Shown here one piece after another: positions 1-50,375 of a DNA stretch of 50,375 nucleotides (positions are counted from its first letter, which is position 1; each line of letters begins with the position of its first letter). The DNA is from Candidatus Zixiibacteriota bacterium (lineage in GTDB: Bacteria > Zixibacteria > MSB-5A5 > GN15 > FEB-12): positions 1 through 50,375 of the forward strand of contig JBFMDV010000016.1 in assembly GCA_040753875.1 (NCBI GenBank), in the 5' to 3' direction. The translations under genes and the position numbers were made by a program. The notes under the pieces are model-generated. The model did not search any database and had not been told where the DNA came from. It was given only the letters and a program-made list of their open reading frames with translations.

Positions 1-928
1 CCACCTGGACCAACCGCGTCGATCCCAATCGTATCCGGGTCCGGATCAATCCCCGGCGCCAGACCTTTGACCAATTTGGCCAGCAATCTGCCGTTCCAGT
101 ACACGTAGTCGCACTGCCACTGGCCGGTCAGGCTGAACTCGCTCATTACCTGCCCGAAGCTATTTGAAAAATACCTCGTGCCGGTCGTCCCGTATGCCTT
201 CTTGATTCGTCTGCGGTCACCATCGTACTGGAAGCTCGTCACCAAGTCACCGTCGTCAACACTCATAAGCTGCCCTGCATCGTCGTATGTGAAAGTGTAG
301 GAACTAGGCCCACCCGACTCGGCCACAGCATTGCCGATGGAGTCATAGGCATAGTAGGTGCTGTCGGGACCGAGGACGGAGACGAGACGGTTCCGGTCAT
401 AGCTGAATCGCGTTGTGTCGCTCCCAAGTGAATCGACGGCAGTGATGCTGTCAACATTGCCGTTCCGCCCATAGAAGAACCCCAGCGCTGTGTCCGGGTA
501 GTCGCGGCACCTGGCTGTGAGCAGTTGATCTATTTCAGAGTAGGTGAACCGACGCGTGCTGTTGGTGTCCAGGCAGTTGGTAATTTGCGAGACGTTGCCG
601 GCCAGATCGTTGGAGTAGCGCCACTTCATCACATTGGTCGGCGACGTGCCGATGGAATCAACGAGGTAGCGGTTGTCATAGCGGTTCGTGACAGTAATGC
701 CATTTCCGAGCGTCCATGATTCCGGGCCTCCGAAGGGGGCATAGGTGACGTTGTCGACCAGAGTCGTCCACTGGTCGTACATGAAACAGCGTACCTGGAT
801 CACATTGCCAGCGGAGTTGCGGTCATAGGTTACCTGAACCCCGGACGGATATGTAATCCTGTTGACCTCACTGTCCTTGTCATAAGCGTAGGTGGTAGTG
901 TACTTAGTCGTGTCCGAAGCGAACCACC
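1..928 (-). pseudogene. 3' continuation of the RHS-repeat gene in a shifted frame (runs off the window)
   Basis: Reading the minus strand, the RHS coding signal does not stop at position 830. From about 915 it continues in the neighbouring frame with YD-repeat text such as TTYAYDKDSEVNRITYPSG, and it stays open to base 1. The join needs one missing base near 918-930, where a GGN TTC GCT TCG GAC reading would restore the frame. This piece therefore belongs to the gene that starts near 3.7 kb. The C-terminal toxin or core-associated end lies outside the window, so the type of RHS tip is unknown. Confidence 0.75.
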
Positions 929-3532
929 GCAACTCTGATAGAGTCGACCGCGCGCGTCATACCGGTACTTGGTGCTGCAGGCTGGTGCCACCTCCTTGTA
1001 CAGCCGTCCCTTGCCGAAGCTGAACTCAGTCCCATCATACGTGTAGTGAATGTCTTGCGAATCCGGGTAGAGCACTGCCGTGAGCCGATTGAGTGCGTCA
1101 TAGGTATATGTGATGGAGTCCCCAGAGGCATTCGTTTTCCAGGTCAGATTGTTAGCGGCGTCGTAGCCGTAGCGAGTGACACCGGCAACAGCCGAACTGT
1201 CGAACACGAGTCGGGACTTGTCATCGTACCGGAACACATACTGATACCCATCAGGATCGATCGTCTTTACGATGTTGTCCCTGGCGTCATATAAGTACTG
1301 GGTCTTTATGCTATCGTTCGACCGAGGCTGCACCACGGTAACTACCCGTTGCAACGAGTCGTAGCGGTACTTGGTTTGGTGACCGAGCTGATTGGTCATA
1401 GTGTCGAGTGTCCCTCCCGCAGAATATGCAAATTTCGTTGTGTCACCGCTTGGCCCTGCAGCCCAAATAAGTTCGTGCTTGTCGTCGAAGAGGAAAGACT
1501 GAGACTTGCGCAGGACATCACCGCTAGTATAGACCCGCTCGCTCGAGGGATTGCCCGCAAGGTCGTAGGCGTATTGTATGTATGCCCCCAATTCATCGGA
1601 GACCTCGTCAATTTGGCCGCTGTTGTCCCGATGAAGCGTCAACGCGATTCCGACTGGCGTGGTGACCGAGATGAGCTGGCCGTCCACGTTGTAGCTGTAC
1701 ACAAAGATCGCACTATCTGCCGTTCCTGCCAGCGACGTCAGCTTCACGAGTCTCCCGCGCTTGTCAAAGGAGAAACGCGTCGTGTCTCCTGACGACGATT
1801 TCACCCAGGTTCGGCGGCCGAGCTGATCGCGTTGGCCGTATTCCATCGTATCACCATTCGCGAGAACCTCGTAGCGGAGGTCTCCGTTGTTGTAGTAAAC
1901 AAACCCGATAGTATCTGTAACGTCGTGCCTCGGTCCATCAACTCTCACGAGTTGCCCACTGGAATTGTAGGCAAAGGCCGTGGTGTCGCGATACCTCGCA
2001 GTACCAGTAAGGAAGCCACTCTCGATGGTGCTCAGCAGGTTGCCAACTGTATCGTAGACGTAGAAGGTAGTGTCATCAACTGATGGGGAGATAAGGCTAC
2101 GAACGTACTTCCTTATCGGCAGGTTGAAGACTTCATCGTACACCCACCGAGTCTGCTGGGCCAGTGAGGTATTGGAGCCACGAATGTAGGTGGTCAGATT
2201 ACCGCGCACGTCATAGGCGAAAGAGTCCGCCACCCCGTCGGGATACACGACTTTGACCTTCTCCCCGGCGGGGCCGAACAGGTACTCCTTCCCGCATTCC
2301 GTGCAGTTCGGGTTGATCACGCGCTTCAGATAGCGACGGCTCAGGTCAACCGCCCACTGGGCAGTGAACGCGGTTGTGTCAGTGTCGGCGTTTGCGACCG
2401 TTCGGGCCTGAAAAGAGTCTGGGCATGTCCTGCAGTAAGATTGGTAGAAGAGTACTGTCGAATCACGCCCCCCCTTGCGGAAAAACTCTGCGGCACGACC
2501 GAGTGAATCATAAGCGAAGTAGCCATTTATACTGTCTGAGGTAGCAAATTCTACGATATTCAGCGAATCGTAGCCTTGTGTACCGTATGTGAATGACCGT
2601 TGTGCGCCCGCCTCGTATGTCACCGTTTGAAGGTCACCTCTGCCATTAAAGCTGTACTTCGTGAGGGTGTCGCCAAGTGTGTCGCGAATGCTGCTCAGTC
2701 TGCCTCCATTGTAGTCGAGAAGCAACCTGTGGCCACTAGCGTCCTGTACTGTCGTCAGGTGCTGGCCTGTATACGCCAACGAAGTAGCATTCGTGTTTCG
2801 ATCATCCACTGAGATGAGTTTGTGCGTTGAGTCGAATACGTACCGAGTATCGTCACGAGTGACCAGCGCATAACTACCGTCTGCTTGGTCGTATTCAAGC
2901 CGATTGTGCATTCCCCAAGGCGCGTGGTACTCGATGCCGAACGGTGTATTCACCTTTCGATAAGTGCTTAGCCTGCCGTTGGCTTCAGTGACCGAGACAT
3001 TGCCGGACGCAGTGTCGACTGTGAGCGTGTACTGAAAGCTGTGCCGCCACTTTCGACCCAGCCAACCAGTTGTTGTATCAAATGAGTTGTAGTAGCGTGT
3101 AAATCGAATCGATTGGCCTCTGTCAGAAGAGAGCTGAACATCTGTCTGCGCTTCGAACATATTGCCTGTGAGCGCATCGATGGGATCACCAATTTGCGAC
3201 TCGCAGGGAATGCGACCCAACTCCTCTGGTTTGGGTGTGAACTCCACTGCCTCGGGTACAGCGACACCTACTGTGATAGCTTGTGTAGTACAAGCACAAA
3301 TAACCTCACCTAATCCGTTTCTCTCGTATGAGACGGCCCAGAAATCCACTGACCCACCTTCAACCGAAATCGTGGTAGTGAATCGGTTCTCACAAGCAAG
3401 GCAGATTGGGGCCAACCCGTGGGCGGTACATCCACCGCGAGGTGATGGGTATCCCTCAGCGTAGACAGATGTGTAGATGTTCATGCTGTTATCCATTCCC
3501 TTGGCTTTGACACCTACGCAAAAGGTGACCAT
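830..3532 (-). CDS. RHS/YD-repeat protein, main open frame (interrupted gene)
   Basis: RHS proteins are large secreted or surface proteins whose YD repeats wind into a hollow beta-cage, often holding a variable C-terminal toxin. Around residue 110 there is a GDPIDALTGNMFEAQTDVQL motif, typical of the DUF6531 domain that opens bacterial RHS proteins. It is followed by many YxYDxxGRLxxxx repeats (for example YAYDLAGNPSSERVY). The true N-terminus lies upstream. In the same frame a signal-peptide-like segment, LSAFILLLFIGQFVGA, is coded just after an in-frame TGA at 3677-3679. A well-placed ribosome site (AAGGAGGGAGAG) precedes an ATG at 3772. At the other end the frame breaks near 920. The last 29 residues of this ORF (from LRTRLSTLPP) are therefore out-of-frame sequence. 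The gene is probably a pseudogene, or damaged by sequencing errors at two places. Confidence 0.8.
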   Translation of the reverse strand: MVTFCVGVKAKGMDNSMNIYTSVYAEGYPSPRGGCTAHGLAPICLACENRFTTTISVEGGSVDFWAVSYERNGLGEVICACTTQAITVGVAVPEAVEFTPKPEELGRIPCESQIGDPIDALTGNMFEAQTDVQLSSDRGQSIRFTRYYNSFDTTTGWLGRKWRHSFQYTLTVDTASGNVSVTEANGRLSTYRKVNTPFGIEYHAPWGMHNRLEYDQADGSYALVTRDDTRYVFDSTHKLISVDDRNTNATSLAYTGQHLTTVQDASGHRLLLDYNGGRLSSIRDTLGDTLTKYSFNGRGDLQTVTYEAGAQRSFTYGTQGYDSLNIVEFATSDSINGYFAYDSLGRAAEFFRKGGRDSTVLFYQSYCRTCPDSFQARTVANADTDTTAFTAQWAVDLSRRYLKRVINPNCTECGKEYLFGPAGEKVKVVYPDGVADSFAYDVRGNLTTYIRGSNTSLAQQTRWVYDEVFNLPIRKYVRSLISPSVDDTTFYVYDTVGNLLSTIESGFLTGTARYRDTTAFAYNSSGQLVRVDGPRHDVTDTIGFVYYNNGDLRYEVLANGDTMEYGQRDQLGRRTWVKSSSGDTTRFSFDKRGRLVKLTSLAGTADSAIFVYSYNVDGQLISVTTPVGIALTLHRDNSGQIDEVSDELGAYIQYAYDLAGNPSSERVYTSGDVLRKSQSFLFDDKHELIWAAGPSGDTTKFAYSAGGTLDTMTNQLGHQTKYRYDSLQRVVTVVQPRSNDSIKTQYLYDARDNIVKTIDPDGYQYVFRYDDKSRLVFDSSAVAGVTRYGYDAANNLTWKTNASGDSITYTYDALNRLTAVLYPDSQDIHYTYDGTEFSFGKGRLYKEVAPACSTKYRYDARGRLYQSCGGSLRTRLSTLPPTLMTRTVRSTGLHIRPGFR

Positions 3533-3676
3533 GTTGCCGTTGACGGCAATCGGAGTTACGTCGAGGGATACGCACTCTGGTAAGCAGCCTTGTGAACAAC
3601 CACCTCCGCCACAGGTCAGGTCCGTTGCTCCGACGAACTGGCCAATAAACAGCAGAAGGATGAAGGCAGATAAGAC

Positions 3677-3772
3677 TCACGAAATGAACCGGCTGCCTGA
3701 ACATGTCTTGCTGTCCCGAAAGCTGTGATTGACTCCCCTACTCTTGACACTCCGCGTTTGAGAGAATGACAT
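3677..3772 (-). pseudogene. 5' fragment of the RHS gene before an in-frame TGA
   Basis: The ATG at 3772 follows AAGGAGGGAGAG and opens a 31-codon frame ending GSRFIS at a TGA. Beyond the TGA the same frame codes for a hydrophobic signal-peptide core and then the cysteine-rich start of the RHS protein. There is no ATG, GTG or TTG between this TGA and the hydrophobic stretch. Either the TGA is a nonsense change, or a single-base shift joins a second ATG (about 3704, MFRQPVHFVSLI) to the hydrophobic stretch. Confidence 0.45.
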
Positions 3773-4008
3773 CTCTCCCTCCTTAAGAAAGTTAAACCCA
3801 CAACTAAACGCTTTGCGGATGTCTGCCAGACTGATGATTTTCCCACCAATCCCGTGAGTGGCTCCCACTCCACCCGCACCCCAAACTGAACAAGAGCTCC
3901 GATGCTGTCAAACACTTTTTTATGAAAAGACGACTTTTCACGCCACGAACACGCGAAACTGAGAAATTCTGTCCGAAATAGGGGCGGCGGAGGGGGCGCA
4001 TTTCTATA

Positions 4009-4037
4009 TTGCATCGGGGGCGGGGGAATCGTATACT
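4009..4037 (+). promoter_or_regulatory. predicted promoter of the SpoIIAA-like gene
   Basis: TTGCAT and TATACT are separated by exactly 17 bp. The expected start of transcription is near 4044, which places the GTG at 4087 in the mRNA and rules out the TTG at 4009 as a start. Confidence 0.5.
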
Positions 4038-4086
4038 TAGATGTCAATCGGCGTTTCTACCTGGGATTTCAACCGACGAGCACAAT

Positions 4087-4467
4087 GTGAAGAGCTACTA
4101 CGAAATCGATAGCGCACACAACCTGATTCTCAAGGGGCATCGGGGAAAGCTGGCAGTCGACGATGAGATTGAGGTGGTCAACGCCATCCTGGCGGATCCC
4201 AAATACAAAAAGGGGATGGGTGCGTTCTGCGACCTGACTGAAGCCTCGGTTAACTGGAGTCTTGAAGAACTGGATCGGTTTCGGGTGTTCGTGGCGCGGA
4301 TCAAGAGTGTGTGCGGCAAGAGCAGGTGGGGGATCCATATTTCGCCCGGCAAGGACAATACCACCGCCCGCATGTTCGCGGCGCTTCATGACGCGTTCGA
4401 GGATACGATTACAGTCAAGTTGTTCGAGGATCGGGAGGAGGCGCTGAAGTGGGTGAAGGGGAAATAG
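4087..4467 (+). CDS. SpoIIAA/STAS-like small protein
   Basis: A 126-residue soluble protein starting at GTG (VKSYYEIDSAHN). It has the layout of the SpoIIAA-like family often found alone in environmental genomes: an N-terminal beta strand pair, a DLTEAS segment after the second helix, and a C-terminal VKLFEDREEALKWV helix. These proteins share the STAS fold of anti-anti-sigma factors, but I see no clear conserved phosphorylatable serine. The cellular role is unknown. The frame is open further upstream, to a TTG at 4009, but a good promoter overlaps that stretch. No functional neighbours are evident: it lies between the RHS gene on the other strand and a repeat block. The family call rests on overall pattern only. 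Confidence 0.6.
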   Translation: MKSYYEIDSAHNLILKGHRGKLAVDDEIEVVNAILADPKYKKGMGAFCDLTEASVNWSLEELDRFRVFVARIKSVCGKSRWGIHISPGKDNTTARMFAALHDAFEDTITVKLFEDREEALKWVKGK

Positions 4468-4474
4468 GGGGGTG

Positions 4475-4750
4475 TCGGTTCTCGACTTCGCTCGAACCGA
4501 CGCTGTGGGGCGACGGCTGGATTCCGGTTCTCGGCTCCGCTCGAACCGACGGGAGGAAAGCATTACGCCAGTTCGCTTCTCAGAATGACGGAATAATAGA
4601 ATGGCGGAACCGGAAGCGGTTCCGCCCTACTTGCTGCGCTCGAACCGACGCTCGGGGCGGTGGCTGGATTTCGGTTCTCGACTTCGCTCGAACCGACGCC
4701 TGGGGGGCGACATTCTGGATTCCGGCTCTCGACGGCCGGAATGACAAAAG
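4475..4750 (+). repeat. block of short palindromic repeats
   Basis: Three copies of a hairpin motif with arms TCGGTTC and GAACCGA (4475-4500, 4525-4549, 4671-4696) and one partial copy (about 4634-4650) are spaced by related GC-rich linkers (GGGGCGACGGCTGGATT type). An inserted perfect 10-bp inverted repeat, GGCGGAACCG-GAAG-CGGTTCCGCC, lies at 4603-4626. The block ends with CATTCTGGATTCCGGC and GGCCGGAATGACA text. It has no coding signal and looks like a mobile intergenic palindrome family. Unit length and spacing are irregular, so it is not a CRISPR array. Confidence 0.7.
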
Positions 4751-4814
4751 TGGATATCGGGCTACACCGTCTGTTTGGCGACTGACGGCATGAACTGAGG
4801 GTGAAGGAGAACGG

Positions 4815-4842
4815 AAACGGCACACGGGGACGTGTGCCGTTT
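4815..4842 (+). terminator. perfect 12-bp hairpin, possible bidirectional terminator
   Basis: AAACGGCACACG and its exact complement flank a GGGA tetraloop. The + side is followed by TTTACTATG, so the U-tract is short. It separates the repeat block from the arsenic operon and could insulate it. Confidence 0.5.
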
Positions 4843-4991
4843 ACTATGTGGGCGGGATGTCGGGTTTCTCGCTGTTTTCTTCCCTGTTGGTCGAGTGTTG
4901 TACCTATGTTCCCGGTGGCGTGCATGACGATTTGAGCGTTTTCGCCCGCTCGAAACACCGACCTACCACTGATGACTTAATAAAAAATCTG

Positions 4992-5033
4992 TTGACGGGG
5001 GGAACTTTTATCGTATATTTACGATATACGATA
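4992..5033 (+). promoter_or_regulatory. ars promoter with overlapping ArsR operator
   Basis: TTGACG (4992-4997) and TATATT (5014-5019) are 16 bp apart. A perfect 10-bp inverted repeat, TATCGTATAT / ATATACGATA, with a 5-bp spacer covers 5009-5033, so it lies over the -10 element and the transcription start. ArsR-family repressors bind such palindromes and leave them when As(III) binds. Repression by blocking RNA polymerase is the natural reading. Confidence 0.8.
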
Positions 5034-5042
5034 GTAAGAACC

Positions 5043-5399
5043 ATGGCGTACAGCAAAAAAGACAATTTTCAGAAGAAACAGGCGCGGCTGGCGGAACTGG
5101 CCAAGGCGCTGGGGCATCCGGCCAGAATCGCCATCCTGAAGACGCTGGCGGAGCGGAACGCCTGCGTCTGCGGCGAGATCGTGAAGGGACTGCCGCTGGC
5201 GCAGTCGACGGTCTCACAGCATCTGAAAGCGCTCAAGGAGGCGGGGCTGATCAAAGGGGAAATTGAGGGGCCGACATCCTGCTATTGCATCGACGGCAAG
5301 ACGGCACGAGAGCTTGAGGCTCTTTTGGAAGAGTTGCTGCACGCGTTACGAAATGTCAACGGCGATCCCACCTGTCGCCCGGCGAGAAAGAGAGAATAG
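5043..5399 (+). CDS. arsR: ArsR-family arsenic-responsive repressor
   Basis: A 118-residue winged-helix protein. The recognition region reads LAQSTVSQHLKALKEAGLIKGE, typical of ArsR/SmtB. A CVCGEI motif near residues 38-40 matches the CxC pair that holds As(III) in ArsR of the E. coli type, and a second CYC pair follows the wing. I chose the ATG at 5043 because the frame upstream overlaps the promoter and operator. It is the first gene of a tight operon (2 bp to arsM) and sits directly behind its own palindromic operator, so it should control the whole cluster. Confidence 0.9.
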   Translation: MAYSKKDNFQKKQARLAELAKALGHPARIAILKTLAERNACVCGEIVKGLPLAQSTVSQHLKALKEAGLIKGEIEGPTSCYCIDGKTARELEALLEELLHALRNVNGDPTCRPARKRE

Positions 5400-5401
5400 A
5401 C

Positions 5402-6217
5402 ATGGCTGATTCGGACAACATCAAGAAACTCGTGAAAGAAAAATACGGACAGATAGCATCGCAGAGCCGGGAGCAGAATGTATCCTCGTGCTGCGGTACT
5501 GGCGGGTGTTGCTCCGACTTGACCTACACCGTTATCGGCGAGGATTACAGCAAGCTCGAAGGGTACGCCTCGGAAGCGGACCTGGGACTTGGGTGCGGGA
5601 TACCGACCGAGTACGCGGGAATCAAGGCGGGAGACACGGTGCTCGACCTGGGTTCCGGGGCGGGGAACGATGTGTTTGTGGCTCGTCGGCTAGTGGGTGA
5701 GGCGGGGCGGGTGATCGGCCTGGACATGACCGAGGAGATGATAGCGAAGGCGCGGGCGAACAACGAGAAGCTGGGATACAAGAATGTCGAGTTTGTGCTG
5801 GGGGATATCGAGAAGATGCCGGTGCCGTCGGGCAGTGTCGATGTGGTCATCAGCAACTGCGTGTTGAACTTGGTGCCGGATAAGGGAGCAGCGTTTGCGG
5901 AAATATTCCGGGTGCTCAAGCCGGGCGGACATTTCAGTATTTCGGATGTCGTCACACGCGGCGAGCTGCCGCTCAAGATCAAAGCAGCGGCGGAGATGTA
6001 TGTGGGGTGTGTCGCGGGTGCGCCCGACCGGAATGTCTATTTGGATATCATTCGGGGATGCGGGTTTGACGATGCCCGGGTTGTCAAGGAACGGAATATC
6101 GATATTGCCGATGAGATCCTGAAGCAATATCTCAACAACGAAGAGTTGCAGGCGTTCAAACGCAGCAGCACGGCAGTGTTGAGCGTGACGGTGATCGGCA
6201 CCAAGCCGGGCAAGTGA
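5402..6217 (+). CDS. arsM: arsenite S-adenosylmethionine methyltransferase
   Basis: ArsM methylates As(III) to mono-, di- and trimethylated species using S-adenosylmethionine in the cytoplasm. The 271-residue protein has the class I methyltransferase motif LDLGSGAGNDVF around residue 80, an ILGDIEKMP-type motif, and the ArsM cysteines: a CCGTGGCC cluster near residue 30, the cysteine in SNCVLNLVPDK, and the cysteine in VGCVAGA. Length and motif order match the family. It is the second gene of the ars operon, 2 bp behind arsR and 6 bp ahead of arsC. Confidence 0.93.
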   Translation: MADSDNIKKLVKEKYGQIASQSREQNVSSCCGTGGCCSDLTYTVIGEDYSKLEGYASEADLGLGCGIPTEYAGIKAGDTVLDLGSGAGNDVFVARRLVGEAGRVIGLDMTEEMIAKARANNEKLGYKNVEFVLGDIEKMPVPSGSVDVVISNCVLNLVPDKGAAFAEIFRVLKPGGHFSISDVVTRGELPLKIKAAAEMYVGCVAGAPDRNVYLDIIRGCGFDDARVVKERNIDIADEILKQYLNNEELQAFKRSSTAVLSVTVIGTKPGK

Positions 6218-6223
6218 CGGGTA

Positions 6224-6670
6224 ATGACGAAGATTCTGTTTCTGTGTACCGGCAATTCGTGCCGCAGCCAGATGGCCGAGGGGTGGGCACGCTTCCTTAA
6301 GAGCGATAGAATTGAAGCATACTCCGCCGGAACCGAGCCGCACGGTTTGGATCCGCGGGCGGTGAAGGTGATGGCTGAGGCGGGAGTGGATATATCGAAA
6401 CAGCTTTCAAAACATGTCGATGAATTGGCGCATGTGCGATTAGATTGGGTCGTAACGGTGTGTGATCGGGCGCGGGACCGCTGTCCTCTGTTTCGGGGTT
6501 CGGCGAAAGTTGTGCATTTTGGATTCGATGATCCACCGGCGCTGGCGAAGGGCGCGCATTCGGAACAGGAAGCGCTCACGCATTATCGCCGAGTGCGGGA
6601 TGAGATCCGAGCCTTTGTCGAGTCGCTTCCTGAAACACTCGAACTGACAAGTAAGGAACACCACACATGA
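6224..6670 (+). CDS. arsC: arsenate reductase, low-molecular-weight phosphatase type
   Basis: Reduces As(V) to As(III). The N-terminal [13 protein letters not shown] is the phosphatase-like P-loop with the nucleophilic cysteine. The pair in [12 protein letters not shown] matches the two resolving cysteines of the thioredoxin-coupled ArsC type (Staphylococcus/Bacillus class), not the glutaredoxin-linked class. The length of 148 residues is normal. The stop overlaps the start of the ACR3 gene as ATGA, indicating translational coupling: the As(III) produced is handed to methylation or export. Confidence 0.93.
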
Positions 6671-7749
6671 CAACAACGCAGGTTGCCACGGATCAACGTG
6701 TCAAGTCCGGTGACCGCAAACACCTCGGATTTCTGGATCGTTACCTCACACTGTGGATATTCAGCGCCATGGGACTCGGGGTCGCTGTCGGCTACCTGTC
6801 CCCCGGGGTTTCGAGTTTCTGGAATCAATTCAATGTTGGTACGACCAATGTCCCTATCGCCATCGGCCTGATCCTCATGATGTATCCACCGCTGGCGAAA
6901 GTGCGGTACGAGGAACTCGGCGATGTTTTCAGAGATTGGAAGGTGCTGGGGATATCACTCGTGCAAAACTGGGTGATTGGTCCGGTGTTGATGTTTGGGT
7001 TGGCCATCCTGTTTCTCAGCGGCTATCCGGAGTATATGGTCGGATTGATCATGATCGGTCTGGCGCGCTGCATCGCCATGGTGATCGTCTGGAATGATTT
7101 GGCCGGCGGCGACAAAGAGTACGCCGCCGGTCTCGTGGCGTTCAACAGTATATTTCAGGTCTTCTTCTACAGCCTGTATGCGTACGTGTTTATCACCCTG
7201 TTGCCGCCCCTTCTTGGGTTGCAGGGGAGCGTGGTGGATGTTCACATGTCGCAAATCGCCGAAAGCGTGTTCATTTATCTGGGCATACCGTTTCTTGCCG
7301 GGATGATCAGCCGGTGGGGACTCCTAAGAATTAAAGGGGTGGATTGGTACGACAACGTTTTTCTAAAGCGAATTGGTCCGGTCACGCTGGTATCGCTTTT
7401 GTTCACGATCATCGTGATGTTCAGTCTTAAGGGGGATACGATCGTCAGGATACCGTTTGATGTTTTTCGCATAGCGCTGCCGCTCTTGATTTATTTCGTG
7501 GTGATGTTTGTAGTCAGTTTTTGGATGGGCAGGCGCGTGCGGGCCGGTTATGCTCGTTCGGCGACTCTGTCCTTTACGGCAGCATCGAACAATTTCGAAC
7601 TGGCTATTGCGGTGGCAGTGGCGGTGTTCGGAATAAATTCCGGTGCTGCCTTCGCGGCCGTGATAGGTCCGCTCGTGGAGGTGCCGGTACTGATCAGCCT
7701 GGTGAATCTGGCGTGCTGGTTCGAGCGGCAATGGTTCGTTACAGTATAA
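6667..7749 (+). CDS. acr3: ACR3-family arsenite efflux permease
   Basis: Exports As(III) across the inner membrane using the proton-motive force. The 360-residue protein has about ten hydrophobic segments and the ACR3 signature [17 protein letters not shown], which contains the conserved cysteine of the fourth transmembrane helix. Another conserved family stretch near the C-terminus is [16 protein letters not shown]. It belongs to the ACR3 (BASS) fold and is not ArsB. It is the last gene of the operon and overlaps arsC by 4 bp. No clear forward terminator follows: the hairpin at 7803-7843 carries its U-tract on the other strand. Confidence 0.93.
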
Positions 7750-7794
7750 CGACGTGCGGACAACTGGTCTTTGCCAAGCAGGAATCTGTGATGC

Positions 7795-7843
7795 AAAAAA
7801 AACGCATCGGGGTCCTGGCTCTCTACTCAGAACCCCTGATGCG
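7795..7843 (-). terminator. Rho-independent terminator for the minus-strand operon
   Basis: CGCATC-GGGG and CCCC-TGATGCG arms form a long stem, followed on the minus strand by an eight-U tract (A-run at 7795-7802). It lies 24 bp past the stop of the DUF3996 gene and also separates it from the convergent ars operon. Confidence 0.8.
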
Positions 7844-7867
7844 AGTCACTCCGTTGTGAGGAGTGGG

Positions 7868-8329
7868 TTACCTGAAATAGAATCTCATCCCTATGCCAGC
7901 CTCGAAATCCATTTCCGTCTCTGGTACCACATCCAACACCGGAGCAACTTCGATGAAGGCGTCAAGAGGCGCCCTCACGAAGAGATAGTTTAGCCCCACT
8001 GGAACCCGCAGTCCTACACGTGCATCGGACGCATCCTTCACCCGTCCGCCGACGCCGTAGTACAGCGGTAATTTCCCTCTTGTCACGTTGAAGACGCCGT
8101 AGTCGTGAAACAGGTAGTCAACGTGAGTGTTGAAATCGCGGTCGTTGTCCTGCGACCAGGCGAGTGCGAAATCTACAGCGGTGCTGTAGCCGGTCCAGAC
8201 TTTTCCATTGATGGCGGTCGGTTCCCCCATCACCGCTCCCATACCGAACCCCTTGTCGCGCGGCTGCGCGAAACTGAGCACCGGAATCGCCAGCAATGCG
8301 ACGCCAACCAAGATGATTAATCTGCTCAT
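7868..8329 (-). CDS. DUF3996-type outer-membrane beta-barrel protein
   Basis: A 153-residue protein with a cleavable signal peptide (MSRLIILVGVALLAIPVLSF, then AQ). The mature part alternates polar and hydrophobic residues and ends in FYFR, as in outer-membrane barrels. Segments such as GMGAVMGEPTAINGKVW, KLPLYYGVGGRV and RVGLRVPVGLNYLF match the DUF3996 family pattern of small barrels of unknown function. I chose the ATG at 8329 because AAAGGAGG lies just upstream; the frame extends 16 codons further without a ribosome site. It follows the cytochrome/porin pair on the same strand, separated by a hairpin at 8465-8493. Confidence 0.75.
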   Translation of the reverse strand: MSRLIILVGVALLAIPVLSFAQPRDKGFGMGAVMGEPTAINGKVWTGYSTAVDFALAWSQDNDRDFNTHVDYLFHDYGVFNVTRGKLPLYYGVGGRVKDASDARVGLRVPVGLNYLFVRAPLDAFIEVAPVLDVVPETEMDFEAGIGMRFYFR

Positions 8330-8464
8330 ACGCGTTTCCTCCTTTACGGTAGTTGATACGGAAACATCAGCAGACACTGCTTGTGGTATTTTTTGATACC
8401 GACACGGCTTGGCAAAGGTTCCAGATCTTTCATGCGACCTTCACGTATTGCGGAACAATGCGAC

Positions 8465-8493
8465 AGAGCCACGGCCGTAATGGTCGTGGCTCT
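8465..8493 (-). terminator. hairpin after the porin gene
   Basis: AGAGCCACG and CGTGGCTCT are exact arms, with near-complementary inner bases (CC/GG) and a small loop. No U-tract follows on the minus strand, so it may be a weak or Rho-assisted terminator, or an mRNA-stabilising stem. Confidence 0.45.
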
Positions 8494-8517
8494 GAGGAAC
8501 CAAGAGAATAGAGGAAA

Positions 8518-8970
8518 TCAGAAGTCGAACCGGATTCCGGTTCGCACAAAGAAATACGAGCCGGACTCGTTGCCGTAGACATACCCGGTGTCGTCGTTCA
8601 GGTCGGCGTAGTCGCCATCGGCGGTCACAGTTACGCTCGGCGCCACTCGAAGCTGCGCACCCAAGGACAACTTGACCAGCTGATAATCGAGATCGGAATA
8701 CGTGTGCATCTCGGGAAACGTGAAGTCCTGGTGGGTCAGGTCCGGCTGACCGCTTTCGTTCAGGAGTCGGCTGGAAACGTCGGGCATAAGGACCTGGTCG
8801 AGTGCGCCAGTTGCCGTGCTGATCGAGAGGCTTCCGGTGAAGCGAACTCGCTCGCTGGGAATAAACGTTCCTGTCAAATACGCGGTGTGCGTCTGTGATT
8901 CATAGTCAGACATGGCATACTCGGAGCCGTAGTGTTTTTGACGGATCGTCAGATTCGGAGCGACACCCAC
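8518..8970 (-). pseudogene. C-terminal fragment of the MtrB-like porin behind an in-frame TGA
   Basis: This frame is identical to the frame of the porin ORF ending at 8995. The only break is one TGA (codon 575). Translation after the TGA gives GAHLFSDTVGVAPNLTIRQ, then typical amphipathic barrel strands, and closes with VRTGIRFDF. A terminal aromatic residue is the usual outer-membrane insertion signal, so the natural porin end lies here, not at 8995. Joined, the two parts give 733 codons, the expected size for the MtrB/PioB family. A GTG at 8970 could start a separate peptide, but no ribosome site supports this. Confidence 0.75.
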
Positions 8971-8994
8971 GGTGTCGCTAAACAGATGTGCCCC

Positions 8995-10719
8995 TCAGCC
9001 GTCGAACAGCGCCACCGTCACCGGCTCCTTGGCTCGATCATACAGATAATTGTACCCGCCCGCAAAGGCCCATTCTGAATTCGGCGACAGTGTCACATTC
9101 AAGTTCGGTTGGAACGACACGTGGTTTACATCGAGCGAGTCCAGTTCGCTGTTCTTATCGTAGATTCCCTTGAGCATCAATGCCACCGTCGAATTGGCCG
9201 ATGGTATCCACGACACGGTCAGGTTTGCCTCGTGATAATCGGTGGGCAGAGTGGAGACATTCTGGTACTTGAGGTCCTCGCGTTGGAAGTAGAACACGAA
9301 ACCGAAACCCGGGACCAGCGGGCGCAGGACATCGCGTCCTCTCTCCTCGAACAGGCCGTTGAGATTTGCGAACGGGTCGGAGGTCTTTTCAAAACGATAT
9401 GTGAGGGCCATATTCACCCGGTCGGCAGAACGATACCGGAATTTCGTTTGTCCGGTGAACCTGCCGGTAGTATAGGACATTCCCGCACCCGGGTAATTGG
9501 ACCGCACTCTTCGATCGTATCCGCCCAGGAGAGACATGGTGAGACGGGGATTCAGCTTACGAATCACTTCGAGGGACCCCTTCAGGTCTGAACGGTCCAG
9601 CGATGACCACCTGGTGTAATCGAAACTGACCTGGGGGCCGGGTCGACCAGCGCGAAAAGTGGGCAGGTCAATGAACGGATCATCACTCCTCTGGCGCACG
9701 GCTGAAGCCCGCGCGATCATGCGAGTGTGTGCCGCCAGGGGGACCGAATAGGTTGCCGAGCCGGTAAGGGCATCGGTTGACAAATCTACTCTCTTGTTAG
9801 TAACATGCGTGAAACCGGCTGTTCCCGCGAGGTGTCCCTTGCCGATCTCTCTTTTCACCCGAACTTTGTGCGACAGTTTTTCCGTCTGTGGAGCTGCTCC
9901 ATAGGCTGCGACCGTATCCGCAAACACAAGCCGCGAATCGAATTCCGGACCCGAGGTTCCGTTGACGGGGTTGATAGCAGGGTCATAACTGGCGTACGGG
10001 TTCGGCACTCTGGAATTGAAATGTCGGTACCCGAACTGGTAGCCAATTGTGTACTTGCCAAAGTCGCCCTGTACGCCGGTTTCGAATTGATGGGTCCGGC
10101 GGTCAACATCGACGCCTTGTGATGTAATGTGGCAGCTGAAGCAATGGCTGCTTGATGTCGACTGTTCCGTCCCGCGCTCGAGAATAGATCGGTGAGTGGC
10201 CATCAATCGTAGATTTTTCGATCGTGAGAGCAGCATGCTGATACGTCCCAGCAGTTCCTGTCGGTTGGTGTTGTAATCAGCATTGGGATCAAGTATCTCG
10301 TGTGTGACAATCTTGCCTCCCGGGCGAGTGGAGAGCCATTCGCGAACTTCCATATTCGACAGGTTATCCTGGCCCATCTGCTTGGTCAATGATCGATACT
10401 GAAATAAGCCGGTAAAGCGATCCGAAGTGGAAGTTTCCAGTCGACCAAAGATGTTCTGGTCATCGAAGTAATTGGCGTCCAGTCGAAAGATCGTTCCCTC
10501 CCGAACCGAGTATTGACTGAACCCGAACTCCGGTAGTAACTCGGAATTGCCGAGGTTGTATTCACCGACCTTTTTGGCGTAATCGCTGAAATCGGTGTAA
10601 TGCGAGCCGAGCCAGAGCGAGTATTGATCGCGGCTGGATACGTCGTTGGCCGCCTGAAGCGCCGGGACCGCCATCGACCCCGTCAGGATGATCAGCAGAA
10701 CAATGAATTTTCGTCGCAT
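8995..10719 (-). CDS. MtrB/PioB-type outer-membrane porin, N-terminal 574 residues (interrupted)
   Basis: MtrB-type porins form a 26-strand barrel that sheathes a decaheme cytochrome and lets electrons cross the outer membrane. Here a signal peptide (MRRKFIVLLIILTGSMAV, cut after LQA) precedes a mature protein rich in amphipathic strands. Near residue 160 the motif HCFSCHITSQGVDVDRRTHQ matches the CxxC site and following segment seen in this family. The gene starts 11 bp behind the decaheme cytochrome gene, and its GGAG site overlaps that gene's stop region. An in-frame TGA at 8995-8997 ends this part. The last roughly 158 codons of the barrel lie beyond it, so the product as written would lack its C-terminal strands and probably not insert. 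Confidence 0.82.
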   Translation of the reverse strand: MRRKFIVLLIILTGSMAVPALQAANDVSSRDQYSLWLGSHYTDFSDYAKKVGEYNLGNSELLPEFGFSQYSVREGTIFRLDANYFDDQNIFGRLETSTSDRFTGLFQYRSLTKQMGQDNLSNMEVREWLSTRPGGKIVTHEILDPNADYNTNRQELLGRISMLLSRSKNLRLMATHRSILERGTEQSTSSSHCFSCHITSQGVDVDRRTHQFETGVQGDFGKYTIGYQFGYRHFNSRVPNPYASYDPAINPVNGTSGPEFDSRLVFADTVAAYGAAPQTEKLSHKVRVKREIGKGHLAGTAGFTHVTNKRVDLSTDALTGSATYSVPLAAHTRMIARASAVRQRSDDPFIDLPTFRAGRPGPQVSFDYTRWSSLDRSDLKGSLEVIRKLNPRLTMSLLGGYDRRVRSNYPGAGMSYTTGRFTGQTKFRYRSADRVNMALTYRFEKTSDPFANLNGLFEERGRDVLRPLVPGFGFVFYFQREDLKYQNVSTLPTDYHEANLTVSWIPSANSTVALMLKGIYDKNSELDSLDVNHVSFQPNLNVTLSPNSEWAFAGGYNYLYDRAKEPVTVALFDG

Positions 10720-10729
10720 TGCGTCACTC

Positions 10730-11674
10730 CTATCGAGTCAAGGCGTTGCCGCCGGTTGAGATTGCTTGTGAAGGAAGGTCCGAACCATGTATCATCGGGT
10801 GACACTGCGTGCACTTTGTCAGCATCACTCGTTTGAAGCCATCAGTTGTCGAAATCCCGTCCCGGTCTCGAGCCATCGGATCCGTGAACGGACCATCAAC
10901 TCCTTCTGCAGTGGCGTGGAAGTGCATCGAGTGACAGCCGAGGCACAGCGCAGGCTCAGTCTGCTTGAGCAGGTTGTCGGCTACCGCCCCGTGCGGCGTG
11001 TGGCAAATCTGACAATCTTCGTTGACCGGCGCGTGCTCGTACACGAACGGACCTTCCTTGTCGGCATGACAGGTCAGGCAGAGTTCGCGACCGGTCGACT
11101 CCTGAGTCAGAGTGCCGTCGCCACCATGAATGCCGTGGCAGTCTTCGCAGGCCAGTTTTCCTTCGGCGATTGGATGATGTGAAGGCATGGTAGCCGCTGC
11201 GCGGACGCCGCTGTGGCAGTCGTAACAGAGTTCCGGTGTCTCCTTTCGGAGCGACCGCTTGGTCGCCTGATGGACGATGTGGCAACTGGCACACGAGACA
11301 TCAGCCGTGCTATGGTGTGAGACTGACCAATCATCAAACTGCGGGCCGTTGTGGCAACTCAGACAAAGCTCGCGCGAACCGAATTGGTCGATCCGCGCGG
11401 GATTGATGATCTGATTCGGGTCGCCCGAGGTGATATGTGCCGAACCTTGGCCGTGACAAGCCTCACAAGGGTTTTCTTTCCAGGCGGCGGACTCCGCCAG
11501 GAATAGTCCATGCGGCATGTTGTGAAAAGATTCACTAACTTCGGCGTGACATTCGGCGCAGACGCCAGCCGCGCTCGGTGCGGATGTCATCACCGGAAAC
11601 ACCAGAGCCAGGATCGCAAGCGCTCCGATCAGAGACGAATGCGGTTTCCGAACTCGTGTTATCGCAAATTCCAT
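10730..11674 (-). CDS. MtrA/DmsE-family periplasmic decaheme c-type cytochrome
   Basis: Ten CxxCH heme sites can be counted in order (CAECH, CEACH, CLSCH, CASCH, CYDCH, CEDCH, CLTCH, CQICH, CLGCH, CTQCH) behind a signal peptide ending near SAPSAAG. Length (314 residues) and heme spacing fit the MtrA/PioA/DmsE family, which carries electrons between the periplasm and the outer-membrane porin. The ATG at 11674 has GGAGG just upstream, so the 11 extra upstream codons were left out. With the porin directly downstream it forms a porin-cytochrome conduit for extracellular electron transfer (metal reduction, or Fe(II) oxidation as in Pio/Mto systems). No MtrC/OmcA-like outer cytochrome is in the window. 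Confidence 0.9.
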   Translation of the reverse strand: MEFAITRVRKPHSSLIGALAILALVFPVMTSAPSAAGVCAECHAEVSESFHNMPHGLFLAESAAWKENPCEACHGQGSAHITSGDPNQIINPARIDQFGSRELCLSCHNGPQFDDWSVSHHSTADVSCASCHIVHQATKRSLRKETPELCYDCHSGVRAAATMPSHHPIAEGKLACEDCHGIHGGDGTLTQESTGRELCLTCHADKEGPFVYEHAPVNEDCQICHTPHGAVADNLLKQTEPALCLGCHSMHFHATAEGVDGPFTDPMARDRDGISTTDGFKRVMLTKCTQCHPMIHGSDLPSQAISTGGNALTR

Positions 11675-11729
11675 GGTACCTCCAGAGTATATGGGCATCT
11701 TTTGCATATGTTTTCGGGGGATGGCCGAG

Positions 11730-12326
11730 TCACGGTTTCAGGCCCTGGGCGTAGATTGGGACATTATTGGCGACTACGTCGGACGGGGTATACACCTTCC
11801 CCTGCATCCCCTTCCAGAGCGTGTTCGCCATGGCGCAGTCGAACACCATACCGACGAAGCACCGAGCGGTAATCTCGTTGTTTTTCTTCACGATGAGGTC
11901 ACGACTGTACAAACGGTCGAGTTGCTCTCGGAGAAATCGCGCGTACGCTCCCCTGATTGCATCGTACACTTGCCGTGCATGCGGATGTCCCGCGAGCGCC
12001 GAGAAGAGCAGCAGGCGGTAAATATCCTGATTCTCCGTGAAAAAGTTTACGATGTGAAGGGCCAACTGTCTGAGGAGATTTTCGACATTGTCCTCGGACT
12101 CGAGTCGTTCGAACAATTCATTATAGGCCAGGCGTTCGCCTACGGCATCCAGCACGGCTTCACAAAGGGCCACTTTGGATTCGAAATGACGATAGATTGC
12201 AGGCTCCGTGATCTTGCATCGTCGAGCGACCTGCTTGATAGTGACCTTGTCGAAGCCGTCACGACTGAACAACATCGTGGCCACCTTCAAAATCCTATTT
12301 CGAGTCTGCCAACCTGTACGCATCAT
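11730..12326 (-). CDS. TetR/AcrR-family transcriptional regulator
   Basis: A 198-residue repressor. The N-terminal helix-turn-helix reads TIKQVARRCKITEPAIYRHFESK, the classic TetR motif. The C-terminal ligand domain is helical and unassigned. It lies downstream of the RND pump terminator and 55 bp upstream of the decaheme cytochrome gene on the same strand, so it may be cotranscribed with the cytochrome/porin pair, control the pump, or both. A promoter with a palindrome directly upstream (12341-12374) suggests self-regulation. Confidence 0.88.
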   Translation of the reverse strand: MMRTGWQTRNRILKVATMLFSRDGFDKVTIKQVARRCKITEPAIYRHFESKVALCEAVLDAVGERLAYNELFERLESEDNVENLLRQLALHIVNFFTENQDIYRLLLFSALAGHPHARQVYDAIRGAYARFLREQLDRLYSRDLIVKKNNEITARCFVGMVFDCAMANTLWKGMQGKVYTPSDVVANNVPIYAQGLKP

Positions 12327-12340
12327 CTCCTGCCTTATTG

Positions 12341-12374
12341 GTTAGTAATAACTAACTATATCGGTAGTTGTCAA
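12341..12374 (-). promoter_or_regulatory. tetR promoter with palindromic operator
   Basis: On the minus strand TTGACA (12369-12374) and TTATTA (12346-12351) are 17 bp apart. GTTAGT-AATA-ACTAAC is a perfect 6-bp inverted repeat at 12341-12356 that covers the -10 element. It is a likely TetR operator. Confidence 0.6.
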
Positions 12375-12517
12375 TACTTAATTGAGACAAATTCGCCTAT
12401 GTATGGTCCCAGCCGCAAAAGGACACGGTGGTCCTGATTCGTGGTAACTCGTTGTCTATAAACAGATTGTGATAGGCTTTCGGCCATCTAAGACATCCTT
12501 AGCAATGGAACTGCCAC

Positions 12518-12541
12518 AAAAAAGGCCCGCTGGTGCGGGCC
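12518..12541 (-). terminator. Rho-independent terminator of the RND operon
   Basis: GGCCCGC-ACCA-GCGGGCC followed by six U on the minus strand, 35 bp past the stop of the RND gene. Confidence 0.92.
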
Positions 12542-12576
12542 CGAAATGGTGTTTGCGAATAGATGCGGCGGGGGTG

Positions 12577-15500
12577 TCACACACCGTGAGCGCCGGCAAT
12601 TTCCGGGTCGGAAGCGGGCGCCTTCACGGTTTCGGTTCGGACCGGCTCGCGTTCGACCACGACTTCCTCTTTGGTGAATCGCGCCAGCAACGTGTAGACG
12701 ACCGGCACCAGCACCAGTGTCAGGAAGGTCGAAAAGAGCATGCCGCCGACCACGGCGATTCCGAGCGGGCGGCGAGCCTCAGCGCCGGCGCCGAGCCCGA
12801 TCGCGATCGGCAGCACACCGAAGATAGTCGCAAACGATGTCATGAGAATCGGGCGAAGGCGGATAGCGGCGGCGCTGACGACAGCATCGTACAGTTCTTT
12901 GCCACTCCGGCGAAGCTGATTGGCGTACTCGACAATCAGGATCGAGTTCTTGGTGACCAGCCCGATCAGCATGATGAGGCCGATCTGCGAATAAATGTTG
13001 ATGCTCTGTCTGAACACGAACAGCGACACCAGTGCGCCGACTACGGCCAGAGGAACGGACAACAAAATGCTGAGCGGGTGGATGAAGCTCTCGAACTGGC
13101 CAGCCAGCACCAGGAATATGAACACGATCGCAAACAAGAAGAGAAAGTAGAGCGCCGAACTGGAGTCCCGAAATTCACGCGATTGTCCGGACAGCGCAGT
13201 CTTGATACCGGGGGGTAAATCGGCGGCAGCGATTTTGTCCAGGTCATCGAGCGACTGTCCCAGACTGAAGCCTGGGGCAATGTTAGCAGATATGATGGCG
13301 GAACGGACACGGTTGAAGTGGTTCAGTTCTTTCGGTGCGACCGTCTCGCGCATGTTAACTACAGTGGCAAGCTGCACCAGGCCAGCCTTGCCGCGTACAT
13401 AGAGTTCATCAATAGTGTTCGGAGTGGCACGGTCAGTCGATTTCATTTGCGTCATAACATCGTACTGCTTCGCGCCCCGTTTGAAATTCCCGACCACGCG
13501 CCCGCCCAGGTATGTCTCCAAGGCGGTCCCGATATCGGTGACCGAAACGCCCAGACCGGCGGCCCGAGGGCGATCGATGGTGAGGTCCAATTGTGGTTTG
13601 TTGAGGCGAAGGTCGGAGTCGAGATTGACCAGATACCCAAGCTGAGAAGCCTTGGCCATCATGGCGCCGACTGCGCCCTGCAACTCTTCATAGGTATCCG
13701 CCTGCAGCACGTACTGGACGGGGGATTCAAAGCCCTGACCGAGCGACGGCGGATTGATGAGGAACGCGAGCACGCCGGGGATCCCCAGGAGACGCGGGAA
13801 CATCTCCTGGACGATTTCCTGCTGTGAGCGGTTTCGTTCGCCTCGAGGCTTAAGGAGCAGGAAGACAAATCCGTTGGTCACTCGTCCCGGTCCGCCGAAG
13901 CCAAGGCCGGTAGCAGTGAACAGCCCCTCCCGCTCGGGGAGAGGCAGGAGTATCGATTCCACCTGTCGCATATAGCGATCAGTGTACTCAAGTGTGGCGC
14001 CCTCCGGAGCGAGGACGATGCCAAAGGCGGTGCCGCGGTCTTCAGTCGGCACCAACTCGCTAGGGATCAGGCGAAGCATGACCATGCTTAGTGCGACCAA
14101 AACGACCACACCGGACAATGACAGGGCGCGATGATGCAGCACGAAATCGAGTGTCCGCCGGTAGACGCGGTCCAGCCACACGAAGAACGCATCGAATGAG
14201 CGCGAGGCCCAGTTAGTACTTTCGCCGTGAAGCGGTTTCAGCAGTCGCGAGCAGAGCATGGGGGTCAGCGTGAGCGCCACGAAGCCGGAGATAAGCACGG
14301 CGACCGCCACAGTGAGACCAAACTCATTGAACAGGCGCCCGACATTCCCCTGCAGAAACGCCAGCGGAACGAACACGGCCACCAACGAAATGGTGGTGGC
14401 CAGTACGGCGAAGCCGATCTCTTTGGAGCCATCGAGCGCCGCCTGGCGTCGGGATTTCCCCATCTCCATGTGGCGATAGACATTTTCGAGCACGACAATG
14501 GCATCGTCAACGACCAGACCAATCGCCAGCACCAGCGCCAGAAGCGTGAGAATGTTGATGGTGAATCCGAAGAAGTAAGCGAACGCAAAGGCGCCGATAA
14601 TGGAAGTCGGAATGGCGAACGTGGGAATGGTAGTAGCGCGGAAACTCTTGAGGAAAAGCAGAATTACGAGCACGACCAGAATGATGGCCAGCGCCAGTGT
14701 TTCGGCGACCTCGTTAATCGATTCCTTGATGAAGCTGGCCGAGTTGTAGGCGACATCGAGACGCATGCCGTCGGGCAGAAGTTTGGAGAGGTTGGGCAGA
14801 TCCGCGATGACGACATCGGCGACATCCAGCGTGCTCGCCTTGGACTGTTTAATGATGCCCAGTCCTATTGCGGGCTCACCGTTGTAGCGTACCGCGGTGC
14901 GCTCATCGGCAGCGCCGAGCGTTACATCCGCGACGTCGCCAAGCTTCACATAGTCATCGCCGGTCTGCTTGACAAAGACCGCCGCGAACTCCTCGGGCGT
15001 GCTCAGATCACCACGGGTGCGAACGGAGAATTCGCGTCCCTCGCCCTCGACCCGACCCGCCGGAATCTCGGCGTTGGCGCGGAGGATGGCTGACTCGACA
15101 TCAGTTGTCGTCAGACCGTGCGCCGCCATACGCATGGCATCGAGCCAGACTCGCATCGCATATCGGCGTTCGCCGCCGAGAAACACCGAGCCGACGCCCG
15201 GCAGACGCTGAATACGGTCTTTGAGCACGCGGTCGGCAACATCGGTAAGCTCAAGATTCGAATGGCGCGGGCTGGAGAGCGCCAGCCAGACGATCGGCTG
15301 CGCGTTGACATCCACTTTCTCGATGATCGGATCATCAGCTTCGCGTGGAAGGGAACCGCGCACGCGCGACACCCGGTCGCGGACATCGTTGGCCGCTTCG
15401 TTGACATCGCGGCCGAGTTCAAATTCAATTGTGATGCTCGAACCCTGCTCCTGGCTCGAGGACGTGAGCGTCTTCACACCCTCAATAGTTGAGAGTTGTT

Positions 15501-15705
15501 CTTCGAGCACATCGGTGATCTCCGTCTCGACCACGTTGGGGCTGGCCCCCCGGTAGAATGTGGTGATGGAGACGATGGGCGGATCGATATCCGGGTATTC
15601 CCTCACAGGCAGCCGCGAATACGCCACCAGCCCGAGCAGGACGATGACCAGGGTGAGAACGAGCGCCAGTACGGGACGATTGATAGACAGTTCACTTAAC
15701 TTCAT
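12577..15705 (-). CDS. RND-family multidrug efflux permease (AcrB/MexF type)
   Basis: An inner-membrane proton antiporter that takes substrates from the membrane or periplasm and passes them through an adaptor and outer-membrane channel. At 1042 residues it has the standard length, with two sets of transmembrane helices and two large periplasmic loops. The N-terminus MKLSELSINRPVLALVLTLV is typical of HAE1 pumps. The proton-relay pair is present in GLVVDDAIVVLENVYRHMEMG (two adjacent Asp, transmembrane helix 4). The second half has GLVTKNSILIVEYANQLR, where the relay lysine is seen. It overlaps its adaptor gene by 4 bp. No TolC-like channel gene is present nearby. Substrate cannot be predicted. 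Confidence 0.95.
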   Translation of the reverse strand: MKLSELSINRPVLALVLTLVIVLLGLVAYSRLPVREYPDIDPPIVSITTFYRGASPNVVETEITDVLEEQLSTIEGVKTLTSSSQEQGSSITIEFELGRDVNEAANDVRDRVSRVRGSLPREADDPIIEKVDVNAQPIVWLALSSPRHSNLELTDVADRVLKDRIQRLPGVGSVFLGGERRYAMRVWLDAMRMAAHGLTTTDVESAILRANAEIPAGRVEGEGREFSVRTRGDLSTPEEFAAVFVKQTGDDYVKLGDVADVTLGAADERTAVRYNGEPAIGLGIIKQSKASTLDVADVVIADLPNLSKLLPDGMRLDVAYNSASFIKESINEVAETLALAIILVVLVILLFLKSFRATTIPTFAIPTSIIGAFAFAYFFGFTINILTLLALVLAIGLVVDDAIVVLENVYRHMEMGKSRRQAALDGSKEIGFAVLATTISLVAVFVPLAFLQGNVGRLFNEFGLTVAVAVLISGFVALTLTPMLCSRLLKPLHGESTNWASRSFDAFFVWLDRVYRRTLDFVLHHRALSLSGVVVLVALSMVMLRLIPSELVPTEDRGTAFGIVLAPEGATLEYTDRYMRQVESILLPLPEREGLFTATGLGFGGPGRVTNGFVFLLLKPRGERNRSQQEIVQEMFPRLLGIPGVLAFLINPPSLGQGFESPVQYVLQADTYEELQGAVGAMMAKASQLGYLVNLDSDLRLNKPQLDLTIDRPRAAGLGVSVTDIGTALETYLGGRVVGNFKRGAKQYDVMTQMKSTDRATPNTIDELYVRGKAGLVQLATVVNMRETVAPKELNHFNRVRSAIISANIAPGFSLGQSLDDLDKIAAADLPPGIKTALSGQSREFRDSSSALYFLFLFAIVFIFLVLAGQFESFIHPLSILLSVPLAVVGALVSLFVFRQSINIYSQIGLIMLIGLVTKNSILIVEYANQLRRSGKELYDAVVSAAAIRLRPILMTSFATIFGVLPIAIGLGAGAEARRPLGIAVVGGMLFSTFLTLVLVPVVYTLLARFTKEEVVVEREPVRTETVKAPASDPEIAGAHGV

Positions 15706-16790
15706 CGACTGCCCCCTGCCAGATCGCTCATTGGCGCTGAGGTTACGGCCGGCATGGGCATGACCTTGGCGCCCTCGAATAGTTTCTGATGTCCGGCCCG
15801 CACGACCGTCATGCCCGGCTCCAGACCGCTCAGGACCTCGACCGTCTCCGGCTGGCGGCTGCCCAGCGTTATCGCGGTGCGCGTGACGGTGCTGTCAGGC
15901 TTAATGACGAAAACGAGATTCTGATTCCCTTCGGCAAAAACCGCCTCATCCGGGATTAGAACGGCGTTGTCCCGCTTACTTAGCACCGCAGCGACATTGG
16001 CCGACATGCCGGGTCTGAATTTGAGCTCAGGATTCCGAACATGCGCAATAATGCGGGCGCTTCGCGTAGCCTCATCGACGACCGGTTCGATTACCTCGAT
16101 AGTGCCGTTCAGTTCGAAATCGGGATAAGCGGTTGTGGAGACCGTTACCGAAGCGCCGCGCTTCAGTTCCGGATAATACCGCTCGGGCGCGGTGAAGGTC
16201 ACTTTCAGTTCATCGAGTCGCGCCAGGTCCGTGATGGCCGTACCGGCCCGGACAAACGCACCGGGGCTCACTCGACGCGCACCGATAACGCCGTTGAACG
16301 GCGCCGTGATGCGGGTCTTCTGCAATCGAGCTTGGATCATGGCCAGTTCGGCTTCGGCGACTTTGAAGGCGGCGGCAGCATTGTCAAACTCCTGCGCCGC
16401 GACCGCGCCGCTATCTGCAAGCGACTTGATCCGGTCATACGTCACTTTCTTCTGGTCACGAACAGCTTCGGCCCGGCTCAATTCCGCCTGCAGTTGGGAG
16501 TCATCCAGTTGTGCGATCAGTTCCCCCTTCTGGATGGGAGCCCCTTCACGGAACGGCAGATCGCGCACCAGGGCATCGATTTCCGAAACGACCGTGATGG
16601 CGTCGTGGGCTTCGATCGTGCCCACCGCTTCAAAGCGGTCAGTAACGGTACCGGCTTCAACTTTGACGGCCTCGACCGGCATCGGGGGAGGCGTAAAACC
16701 GCCGGCCGCCTGATTGTTGGAACAACCGTCGACAATGAATCCGGCTCCGAGCGACAACAACAGCCCTGACAGTGCAAATCTCTTTGTCAC
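15702..16790 (-). CDS. RND efflux periplasmic adaptor (membrane fusion) lipoprotein
   Basis: Links the RND permease to an outer-membrane channel. The protein has a lipoprotein signal with lipobox VDGC, then the usual hairpin. The first half-lipoyl segment is near ALVRDLPFREGAPIQKGELIAQLD, a coiled coil follows (RAEAVRDQKKVTYDRIKSLADSG), and the second half-lipoyl segment is APFNGVIGARRVSPGAFVRAG. A beta-barrel and membrane-proximal domain come next. I prefer the GTG at 16790, because AAGAGG lies 7 bases before it; a TTG seven codons upstream has no site. The 3' end overlaps the permease start as ATGA. Confidence 0.9.
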   Translation of the reverse strand: MTKRFALSGLLLSLGAGFIVDGCSNNQAAGGFTPPPMPVEAVKVEAGTVTDRFEAVGTIEAHDAITVVSEIDALVRDLPFREGAPIQKGELIAQLDDSQLQAELSRAEAVRDQKKVTYDRIKSLADSGAVAAQEFDNAAAAFKVAEAELAMIQARLQKTRITAPFNGVIGARRVSPGAFVRAGTAITDLARLDELKVTFTAPERYYPELKRGASVTVSTTAYPDFELNGTIEVIEPVVDEATRSARIIAHVRNPELKFRPGMSANVAAVLSKRDNAVLIPDEAVFAEGNQNLVFVIKPDSTVTRTAITLGSRQPETVEVLSGLEPGMTVVRAGHQKLFEGAKVMPMPAVTSAPMSDLAGGSR

Positions 16791-16961
16791 GATATACCTC
16801 TTATTTTGCAAGCCACAATCGGTGCCGGACGATCTGTCCTTACGGCATTAACCCTGCCCGGGCCGCTGCACCGCTCCAGTATAAACGTACGAATTCGGAG
16901 ATGGGTTCACAGAAAGTGGAGCGCTACGCTCTCTAATGTGATGGAAAGTGACGGCCGCTGG

Positions 16962-17747
16962 TCACTGAAAGGCCGAAAAATCCGGCTTACGGCGTTCCAG
17001 AAAGGCGCTGAACGCCTCTTTGGCTTCGGGCGAGACGAGGCGTTTCAAAAGATCGGAAATCTCGTGAGCCATAACACGCTGCAAGAGTTCGTGATTGACA
17101 GCTTTGAGCTGAGCTTTTGCCAGTCGAACCGAGGCCTGTGGCTGCCGGGTCAGGCGGTGCGCCTTCTCTAAGGCAAGTTCCAGGACCTGCGAATCCTCGC
17201 ATACATCATTGATCAGCCCAATCTCACGGGCTTTCTCCGCTGTAAACATCTCGCCCAACAGAAGCAATTCCGCAGCCTGCTGGTGCCCGGCCAACAGCGG
17301 CAGGAGCATGCTTGAGCCGGCTTCCGGACAAAGCCCCAGATTGACGAACGGCATCAAGAATTTCGCATGTGCGCCGGCGTACACAAGATCGCAATGGAAA
17401 AGCATCGTCGTGCCAATGCCGACAGCCAGCCCTTCTACTGCCGCTACTACCGGCATTTTGGCGTCGCGGATAGCGCGCATGAATCGGAAGACCGGGCTGG
17501 TGCTATCGCGTGGCGGGGTTTCGAGAAAATCTTTCAGATCATTGCCGCTGGTGAAGGAGTCGCCGGCGCCGTGAATGAGCAGGACGCGGACATTTCGGTC
17601 CTGTTCAGCTTGCTCGATAGCATCGGCCAAAGCCGAGTACATGGCGATGGTGAGGGCGTTTTTCTTTTCGGGCCGATTCATCACGATGCGCAGGATGCCG
17701 TCCTGCTGTTCGGTGACGATGTGCTTTGACAAGCCGGGCGAGTTCAT
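16962..17747 (-). CDS. enoyl-CoA hydratase/isomerase family protein (ECI-like)
   Basis: A crotonase-fold enzyme of 261 residues acting on acyl-CoA thioesters. The oxyanion-hole segments GAGDSFTSGNDLKDFLE and AVEGLAVGIGTTMLFHCDLV are present. The segment NLGLCPEAGSSMLLP places a glutamate where delta3,delta2-enoyl-CoA isomerases of the ECI2 type have their catalytic Glu, and lacks the two-glutamate pattern of true hydratases. An isomerase-like reaction is thus more likely than hydration. The ATG at 17747 follows GAGAGGAG; the 65 codons upstream overlap the norB terminator and are not coding. It stands alone behind that terminator. Confidence 0.85.
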   Translation of the reverse strand: MNSPGLSKHIVTEQQDGILRIVMNRPEKKNALTIAMYSALADAIEQAEQDRNVRVLLIHGAGDSFTSGNDLKDFLETPPRDSTSPVFRFMRAIRDAKMPVVAAVEGLAVGIGTTMLFHCDLVYAGAHAKFLMPFVNLGLCPEAGSSMLLPLLAGHQQAAELLLLGEMFTAEKAREIGLINDVCEDSQVLELALEKAHRLTRQPQASVRLAKAQLKAVNHELLQRVMAHEISDLLKRLVSPEAKEAFSAFLERRKPDFSAFQ

Positions 17748-17879
17748 AGGTAACGGCTCCTCTCTTTCAGGTAGTCTGCGGCCATACGTTTCTCGGCAGA
17801 ACTGTTTCGGCAATCTACATAACGGCGGCAAATCGGAACAGAGATTAACGATTAGAAAGACGGCAATCGCTACTCTCAC

Positions 17880-17910
17880 CAAAAGAAAATCCCGGGTGCT
17901 GCCCGGGATT
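17880..17910 (-). terminator. Rho-independent terminator after the NO reductase gene
   Basis: AATCCCGGG-CAGCA-CCCGGGATT followed by UUUUCUUUU on the minus strand, about 37 bp past the norB stop. Confidence 0.9.
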
Positions 17911-17946
17911 CTCGATTTACTGGCATCATGATTTGATCCCAAAGCG

Positions 17947-20214
17947 TCACGAAACGCGCTGGAATTTGTCGGTCTCAGGCTCAGTCCGTTTCGGCCCGCC
18001 TTTCACAAGTGAGTGGCCGGTTGCCAGACCGAACACAAACAGGCTCAGGGTGACCGCGCCGACGGCGAAGATCGTGTCACCGATAATGCGAAGCCACTTA
18101 AACGTCTGAAGGGTCGGCGAATACAGGAACTCGGCGCTTCGCGCGTACCAATACCCATGTTCGACCGAGGCCCAGGTCTGCATGAACCCGACCGGCAGCA
18201 AGCTGATGACTACCATGGCGAACAATCCGATATTGATAGCCCAGAAAGAGAACTTGATAATGTCGTCCTTCCAATCCTGGCGTACCCAAAGGACGCGAAG
18301 ACAGAACAACATCAGGCCGAGCCCCAGCATGCCGTACACGCCGAAGAGTGCCGAATGGCCGTGCACGGGGGTCGTGTTCAGGCCCTGCATATAATAGAGG
18401 GCGATGGGCGGATTGATCATAAATCCGAACAGCCCGGCACCCACCATGTTCCAAAACGCCACCGCCACGAAGAAGTAGATAGGCCATTTGTATTTCTGCA
18501 CCCAGGGGGTGGAACGAGCGATACGGATATTGTCCCAGGCCTCGAAACCGATGATGGTCAGCGGAACAACTTCGAGAGCGCTGAAAACTGCGCCCAACGC
18601 CAGCACTCCGGTCGGCGTGCCTGCGAAATAAAGGTGGTGGAGCGTGCCAATGATTCCGCCCGCCAAAAAGATGGCCGTCGAGAACAGGACCGAGCTGTTG
18701 GCGGTCGAAATGCGAATGAGCTGAAGGCGTGCGAACAGAAACGCTATCACCACCGTGGCGAACACCTCGAAGAATCCCTCGACCCAAAGATGCACCACCC
18801 ACCAACGCCAGTATTCGGCAATTGTGAGATGGGTGCTCTTGCCCCACATTAGACCGGCGGCATAGAAAGCGCCGATAGCGACCGCCGAAATCAGGAACAT
18901 CGTGAGGAGCGTTTTCTGCTCTCCCCCCTGTTTGATAGCGGCGACAACGCAACGACCTACCAGAAAGAGCCAAAGGCCGAGTCCGATGAGCAGTCCAATC
19001 TGCCAAACCCGTCCGAGGTCTACGTATTCATACCCCTGGTGACCGAAATAGAACCAACTGCTGCCGCCAAGCATGTGATTGACACTCATCCATTCCCCCA
19101 CCATCGAACCGAGCACGACTACGAGTAATGCTCCGAACAGCACGTTCACGCCCAAGCGCTGCCCTTTGGGTTCGACGCCACTGACTGCCGGCCCGATATA
19201 CAAGCCGGCGGCCAGCCAAGCTGTGGCTATCCAGAAAATTCCGAGTTGCGTGTGCCAGGTACGGCTGATGACATACGGTATCATTTGGGCAAGCGGTACG
19301 CCGAAGAAACCGTCTCCCTCGACACCGTAGTGTGCAGATATGACGCCCATGACAATCTGCACGATGAACAGGCCGGAGACGACCCAGAAATATTTCACGA
19401 CCGCTTTCTGCGATGGTGTCGGCTGGAAATTGAGGAGTGGATCAGCCGCGGGCAGTTTTTCTGCGACCGGTTCGTGTGGTCGCGAAGCGTGATACCACAC
19501 GAGCAGTCCGATACCGGCCAGAAGCATGATGATGCTGAAACCGGTCCAGATGATGGCGTCGCTGGTGGGACGATTCCCCACCAGTTCTTCGTGAGGCCAG
19601 TTGCTGGTGTACGATATTTCCTGATTGGGTCGATTGGTCGAGGCAGCCCAGGAGGTCCAGAAGAAGAATGAGGCGAGCGCCCGGAGCTTATCGGGCTCCG
19701 TTAGCGTCCCGGCCGGTATCGCATACTGAGCGCGCCCTTTGGAAAACAGTTCGCTGTAGTAGGCGACGTTATCTTCGAAAGCAGCACGCCGAACCGGCTC
19801 GACCGTGATGCTGTTGGTAGCCGCGTCATAGGTGTTGGTTCGCATCAATTCAGTGAGCCGGGTTTGCAGAACCGCTTTCTGTTCAAGCGTGAGTTCATCG
19901 TACGAACCATCAAACTCGGCGTTCGACCAGGAATTGAGGATAAACATGGCCTCGCGATGGAGCCAGTCTGCGGTCCAGTCCGGCGCGACATAGCTGCCAT
20001 GTCCCCAAATGGAACCGAGTTCCATGCCACCCATCGCCTGCCAGACATTCTGTCCGGCCGTGATCTGGCCCGATGGAATCACGATGATACCATCGGTTGA
20101 TTTAACCAGTTCCGGAATCGGCGGCTTTTCCTGATAGATGCGAATGCCCATATAGCCGAGGACGGCGAATGAAATAATCACCACCGCCCAGAAGCCCAAC
20201 CATAACCGTCTCAT
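17947..20214 (-). CDS. norB: quinol-dependent nitric oxide reductase (single-subunit qNOR)
   Basis: Reduces two NO to N2O in the inner membrane, taking electrons from quinol. The 755-residue length, with an N-terminal extension (first helix, then a periplasmic domain beginning IPELVKSTDGI), marks the fused quinol type rather than the cytochrome c-dependent NorBC. Heme-copper oxidase family ligands are visible: HTQLGIFWIATAWLAAG, VVHLWVEGFFEVFATV (His plus Glu near the non-heme iron), TLHHLYFAGTP (His pair) and HGHSALFGVYG. About fourteen membrane segments fit. It is the last gene of a nitrosative-stress group with an Rrf2 regulator and a hemerythrin protein, so detoxification rather than full denitrification is the likely role. 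Confidence 0.94.
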   Translation of the reverse strand: MRRLWLGFWAVVIISFAVLGYMGIRIYQEKPPIPELVKSTDGIIVIPSGQITAGQNVWQAMGGMELGSIWGHGSYVAPDWTADWLHREAMFILNSWSNAEFDGSYDELTLEQKAVLQTRLTELMRTNTYDAATNSITVEPVRRAAFEDNVAYYSELFSKGRAQYAIPAGTLTEPDKLRALASFFFWTSWAASTNRPNQEISYTSNWPHEELVGNRPTSDAIIWTGFSIIMLLAGIGLLVWYHASRPHEPVAEKLPAADPLLNFQPTPSQKAVVKYFWVVSGLFIVQIVMGVISAHYGVEGDGFFGVPLAQMIPYVISRTWHTQLGIFWIATAWLAAGLYIGPAVSGVEPKGQRLGVNVLFGALLVVVLGSMVGEWMSVNHMLGGSSWFYFGHQGYEYVDLGRVWQIGLLIGLGLWLFLVGRCVVAAIKQGGEQKTLLTMFLISAVAIGAFYAAGLMWGKSTHLTIAEYWRWWVVHLWVEGFFEVFATVVIAFLFARLQLIRISTANSSVLFSTAIFLAGGIIGTLHHLYFAGTPTGVLALGAVFSALEVVPLTIIGFEAWDNIRIARSTPWVQKYKWPIYFFVAVAFWNMVGAGLFGFMINPPIALYYMQGLNTTPVHGHSALFGVYGMLGLGLMLFCLRVLWVRQDWKDDIIKFSFWAINIGLFAMVVISLLPVGFMQTWASVEHGYWYARSAEFLYSPTLQTFKWLRIIGDTIFAVGAVTLSLFVFGLATGHSLVKGGPKRTEPETDKFQRVS

Positions 20215-20366
20215 AAGTCCGTCTCCTCAACAGTGATGGCATTGCTGCCACCGTGTACTAACTTCTGATACTACGCGATTTCCAGAGAGAATCGTGAACA
20301 CATTCACAATACGGGTCGGCCTGAGGGGGCCTTTCGCTGACCCTCGGGCCTAAACTCTCCTGTTGC

Positions 20367-21029
20367 TCAATGCTGATGTGGTTCTGGTTCCTCATGCCCT
20401 TCAGAATCATGCCCAGCCGCATCTTGAGGCGCATGGTCCGAACCGACACCAGTCGCCGCAAGATGCAGACCCTCCACATAGTGCAGGAATTCGACATAGG
20501 CGTGGACGAATTCCCGACCGGCAGTCACGTCGTGCTCATGATGAGGACGCAGCTGGGCCAGACGGGCAAACTTCTCTCCAAGCCCATGCCGGACATCTTC
20601 AAGCAACAATCGAGAGCCTGGTTCAAGCTCACCTGATTCTGCCGCCATATCGGCCGCCGGAATTGCCGAACCCAGGTCGCGCCCGGCCGGTTTGAGACCG
20701 GTGTACGGTGCTCCCTCGCCCGCGCGATGTACCCGCACAAGTGTTTCGAAAAGATACAGGTCAGCCAGATCGCGAGCTTCCGGGCCCAACTCTCGTACAG
20801 CGAGGGTTTTCGCGAACGCCTCGCGGATCATGGTCTCGTCTTCCGGTTGCACCCACACGAGGATGCTGTCCACGTTTTTGCTTTCCAGTGCCGTACGTGC
20901 CGCTGCAACAACAGGACCGTCAAGTCCGTCGCAGTGTGCGCTTACCTGACGGGCTGACCCCAGTGTGAAAGCAACCACTGCCAGAGACAGCGAGAACACT
21001 CCCTGAAGAACCCAATTGCATAGATTCAT
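20367..21029 (-). CDS. DUF6448-family exported protein with His-rich tail
   Basis: A 220-residue protein with a signal peptide (LQGVFSLSLAVVAFTLGSA, cut near VSA) and a mature start HCDGLDGPVVAAARTALES. This start, LVRVHRAGEGAPYTGLKPAG and AGREFVHAYVEFLHYVEGLH are hallmarks of the DUF6448 family, which has no known function. The C-terminus is rich in His, Asp and Glu (HDSEGHEEPEPHQH), suggesting metal binding in the periplasm. It sits between the NO reductase and the hemerythrin gene, so a role linked to iron, oxygen or NO chemistry is possible but unproved. Confidence 0.8.
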   Translation of the reverse strand: MNLCNWVLQGVFSLSLAVVAFTLGSARQVSAHCDGLDGPVVAAARTALESKNVDSILVWVQPEDETMIREAFAKTLAVRELGPEARDLADLYLFETLVRVHRAGEGAPYTGLKPAGRDLGSAIPAADMAAESGELEPGSRLLLEDVRHGLGEKFARLAQLRPHHEHDVTAGREFVHAYVEFLHYVEGLHLAATGVGSDHAPQDAAGHDSEGHEEPEPHQH

Positions 21030-21103
21030 AATACTAACTCCCGGACATTATTGAGACCTCGAGCCCGCCACACCCATTGCGACAGGCTTCCGGTTTTCAG
21101 TTG

Positions 21104-21520
21104 TCAATGTTTGTGATGGCAGCAGCCGGAGTCAGACGGTAGGTGCGGGAGCAATTGCGCCTTTGACACATCATATCGTTCAGCCAGCTTTTCGGCAATC
21201 TTCAAGAATCGTTCATGTGTGCCGGTCCCCATCTCTTCCTTTTCGACCTGGTCGAACTGACGCAGGACCTCCCGGGTGTCATCTTCATTCATGACCCGGT
21301 CGTCCATCGGGAACAGAATCCGATCCTCCTTTAGAATGTGCTGGCGAAGCAACTGGACGTACCCCTCGGCGTGTGAGGCGAATGCCTCAAGCGCCATCCT
21401 GTTGCCATCGGCGGCCGCCTCGACATGGCTGCTCATTCCGCGGACGTGCATGCGTCCCATCTCGTGCTCATGCAGCATCACCGCGATTGGCCCGCCCTCC
21501 TGCGGAATCCCCTTGTTCAC
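21104..21520 (-). CDS. hemerythrin-domain protein, C-terminal part (split by an in-frame TAA)
   Basis: Hemerythrin-like domains bind a di-iron centre that senses or handles O2, NO or iron. This part has the later ligand motifs: MLHEHEMGRMHVRGM, RQHILKEDRILFPMDD, and a Cys/His-rich tail (CCHHKH). The early ligands lie in the upstream fragment at 21545-21718, in the same frame, separated by a single TAA at 21545-21547. Translating through gives CHHGK-stop-EARLFPALVNKG, where the family normally has CHHGKEExxLFP. The TAA is therefore best explained as a GAA (Glu) to TAA change. The GTG used as a start here is unlikely to be real. Confidence 0.8.
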   Translation of the reverse strand: MNKGIPQEGGPIAVMLHEHEMGRMHVRGMSSHVEAAADGNRMALEAFASHAEGYVQLLRQHILKEDRILFPMDDRVMNEDDTREVLRQFDQVEKEEMGTGTHERFLKIAEKLAERYDVSKAQLLPHLPSDSGCCHHKH

Positions 21521-21544
21521 CAGTGCTGGAAACAGTCTTGCCTC

Positions 21545-21718
21545 TTACTTGCCGTGATGGCATCCATCGGCGAACCCCTTGATGAACGCAATCGCATCTT
21601 CGGCCGGCTTCTTTTCCAGCCGTCCAACAGTCTTGGCCTCTTCTACCATTTTATCGAGGCAGTCGAGGACGATCTCGATAACCGGGTGCTCGCTTGAGAG
21701 AATCTCAGTCGGTTTCAT
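21545..21718 (-). pseudogene. N-terminal fragment of the split hemerythrin gene
   Basis: Begins MKPTEILSSEHPVIEIVLDCL at an ATG preceded by AAAGGAG, so this is the natural gene start. It codes for the first two hemerythrin helices with the His of SSEH and the HH of CHHGK, then meets a TAA after 57 codons. The missing Glu at the TAA position would be an iron ligand or next to one. Both parts together make 204 codons, normal for the bacterial family. Confidence 0.8.
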
Positions 21719-21794
21719 ATAGGTCTCCTTTTGAGTTTGTACATCTATTATCTCGAATCGCATGTGTGTATCCGTTTAATCGTCAAAAAAAATC

Positions 21795-22211
21795 TCACGA
21801 CGGCAGCGTTACTTTCTTGTCCGCCAAGTCTTCGATGGTAGTCTCGTTGAGAAACTCCAGATAACTGCGGCGAATGACAGCCCATCGATGATGCACCGCG
21901 CAGGGGGAGTCATCGCGGCATCGTTTCCTCCCCAGAAAGCAGTCGCCCCATCGGCTGACCCGGTCGATCGGCTCCACGACATCGTAAAGAGAGATCTTTT
22001 TGGGAGAGCGGGCGAGCCGAAAACCGCCGCCGAAACCTTTCTGCGATTCCACGAGCCCCTGCCCGGCCAGCATTTTGAGCAGCTTGCCCAGGTAGTTTTG
22101 GGGAGCGCCGATTTCTCGCGCGATATGGGCAGCGCCTGCGTACTCACCAGGTGCGAGACGGGCCATCAGGGCGAGTGCTAGAGCAGCGTTTATACCGGTC
22201 TTTGAAATCAT
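21795..22211 (-). CDS. Rrf2-family iron-sulfur regulator (NsrR-like)
   Basis: A 138-residue winged-helix regulator: IAREIGAPQNYLGKLLKMLAGQGLVESQKGFGGGFRLAR is the Rrf2 DNA-binding segment. Three cysteines follow in CFLGRKRCRDDSPC (CX6CX5C), the type of spacing that holds a [2Fe-2S] or [4Fe-4S] cluster in IscR, RirA and NsrR. Given the downstream hemerythrin, DUF6448 and NO reductase genes, NO sensing as in NsrR is the most sensible guess, but iron-sulfur status sensing is also possible. A TATAAT (minus strand, 22242-22247) inside an AT-rich partly palindromic stretch lies just upstream. Confidence 0.85.
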   Translation of the reverse strand: MISKTGINAALALALMARLAPGEYAGAAHIAREIGAPQNYLGKLLKMLAGQGLVESQKGFGGGFRLARSPKKISLYDVVEPIDRVSRWGDCFLGRKRCRDDSPCAVHHRWAVIRRSYLEFLNETTIEDLADKKVTLPS

Positions 22212-22525
22212 GGCTTTATCCTAATCACATGTCAATATGCTATTATATGTCGGTCTGTCAAGGTCAAACTTGAGTTTTTTTTGGCTACAAGCATTGTGTC
22301 GACTTGTGAGGGATTGTATCGAAGACCTTCAATCTCCGCTATTGATTCACGAAAAACTAACGTATGCGGCGCAACCTCTTGGGTGACATCGTGTTGACTG
22401 GGGAGACGCTCCTCGACGTGCCATTCCTTTTCCCTCACAGCCTTCAATTTCTTCTTGGATAATCGGGGTCGGGTCAGTATACTTGGACTGGAATATTTGT
22501 TAACTACCTACCATCCCGCTTCGCC
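22212..22525. other. divergent intergenic region
   Basis: It carries the start region of the Rrf2 operon on the left (AT-rich, near 22235-22260) and the promoter of the secreted-protein genes on the right (22455-22483). A 71-codon minus-strand frame inside it has no ribosome site and no family resemblance. Confidence 0.5.
22455..22483 (+). promoter_or_regulatory. predicted promoter of the first T9SS-type secreted protein gene
   Basis: TTGGAT (22455-22460) and TATACT (22478-22483) are 17 bp apart. The predicted transcript starts near 22490, 35-50 bases before the start codon. Confidence 0.55.
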
Positions 22526-24070
22526 ATGAGGAGGCAGAAATTGCGCTCAGTGAAGGAATCCCTGGTTGTAGTTGCGGCGGTCTGCGCGATAGCAGCACCG
22601 CTAAGTGTGCGTGGAGCGCAGCTGCGGTTGGAATCCAGATCGGCGGTCATGCCGGCGGTGATGGATTCCGTGTCTATCTATGTGGACAGCCTTGAAGCCC
22701 AGATCGGCGGGTACAGACTTCTCGTATCGCTCACCGAGTCCGCATATTCAATAGTCAATGTCAGGCCGGGAGAACTGCCCATCCAGTGCGGCTGGGAGTA
22801 CTTCACCTGGCATACATTGCCACATCACCCGCTCGAAATGTCGTCACATACCGGACTCCTTGAGATCACGGCGCAGGCATCGGCAACAAGCGGCTATATC
22901 CCGGCCTGCTATTCGGGGCCATCCCCGATGGAGCTGGCTCGCATCACGCTCTTGATGGGGAGTGACGGGCCGTACCACCGGATGTTTTGTCAGACCGAGC
23001 CGCTCAGGTTCTTCTGGCGGGATTGTGATGATAACGTCCTTTTGAGTGTAGATGGGGACACGGCCCTGGTCGCGTTCGAACTTAAGGAACAAAGCGCCCA
23101 ATTTCCTTCAAATGACACTGTCTCCTACCCCTTCCCCGGCTACGGCGTGCCAGGCAGCGGCTGTGCTTCGTACCCGGGTCGTGCGTATGTGCCTTCTCTG
23201 ACGGCAGTGAATGGCACGTTCGATTTTGTCTGCCCCGAAACCTGGTCGCTTGGTGACATAAACTTGAACGGCTTTTCGCACGAGTCGGCCGATGCCGTCG
23301 TGTTCACCAATTATTTCATGCACGGCCTTGCTGCGTTCCAGATCAACATAGCCGGACAGATTGCGCAGAGTGACGTCAACCAGGACGGTCTGACGCTGAC
23401 ACTTGCCGACCTTCAGTATCTTTTCCGGGTGATCATTGGCGATGCGCCACCGGTGCCGGGCCCAAGCTTGAAACCGGCACCACCAAGCGAATACTCGGCC
23501 ACACTTGAGGTGGCCGAAGTTTCCGGCCTTACCAACCTTACAATACGAAGCGATGCCGTGATCGGCGCGTTGTATGTCAAGTTGCTTGGGATTGACGGCG
23601 TATCGCCCACCCAACCGAATGCCGAGGCGGGCTGGATCGGCGACACTGTGACATTCCTCTTGATCAACTCTGATGGCTCTTCGGTTCTAATACCGGGGAC
23701 ACATCTTCTGGGCGAATTAGGTGGCACGGCTACACGGATCGTTAGCGCCGATGCCGTTGATGCCGCCGGACGTGTGATGATAGTGCATACTGATAATGAA
23801 CATCTCCCCCGTTTATTCAGCCTGGCACAGAATTACCCGAACCCGTTCAACCCGACCACTACGATCAGTTTTGATTTGCCGGTCACATCTGCATGGAGGC
23901 TGACAATCTACAACGTGACTGGGCAGGAAGTGGCGGTGTATTCGGGAGAATCCGTGGCCGGGCGCCAGGAAGTAGTGGTTGATGGGGTCCGCTTGGCATC
24001 GGGGGTGTACATGTACCGGCTTGAAGCTAACGGTAGGTCCGAAACGCGAAAAATGATACTCTTGAAATAA
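22526..24070 (+). CDS. secreted cohesin-like/dockerin protein with T9SS-type sorting domain
   Basis: A 514-residue exported protein. It has a signal peptide (SLVVVAAVCAIAAPLSVRGA) and a beta-rich cohesin-like region at about residues 35-220. A dockerin-like pair of calcium loops follows at about 245-310 (GDINLNGFSHESADAV and SDVNQDGLTLTLADL), then a linker domain. The C-terminal sorting domain starts LAQNYPNPFNPTTTISFDLP and ends RSETRKMILLK. That C-terminal domain is used by type IX secretion and related FCB export. The natural start may be the TTG at 22541: the AGGAGG coded just after the ATG is a perfect ribosome site six bases before it. The ligand or partner of the cohesin/dockerin parts is unknown. 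It pairs with the related gene downstream. Confidence 0.82.
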   Translation: MRRQKLRSVKESLVVVAAVCAIAAPLSVRGAQLRLESRSAVMPAVMDSVSIYVDSLEAQIGGYRLLVSLTESAYSIVNVRPGELPIQCGWEYFTWHTLPHHPLEMSSHTGLLEITAQASATSGYIPACYSGPSPMELARITLLMGSDGPYHRMFCQTEPLRFFWRDCDDNVLLSVDGDTALVAFELKEQSAQFPSNDTVSYPFPGYGVPGSGCASYPGRAYVPSLTAVNGTFDFVCPETWSLGDINLNGFSHESADAVVFTNYFMHGLAAFQINIAGQIAQSDVNQDGLTLTLADLQYLFRVIIGDAPPVPGPSLKPAPPSEYSATLEVAEVSGLTNLTIRSDAVIGALYVKLLGIDGVSPTQPNAEAGWIGDTVTFLLINSDGSSVLIPGTHLLGELGGTATRIVSADAVDAAGRVMIVHTDNEHLPRLFSLAQNYPNPFNPTTTISFDLPVTSAWRLTIYNVTGQEVAVYSGESVAGRQEVVVDGVRLASGVYMYRLEANGRSETRKMILLK

Positions 24071-24087
24071 TGACAGGTGAAGTTGAA

Positions 24088-24183
24088 ATGCGTGCGAAAT
24101 TTTTAGCAGTATTCGCGGTCGTGGCCGCTTTCTGCGTGATGACCGCGGGTCAAGTCCTCGGGCAGCTCGATAACGATCGATGA
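24088..24183 (+). pseudogene. signal-peptide fragment of the second secreted protein, frameshifted
   Basis: ATG at 24088 codes for MRAKFLAVFAVVAAFCVMTA and on to GQVLGQ, a clear signal peptide, then reaches a TGA at 24181. The mature protein lies in the +1 frame (SITIDDVVGKYGGG and onward). Removing one base near 24163-24168 would fuse the two at the expected cleavage site. Without this fusion the large downstream product has no export signal. Confidence 0.75.
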
Positions 24184-24211
24184 TGTAGTCGGCAAGTACG
24201 GGGGTGGTGTA

Positions 24212-26674
24212 GTGGACACGGTTCGGACGGGCACTCCGATCACATTCAAACTGCGCTACACCAACGGGGCTGGGGCGAATCTCAATATCTCAAATGGATA
24301 CGAGATCTACTCTCCCGATGGCGCTACGTGGTCTGGACCAGTAGTGGGTGACACACTGACGGGTGCAATTCCGCGCTCCAATTGGGACCTCGGGTTCGCC
24401 ATGAACGTGTTTCCCGGAACTGGTGGCTATGACACGGTTGGCATTATCGGTGCCAAGCTTTCAGCAATTGGACTTCCTACAGGGTTTAATGGCGTGCCGT
24501 ATGGCCTCAGAATCGGCAGCTTCGACGACGCCGAGAGTGGTCTGCATGTTTGTGTCGACTCCGCCTGGTTCCGTCCGGGCGGGACTTGGAAATGGGTAGG
24601 CACGGGGGGGCTGAATGTGTACCCGACGTGGGGTGGGCCATACTGTTACACGGTTTACACAGCACCGCCGATTCCTGTTCAGATCACGAATTGCGTGACG
24701 TCCTTATTAGGCAGTCACTGTTCGACATTTACATATGATTTCGACGCTATAGACGCCGAAGGGGACCCGATTACGTTTCAACTGGTTTCAGGTCCGGGGA
24801 CAATAAACGCCAACACCGGCGTTTGGACGTGGACAAATGCGACCTTGGCAGATGTCGGTGCGTCGAGAACGATCGTCGTTGAAGCGTGTGACCCGTTCGG
24901 CTGTGGCCAGCCCTGCACGATCAACATCAATGTGACGAACGAGGCGCCCGTGCTGCTATCGCCGGTATGTGGCACGAGTACGTTGATTTCGCTTGGTCAA
25001 ACGGAGACTATTGATGTAAATGCGACCGATGCCTGTAATGACCCGTTGACGTACTCAATTGCGAGTGTAACACCTTCGTTTAGCGGCACAATTTCGATAA
25101 ATCCTACTTCAGGTATTATAACGGCCACTCCGCAGATTCTGGATGCAGTGTACACCGTAGCGGTTGCCGTTACCGACGGCAATCTGTCCGACACTTGTCA
25201 ATTGGAGATCGAAGCGGTCAGCGGCTGCCCGTTTGGGCTTCAGATTTCCAAGGAGCACAATGTGCCGCAGGGAGGGTACTGGTCAGTCCCAGTCACTCTA
25301 ACGAAAGGTGATGCGACTGAAGGTCTCGGCGGCTTTGATATCTTGATCGCCTATGATAACTCTGTCCTGTCATTCCAGAATGCCAGTCTCGGTGCCGCGT
25401 TTGGTCCGAGCGGCTGCAGGTGGGAGTATTTCACGTACCGATTCGGCGCCGACGGCAACTGCGGCGGTGGCTGTCCGAGCGGTTTGGTTCATGTGTTTGG
25501 CATAGCCGAGAGCAACAACGGCGCCAATCACCCGCTCTGCACGCTTCCGGCCACTCTGCCGGCTACGTTATTCAATCTCAATTTCCTGGTGAGCAATGAT
25601 CGGACACTGGAATGTCAATCGGTGCCGATCCGGTTCTATTGGCTCACCTGCACCGACAACGTGCTGTCGAATGCGGCAGGCGATGAAGCGTACATGAGCT
25701 GCACCGTGGCTGAGGCCGAGAGCCCCCTCATAAATATTGCGAATTCAAGCGTCGGGTTTCCCACCTACCTTGGCGCGCAGGATGCCTGTTTCACTGGCGG
25801 TGGTCCCGGCAAGCCGACCCCGATCACCGCAATCGACTTCATCAATGGTGGAATCGATATCGTCTGCGCCGACTCGATCGATATCCGCGGTGATATCAAC
25901 CTGAACGGCCTGGCGTACGAGATCGCCGACGCGGTCAATCTCACCAATTACTTCGTCAAGGGTTTGGGCGCGTTCACGATCAACGTGAATGGTCAGATCG
26001 CCGCCTCCGATGTCAACGCCGACGGCATCAGCTTGTCGGTGGCAGATCTGGTGTACCTGGTCCGCGTGATTGTCGGCGATGCCAACCCATACCCGAAGAT
26101 CAATCCGGTGGCGGTGAACTATGCGGTCAACAACGGGGTGATCTCGGTCGATGGCGAGATGGGCGGGGCGTTTGTGGTGCTCGAGGGGAATGTCGCCATC
26201 TCGGACAATGACCTGCTGTCGCACGGCATGACTATGAAGTCCGAATTTGACGGTGTCAACACGCGCGTGATCATCTACCCGCCGTTCGAGGGTGTGAGCA
26301 GAACGGCCGGTTTCACTGGGGATTTTCTCAATGTCCGTGATGCCAACATTGTTTCACTTGAACTGGCGACAATCGACGGCGCCCCGGTGACACTGAAGAG
26401 TGCGGAATTGCCGACCCGATTTGAACTGCATCAGAACTACCCGAACCCCTTCAACCCGAGCACGACTATCAGTTTCAGTCTGCCGGTGGCCTCGGCGTGG
26501 ACACTGAAAATCTACAATGTCGCCGGGCAGGAAGTCACGAGTTTCACAGGTGACGACGCAGCCGGAGAAAAGACCGTGACAGTCGAAGCCAGTGGTTGGG
26601 CTTCGGGAGTTTATTTCTTTACGTTGGATGTTGGGAGCTTTTCCGAAACCCGGAAGATGCTGCTGATAAAATAG
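24212..26674 (+). CDS. large secreted protein with Ig-like repeats, cohesin-like, dockerin-like and T9SS sorting domains
   Basis: 820 residues from the GTG used here; the real N-terminus is the frameshifted signal peptide at 24088. The order is as follows. An N-terminal beta domain covers about residues 1-150. Two cadherin/putative-Ig repeats follow at about 155-340 (TYDFDAIDAEGDPITFQL; NEAPVLLSP). A cohesin-like domain spans about 345-530. A dockerin-like calcium pair lies at about 555-640 (GDINLNGLAYEIADAV; SDVNADGISLSVADL). The C-terminal sorting domain is FELHQNYPNPFNPSTTISF ... SETRKMLLIK. The cohesin, dockerin and sorting parts resemble those of the gene upstream, so the two arose by duplication. 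A strong terminator follows. Confidence 0.82.
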   Translation: MDTVRTGTPITFKLRYTNGAGANLNISNGYEIYSPDGATWSGPVVGDTLTGAIPRSNWDLGFAMNVFPGTGGYDTVGIIGAKLSAIGLPTGFNGVPYGLRIGSFDDAESGLHVCVDSAWFRPGGTWKWVGTGGLNVYPTWGGPYCYTVYTAPPIPVQITNCVTSLLGSHCSTFTYDFDAIDAEGDPITFQLVSGPGTINANTGVWTWTNATLADVGASRTIVVEACDPFGCGQPCTININVTNEAPVLLSPVCGTSTLISLGQTETIDVNATDACNDPLTYSIASVTPSFSGTISINPTSGIITATPQILDAVYTVAVAVTDGNLSDTCQLEIEAVSGCPFGLQISKEHNVPQGGYWSVPVTLTKGDATEGLGGFDILIAYDNSVLSFQNASLGAAFGPSGCRWEYFTYRFGADGNCGGGCPSGLVHVFGIAESNNGANHPLCTLPATLPATLFNLNFLVSNDRTLECQSVPIRFYWLTCTDNVLSNAAGDEAYMSCTVAEAESPLINIANSSVGFPTYLGAQDACFTGGGPGKPTPITAIDFINGGIDIVCADSIDIRGDINLNGLAYEIADAVNLTNYFVKGLGAFTINVNGQIAASDVNADGISLSVADLVYLVRVIVGDANPYPKINPVAVNYAVNNGVISVDGEMGGAFVVLEGNVAISDNDLLSHGMTMKSEFDGVNTRVIIYPPFEGVSRTAGFTGDFLNVRDANIVSLELATIDGAPVTLKSAELPTRFELHQNYPNPFNPSTTISFSLPVASAWTLKIYNVAGQEVTSFTGDDAAGEKTVTVEASGWASGVYFFTLDVGSFSETRKMLLIK

Positions 26675-26688
26675 AAGTGAGAATTCAG

Positions 26689-26720
26689 GGCAGGAGTGTA
26701 GTGCTCCTGCCTTTCGTTTA
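26689..26720 (+). terminator. Rho-independent terminator of the secreted-protein genes
   Basis: GGCAGGAG and CTCCTGCC arms with a 7-base loop, followed by TTTCGTTTATTT. It lies just past the stop and also faces the convergent GNAT gene. Confidence 0.9.
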
Positions 26721-27188
26721 TTTGAAGGGCGCGAGACTTTTCCTCATCGCCAGCCCGTTAGCGCCATCGGCGTAATAGCCCGGCAAATCCCCAGTGATTT
26801 GGTAACCGAACCGCTTGTACAATCCGATCGCCGCCTTGTTGTCGGCACGGACTTCGAGCGAAATGGTCCTGCAGCCACGCTTGATGGCAGCTTGCTCGCA
26901 GGCGGTCAGCAAGAATGCCCCAAGCCCCTTGCCACGAATACGCCCATCAATGGCGATTGAAAAGAGCCTTCCGACTCTGGACCCCTTTCGCCAGAGCATG
27001 AATGCAGAACCCACCAGTCTCCCCTCAAGATCAAGCGCGAGCGGTGTGCAGTTCGCTTTGGTCAGAAGATAACGGAGTTGCGCGCGGGTGAAGCGGTCCT
27101 CACCGAAACAGTCGGCCTCAAGTTGTTCGATTCGGGGAAGGTCAGCCAGTGTGGCCGGTCGGATAGTTGGCTCGGAACCGGGGGTCAT
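26718..27188 (-). CDS. GNAT-family N-acetyltransferase (RimI-like)
   Basis: A 156-residue acetyl-CoA-dependent transferase. The acetyl-CoA loop reads IRGKGLGAFLLTACEQAAIKRG, and EVRADNKAAIGLYKRFGY is the usual C-terminal GNAT motif. The ATG at 27188 overlaps the stop of the ATP-grasp gene (ATGA), so the two are translationally coupled; the longer upstream frame is only a shadow of that gene. Genes pairing RLAN/RimK-type ATP-grasp ligases with a GNAT enzyme are known from comparative genomics as predicted amide-ligase modules. The substrate may be an amino group on a peptide or small molecule. Confidence 0.85.
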   Translation of the reverse strand: MTPGSEPTIRPATLADLPRIEQLEADCFGEDRFTRAQLRYLLTKANCTPLALDLEGRLVGSAFMLWRKGSRVGRLFSIAIDGRIRGKGLGAFLLTACEQAAIKRGCRTISLEVRADNKAAIGLYKRFGYQITGDLPGYYADGANGLAMRKSLAPFK

Positions 27189-28069
27189 CCCCACTCGCCG
27201 ACCAGATAGCGGATAAGCCGGTCGTACACCTGCGGCGTGCCGTGGTCTTCCTCGCCGGCATTGATGGTCGGGTTGTCGTTCACCTCGATCACCACAAAGT
27301 CGTCCTCGACCTGCTTGATATCGACACCATAGAGCCCGTTGCCAATCGCCGCGGCGGCCTGCACCGCTACTTCCATCAAGCGCGGGTTCACTTTGGCGGT
27401 ATCGAATGTCCTCACTCGTCCCCAGATGACTCGTCCGCCTTCGGTGTAAGTGAGCACTTTCCAGCGCCGTTTGGGAATCAGGTACTGGCAGACATAGAGC
27501 ACTTCGCCGCCGAGCACGCCGACCCGCCAGTCGAATTCGGAACTGACAAACCGCTGTACCACGATGCGGTCGGCCCGTCTGAGGAAGCGTTTCCCCACGC
27601 GGACAAAATCCTCCGGCGTGGCGACCCGGTCCACATACATAGAGAAGCTTGAGTTGGGCGCTTTGAGCACCAGCGGCGTGCCGAGGGTATCGAGCAGGCG
27701 CGAGCCGTTCTGGAGAGTCAGGTCGCTTTCGGCCAGGAACAATGTCTCCGGCATCGGCACGCGCGCCGCTTGCAGGTGGCGATACATGTTGATCTTGTCG
27801 CAGCATACCACGATTGAGTTGGGATCATCAATCACTCTCAGCCCATTGCTTTCGGCGAGCCGCGCCGCCACATAGGATGAGTTCAGCGGGTCGGTCAACG
27901 CCCGAATAAACAGGGCATCGTACGAGGGAATCTTGTACATGTCCGCCCGAAAGAGGACGTCCAGTCGATGTCCCATCTTCTGGGCCGCCTGGCCGAGCCG
28001 CAGCACCGCGCCCATCTCTTCGGAGCGGGTCATGGTGTACCGCTCGATGAATACGCCTATGTTCGCCAT
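27185..28069 (-). CDS. RimK-like ATP-grasp amide ligase
   Basis: A 294-residue protein starting MANIGVFIERYTMTRSEEM. The ATP-grasp fold is seen in CCDKINMYRHLQAARVPMPETLFL, LGTPLVLKAPNSSFSMYVDR (nucleotide-binding lysine) and IQ-type strand VVQRFVSSEFDWRVGVLGG. The metal-binding end reads GVDIKQVEDDFVVIEVNDNPTI (Glu and Asn). Such enzymes join a carboxylate, via an acyl phosphate, to an amine, for example adding glutamate to a peptide end. It overlaps the RLAN protein by 13 bp upstream and the GNAT by 4 bp downstream. In most genomes the RLAN and ATP-grasp parts are one protein; here they are two. Confidence 0.85.
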   Translation of the reverse strand: MANIGVFIERYTMTRSEEMGAVLRLGQAAQKMGHRLDVLFRADMYKIPSYDALFIRALTDPLNSSYVAARLAESNGLRVIDDPNSIVVCCDKINMYRHLQAARVPMPETLFLAESDLTLQNGSRLLDTLGTPLVLKAPNSSFSMYVDRVATPEDFVRVGKRFLRRADRIVVQRFVSSEFDWRVGVLGGEVLYVCQYLIPKRRWKVLTYTEGGRVIWGRVRTFDTAKVNPRLMEVAVQAAAAIGNGLYGVDIKQVEDDFVVIEVNDNPTINAGEEDHGTPQVYDRLIRYLVGEWG

Positions 28070-28719
28070 GTGACTGCTTTTCTGATGTAGGCAAGCTCGC
28101 GCTCGGACAAACGGGAGAACGGCAGTGGCTGAATGCCGCTGAGCAAGATCTCGCTCTCGTGCGTGATAATAACGCGCACACGCGACACCGGGATACGATA
28201 AAGATTCCAGACTGCCGAGGCGAGTGCCCGAAATCGCGGCACCGGGCTGAACCCCAGGATCGCGCGGAAATAACTGAGTTTGGCGCGGTGAGGAAATTCC
28301 TGGCAGCAGACGGCATAGGTGAAATTGCGCGTCAGCGACTTGGCGATCCGCTCCTGTGCGGTCGCTTTGTAGACAAGGCTGTGGCGCGACATGAACGGAT
28401 TGACAGTATCCACCAGCACCGGAGGTTCGAAGTAACCGTTGGAAATATAGAAATTCGGGACCGGCAGCCCGGCCGCTTTGGCTTTCTCCAAAAAGAGCGG
28501 CATCACGTAGGCATCCATAATCTCTTGACAGGTGGGATGGACGGTGTGGCCGGTCGTTTCGAGGTCCTGTGAGCCGTAATAACCCAGTTTCATGTACCGG
28601 TAGTCGCCGGCCATGTTGACAATGCAGTCCTCGCCGTTGAGATAGCCGACGGGAATCCCTCGAAGGTCCGGTGGGGTGACCTGCGGCGGGGCGATCACTC
28701 GCTCGATGACCGGTCTCAT
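28057..28719 (-). CDS. RLAN-type (RimK-like ATP-grasp N-terminal) domain protein
   Basis: A 220-residue protein starting at ATG behind GGGGGAGGAG. The segment CIVNMAGDYRYMKLGYYGSQ matches the pattern of the RLAN domain (xxNLCRSYRYQSLGYYVSL type). The C-terminal RALASAVWNLYRIPVSRVRV with SGIQPLPFSRLSERE matches its second half. RLAN normally precedes a RimK-type ATP-grasp domain in a single protein; here the ATP-grasp gene follows with a 13-bp overlap, so this is a natural split. The domain's job is not known. It may bind the substrate of the ligase. Confidence 0.7.
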   Translation of the reverse strand: MRPVIERVIAPPQVTPPDLRGIPVGYLNGEDCIVNMAGDYRYMKLGYYGSQDLETTGHTVHPTCQEIMDAYVMPLFLEKAKAAGLPVPNFYISNGYFEPPVLVDTVNPFMSRHSLVYKATAQERIAKSLTRNFTYAVCCQEFPHRAKLSYFRAILGFSPVPRFRALASAVWNLYRIPVSRVRVIITHESEILLSGIQPLPFSRLSERELAYIRKAVTWRT

Positions 28720-29323
28720 AACTCCTCCCCCGGGTTGACGAAAGGGCGGCGTACCCCATCCCTTTCCGCCGGCAGGTCGCTTCGAGCTACCTGCCCCTCT
28801 TGCAACGGATATGGGGAGCGACTACTTGGAGGGTGAGTATCGCCCGAACTTCCTGGCATCTCGGTATTATGGAAATTAGATGGCATGGGTACTTTCACCG
28901 GAATCTGGCGACCGGCCCAATGACGCAGCACGGAAGGCCGGACACGGAGACAAGTCGGGGTATGTGGTGGAACGTGCGGAGGTGCGCCGAATGGCGGAGA
29001 CACTGCTCCCTCGGCGAACCAGTTTCATGGGCGCCTCGGCGGGCGCCGAATCGGACGAACTTGATTGTGTCATCGTAGTGCCGAAATACACTCTCGGTCT
29101 TTTTAACTCCTCGCTTCTCACGCTACCAAATGATCGGGCGGAAACAACGACCACCACCGAGTACTTGTACGCAGAAGTCGCGACAATGTAACCGGCGGCC
29201 AGTCTGGGCTCAAGAAAAAAATCTCGTCTCGCCGAAACTTTTCTGGTGGGGGGCGGCCCGAAGGACTATCCAGACCGCACTGAGCGTGAGACCAAACCGG
29301 CAGACACTCCCTGCTGGGCTCGG
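28720..29323. other. 604-bp intergenic region between the ABC exporter and the RLAN gene
   Basis: No convincing gene. It holds a hairpin with arms GGCAGGT/ACCTGCC and a short inner stem (28771-28795), and a possible minus-strand promoter (TTGAGC 29208-29213, TACATT 29185-29190, 17 bp apart). A run of seven U beyond the ABC stop (about 29214-29220) lacks a good stem. Short frames in it (for example the + strand frame at 28880-29191) have no ribosome site or family pattern. Confidence 0.5.
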
Positions 29324-31081
29324 TCAAAGGAGCATTTGCTTCCGCGCCAGTTCCCGGTACAGCAGGCAGCGACCGGTGAGCTCATCATGCGTCCCCTGGT
29401 CGACGATCCGGCCATCGTCAAGGGCGATGATGCGATCGACGTGCTGAATCGTTGCAAGCCGGTGGGCGATGATGATGGCGGTCTTGTCCGCCAGCACGTG
29501 CGAAAGCGACTCCTGGATCAACTGCTCGGAATTGGAGTCGAGGGCCGAGGTGGCCTCGTCAAGGATGAGCACGGTCGGATTCTTGAGAATGGCCCGCGCC
29601 AGACAGAGCCGCTGCCGTTCCCCTCCGGAGACGGTTACCCCGCGCTCGCCAACTTCAGTCCGATACCCCTGCGGGAGCTCCATGATGAACTCGTGGATAT
29701 TGGCGGCTTTGGCAGCGGCGATGACATCGGCCTCGATGGCTTCGGGAAAGCCATAGGCAATATTGTCATAGATGCTCATCCGGAACAGGAACGGGTCCTG
29801 TTCCACCAGCGCAATATGCCTGCGGAGCGAGACAAAGGAGAGATTGCGTACATCTATGCCGTCGAGGCAGACGCTTCCGTGCTGCGGGTCAAAAAAGCGC
29901 ATGAGCAGGTTGATGATGGTCGTCTTTCCCGAACCGGAGGGACCCACCAAAGCTATTTTCTCCCGCGGTCGCACGACCAACGACAGACCATCCAGCCCGA
30001 ATCCCTGGTCGCCGTAAGAAAACGCGACCGAATCGAAGCGGATCTCCCCGCGCGGCTTCTCCAGATGAACCGGCGTTGGCGATTCAACGATATCGGCTGG
30101 GATATCGAGGTACTCAAATACCCGATCGGCCGAAGCCATCGCCGACTGCACCTGGATATGTGTCTCGGCCAGCCCCCGGACGGGCGCGTAGAGATAGGTG
30201 AGCAGAATGTAGAACGCGATCAGCTCTCCCAGTTTCATGCCGCCGGTCGCCACCAGATAGACTCCCCATGCCAAAACCACAATGGGTCCGACCATATTGA
30301 TGAACTGTACGAGATTCACACCGAGCGACGTCGTCTTGCTCACGTTGACGATCAAAGGGTTTATCCGGTTCTGGATAGCTTCCACGCGACTCTCTTCATG
30401 GCGTTCCCGGCCAAATGCCTTAATGGTCTTTACGCCCAGCATCGCCTCCTGCAGCCGAGCCGATAGTTCCGCAATTGTCTGTTGCATGGTCGTCACGAGG
30501 CGGTTCAGGCGCAGACCGAACCGATGGGTGGCGTATATGGTGAGTGGAACGGGTACGACCGCGACCAGTGTGAGGAACCAGTTCGTATGCAGCAAATAGG
30601 CCATAATGCCGACCAGCATCAGCAGGTTGGTCAGAAACATGAGAAGCGTGACGGTGAGCAGGTCCTGAAGACGGCCGACATCGGACAACAGACGCGACAT
30701 GATCTCGCCGGTCTGATGCCGGCTGTGGAACTGAAGCGACAGCCGCTGCACGTGGCCGAACAGTTCCAGCCGAATATCCCTGATGATCGCCACCCCGATA
30801 TACGCCCCCAGATAATCCCGCAACCACGCGAACAGAACATCGAGGAGATAAATACCGAACAGGAATGAGCCGAACAAAAATACGGGTGTGTAGTCAACCG
30901 CCTCCCCTGCGGATGCCACCAGGCCGGGGATCAGCGAGTCGATCATGTATTGTATCGCGCCGGGCAGAGCCAGGCTGAGCCCGGTCAACACGACCATGAT
31001 CACGAACATGAGCGCTTCGTAGCGCCAGTACGGCCTAAGATACGACCAGAGTCTTCTTAGCTTCCGCGTATCGAGGATCAT
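29324..31081 (-). CDS. ABC exporter, fused membrane and ATPase domains
   Basis: A 585-residue half-transporter of the MsbA/peptide exporter type. Six transmembrane helices lie in the first roughly 320 residues. The ATPase domain follows with Walker A GPSGSGKTTI, signature VSGGERQRL, Walker B VLILDEATSALD and switch IIAHRLATI. There is no N-terminal C39 peptidase, so leader removal, if any, is done elsewhere. I chose the ATG at 31081; the longer frame only overlaps the radical SAM gene. It overlaps that gene by 47 bp, so it is translated together with the radical SAM enzymes and is the probable exporter of their product. Confidence 0.88.
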   Translation of the reverse strand: MILDTRKLRRLWSYLRPYWRYEALMFVIMVVLTGLSLALPGAIQYMIDSLIPGLVASAGEAVDYTPVFLFGSFLFGIYLLDVLFAWLRDYLGAYIGVAIIRDIRLELFGHVQRLSLQFHSRHQTGEIMSRLLSDVGRLQDLLTVTLLMFLTNLLMLVGIMAYLLHTNWFLTLVAVVPVPLTIYATHRFGLRLNRLVTTMQQTIAELSARLQEAMLGVKTIKAFGRERHEESRVEAIQNRINPLIVNVSKTTSLGVNLVQFINMVGPIVVLAWGVYLVATGGMKLGELIAFYILLTYLYAPVRGLAETHIQVQSAMASADRVFEYLDIPADIVESPTPVHLEKPRGEIRFDSVAFSYGDQGFGLDGLSLVVRPREKIALVGPSGSGKTTIINLLMRFFDPQHGSVCLDGIDVRNLSFVSLRRHIALVEQDPFLFRMSIYDNIAYGFPEAIEADVIAAAKAANIHEFIMELPQGYRTEVGERGVTVSGGERQRLCLARAILKNPTVLILDEATSALDSNSEQLIQESLSHVLADKTAIIIAHRLATIQHVDRIIALDDGRIVDQGTHDELTGRCLLYRELARKQMLL

Positions 31082-32498
31082 CCTGCCACTCCGGGCTGTA
31101 TTTGAGGGCGGCAAAGGCGAAGGCACGGGGCGCCAGACACTCCTGCATCCGCCGTTTTCGCAACGCGGCCATCCGCTCCCACAGGTCCACATTGGCGCCG
31201 TCCAGATCGCTCGAAGGAACTGATGCCTGCGACGCTGCCGTCTGGTCACTATCAGCACGCCACCACTCTGAACTCAGAAAACGGCTGCCGAAGGTTGTTT
31301 CAAAAAAGGTGCGGTTGCGATCTATCTCGCAGCCGGGGAAGTCCAGAAAACCGTAGTACGCCCACATGAGATACGAACGGTCAATGGCCAGCCGCTCATC
31401 AATGAACGCAAAGGTCTCTTCCAGCGTGGCACGGGTCTCGCCCGGGTGATTGAAGATCATGTTGGCGCGATGCAGAATGCCATGTTGGTTCAGAAGGTCG
31501 CTGACATGCCGGAATCGTTCGAGATACTTTTCCGGCCGCTTTGTCTTATGCATAAGGCCGAGCATTTGGGGGGAGGCGCTCTCGAGGCCGAACTGAATCT
31601 CCAGCCTGGGTAACCGGGCGAGGAGTTCTATATCGTCATCATCCAGATACTCCGCGCGCGTCTCAAATACGATCCAGAACGGCGGCGCGTACTCAGCCAA
31701 AAGACGCAGAAACTCCTTCCGCCAGCCGGGTCGCATACCGAAACAGGCATCGGCAAACGCAATCGCATGCGGTTTGTGTCGCTCCGCCCCGACGACGATC
31801 TCGCGCATCGCGTGCTCCGGCGAATAGGCCCGCCAGCCCCCTTCCTTGAGGGATTCCATGCAGAACGAACACCGGAACGGACAGCCTCGAGACAGAAATA
31901 GATACAGATTGGAAAGCCCAGTTGAAAAATGCCTGTTCACAAAATGATCGATCGTGTCCCAGTCGTGTCCCACCAGTTCGTCAGGCGCCAGCGATCTTCC
32001 CGCAACAACCGAAGTGTGATCGGGACACCCGGTTAACGAATACCGTTCGGCGAGTTCCCCAAGAGCGATCTCCCCCTCGCCGACCACCACGTAGTCTATC
32101 AGGTTATCCGGCGTCAGGAAGTCCTTCGGTCGTGCGGAGGGATGGTAGCCTCCCACAACGATCAATCTGTCCGGATATAGTTCGCGAAAGATCCGCGCAC
32201 AGGCCATCGTGGCCGTGAACGAAAGACTGGTCCAACAGGATATCGCCAGAATATCGAAGGGGTGGCGCTCGAAATATTCGCGCACATGTCGTTCGTAGCG
32301 CCGGATCTGAGCCGGGGAGCAGGGTCGGCCGACGCTGACCTCGAAATCCTCATAGGTGACCTCAAACCGCTCGGCCAGATACGACGCCAGAAGCAGCAAC
32401 GGGGTTTTGATCTCGATGGGAGGCCCTTCCGACGGCGTATAGAAAGTCGACGGATGCAGCAGCAGAATCGATGGAGTTGCGGCCATAGTGCCGGTCAC
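31035..32498 (-). CDS. B12-binding-type radical SAM enzyme (RiPP methyltransferase-like)
   Basis: 487 residues from the GTG at 32498; an ATG four codons later is an alternative. The N-terminal about 180 residues have a cobalamin-binding-like Rossmann layout (SILLLHPSTFYTP, IVVGGYHPSARPKDFL, DYVVVGEGE). They are followed by the radical SAM motif SRGCPFRCSFCMESL, whose CxxxCxxC holds the [4Fe-4S] cluster. The C-terminal region is unrecognised (YLMWAYYGFLDFPGCEID). Relatives methylate unactivated carbons or rearrange peptides in RiPP pathways. Its position, 52 bp behind one SPASM enzyme and overlapping the exporter, makes a peptide substrate likely. Confidence 0.82.
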   Translation of the reverse strand: MTGTMAATPSILLLHPSTFYTPSEGPPIEIKTPLLLLASYLAERFEVTYEDFEVSVGRPCSPAQIRRYERHVREYFERHPFDILAISCWTSLSFTATMACARIFRELYPDRLIVVGGYHPSARPKDFLTPDNLIDYVVVGEGEIALGELAERYSLTGCPDHTSVVAGRSLAPDELVGHDWDTIDHFVNRHFSTGLSNLYLFLSRGCPFRCSFCMESLKEGGWRAYSPEHAMREIVVGAERHKPHAIAFADACFGMRPGWRKEFLRLLAEYAPPFWIVFETRAEYLDDDDIELLARLPRLEIQFGLESASPQMLGLMHKTKRPEKYLERFRHVSDLLNQHGILHRANMIFNHPGETRATLEETFAFIDERLAIDRSYLMWAYYGFLDFPGCEIDRNRTFFETTFGSRFLSSEWWRADSDQTAASQASVPSSDLDGANVDLWERMAALRKRRMQECLAPRAFAFAALKYSPEWQDDPRYAEAKKTLVVS

Positions 32499-32550
32499 GC
32501 TCTCTTTTCGTATGGTTGCGGGGTGCCGCTGGTCACATCACCGGCATCCA

Positions 32551-33663
32551 TCACACGGCCGCTTTACCCTTTATCTCATTCGGGAAATAGCGCTCCAGCA
32601 TCTCCGTAACGAGATTCGGCTCCGGCGCGGATATTCCTGCAGCCTGCTCCATCCGGTAGATGCAGTACGGATTGTCGGCGCGGCAGCCGGTGGCCGACAC
32701 CGAAGTCGTGGCGCAACCACCTCGGCACAGCGGCAGGTAGCGGCAATCGTGGCATGCCCCCGATGCGGTCTCGCGCGTGAACTTGCGGTTATAAGCGAAG
32801 CCGTTCGGGTTGTTCCATATCTCCGTGAAGGACTTTTTGCGGATATTCCCTTCCACGAACTCCTCCGGCATGGACAGGCAGCCTTTGACATCACCATTGG
32901 ACTCGATACCGGCAATTCGCACACCGGCGTAACATCCGGCATACGGCGTGTCGTCAAGTAAGGCGTTCCCCTTGCACCCGTAGTAACCGATATTCTCGCC
33001 TACGTCGACGGTGATATCCGTAGCCTTCTTGAGCTCAAGACATTTATCGATCAGTTTGGGATAATTATCGAGAGACAACACCAGGTCTTTGTGGCTTTTC
33101 ATCCGGCCGGTCGAAGTACACATCTGAATGCGCCACACCTTGCAGCCGAGATCCACCAGTATGGCATGCAGCGGGTCCAGTTCCTCCAGGTTGATATTGG
33201 ACACCTGGGTCAGAGCGCAGAAACGCACGCCGGCCTCGCGCATATACCTCATGGCGTCGGTGGCACGGGCAAAGCTGTCGTCACGCTGGCGAATGTAATT
33301 ATGCACCGGCTCGGTGCCGTCGAGACTCACCCCGACATGATTGAACTGAAGCGCCGCCAGATTGCGGGCGATCTCCGGTGTGAGGGCGTAACCGTTGGTC
33401 ACCATGTACAGGCGCGCCCCCTTGTCCTTCACTCGTGCCGCCAGCTGCCGCCAATCGTCACGCATGAGCGGCTCACCTCCGGACAGCGTGATCGACTCAC
33501 ACCCCAGCCCGGTCAATTCGTCGATGAGATTCAGTGCCTCCTGCGTGGACAGCTCGTCGGGGCGCCGCTTGCCGGCCGATGTGCCGCAATGGATACAGCG
33601 CATGTTGCAGGCGAAGGTGATCTCCCAAACCACGGTGTGTGGGAAGAAATGAAAATCGCTCAT
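32551..33663 (-). CDS. radical SAM/SPASM peptide maturase 2
   Basis: A 370-residue enzyme starting MSDFHFFPHTVVWEITFACN; the cluster motif CNMRCIHC falls at residues 19-26. The GGEPLM motif for S-adenosylmethionine binding is present. The C-terminal SPASM domain carries many cysteines for auxiliary iron-sulfur clusters: GCYAGVRIAG, DVKGCLSMP, CHDCRYLPLCRGGC and a final CRADNPYC. SPASM enzymes of this type form thioether, C-C or other crosslinks in peptides. The start at 33663 overlaps the preceding SPASM gene by 4 bp (ATGA), so the two enzymes are coupled. Confidence 0.88.
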   Translation of the reverse strand: MSDFHFFPHTVVWEITFACNMRCIHCGTSAGKRRPDELSTQEALNLIDELTGLGCESITLSGGEPLMRDDWRQLAARVKDKGARLYMVTNGYALTPEIARNLAALQFNHVGVSLDGTEPVHNYIRQRDDSFARATDAMRYMREAGVRFCALTQVSNINLEELDPLHAILVDLGCKVWRIQMCTSTGRMKSHKDLVLSLDNYPKLIDKCLELKKATDITVDVGENIGYYGCKGNALLDDTPYAGCYAGVRIAGIESNGDVKGCLSMPEEFVEGNIRKKSFTEIWNNPNGFAYNRKFTRETASGACHDCRYLPLCRGGCATTSVSATGCRADNPYCIYRMEQAAGISAPEPNLVTEMLERYFPNEIKGKAAV

Positions 33664-35024
33664 ACGGACTCCTTGGTTGCTGGGGTCGGGGTCCCCTGTC
33701 GTGCCATCTGCTGCTGCCGCGAACGCGCGATCACTTCCAGCATCGGGGCAAGGTTGAATTTCCAACTATCGCAATATTCCTCCGCAGGCAATGCCCGGTC
33801 TGACCTGCGTGCGGGACATCCTCCCATGCACACTGGCAGAATAGAACAATCTCGACAGGATTTCTCTTCAAACGGATCAAAACTAAACAATCGCAGGAAC
33901 TCCGCGTGCCGGTAGTCGATATCGCGCGCGATGTTCCCCATCGACTTCGATTTGTCTCCCGCGTAATTGAAACAGCGATACATGTCGCCGTCCGGGTCGA
34001 TCAGAAACGAATTGGTCAACTGTGCGAAACAGAAATTCATGATCGGTCCAGGGAGCTTCTCGATCCGGAATCCCTGGTTCAACAGCTCGTGCGACAATGT
34101 CAACTCGGTCTGCGAGTAGCTCCGTGTCTCGAAGCAGTGCTCCGAGATATTGGCGCAGGCGGCGGTCGCCGGCTCAATCATACCGAAATAGACGCCCACC
34201 CTGTCCCTCAAACCGGCGGCGGTGAGTTCATCGGTCATCCCCCGGATCATCTCCGGCGTGAAACTCTGATCGATATTCACACGCACGGAAATTGTCATCT
34301 TCTCGACCGCGTACTGGAGGTTGCGGATAATAGTCTCAAAGCTCACCTTGCCGTTTTTGAGGGGGCGTTTTCGGTCGTGAATTTCCGAGGGACCGTCCAG
34401 TGTCACCTGCACCTGAGACACGCGAAGTGACACGAGACGATCCACCGTCTCCGGCGACAACAGGTAGCCGTTGGAGATCATCGAAGCTGCGTATGCGAAC
34501 TTGTGCTCGCGGGCAAGGTCGAACACCGATTGGGTGATGTCATCGATGATATCAAGGGCCAGAAGCGGCTCGCCGCCGTACCATGAGATCTGGAGGTCCT
34601 TGAGTTTGGGCGCCTGCCGTTCGATGAAGCCGATCAGCGATTCCACCACGCGGGACGACATCCGACCGGATTTGTTGCCTTCGAAACAGTACTGGCAGGC
34701 CATGTTGCAGGCCATGGTCGGCGCGATGACGAGTCCGAGCGACGAAGTCTCCTGCCGGGCCCGCCGATATCGGAATTTCAGCCAGGCAAACTGATCGTCA
34801 ACGTCATCATACACGAATCGGCCATGGCGAAGCTGCTCGAGCAGCTCCGACTCCTGAGCTGTGAACGATGCGGCCCCATTGGCGGCCAGCTTGTCGACCA
34901 GAAGCTGATAGGTGGCGTAGTTTTCTGCCGTCATCATGGCCACGGCGCCCGTGTAGGCGTTGAAAGCCAGGTAATAGTCTTCCCGGTATGGAAAGAAATG
35001 ATTGTAGGGCGAAAGCCGCGTCAT
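33660..35024 (-). CDS. radical SAM/SPASM peptide maturase 1
   Basis: A 454-residue enzyme; GAGG lies six bases before the ATG at 35024. Residues about 1-90 form an extra N-terminal domain (SPYNHFFPYREDYYLAFNAY onward) of the size and kind seen in peptide-maturing SPASM enzymes. It may act as a leader-binding (RRE-like) part; this is inference. The cluster motif APTMACNMACQYCFEG is at about residues 103-117. WYGGEPLL follows, and the SPASM cysteines are in MYRCFNYAG, CRDCSILPVCMGGCPA and EEYCDSW. It is the first enzyme gene behind the two precursor peptide genes, from which it is separated by a small hairpin. Confidence 0.88.
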   Translation of the reverse strand: MTRLSPYNHFFPYREDYYLAFNAYTGAVAMMTAENYATYQLLVDKLAANGAASFTAQESELLEQLRHGRFVYDDVDDQFAWLKFRYRRARQETSSLGLVIAPTMACNMACQYCFEGNKSGRMSSRVVESLIGFIERQAPKLKDLQISWYGGEPLLALDIIDDITQSVFDLAREHKFAYAASMISNGYLLSPETVDRLVSLRVSQVQVTLDGPSEIHDRKRPLKNGKVSFETIIRNLQYAVEKMTISVRVNIDQSFTPEMIRGMTDELTAAGLRDRVGVYFGMIEPATAACANISEHCFETRSYSQTELTLSHELLNQGFRIEKLPGPIMNFCFAQLTNSFLIDPDGDMYRCFNYAGDKSKSMGNIARDIDYRHAEFLRLFSFDPFEEKSCRDCSILPVCMGGCPARRSDRALPAEEYCDSWKFNLAPMLEVIARSRQQQMARQGTPTPATKESV

Positions 35025-35053
35025 CACACACCTCTATACCATGCGTTTTGAAC

Positions 35054-35071
35054 GGGGAGGGACTGCTCCCC
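35054..35071 (-). promoter_or_regulatory. hairpin between precursor genes and maturase genes
   Basis: GGGGAG-CAGTCC-CTCCCC on the minus strand without a U-tract, set between the stop of the second peptide gene and the first enzyme. In RiPP operons such stems often lower enzyme transcription or shield peptide mRNA from decay. Confidence 0.45.
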
Positions 35072-35089
35072 CCCCGCCTTCGGTCTTGA

Positions 35090-35200
35090 TCAGGCCGGCT
35101 CGCCCGGAACACCGTACAGCGGCTTGATCCTGCAGAACGTCGTGCAGAACGCCGTGCAAGGGGGTTTCGCTGCCAGTTCGGGGTCGATCAAGTAGATCAT
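35090..35200 (-). CDS. putative RiPP precursor peptide, 36 residues, three cysteines
   Basis: A short gene with a perfect ribosome site (AAAGGAGG, 5-6 bases before ATG). The product begins MIYLIDPELAAKPP, continues CTAFCTTFC at residues 15-23, and ends RIKPLYGVPGEPA. The first seven residues are identical to those of the peptide coded just upstream, the CTxF-C core is shared with it, and so is the PLYGVP end. A conserved leader start, Cys residues in a C-x3-C-x3-C pattern and neighbouring SPASM enzymes are what one expects of a peptide that gets radical-made crosslinks. There is no double-glycine cleavage site. I do not recognise the family. Confidence 0.82.
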   Translation of the reverse strand: MIYLIDPELAAKPPCTAFCTTFCRIKPLYGVPGEPA

Positions 35201-35212
35201 GTTACCTCCTTT

Positions 35213-35226
35213 AACGGTTTACCGTT
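35213..35226 (-). promoter_or_regulatory. small palindrome just before the second precursor ribosome site
   Basis: AACGGT-AA-ACCGTT, perfect, directly in front of AAAGGAGG. It could be an mRNA stem affecting the ratio of the two peptides. Confidence 0.3.
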
Positions 35227-35238
35227 TCGCAGCGCCGA

Positions 35239-35334
35239 TCAGATCGGCACGCCATAAAGCGGAAACGCTACTCCCTTGCAGAACCTGGTGCAAACCTCCA
35301 ACTGGGCCTTGACCGGGTCGATCAAATAAATCAC
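35239..35334 (-). CDS. putative RiPP precursor peptide, 31 residues, two cysteines
   Basis: A GTG-start gene with AAGGAGG eight to nine bases upstream. The product begins MIYLIDPVKAQLEV, has CTRFC at residues 15-19, and ends KGVAFPLYGVPI. Aligned with the downstream peptide, the leader start, both first cysteines (positions 15 and 19 in each), the Thr and Phe between them, and PLYGVP are kept, while the rest differs. This is the pattern of paralogous precursors under selection at leader and modification sites. Intergenic spacing to the second peptide gene is 38 bp. The LYG in both ends is the kind of motif acted on by tyramine-excising radical SAM spliceases, though this is only a parallel. 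Confidence 0.8.
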   Translation of the reverse strand: MIYLIDPVKAQLEVCTRFCKGVAFPLYGVPI

Positions 35335-35603
35335 AGCAGTCACCTCCTTACGCGTTTAGGGGTTGTGTGTAGTGGGACATTACCTGTACCATGTGCTGGT
35401 ACTTCACCGTCACGTCTGCTCACATTCACAAAAAGGGTATGCCGGGCCGGCGGGCTGAGCGTCAGGTTCAAGAGGATGACTGAAGGATACCCACAATCGT
35501 CACTTGTGCCAGCATCCGCCTGGCCCCGTTTGCCCGGACTATCGAGCGTGCCTGTGCTGCTTTCAGGCTGAGAACTGCCCGATCATGATTCTCTCTTGCT
35601 CAA
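35335..35603 (-). other. about 260-base 5' untranslated region of the peptide operon
   Basis: Between the predicted promoter and the first peptide gene. It includes a 7-codon frame (MIGQFSA) behind AAGAGAG at its start. A GC-rich near-palindrome (about 35443-35455) lies ahead of a five-U run (about 35431-35435), which could be an attenuator. A GTACC-AGCACAT-GGTAC stem is also present (35386-35402). No known riboswitch class was recognised. Confidence 0.35.
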
Positions 35604-35632
35604 AAGGTAACGTTCGTGGACAATGGTGTCAA
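35604..35632 (-). promoter_or_regulatory. predicted promoter of the RiPP operon
   Basis: On the minus strand TTGACA (35627-35632) and TACCTT (35604-35609) are exactly 17 bp apart, downstream of the histidine kinase stop. It gives the peptide cluster its own transcription start near 35597. Confidence 0.6.
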
Positions 35633-35820
35633 GGACAAAGTCGTCCGGTATATGCGATGTCGCACACGCGCCGCACGGAAACGACTACCGATTAGTATTC
35701 ATTCAATGCAATGCGCCGTGCGTGCATCCGTCCGTGGGGCGCGTCAACTGACGTGTGAGTAATGAGTTGGATCGTGCGATCCGGTGTGACGACAGACCCG
35801 ATCTCCGTCGCACGACGGCG

Positions 35821-38800
35821 CTACGAAACGGGGGACGGCGAAGAGAGCAGACTGCGGATGGTTCGTTCAATTTCGTGGGCCAGAAGCGGTGTTCGTACAA
35901 CAGCGCTGCACGGCAGAAGCAATGTGGTGCCATCAAACAACATCTGCGGATTCTCGGCTGCCACAACGACAGGAATATCGGGCCGCAGACGATGGAGATC
36001 GTCAAGAATGGTCTCGGCGTTATCAACAATCATCCGGTAGTGGACCAGCAGCAGTTGGAAAGACCGAGCCCTGTCCCGCAAGCGCTCCGCAGCCTCAGAG
36101 GTATCGACGCACACCGTGACCCGGCAACCGGCCCGCTCGAGTGTCCAGGATGCCGCTTCCGCTTCCGATGCCTCACCATCGATCAGAAGCACGCTGACGG
36201 AACCGGATCCGTCTTTTTCGGACCATGCCGCCGCACGGGGACTGCACGCCGGGAGATAGATATGGAATTCGCTCCCCTTGCCCGGTTCGCTCTCCGCACA
36301 AATGTGCCCGCCATGCTGTGTGATGATGCCGTGACTCACGGCCAATCCCAGACCCGACGCTTCGCCGCCTGCTTTGGTCGTGAAGAACGGGTCGAATATC
36401 CGTTTGAGCGTTTGACGGTCCATGCCTCGGCCGGTATCCCGGACGCTCAGATGCAGGTGCGGACCCGGCAGACTCCGGTGACACGACTGGCAGCGGCCTT
36501 TGTCGGCGGATGGTCCGGAGAGTGCGAGTGTGAAACTTCCGTCCGCCTCCATGGCATCGGCTGAGTTGAAGGCGAGATTGAGGAGCACTTGCTGTAACTG
36601 CCCGGCATCGGCCAGCACCGATGGAGCCAGCTCGCCATGCTCGAAGGTCACAACCACGCGAGTAGGAAGGACCGAACGCAGCCTTGCGAGTGTTTCCACG
36701 ATAATGTTCTCCAGTTGGACAACCTGCCGCTCTCCGACCTGCTGTCGGCTGAACGCCAATATCTGCGCCACCAGGTCGCGCGCCCGGTAGCTCGCCTTGA
36801 GCACTTCGTGGAGACGTTCGGCCGGTGCGCTACCTGCCACGAGGTCCTCGAGGGTCATTTCGGTATACCCGATGACCGGCACGAGCATGTTGTTGAAATC
36901 ATGGGCGATCCCCGCCGCCAGTGTGCCGATCGTCTCGAGTCGCTGCGCTCGCCGCAACTGCTCTTCCAGGGCCGACTTCTCCCGGTCGATCCGCTTCCTC
37001 TCGGTGATATCCGCTACGATCACCTGTGCCACCGGCCTGCCATTGAGCGAATTCCGCGCCGCACGACTTTCGATTTCAACCACCGTGCCATCGAACCGCA
37101 GCAGCCGGTGCTCGTGAGGCGGCAGTTCGGCCTCGCCGTCGACAGCGGCGCGAATATGTTCGGACACTTCAGCGCGACAATCCGGGTGCACCAGATCGGC
37201 GAACCGGCGGCCGACCAGACCGGTCGCATCCGGCGCGCCCAGCATGCACGCCAGCGCCCTGTTGGCAAACAGAATTCCGCCGTCGACAATGACGGCTACA
37301 CCAAGGGGCGAAAGCTCCACCAGGCTTCGGTATCGTTCTTCAGAGGCTGCCAGCGCCTGCTGCGCCTGACGCTGCTCCGTGATATCGATGAACACGCAAT
37401 GCGTCTGGAGTAATTGACCGAGGTCATTGTACCCGACCTTGCCGTTGAACGATACCAGCCGGGTATTGCCATGCTTGCACACCATCTCGAATTCGACCCC
37501 GACTACGACGCCCGCTGACTTGAACTGATCGAAGGTATGGCGAAACTTCTCCGCGCACGCCGGGGTGAGAAAATCGCCAAACCAGCGTCCCAGGACATCC
37601 TCTCTGGAGTATCCCAGTGTGGTGAGCCAGGTTTCGTTAACTTCCAGGATGTGGCCCGACTCATCGAGCGATTGATACGCTATCGGCGCCCGCTGGAACA
37701 ACTGGCGAAACTTGGCTTCGCTCTGCACCAGGGCCTCCGTGGTTCTGAGCCGCTCTTCCTCGGCGCCGATTGCAGCGGCAAGGATCCCCAGAATAGTCGT
37801 GTCGGCGTTGGTCAGATCCGCGCTCTGCGTATACACGACGCACAGCGAACCTACCACCTGTTCGCCACACCGAACCGGATAACCTGAATAGGTCTTGAGA
37901 CCATATTTGGCCACGTTGGGATCGCTTTGCTGATAGACTGTGGCCGACAGGTCGCGAATGAGAAGTGGCTCCGTCGACCCGGATCGGATAACATCATAGC
38001 AGATGTGGCCGTCCGGCTGGTCCACCGGATTATAATCCGGGGGCGTGTGCCATTGGCCGACCGAGTAGAGCATATTGCCGACCAGACGGTTGTACAAGGC
38101 GCAATCGGCGTGCAGAAGCTCTCCGCACAGCGCCGTAATGGCACTGATATTGGCCGAAGGGCTTGATTCGAGATGCAGCAGGGTCTCGTTGATACGCAGG
38201 AGACGTTCTTCCGCGCGGTGTCGCTCGGTGACATCGTGAAAACTCCAAACTCGGCCAACGCTCACACCCGCGATCGACTGCGGTTTCGATGAGCGTTCGA
38301 ATACACGACCATCTTTGAAGCGGAGTACGTCAAAGCTCTCCGTAGTCGGAGAATCGTACAGTTCGCGAACCTTGGCCAGGAACTGTTCCGGCTCGGAAAG
38401 CTGACTGAGGACGAAATCCAGCAGTTGATGATCATCGCGTGTAGCCAATAGCGTGTCCGATATCCGCCACATCTTCTGGAAACGCTGGTTGCAGATAACC
38501 ACCCGGCCACTGCGGTCAACCACCAAAATACCGGTGGCGGTCGATTCCAGGGTGGCCTGAAGGAGCGACAGGGATGATTCCAGATCCGCCCGGATTTTTC
38601 GCATATCGGTGATATCGATGCCGGTCGCAACATAGCCGATACATTCGCCGCTCGCTTCTATTCGTGGCGCCGCCCTGAGGAGCAGCCGACGGTACTCCCC
38701 GTCGTAACGGCGCAAACGAACCTCTGCCTCCACCGAGAGCGGACGACCCGGATCGGCCGAGAGTCTGGTCTTGAGCAGTTCTCGGTCTTCTTCGTGAATC

Positions 38801-40785
38801 CCTTCGAGCCATTGCCGGCCCAACTCTTGTTCGGAACGTCGGCCACGGAACTCCAGCCATGTAGTGTTGAAGAACACCGCCTCACCCGCGCTGTCGGTCA
38901 CCCAGATCAGAGCCGGGGCCGAATCGGCCATCGTGCGGAACCTCGACTCACTTTCACGAACGGCCTCATCCTGGCTCCGTTCGGCGGTCACGTCGCGCCC
39001 CATGCAGATTATCTGAGGGGGCATCCCTGCTGTGTCGGGCAAGGACGACAGGTTCCAGCTCACCAATCGCAGTGCACCATCACCTGTCCACAGTCGATGT
39101 TCTAGACTGCCAACCGGTTTGCCGCGCAGAGCATGCGTGAATGCCGTGCGGACATCATCCTGGCACGTTTCCGGTACGAAGGCTGTGACGAATTCAGTCC
39201 CAATGGCCTCACTCCGCAGACGCCCAGTCAGTCGCTCGGCTGCCTGGTTCCATTCGACCACGCGAAGCTCACTGTCCAGTCCCATAATGATGCTTCCGGC
39301 TGTGCTGATTACCAGCCGATACCGCTCCAGACTCAACCGTAACGCCCGCTCCGCCCGTCGCAGTTCGGTCACGTCGGCGCCGATCGCCCACGAATACCAG
39401 CCCGGGATAGGGACCCAGGCAGAGACATTTGACCACAAGATAGTCCGAACCGATCCGTCCTTGCACGTGATATGCACTTCCCGGTCGCGGTAGTTGCCGC
39501 GGTCTTTCTTCCACAGCTCCCGTACCTCTTGCCGATAAGCCGGGTCGGGGAACAACCGCTCTTGCGGGGCGGGGTCGGCAGTCATTTCGGCGCTCGTATA
39601 ACCGGTGACTCGTTCGCACTCCTTGTTCCAGACCAGCACTCGTTGTTCAGCGGACATAGCCGCCATCATGACCGGCATATATTCAAGCACCGCCCGCAGA
39701 CAGCGTTCGCTTTCCTCGATCTGGCGCTCTGCCTGGCGGCGATAGGAGATATCCTGTGCGGCGATGATTCCGGTGAGGCGGCCCCGGTACTGCAGGGCCC
39801 GAAGCCGAACTTCCACCTCGATGACAGACCCGTCCTTGCGCAGACACCGGTATTCGTGAGGGGTGCCGTCAGGATTCTGATAGCGGGACATCGCAATCTC
39901 ACGATCTTCCGGCGCCACGAAATCGGCAAAATGTCTCCCCCGGGCCTCGTCCAGCGTGTATCCGAACATCCGGCATGCCTGCTCGTTGGCTTCCACCACG
40001 CGGCCATCTTCGACCAGCACGATCGCTTCAAATGCGGCCGAAGCCAGCGCCTGACATCGCTCCCGGCTGTCGAGCAATTCCTGGCGACGTTTGAGCCGCT
40101 CGGTCACGTCGCGCGAAATACCAACCGAGCCGGTGAGTCGACCCTGCGCATCCAGCAACGGCGATATGGTCAACTCGATCGGGACAAGCCGACCGTTTCG
40201 ATCGCTGACAGTGAACTCCTTCTGGAATGTTCCCCCGTGCGCGAGAGTCTCACGAATCTCTGTCTGAAGCCCTTCATCCTGCCCGGCAAACAGCAGATCG
40301 GACACGTATCGGCCGACCGCCTCTTCAGATGTCCAGCCATACATTTCCTCAGCACCCTCGTTCCAAAACGTCACGACGCCGATCTTGTCGACTGCGATGA
40401 CCGCCTGCGGTATCGCCGATAGCAACGCAGATTGCCGCGAGGCGGCGCGATCGCTTCCGCTATTCCTGGTTAATGAGGTGGCCGATGGTCGGTTGGCAGG
40501 ATTGGCGGGCAGAATCAGGCTGCCCAAAGTTGCTGCCGCAACGGCAAGCAAGGCCAACAGCATCGCTACCACCGCCTGGATATCATTGTGAGTGACAAAG
40601 CTATACAATGCGGCTGCTTGTAAGAGACTGGCGACCAGAAGACCGGCAATCGGGAGCCACCGAAGCGACCGCCAGCCAAAAGCGTGACTTCTTCGGATCA
40701 GGATGTAACCGGACGCGGCGGTTAACGCCATGGCCAGCAGATAAACGGCGACCTGGAGGATCGGACTCACGGCCCGGAGTTCCAC
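35821..40785 (-). CDS. multi-PAS/GAF hybrid histidine kinase with degenerate receiver
   Basis: 1654 residues. Three membrane helices lie at the N-terminus (about 10-110). Six PAS/PAC units cover about 115-860, a GAF-type domain about 870-1020 (ALYNRLVGNMLYSVGQW), and two further PAS units about 1030-1275. The HisKA box is IAHDFNNMLVPVIGY, with the phosphorylated His. The ATPase has LNLAFNSADAM, DTGRGMDR and GLGLAVSHGI; it carries a CQSCH pair just before DTGRG, a CxxC variant seen in some such kinases rather than a heme site. The C-terminal receiver reads LLIDGE and QLLLVHYRM: the phosphoacceptor Asp is replaced by His and the usual Lys is gone, so it cannot accept phosphate. No response regulator gene is adjacent. 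It is upstream of the peptide operon on the same strand. Confidence 0.9.
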   Translation of the reverse strand: MELRAVSPILQVAVYLLAMALTAASGYILIRRSHAFGWRSLRWLPIAGLLVASLLQAAALYSFVTHNDIQAVVAMLLALLAVAAATLGSLILPANPANRPSATSLTRNSGSDRAASRQSALLSAIPQAVIAVDKIGVVTFWNEGAEEMYGWTSEEAVGRYVSDLLFAGQDEGLQTEIRETLAHGGTFQKEFTVSDRNGRLVPIELTISPLLDAQGRLTGSVGISRDVTERLKRRQELLDSRERCQALASAAFEAIVLVEDGRVVEANEQACRMFGYTLDEARGRHFADFVAPEDREIAMSRYQNPDGTPHEYRCLRKDGSVIEVEVRLRALQYRGRLTGIIAAQDISYRRQAERQIEESERCLRAVLEYMPVMMAAMSAEQRVLVWNKECERVTGYTSAEMTADPAPQERLFPDPAYRQEVRELWKKDRGNYRDREVHITCKDGSVRTILWSNVSAWVPIPGWYSWAIGADVTELRRAERALRLSLERYRLVISTAGSIIMGLDSELRVVEWNQAAERLTGRLRSEAIGTEFVTAFVPETCQDDVRTAFTHALRGKPVGSLEHRLWTGDGALRLVSWNLSSLPDTAGMPPQIICMGRDVTAERSQDEAVRESESRFRTMADSAPALIWVTDSAGEAVFFNTTWLEFRGRRSEQELGRQWLEGIHEEDRELLKTRLSADPGRPLSVEAEVRLRRYDGEYRRLLLRAAPRIEASGECIGYVATGIDITDMRKIRADLESSLSLLQATLESTATGILVVDRSGRVVICNQRFQKMWRISDTLLATRDDHQLLDFVLSQLSEPEQFLAKVRELYDSPTTESFDVLRFKDGRVFERSSKPQSIAGVSVGRVWSFHDVTERHRAEERLLRINETLLHLESSPSANISAITALCGELLHADCALYNRLVGNMLYSVGQWHTPPDYNPVDQPDGHICYDVIRSGSTEPLLIRDLSATVYQQSDPNVAKYGLKTYSGYPVRCGEQVVGSLCVVYTQSADLTNADTTILGILAAAIGAEEERLRTTEALVQSEAKFRQLFQRAPIAYQSLDESGHILEVNETWLTTLGYSREDVLGRWFGDFLTPACAEKFRHTFDQFKSAGVVVGVEFEMVCKHGNTRLVSFNGKVGYNDLGQLLQTHCVFIDITEQRQAQQALAASEERYRSLVELSPLGVAVIVDGGILFANRALACMLGAPDATGLVGRRFADLVHPDCRAEVSEHIRAAVDGEAELPPHEHRLLRFDGTVVEIESRAARNSLNGRPVAQVIVADITERKRIDREKSALEEQLRRAQRLETIGTLAAGIAHDFNNMLVPVIGYTEMTLEDLVAGSAPAERLHEVLKASYRARDLVAQILAFSRQQVGERQVVQLENIIVETLARLRSVLPTRVVVTFEHGELAPSVLADAGQLQQVLLNLAFNSADAMEADGSFTLALSGPSADKGRCQSCHRSLPGPHLHLSVRDTGRGMDRQTLKRIFDPFFTTKAGGEASGLGLAVSHGIITQHGGHICAESEPGKGSEFHIYLPACSPRAAAWSEKDGSGSVSVLLIDGEASEAEAASWTLERAGCRVTVCVDTSEAAERLRDRARSFQLLLVHYRMIVDNAETILDDLHRLRPDIPVVVAAENPQMLFDGTTLLLPCSAVVRTPLLAHEIERTIRSLLSSPSPVS

Positions 40786-40942
40786 TTTCGTCAGCTATGT
40801 ATTGTCGTTTCCGAACTACCGCAATCGTAATTCAGTCAAGCGTATCCTATCCCCGTTCTCGGGGACACGGGGAGCCCGCTCTTTTGTAGGATTATCGGCT
40901 GAGAAGTCTATATCTTGACTGTGAGGGACTGGCTAACGCCTA

Positions 40943-41653
40943 TCAGATTGAACCTTTGGAAAAGGCACGGATGGTGTCCACATCTCTCAGAGCCCGTTCG
41001 TAGTCGGCAGGTCGACCGATATCCAGCCAGTACCCGCTGAAGGGGAATGTCATGACCGGCAGACCTCGCGCAATCAGATCGATCATAAGCTCGTCGAAAC
41101 CGTACGGTCGATCTTTTGGGATATATCTGAGTATCTCCCGTGAGAACACGTAGATGCCCATCGAGACCGCGAACTGGAGAGATGGTTTCTCCTGGAAACC
41201 GGTCAGGCGACCGGACGGGTCGGTCTGGAGCACGCCGAAGTCGACCTTTTCGGACCGAACGTGGCTGGCTATCGTTGCCAATGGTCGCCTGGCCGCGTGG
41301 AATTGGAACAATTCAGCGATGTCCAGGTCGGTCAAAATGTCGCCATTGGCAACGATGAACTGCTCCGGTAAATCGGCTATTCGCGTGAGAGGACCGGCCG
41401 TGGACAGCGGCGTATCTTCGATCGCATACCGGATCTCCAGCCCCAGGGAACTCCCGTCACCAAGGACCGCTATGACCAAATGCGCAAGGTGATTGACCGC
41501 AACATGCACGCGGGTCACGCCGGCCTTCTTCAGGTGGCGCAGCAGGATCTCAATAACCGGTGTGTCGCCGATCGGCACCAGCGGCTTGGGGATATCGCTC
41601 GTGTACGGCTGCAGCCGCGTCCCTTTTCCGCCTGCCAGTATGATCGCTTCCAT
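40943..41653 (-). CDS. sugar-phosphate nucleotidyltransferase
   Basis: A 236-residue enzyme of the glucose-1-phosphate thymidylyl/mannose-1-phosphate guanylyltransferase superfamily. The N-terminal LAGGKGTRLQPYTSDIPKPLVPI is the nucleotide-binding signature, VANGDILTDLDI holds the metal-binding Asp, and GFQEKP and GYWLDIGRPADY are the usual later motifs. Activates a sugar phosphate to an NDP-sugar for surface polysaccharide. It starts one base after the stop of the epimerase gene, so both act in one pathway. The short form, without a C-terminal beta-helix, leaves the sugar unknown. Confidence 0.9.
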   Translation of the reverse strand: MEAIILAGGKGTRLQPYTSDIPKPLVPIGDTPVIEILLRHLKKAGVTRVHVAVNHLAHLVIAVLGDGSSLGLEIRYAIEDTPLSTAGPLTRIADLPEQFIVANGDILTDLDIAELFQFHAARRPLATIASHVRSEKVDFGVLQTDPSGRLTGFQEKPSLQFAVSMGIYVFSREILRYIPKDRPYGFDELMIDLIARGLPVMTFPFSGYWLDIGRPADYERALRDVDTIRAFSKGSI

Positions 41654-41654
41654 A

Positions 41655-42659
41655 TCAATCGTTCCGATACAACCGGTTGTCCGGATCCTTGATCATGCCC
41701 GTGCGTATGGCGGCCGCTATCTCACGAATGCCGTCGACTACGCGCTGCTTGGGCACAAAACCGAGGGCCTTCTTGATCTTGTCAAAACTCACGCGATAGT
41801 CGCGCGGATCTTCGTCGCAACGCACGCTGACGATGCGGCTGCGGGCGTCGTTGCCAAGCTCATCGGCGATCAGCCGCGCGAGCGTGATCTTCTGGTAGTT
41901 TTCGCCGGTGTCCCCCACGTTGAACGCCTGATGCGCCACGAGTTTGTCATCCGCTTCCAACGCCGTAAGACAGGCGCACGCCAGGTCGGACGTATGACAA
42001 TACGGCCGCCAAAACTGTTCGCCGTACACTTCGAGCCTATGCCCCAGTGCCAGGGTGCAGGTGAATTCGTTGACGGTCAGATCGAACCGAGGTCGCGGCG
42101 ACAGGCCATAGGCGGTGGCGAATCGCAGGCACACCGGCACGAACCGGTCGCGCTTCTGCGCCATAAGATACCGCTCGAATGCCACTTTCAACTCCGCGTA
42201 GAGCGAGATCGGTTTCAAGGGTGAGCGCTCATCGACATATTGCGAAGGGTCGGCCATTCGGCCGTAATTGGAGCAGGTCGACGCAAATACAAACCGTCGT
42301 ACCCCCGCCGCCACCGCTCTTTCGCACAATCTCCTGCCGGCGTCGTCGTTGATAGCGCGCGCCAATTCCGGTTCCCTTCTGCAGGCCGGGTCCCCGACGA
42401 TAGCGGCCAGGTGCACCACCGCCTCGATATCTTTGAGCGCGCCATCGAGGTCGGCGGGACTGCGTATATCACCGACGATCAACTCGAATCGTTCGTTCGT
42501 CGCGTGCGCCAGGAGCGAGGTCCCGCCATAGCGCAGACAATCCAGCACGCGCACGCGGTAGCCGCTTCGCAACAGCAGCGCCACGAGCACCGAGCCGATA
42601 TACCCGGCGCCGCCGGTGACCAGAACGCAATCAAATCGACTCGCCGATATTGAACTCAG
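41655..42659 (-). CDS. NAD-dependent nucleotide-sugar epimerase/dehydratase (SDR family)
   Basis: An extended SDR enzyme. VLVTGGAGYIGS (NAD loop) is coded upstream of the first GTG at 42590, so the gene must start earlier. The only start-like codon in frame with a ribosome site is a CTG at 42657-42659 behind GGAG; there is no ATG, GTG or TTG. The later motifs are AAIVGDPACRREPE, FASTCSNYG, and YAELKVAFERYL, which gives a YxxxK active site. FATAYGLSPRPRFDLTVNEF and NVGDTGENYQ follow. It resembles GDP/CDP-sugar epimerases of O-antigen pathways. It lies between the TPR lipoprotein gene (17 bp) and the nucleotidyltransferase gene. Confidence 0.85.
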   Translation of the reverse strand: MSSISASRFDCVLVTGGAGYIGSVLVALLLRSGYRVRVLDCLRYGGTSLLAHATNERFELIVGDIRSPADLDGALKDIEAVVHLAAIVGDPACRREPELARAINDDAGRRLCERAVAAGVRRFVFASTCSNYGRMADPSQYVDERSPLKPISLYAELKVAFERYLMAQKRDRFVPVCLRFATAYGLSPRPRFDLTVNEFTCTLALGHRLEVYGEQFWRPYCHTSDLACACLTALEADDKLVAHQAFNVGDTGENYQKITLARLIADELGNDARSRIVSVRCDEDPRDYRVSFDKIKKALGFVPKQRVVDGIREIAAAIRTGMIKDPDNRLYRND

Positions 42660-42676
42660 TTTGAACTCCGATGCGC

Positions 42677-44860
42677 CTACAGTTTGGTCAGTGTCTCGCG
42701 CGCGCTTTCCAGGGACGTTCCGTACAGCCCCATGGCGATCGCCTTTTCAAGCTGCTTGCGCGCACCGGCATTCTTCTCGTGGTACATGGCCATGCCGAGG
42801 AAGTACTGCGGCAGCGGCTCATCCGGATAGTTGCCGATCGCTTTCAACGCTTCCCCACGGGCCAAGTCGTAGCGTCCGCTTTTGATATACACGTCACACA
42901 GGTTCATCTGCGTCCGGAGCGAGCTGCGGTCGTAGAATACGGCTTGCCGGGCCATGTTGCCGGCGCGCTTTGTGTCCACTTTCTCTTCTGCCAGGATACG
43001 CGAGAACCGGAGATTGGTCTCCACATCACCGTCATCCCTGGCCAGGATCTCGTCGAACAACTTGAAGGCATCCTCTCTCCTGCCGACTCCGTACAGCGCG
43101 GCCGCCTGGATCGCCGATGCTTTGATAATATCCGGGCTCTTGGCGACCGCCTTGTCAGCCCACTCGAGCGCTGCCTGATAGTTACCGTGATCCAATTCAT
43201 ATTCGGCGGTTCGCGCCTCGGCATCCGGGTTGTCGGGATTGAGCCGGTTCATAAGGTCAATCACACCCCGCGCTTGCGTGGTCGCGTCAAGTCTGGTCAG
43301 GGCATCCTCCATGCGGTCGAAAGCTGCGAGATTCCCTTTCACGTACGGAATGCTCTCCGCAAACAGCTTCACTCCCGCATCGACCTGCTTCACCCCGACC
43401 AGGCACCAGGCCCTGGTCACGGCCAGCTCAGGGAAAGTTCGCGCAAAGAACGGGTACTCATCGAATCGCTTCAGGGCTACATCGAACTGTTTCTGATCTG
43501 TGTACATCTTGGCGAATTGCTCGAACGCCGGTCGGTTCTCTGGGGCAACCGCCAGCGCCTGTTTGAAGTCCGCCTCGGCATCGGCGTACAGATGTACCAG
43601 CCGGTCGGCGCAGGCGACGCCAAGAGCTGTCAGCCAGGAGGGGTCATTGCCGCGGAACTGCAGGATTGAGTCCCGAAGCGCCTTGTACTCATCCGCCATC
43701 CCTGATGCGTACTGCGACTGTGCGAGGCCGACCTTGAACTCCCGCTTATTGCCGCGCCAACCGCTGACGCGCCGCATCTTGTCAATAGCCAGGAGGCGGT
43801 CCGGAAGCTGGGCAAACCAGACTGATGTATAGTACATCATGAAGTCCTTGAACTCCTCGCACGGCTGAATCTTGGCGAGATACACGGTGATATCATCGAG
43901 GTTCTGCGTCGTCGAATAGGAGTCCCCGATCAGTTGCCGGGTGCGCGCATCGTACAGAAGAGGCGTCAGGTGGAACGGCATGAGCCGGATATACTCGGCG
44001 CTGGCCAGGTCCGCATGACGGTTGTCGCCGGCCGCCCAATTCTGATAAATGCTCATGCCCGTGGTCAAAACCCGGCTCGAGTCGATTGGTTTCAGACTGT
44101 CGATCAGCCTGGCCGTCTCGCTCAGATAGCCAACGCGCAGATCACGCCGGAAATGATCCATCATCCGGTCGAACGCCTCAGGCGCACCACCTATCGAGCG
44201 TCGACTTACCGCCATTGCCGAGTCGGGCCAGCCTCGTTGCTCAAGATAATCTGCTGCCGCCGTAAGAAAGAGCGGGTCAGTTTCAGTAGAGACCAGAGCG
44301 GTAGCCGCGAGCGCCTCGGCTGCCTGGAACCGGTTCTCCAGCAAGTACTGACGGGCCTGTAGAAGGTCCGCAGTCGGCTTGGTGAGCCCGACCTTGCCGG
44401 CGTTCTGGATCGCCGTATCCGCGGTCTGATAGAGACCGGCACTAAGAGCTATTCGCGCCAGCACGAATTGCGCCTCCACGTTGTTTGGCGACAACAGCGC
44501 GTACCGTCGAGCGACATGCGATGCTTCCAGATGGTCCCCCAGCACTTCGTACACCCGCGCTGCACCTGCGAACGCCGGCGCGAAATCGGGCCGGCGCTCG
44601 GCTATTATGAGGTAGCTGTGCAGGGCATCGTACACCGCCAGGCGCCGCTCAAGGTTCAGGGCGTGACCAAACGCTCCCATCACCGAAGTCGAATCTGTCC
44701 GCGTAACGAGCGCAAATGTGGAATCGGCCCGGGTGAACTGGAGCTTACCAAGTTGCTCAAGGCCAAGTTGATACAGGCGCTCCGCTTCTTCGGCAGGTTT
44801 CTTGGCACATCCGGCCACCAGCAACAGTCCGGAAAGTATGGCAGCGATAAAGAATCTCAT
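42677..44860 (-). CDS. TPR-repeat lipoprotein
   Basis: 727 residues with a lipoprotein signal: IAAILSGLLLVAGC, cysteine at residue 18. The rest is helical with many tetratricopeptide-like pairs (AERLYQLGLEQLGKLQFTRADSTF; ALEWADKAVAKSPDIIKASA; ARGEALKAIGNYPDEPLPQYFLGMAMY). TPR superhelices mediate protein-protein contacts; as a membrane-anchored periplasmic protein it may scaffold an envelope or polysaccharide assembly complex. It is the first gene of a minus-strand set with the epimerase and nucleotidyltransferase and diverges from lptB. No enzyme motif is visible. Confidence 0.85.
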   Translation of the reverse strand: MRFFIAAILSGLLLVAGCAKKPAEEAERLYQLGLEQLGKLQFTRADSTFALVTRTDSTSVMGAFGHALNLERRLAVYDALHSYLIIAERRPDFAPAFAGAARVYEVLGDHLEASHVARRYALLSPNNVEAQFVLARIALSAGLYQTADTAIQNAGKVGLTKPTADLLQARQYLLENRFQAAEALAATALVSTETDPLFLTAAADYLEQRGWPDSAMAVSRRSIGGAPEAFDRMMDHFRRDLRVGYLSETARLIDSLKPIDSSRVLTTGMSIYQNWAAGDNRHADLASAEYIRLMPFHLTPLLYDARTRQLIGDSYSTTQNLDDITVYLAKIQPCEEFKDFMMYYTSVWFAQLPDRLLAIDKMRRVSGWRGNKREFKVGLAQSQYASGMADEYKALRDSILQFRGNDPSWLTALGVACADRLVHLYADAEADFKQALAVAPENRPAFEQFAKMYTDQKQFDVALKRFDEYPFFARTFPELAVTRAWCLVGVKQVDAGVKLFAESIPYVKGNLAAFDRMEDALTRLDATTQARGVIDLMNRLNPDNPDAEARTAEYELDHGNYQAALEWADKAVAKSPDIIKASAIQAAALYGVGRREDAFKLFDEILARDDGDVETNLRFSRILAEEKVDTKRAGNMARQAVFYDRSSLRTQMNLCDVYIKSGRYDLARGEALKAIGNYPDEPLPQYFLGMAMYHEKNAGARKQLEKAIAMGLYGTSLESARETLTKL

Positions 44861-45004
44861 GTCAGAATCCTCTCAGTTGATGAAGCTCACATTCTCCAAC
44901 CGGCGCTATCGATATCTTAGGCGACCAAATCCAGCGAGCAGCACAACTCCGGTCGACAGAACGCCCGAATATAGCAAATCCTGTGCTGAACGTGTAAAAT
45001 GATT

Positions 45005-45033
45005 TTGGAAACGCGCTCAACAGATTCTATATT
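45005..45033 (+). promoter_or_regulatory. lptB promoter giving a leaderless transcript
   Basis: TTGGAA (45005-45010) and TATATT (45028-45033) are 17 bp apart. The expected start of transcription is about 45040, the A of the lptB ATG. There is no ribosome site in front of that ATG. Confidence 0.55.
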
Positions 45034-45039
45034 AACCAT

Positions 45040-45765
45040 ATGGCGATTCTTGAATCTCACGGCTTATACAAATACTACCGCAAGCGGCCGGTCGTCAACG
45101 ATGTTTCCGTGCGAGTAGAGCCGGGCGAGGTGGTGGGTCTGCTGGGGCCTAACGGTGCCGGCAAAACAACCACCTTCTATATGATTATCGGCTTCATCAG
45201 GCCCGATGGCGGCACGGTGTTTCTGGGAGAGCGAGACATCAGCCGGATGCCGATGTACCGTCGTGCGAAACACGGTATCGGATACCTGGCTCAGGAAGCC
45301 TCGGTGTTTCGCAAGTTGAGTGTCGAAGACAACATCAGGGCCATTCTTCAGTTTCGGGGTTTGTCGCGCAAGGAACGAAAACAGCGTCTCGAGTCGCTCT
45401 TAAACGAACTGGATATCAACCACCTTAGGAAAAACAAGGCGTACACTCTTTCCGGCGGGGAACGACGCCGTGTCGAGATCACCCGTGCCCTGGTCAACGA
45501 ACCGAAGTTTATCCTGCTCGACGAACCGTTCGCCGGTATCGACCCGATTGCGGTCGAGGATATCCAGAAGATCATCAACCGGCTCGTGGAACGGGGCTTG
45601 GGCGTGCTGATTACCGACCACAACGTGCGAGAGACGCTTTCGATATGTCATCGTGCGTATATCATGTGCGACGGCAAAATTCTCAAAGCCGGGACCTCGG
45701 AATTTCTGGCCAACGACCCGGAAGCCCGGAAGATCTACCTGGGCGAGAAGTTTCGCCTCAATTGA
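45040..45765 (+). CDS. lptB: lipopolysaccharide export ABC transporter ATPase LptB
   Basis: Powers LPS extraction from the inner membrane with LptF/G/C. The 241-residue ATPase has Walker [19 protein letters not shown], the LptB hallmark [21 protein letters not shown], signature [11 protein letters not shown], Walker [17 protein letters not shown] and switch [10 protein letters not shown]. All are intact and of normal length. Its presence implies a double membrane with LPS. It is followed by rpoN, the same order as lptB-rpoN-hpf in many Gram-negative genomes; the lptA/lptC genes that usually precede it are not here. Confidence 0.95.
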
Positions 45766-45922
45766 ATGCGGAGCAAATAACAGCGCCTTCGCCAGGCGTG
45801 TAGAATAAATGAACGAACTGATAAGCGCCGGTAAATCCGGCAGTCGGTCAACCGATAACTAATAAAAACAGGACAACAACACCACGCGAATGCAGACTGC
45901 TTGATTGGCAACGGGTTAGACT

Positions 45923-47335
45923 ATGAAACTGGAACTGAGACCGGGCGTACGACTTATTCAGACACTGGCGCCGCAGCTTATTCAGTCCCTGAAAATGCTG
46001 CAGATGCCGGTCCTGCAACTGGAACAGACCCTTCGTCAGGAGCTCTCCACCAATCCGCTTCTTGAAGAGGTGGAGGAACTCGAGGCCGAACCGGAAACCG
46101 CGCTGGAGGCACCCGAGTCCGAAATAGCAGCTCCAGAGACCGAGGAACCCGCCAACGAAAAAATCGACTGGGACAATTACCTGTTCGAAGACGACGAAGG
46201 GTACCGGGTCAAAGAGCAGCGGGAAGAGGATGAAGAGCATTTCGAGGGGGGAAACAGCCAGCCGGATAGTCTCTATACCCATCTGACCGAGCAGTTGTCG
46301 TTTCTCAAGCTCTCTCAGGAAGAGCACCTGATTGGTGAGTACATCATCGGTAATATCAGCCCCGAGGGGTATTTGACGATCAGCGTGCCGGAGATGGCGG
46401 TCGAATTGACTGTCGAGCCCTCGCGGATCGAGAATGTCCTCAAACTGATCCAGCGGTTCGACCCGATAGGCGTGGGGGCGCGCGATTTGCGGGAGTCACT
46501 GTTGATCCAATTGCGCGACCGCGGCATGGACTCCTCGCTGGCCTATCGCATTGTCGACGAACACCTGAAAGACCTCGAAAAGAAATCGATCCTCCAGATC
46601 GCCAAGATGATGGGAGTGCCGTTCGAAAAAGCGCAGAAGGCGATGGAGGTCATCAAGAGCCTCTCCCCCACACCGGCGTACGGACGCTTCGAACCCTCCG
46701 CCCAGCCGGTGGTGCCGGACCTGATAATCGATCGACTCGGCGACGAGTACGTCGTATATCACAACGACCGCAACGTGCCGCGCCTCCGTGTGAATGCCGG
46801 CTACAAAGAGCTGATCAAACGCGGAAACACGACCGCCAAGGACACCAAGGACTATATCAGGCAGAAACTCGAGCAGGCAAGGTGGCTTCTGAACGCCATC
46901 AACCAGCGCCGCTCGACCATGATCCGCGTGATGGAGGCGATTGTCGATGAGCAGCGGGAATTCTTCGACAAAGGCCCGGCCTTCCTGAGACCACTCATCA
47001 TGGAGGACATCGCGCGCAAAGTGGATATGAACGTGGCCACTATCAGCCGCGTCTCCAACGGCAAATATGTGCAGACGCCGCTCGGCGTGTATGAGATCAA
47101 ATACTTCTTCAACTCCGGTATCGCCAGCGATGGCGGCGAGGACATCTCCAAACGCGCCGTCAAGCAGCGGATCGAAGAGATCATCAAGGCCGAGGATGCC
47201 GAAAACCCACTCTCTGACCAGGATATTTTCAAGCAGTTGAATCAGGAAGGAACCCGGCTCGCCCGCCGCACCGTCACCAAGTACCGCGAAGAGTTGAAAA
47301 TTAAGCCGGCCCGTTTCCGCAAGCGCGTGGTGTAG
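45923..47335 (+). CDS. rpoN: RNA polymerase sigma-54 factor
   Basis: 470 residues. The N-terminal activator-binding region is LELRPGVRLIQTLAPQLIQSLKMLQMP and LEQTLRQELSTNPLLEE. An acidic region II follows (residues about 50-110). The core-binding domain includes RFDPIGVGARDLRESLLIQL. The C-terminal DNA-binding part has the helix-turn-helix MEDIARKVDMNVATISRVSNGKYVQTPLG and the RpoN box ARRTVTKYREELKI that reads the -24 element. All regions are present. Genes using it need bacterial enhancer-binding activators, none of which are in the window. Confidence 0.96.
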   Translation: MKLELRPGVRLIQTLAPQLIQSLKMLQMPVLQLEQTLRQELSTNPLLEEVEELEAEPETALEAPESEIAAPETEEPANEKIDWDNYLFEDDEGYRVKEQREEDEEHFEGGNSQPDSLYTHLTEQLSFLKLSQEEHLIGEYIIGNISPEGYLTISVPEMAVELTVEPSRIENVLKLIQRFDPIGVGARDLRESLLIQLRDRGMDSSLAYRIVDEHLKDLEKKSILQIAKMMGVPFEKAQKAMEVIKSLSPTPAYGRFEPSAQPVVPDLIIDRLGDEYVVYHNDRNVPRLRVNAGYKELIKRGNTTAKDTKDYIRQKLEQARWLLNAINQRRSTMIRVMEAIVDEQREFFDKGPAFLRPLIMEDIARKVDMNVATISRVSNGKYVQTPLGVYEIKYFFNSGIASDGGEDISKRAVKQRIEEIIKAEDAENPLSDQDIFKQLNQEGTRLARRTVTKYREELKIKPARFRKRVV

Positions 47336-47591
47336 ACATGACGCCAAATTCGACCGTTTCGCTGCGACCGGCGACAACACCCCTCGCGACTCTTCTCTAA
47401 CAGTATGGGGGACAGGGAGTTATATCGCACGTCCGACCTGCCTCAAATTTATATGGCATGATTGGGAATCCGTGCGTTCTATTTAGTTGTAAGAAGAAAG
47501 GCGGGGCCGAGCTGGTCGGGTACGGGCTGGGCTCGCGCAAGTTAATCGAAGCACATATGTCTATATCACGCGTGAAAGGAGAGATTGACCC

Positions 47592-47951
47592 ATGCAGACA
47601 AAAATAACGGCACGGCATTTTGATCTCACTCCTGAGATTCGGGCGAAAGCCGAAGAGGAGATGGACGGACTCACGCGATATTTTGAAAACATCATTGCCG
47701 CCGAATTCATTCTCGATGTCGAGCGGCATCGCCGCATGGCGGAACTCAAGGTGAAAGTGTACAAGGAGACGATCACCGGCACCGGCGAAAGTCCGGACAT
47801 GTACAACTCCATGTCGATTGCGGTTGATAAGGTGAAAGAGGGACTGAAGCGGTACAAGGGACGTCTCAAAGAGCGGAAACCGGAGGAGATCGCCGAGAAG
47901 GCGGCCGCCCTCACCCGCCCGCACACCAATCCGGATGAGGTGGATGTGTAA
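47592..47951 (+). CDS. hpf: ribosome hibernation-promoting factor (short HPF/RaiA)
   Basis: A 119-residue protein that binds the decoding region of the small ribosomal subunit in slow growth. The N-terminus MQTKITARHFDLTPEIRAKAEE and the basic helix DKVKEGLKRYKGRLKERK are typical. It lacks the C-terminal dimerisation domain of long HPF, so it is the short form. AAGGAGAG lies about 8 bases before the ATG. The 256-bp gap to rpoN suggests a separate promoter, but none was certain. Confidence 0.92.
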   Translation: MQTKITARHFDLTPEIRAKAEEEMDGLTRYFENIIAAEFILDVERHRRMAELKVKVYKETITGTGESPDMYNSMSIAVDKVKEGLKRYKGRLKERKPEEIAEKAAALTRPHTNPDEVDV

Positions 47952-47981
47952 CCACCCCCGCCTCAGATGTCAACATTCCAG

Positions 47982-48015
47982 CGCCCGACGGCCATTCACC
48001 GCCGGGCGTTGTATT
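47982..48015 (+). terminator. hairpin terminator after hpf
   Basis: CGCCCG-A-CGG and CCG-C-CGGGCG arms followed by TTGTATTT. It lies between hpf and the convergent membrane-protein gene. Confidence 0.7.
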
Positions 48016-48025
48016 TCGGGTCGCA

Positions 48026-49900
48026 TCAGTGAGCCCGTTGTGCGGCTAACGCCATCGAATCCAGAGCCGGAAGTTCGCACGGCGTCAACGCCTGGATGAA
48101 GCGGCGGTGAATCTCCGCCTTCCAAACGTTCCCGAAATGCAGTTCAGTAAGATATAGGTCCCGGTGTGCACCTACCGCGAGAGAATCATACTCCAGAATC
48201 TGATTCAACAGACGGTAGGCGGCTCCCCCTTGCCCTAGTGCCACCTGACAGATCGCTTTACGATATAACAAGTCTACGTATGGTTTTCGGTCGCCACAGG
48301 CGATGATCGCACTATTGAATGCGTCAATTGCGCCACCGTAGTCACCCGCCGAAACACGAACTTCGCCTTCGAACAACTGCTCCACAAATCCAACCGGGTA
48401 GGTCGCTTCGGGACGTCCCACAACCGGGCGAACATGCTTGAAGGACACATCGAGAACCGCCGCCACAGTATCGGGATACAGATGTGAACTATAGAACATC
48501 GGCCGGTACGATTCAAGGAATTGTGGATACTGCAACAAGGCTTTCTCGGCGGGAGCGGATGGCTTCATCCCGGTAGAGAATACGATATAGTCCGGTGCAC
48601 GCGACAGGACATATTCGGCGTTGAACTTCCGTTCCCGCCAGGTAGATGCAAGTCCCGGGACCGCATTCTCGGGATGGTGGGCCACGGTCGAATCAGCAAG
48701 CCCCAGCATATCGATAATGACATGGTCGATGGCCGAAAACCCAAAGGCGCCGATAGTCGATGCCGCAACGGAGAACCGGGTCGAATCACACCGCGCCATG
48801 CTGGCATATAGTTGTTTCATATTATAGGTCAGTGCCCGTTCGTTTTCACAGGATGCCTGCACCTCCTTCCACGGCAGGACATATCCGATTGTGCAGAACA
48901 GCAAGGTGAGGCTGAGCATCACTGCGTTTCTAATCGCGGGTCGCATTTTATGCAGTAGTATCCGCAACGATATTACCGTCAGTACAGCCAAGGGTGCGAG
49001 CAGCGGCAGGAAAAACCGATGAATCTTGAGTGTATCACCGCCAATCAACACAACGTAAGCCGAGTAACCGACCGTCAGCAGCCATATTGACCGCACGTCA
49101 TTCGAAAGCCGTCGCCACAACACGATTGGAATCAACAACCCGATTCCAAAGAATGCGTAATGGCGGGAAAACTGCACGGCGTCGTCGAACCCATTGGTAA
49201 GCTGTACCAGATCAAAAGCCACCTTTGCGTAAAACGGATTCGGAAACATCGAATGGTAGTACGCCACGTGGAAGATCAGTCCGGGAATTGAAAGCACGAA
49301 CACTACAGCGGCACATCGAAGCATGAAGCGCGGTAAACGTCGGTCGATCACAAGCTCTATCAATGTCAGCAGCGCGATCACGAATGGCGCTTCCGGCCGT
49401 GTCCATACGAGAGCCGCCAGCACCGCGATTATCAGATATTGTCGCTGGAGGAAAAGCAGGAGCGAGAGATCGAACAGGAATGCGAATAGTGCCGTCTCCA
49501 GCCCTGCCGAAGACCAATAAGCAAGTGCCAGATTCGTCCCGACCAGACATACTGCCAAAAACGCTGACTGAGCATTATCGCGACCAGAAAGGCGCCGCCC
49601 GATCCAATATGTCAGGACAATCAGTGCAGCTCCAAAGACGAAGCCGGTTATCCGAGAGGCAAGAATGTAATCGACACCCACATTGTGCCACGCCAACAGA
49701 TAGGCAAGCCAGGCGAGACTGGTGAACCCCTCGATTCGTTCCCCCACATTGTACACGAAGCCATGGCCGGAGAGGGCATTAGCAACGTATCGGTAATAGA
49801 TATATGCGTCATCCTGAATAAAGGCCAGCCGCCACGACGTGACCGCGAATGCGGAGAGCGGCAACAGCACCACGACACCCCGCTTCCACGCCGCTTTCAT
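48026..49900 (-). CDS. GT-C-type polytopic membrane protein, probable glycosyltransferase
   Basis: 624 residues with about eleven membrane segments in the first 370 and a soluble C-terminal part of about 250. The first loop, SWRLAFIQDDAYIYYRYVANALSGHGF, carries the DD/DxD-type acidic pair expected in the first extracytoplasmic loop of GT-C enzymes. It is followed by ERIEGFTSLAWLAYLLAW, seen in lipid-linked sugar transferases of the arabinofuranosyl/mannosyl type. The C-terminal region has TPR-like helices (GDYGGAIDAFNSAIIACG). It may add a sugar from a polyprenyl carrier to a surface glycan or protein. The donor and acceptor are unknown. Confidence 0.7.
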   Translation of the reverse strand: MKAAWKRGVVVLLPLSAFAVTSWRLAFIQDDAYIYYRYVANALSGHGFVYNVGERIEGFTSLAWLAYLLAWHNVGVDYILASRITGFVFGAALIVLTYWIGRRLSGRDNAQSAFLAVCLVGTNLALAYWSSAGLETALFAFLFDLSLLLFLQRQYLIIAVLAALVWTRPEAPFVIALLTLIELVIDRRLPRFMLRCAAVVFVLSIPGLIFHVAYYHSMFPNPFYAKVAFDLVQLTNGFDDAVQFSRHYAFFGIGLLIPIVLWRRLSNDVRSIWLLTVGYSAYVVLIGGDTLKIHRFFLPLLAPLAVLTVISLRILLHKMRPAIRNAVMLSLTLLFCTIGYVLPWKEVQASCENERALTYNMKQLYASMARCDSTRFSVAASTIGAFGFSAIDHVIIDMLGLADSTVAHHPENAVPGLASTWRERKFNAEYVLSRAPDYIVFSTGMKPSAPAEKALLQYPQFLESYRPMFYSSHLYPDTVAAVLDVSFKHVRPVVGRPEATYPVGFVEQLFEGEVRVSAGDYGGAIDAFNSAIIACGDRKPYVDLLYRKAICQVALGQGGAAYRLLNQILEYDSLAVGAHRDLYLTELHFGNVWKAEIHRRFIQALTPCELPALDSMALAAQRAH

Positions 49901-49989
49901 CAGACAACCAACCTCTTTCTATTTGAACCTGTCAGTTTGGGGTCGAGAATTTTATGGATTTTTCAACTGATTTTTGCCAAAACGGCTAC

Positions 49990-50250
49990 TCAAATAGTCC
50001 CATTTAGCTCGGGATACTGTTCAACCAGTCGGTGGACAATGGCGCTGTCCAGCCCGCGGCTCAGGCCCTCGCTAAGCGCCAACTGCGCCAGTGATATATC
50101 ATGGCTCTGAAGGCGTTCCTCTGCGAGTTTGACGATATAACCGACCGGCACAGCCGGGTGCAGAACCAGCTTCTGAAAGTACTCTCGAAACAGCGAATTT
50201 CGAGCCGTAGTCTTGTAAAGTTTGGTAAGACCGTCGATAGGTTCTAATGC
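49990..50250 (-). pseudogene. 3' end of an unrecognised gene cut off by an insertion sequence
   Basis: The minus-strand frame reads GLTKLYKTTARNSLFREYFQ, then KLVLHPAVPVGYIVKLAEER and SEGLSRGLDSAIVHRLVEQY, ending PELNGTI at a TGA. The composition and helix periodicity look like a real, mostly helical protein. The frame runs without a natural start into the end of the transposase unit. The N-terminal part is therefore outside the window or lost. I do not recognise the family. Confidence 0.5.
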
Positions 50251-50263
50251 ACTAGAACCTATC
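50236..50263 (-). repeat. perfect 28-bp palindrome at the IS/host junction
   Basis: GATAGGTTCTA and TAGAACCTATC are exact 11-base arms around ATGCAC, directly after the transposase stop. It probably includes the IS terminal repeat; a hairpin here could also stop transcription leaving the element. Confidence 0.6.
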
Positions 50264-50375
50264 TCAAAATTGCTTTAGCAGGATGAGGGTACAGGCGAGT
50301 TGTACAAAGCCCAGGAAATTAGCGGTGTAGTATTCCCAACGCACGAGGATACGTCGCTGCCACTGGAGCCACGAA
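50264..50375 (-). mobile_element. IS5-like transposase, C-terminal end (element continues past the window)
   Basis: The last 36 codons on the minus strand read WLQWQRRILVRWEYYTANFL and GFVQLACTLILLKQF before TGA. The RRxLVRWEYxxxNFLGFVxLAC pattern is the C-terminus of DDE transposases of the IS5 superfamily, just after the catalytic Glu region. The catalytic residues and the other terminus are beyond the window edge. Confidence 0.75.

Follow-up and report, generated by a model that had tools for sequence, protein, structure and literature searches.

The window studied here (the whole stretch of 50,375 nucleotides, contig JBFMDV010000016.1 of assembly GCA_040753875.1, from a Candidatus Zixiibacteriota bacterium) contains two short ORFs, A1 and A2, with two SPASM radical SAM genes, E1 and E2, directly downstream. 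Both peptides carry the residues LYG near the C-terminus. The question that this locus raises is what becomes of this LYG, and which of the two enzymes acts on it. The initial annotation had taken the motif as a hint at radical splicing or tyrosine modification, with one SPASM enzyme acting on the cysteines and the other on LYG.

Precursor peptides and their operon

Both precursor ORFs were confirmed on the minus strand, and both show the leader and the motif of the peptide family described below. A1 (35090..35200, minus strand; 36 residues) reads MIYLIDPELAAKPPCTAFCTTFCRIKPLYGVPGEPA and starts with ATG, with AAAGGAGGTAAC immediately 5', and A2 (35239..35334, minus strand; 31 residues) reads MIYLIDPVKAQLEVCTRFCKGVAFPLYGVPI and starts with GTG. 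A strong Shine-Dalgarno sequence (GGAGG) was seen at both. For A2, we preferred the start at 35334 over the mechanical call at 35343, since GGAGG lies 8 bases upstream of the former and a start at 35343 would overlap it; 35334 was also the end given for A2 in the initial annotation.

The PLYGVP motif, with LYG as the proposed splice site, lies at 35105..35122 in A1 (codons CCG CTG TAC GGT GTT CCG) and at 35245..35262 in A2 (codons CCG CTT TAT GGC GTG CCG), both on the minus strand and with coordinates counted from the start codon. As four of the six codons differ synonymously between A1 and A2, the motif is kept at the protein level, and a DNA-level pattern search for it failed because of these codon differences. 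Reading both ORFs bore out the earlier observations that P-L-Y-G-V-P is present in both peptides and that the spacing from core to motif differs by two residues, the distance from the last Cys to Leu being 5 residues in one peptide and 7 in the other. The leader is only about 7 residues long (MIYLIDP). A search of NCBIfam with nine precursors returned no family, and none was found in Pfam either; the YLIDP leader itself resembles no NCBIfam precursor family.

We observed E2 homologues (58-68% identity) in 21 of 60 related genomes, and each locus read also had an E1 homologue directly upstream. When 84,980 named species genomes were scanned, 28 loci were obtained, one of them a spurious Nocardioides match; nearly all belonged to Candidatus Zixiibacteriota, while others carried the label Calditrichaeota (one), Ignavibacterium (one) or a generic label (a few). 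About 40 clusters of this kind were found, and the operon family occurs almost only in Candidatus Zixiibacteriota.

The gene order precursors-E1-E2-(B12 radical SAM)-ABC exporter is common to most loci. The optional B12-binding radical SAM enzyme (31035..32498, minus strand), identified from Pfam B12-binding and Radical_SAM matches and from synteny, is a possible methyltransferase that occurs at roughly half of the loci. The ABC exporter (29324..31081, minus strand, ATG at 31081; Pfam ABC_membrane and ABC_tran) has membrane and ATPase domains without a peptidase domain, and most loci that extend far enough to show it have it downstream. Positions 27185-28719 hold a RimK-like ATP-grasp enzyme with its N-terminal RLAN domain on a separate ORF, and this split recurs beside the cluster in a related locus, L034 (85% and 64% identity). 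Upstream of the cluster, a 1654-aa ORF (35821-40785) was read as a multi-PAS histidine kinase; pieces matching it (about 53%) are also found upstream of the L034 cluster.

Peptides of the family were picked from the loci with E2 homologues solely for their leader, [YF]-[LIVM]-[IVL]-[DE]-P close to the start. This gave 66 distinct peptides from Zixiibacteriota loci, and P-[L/M/C]-Y-G-[V/I/L] was present in 60 of them. The residue before the Tyr (X of XYG) was Leu in 40, Met in 10 and Cys in 10, and Pro occupied position -2 of the motif in all 60. Shuffled peptides of preserved composition contained YG in 8.9 cases on average (maximum 21). The frequency of the motif among leader-selected peptides exceeds chance, although the peptides are related by descent and there are fewer independent events than these counts suggest. 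All codons for Tyr (TAC 38, TAT 22) and for Gly (GGC 25, GGT 18, GGA 9, GGG 8) occur across the family. Pairwise identity in the stretch from leader to motif has a median of 19%, so that the leader and the motif are the conserved parts. The Tyr is internal in all 60 motif peptides, with Gly and at least three further residues behind it. The six remaining peptides comprise two with P-x-Y-S (PLYSIPP, KPIYSTP) and four with no motif. The family precursors have 31-48 aa and 1-5 Cys, often as C-x3-C-x3-C. Cys is the X residue in 9 of 31 peptides where the locus has the B12 enzyme and in 1 of 25 where it does not, an excess that may only reflect kinship.

The two SPASM enzymes

E1 (33660..35027, minus strand; 455 aa) is the proposed thioether former on the cysteines. 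Its best NCBIfam scores (Clo7bot 316 bits, cut-off 600; TIGR04463 298, cut-off 525; PapB 152, cut-off 340) were all below the cut-offs, as were those of the geopeptide and CefB models that were also among the best. The CX3CX2C motif and the seven SPASM cysteines are invariant in 26 homologues. In the structure model (pLDDT 83.8), we read the N-terminus as RRE-like, with a set of strands leading into three helices. The best Foldseek match was CteB (5why/5wgg), over the full length (E 3e-19, TM 0.64-0.70). CteB is a thioether former, and PapB joins Cys to Asp or Glu (PMC9413430). E1 probably links cysteines.

E2 (32551..33666, minus strand; 371 aa), the gene of which overlaps that of E1 by ATGA, is the proposed splicease on LYG, as suggested by NCBIfam matches, the tree, shared residues and the structure model (pLDDT 87.5). 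The cysteines of its CX3CX2C motif (C20, C24 and C27) and of its seven-cysteine SPASM region (C245, C263, C305, C308, C314, C318 and C335) are invariant in 24 homologues. Its best NCBIfam matches were TIGR03913 (253 bits, cut-off 592) and TIGR04103 (234 bits, cut-off 725), both far below cut-off, and 24 of 24 homologues matched these two models. We take TIGR04103 and IPR026482 to be the same family. TIGR04103 is the 'nif11-class peptide radical SAM maturase 3', and PlpX has been assigned to IPR026482 (PMC11002830); PlpX has the substrate sites MYG and LYG, from which C8H9NO is removed (PMC10533398). A TIGR04103 score alone is not diagnostic, since radical SAM proteins with no clear XYG peptide beside them also match, with scores close to that of E2 or above it (L112 with 239 bits, L117 with 203 bits). 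No TIGR04103 member above the cut-off turned up when 132 genomes of the phylum were scanned. When E2 was searched against the PDB by sequence and by fold, PqqE, SkfB and SuiB were nearest, with no splicease structure among the matches listed.

The splicing proposal had been made to depend on at least one of the two enzymes standing near the spliceases in a tree. In a tree of 58 proteins, E2 fell into a group (95/85) that also holds the TIGR04103 enzyme of Nostoc, four enzymes of the TIGR03913 type, one from Agathobacter and two from Zixiibacteriota, and the proposal survives on this point. IGYYG, WxxQ and GIExxGxxKGC are common to E2 and the splicease group, and rare in outgroups. In a reduced tree, the branch order of E2, the spliceases, Agathobacter, L112, L117 and a TIGR04133-like group was not settled, and a single clade of E2 with the spliceases was neither established nor rejected (p-AU 0.22). 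The hint of splicing at LYG is thus supported in part. E2 lies outside, although adjoining, the TIGR04103 and TIGR03913 clade (100/99 in the 58-protein tree), and the operon contains no PlpY-like small RRE gene, for which the spacing from E1 through E2 to the B12 enzyme leaves no room. The RRE-like N-terminus of E1 may replace such a partner.

We also looked at the genes beside those of E2's relatives. In Nostoc, the TIGR04103 gene adjoins a Nif11 precursor ending GSIALYGLPPELF (IALYGLPPELF). The DUF1843 peptides beside TIGR03913-type genes contain RMLYGGAM, IKPYGVAI, VRPYGPAM and IIQPYGAG, along with the variant sites RPMYMATM, PMYAAS and VLYAAG. Splicease-group enzymes adjoin these XYG peptides without any E1. 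Upstream of the Agathobacter homologue lies a 68-aa candidate ORF with PVMYGTG (a weak case), and no clear XYG peptide was found near L112 or L117. The 68-aa ORF (L092:5698-5904) is unannotated, ends FGPVMYGTGVRM, and adjoins the radical SAM and MFS transporter genes of Agathobacter rectalis; it might encode the precursor of a spliceotide in a gut bacterium.

E2 might instead alter the Tyr of LYG in some other way (a cross-link, a cyclophane or C-O link, side-chain scission or a decarboxylation-type reaction), without excision of tyramine. MftC and PqqE, which are related SPASM enzymes, perform other Tyr chemistry, E2 falls outside the characterised splicease families, and the wider E2 group includes TIGR04133-like enzymes of unknown function. 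However, in its X residues (L, M) and its -YG[VI]P surroundings the site is of the splicease-substrate type, as in the Nostoc LYGLPP. A clade of E2 with MftC was rejected (p-AU 0.0002), which disfavours MftC-like chemistry, and the Tyr of MftA is C-terminal, unlike the internal Tyr of the 60 peptides, which is not part of a C-terminal Val-Tyr of the mycofactocin type. We regard such other Tyr chemistry as unlikely, though it deserves to be kept in view.

Which enzyme the motif follows

An E1 profile was run over 132 genomes of the phylum, and its matches fell into two tiers. One is the E1 family, which goes together with E2; the other is an E1' family, 28-38% identical to E1, whose usual partner is a different enzyme, E2', at other loci. 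P[LMC]YG was counted in sense frames at most 2 kb upstream of E1. We observed it at 37 of 39 E1-family loci versus 0 of 18 paralogous E1'/E2' loci of the phylum (Fisher p 6e-13, with relatedness ignored). The two E1-family loci without an upstream motif were L025, an E1-E2 pair, and L040, with E1 alone. L040 (11211-12569) is the only E1 copy without an E2 neighbour, and its peptides read YLYAWP and YLYAFP, with no YG. The motif therefore follows E2, as seen from the difference between the two sets of loci and from its absence at the E2-less L040, and these sequence comparisons make E2, and not E1, the likely splicease. The division of labour suggested in the initial annotation gains support here, since XYG follows E2 and E1 resembles thioether formers. 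With E1 alone and its two peptides (MDYLVDPKNFETSLTCCTPQGCYLYAWPWPQCPPVGG and MDYLIDPKNFETSLTCCTPQGCYLYAFPCLAR, within L040:11211-13158), L040 constitutes a natural single-enzyme control.

The genome studied here also holds a paralogous E1'/E2' pair (G000:C23:67811-70188, L133), as do many relatives. At some of the relatives' E1'/E2' loci there are short Cys peptides (for example MKLITLPQMEIVGKPNLCISKCPLFIICKNYK) that lack YG and have leaders like MKLITLPQ. The E1'/E2' pair looks like a separate RiPP family.

PXYG could also be an unmodified recognition or follower motif for E2 or for the exporter, with E2 modifying, for example, a cysteine or the preceding residue. Its near-fixed C-terminal place and near-invariance are those of recognition signals, and the E1'/E2' pairs work without it. 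However, the differing precursors beside the E2 group (Nif11, DUF1843 and perhaps Agathobacter) have nothing but the XYG-like site in common, and at different ends, so that a shared product site is the simpler explanation; we find an unmodified motif improbable. That E1 alone serves both the cysteines and LYG, with another role for E2, is very improbable, for although the RRE-like domain belongs to E1 and the E1 gene directly precedes that of E2, YG is missing both at L040 and with the E1-type paralogues, and splicease-group enzymes lie beside XYG peptides without an E1.

Proposed pathway and comparison with known systems

On balance, we favour reading the cluster as a hybrid ranthipeptide-spliceotide RiPP operon, in which E1 would form thioethers and E2 would excise tyramine. 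The RRE-like fold of E1 probably binds the short MIYLIDP leader, and thioether links would be formed by E1 from the variable cysteines. E2 would act at P-[L/M/C]-Y-G, excising the tyramine part of the Tyr as PlpX does at LYG and MYG; an alpha-keto-beta-amino unit would be left, which at LYG would be a Leu-derived ketoamide before Gly. We infer this order of the two chemistries. The B12 enzyme may add a methylation, the product would be exported and, if known spliceotides are a guide, may act as a protease inhibitor. More tentatively, the clusters could represent a phylum-wide hybrid class with thioether rings and a ketoamide, exported and sometimes methylated, and made by a new PlpY-free splicease subfamily that uses a leader of about 7 residues and accepts CYG.

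If this is true, E2 would represent a deeply separate splicease subfamily with very small substrates (31-48 aa), combined with thioether macrocyclisation. We found no studied RiPP for the phylum Zixiibacteriota. Ketoamides are protease-inhibitor warheads, and a ketoamide peptide constrained by rings would be that inhibitor design in natural form. The contrast between E1 with E2 and E1 alone offers a ready basis for assigning each step to an enzyme. Tyramine splicing is also a protein-labelling tool, for which more processive enzymes and shorter tags would help (PMC10533398).

Among known systems, the maturases of CteB/SCIFF, PapB, Clo7bot (CtpM) and TIGR04463 gave the best scores with E1, and Cys-containing precursors are common to both, although E1 scores under all the cut-offs of these thioether-type enzymes. 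The paralogous E1'/E2' pairs (e.g. G000:C23, L133-L150) have the same gene pairing, and several have short-leader Cys peptides; however, the one E2' sampled (L121) lies elsewhere in the tree than E2, and P[LMC]YG is absent upstream in the 18 loci.

TIGR03913/DUF1843 (with the GDL motif) is the best NCBIfam match of E2, and the DUF1843 peptides have LYG, PYG, MYM or MYA. However, E2 is below the cut-off and the precursors here match no DUF1843. The site in DUF1843 is at the N-terminus, and the TIGR03913 enzyme has a C-terminal extension that is absent from E2.

As in PlpXY (Pleurocapsa; TIGR04103/IPR026482), a SPASM radical SAM enzyme lies beside precursors with LYG or MYG, and IGYYG and KGC are common to both; the LYG[LV]PP surroundings are common to the Nostoc TIGR04103 relative. 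The PlpXY leaders are of the Nif11 or nitrile-hydratase type, in contrast to the leader of about 7 residues here. E2 scores 234 of 725 bits, is 33% identical to the Nostoc member and has no PlpY-like gene beside it, and, unlike PlpXY, the present system combines its XYG site with cysteines and a second SPASM enzyme.
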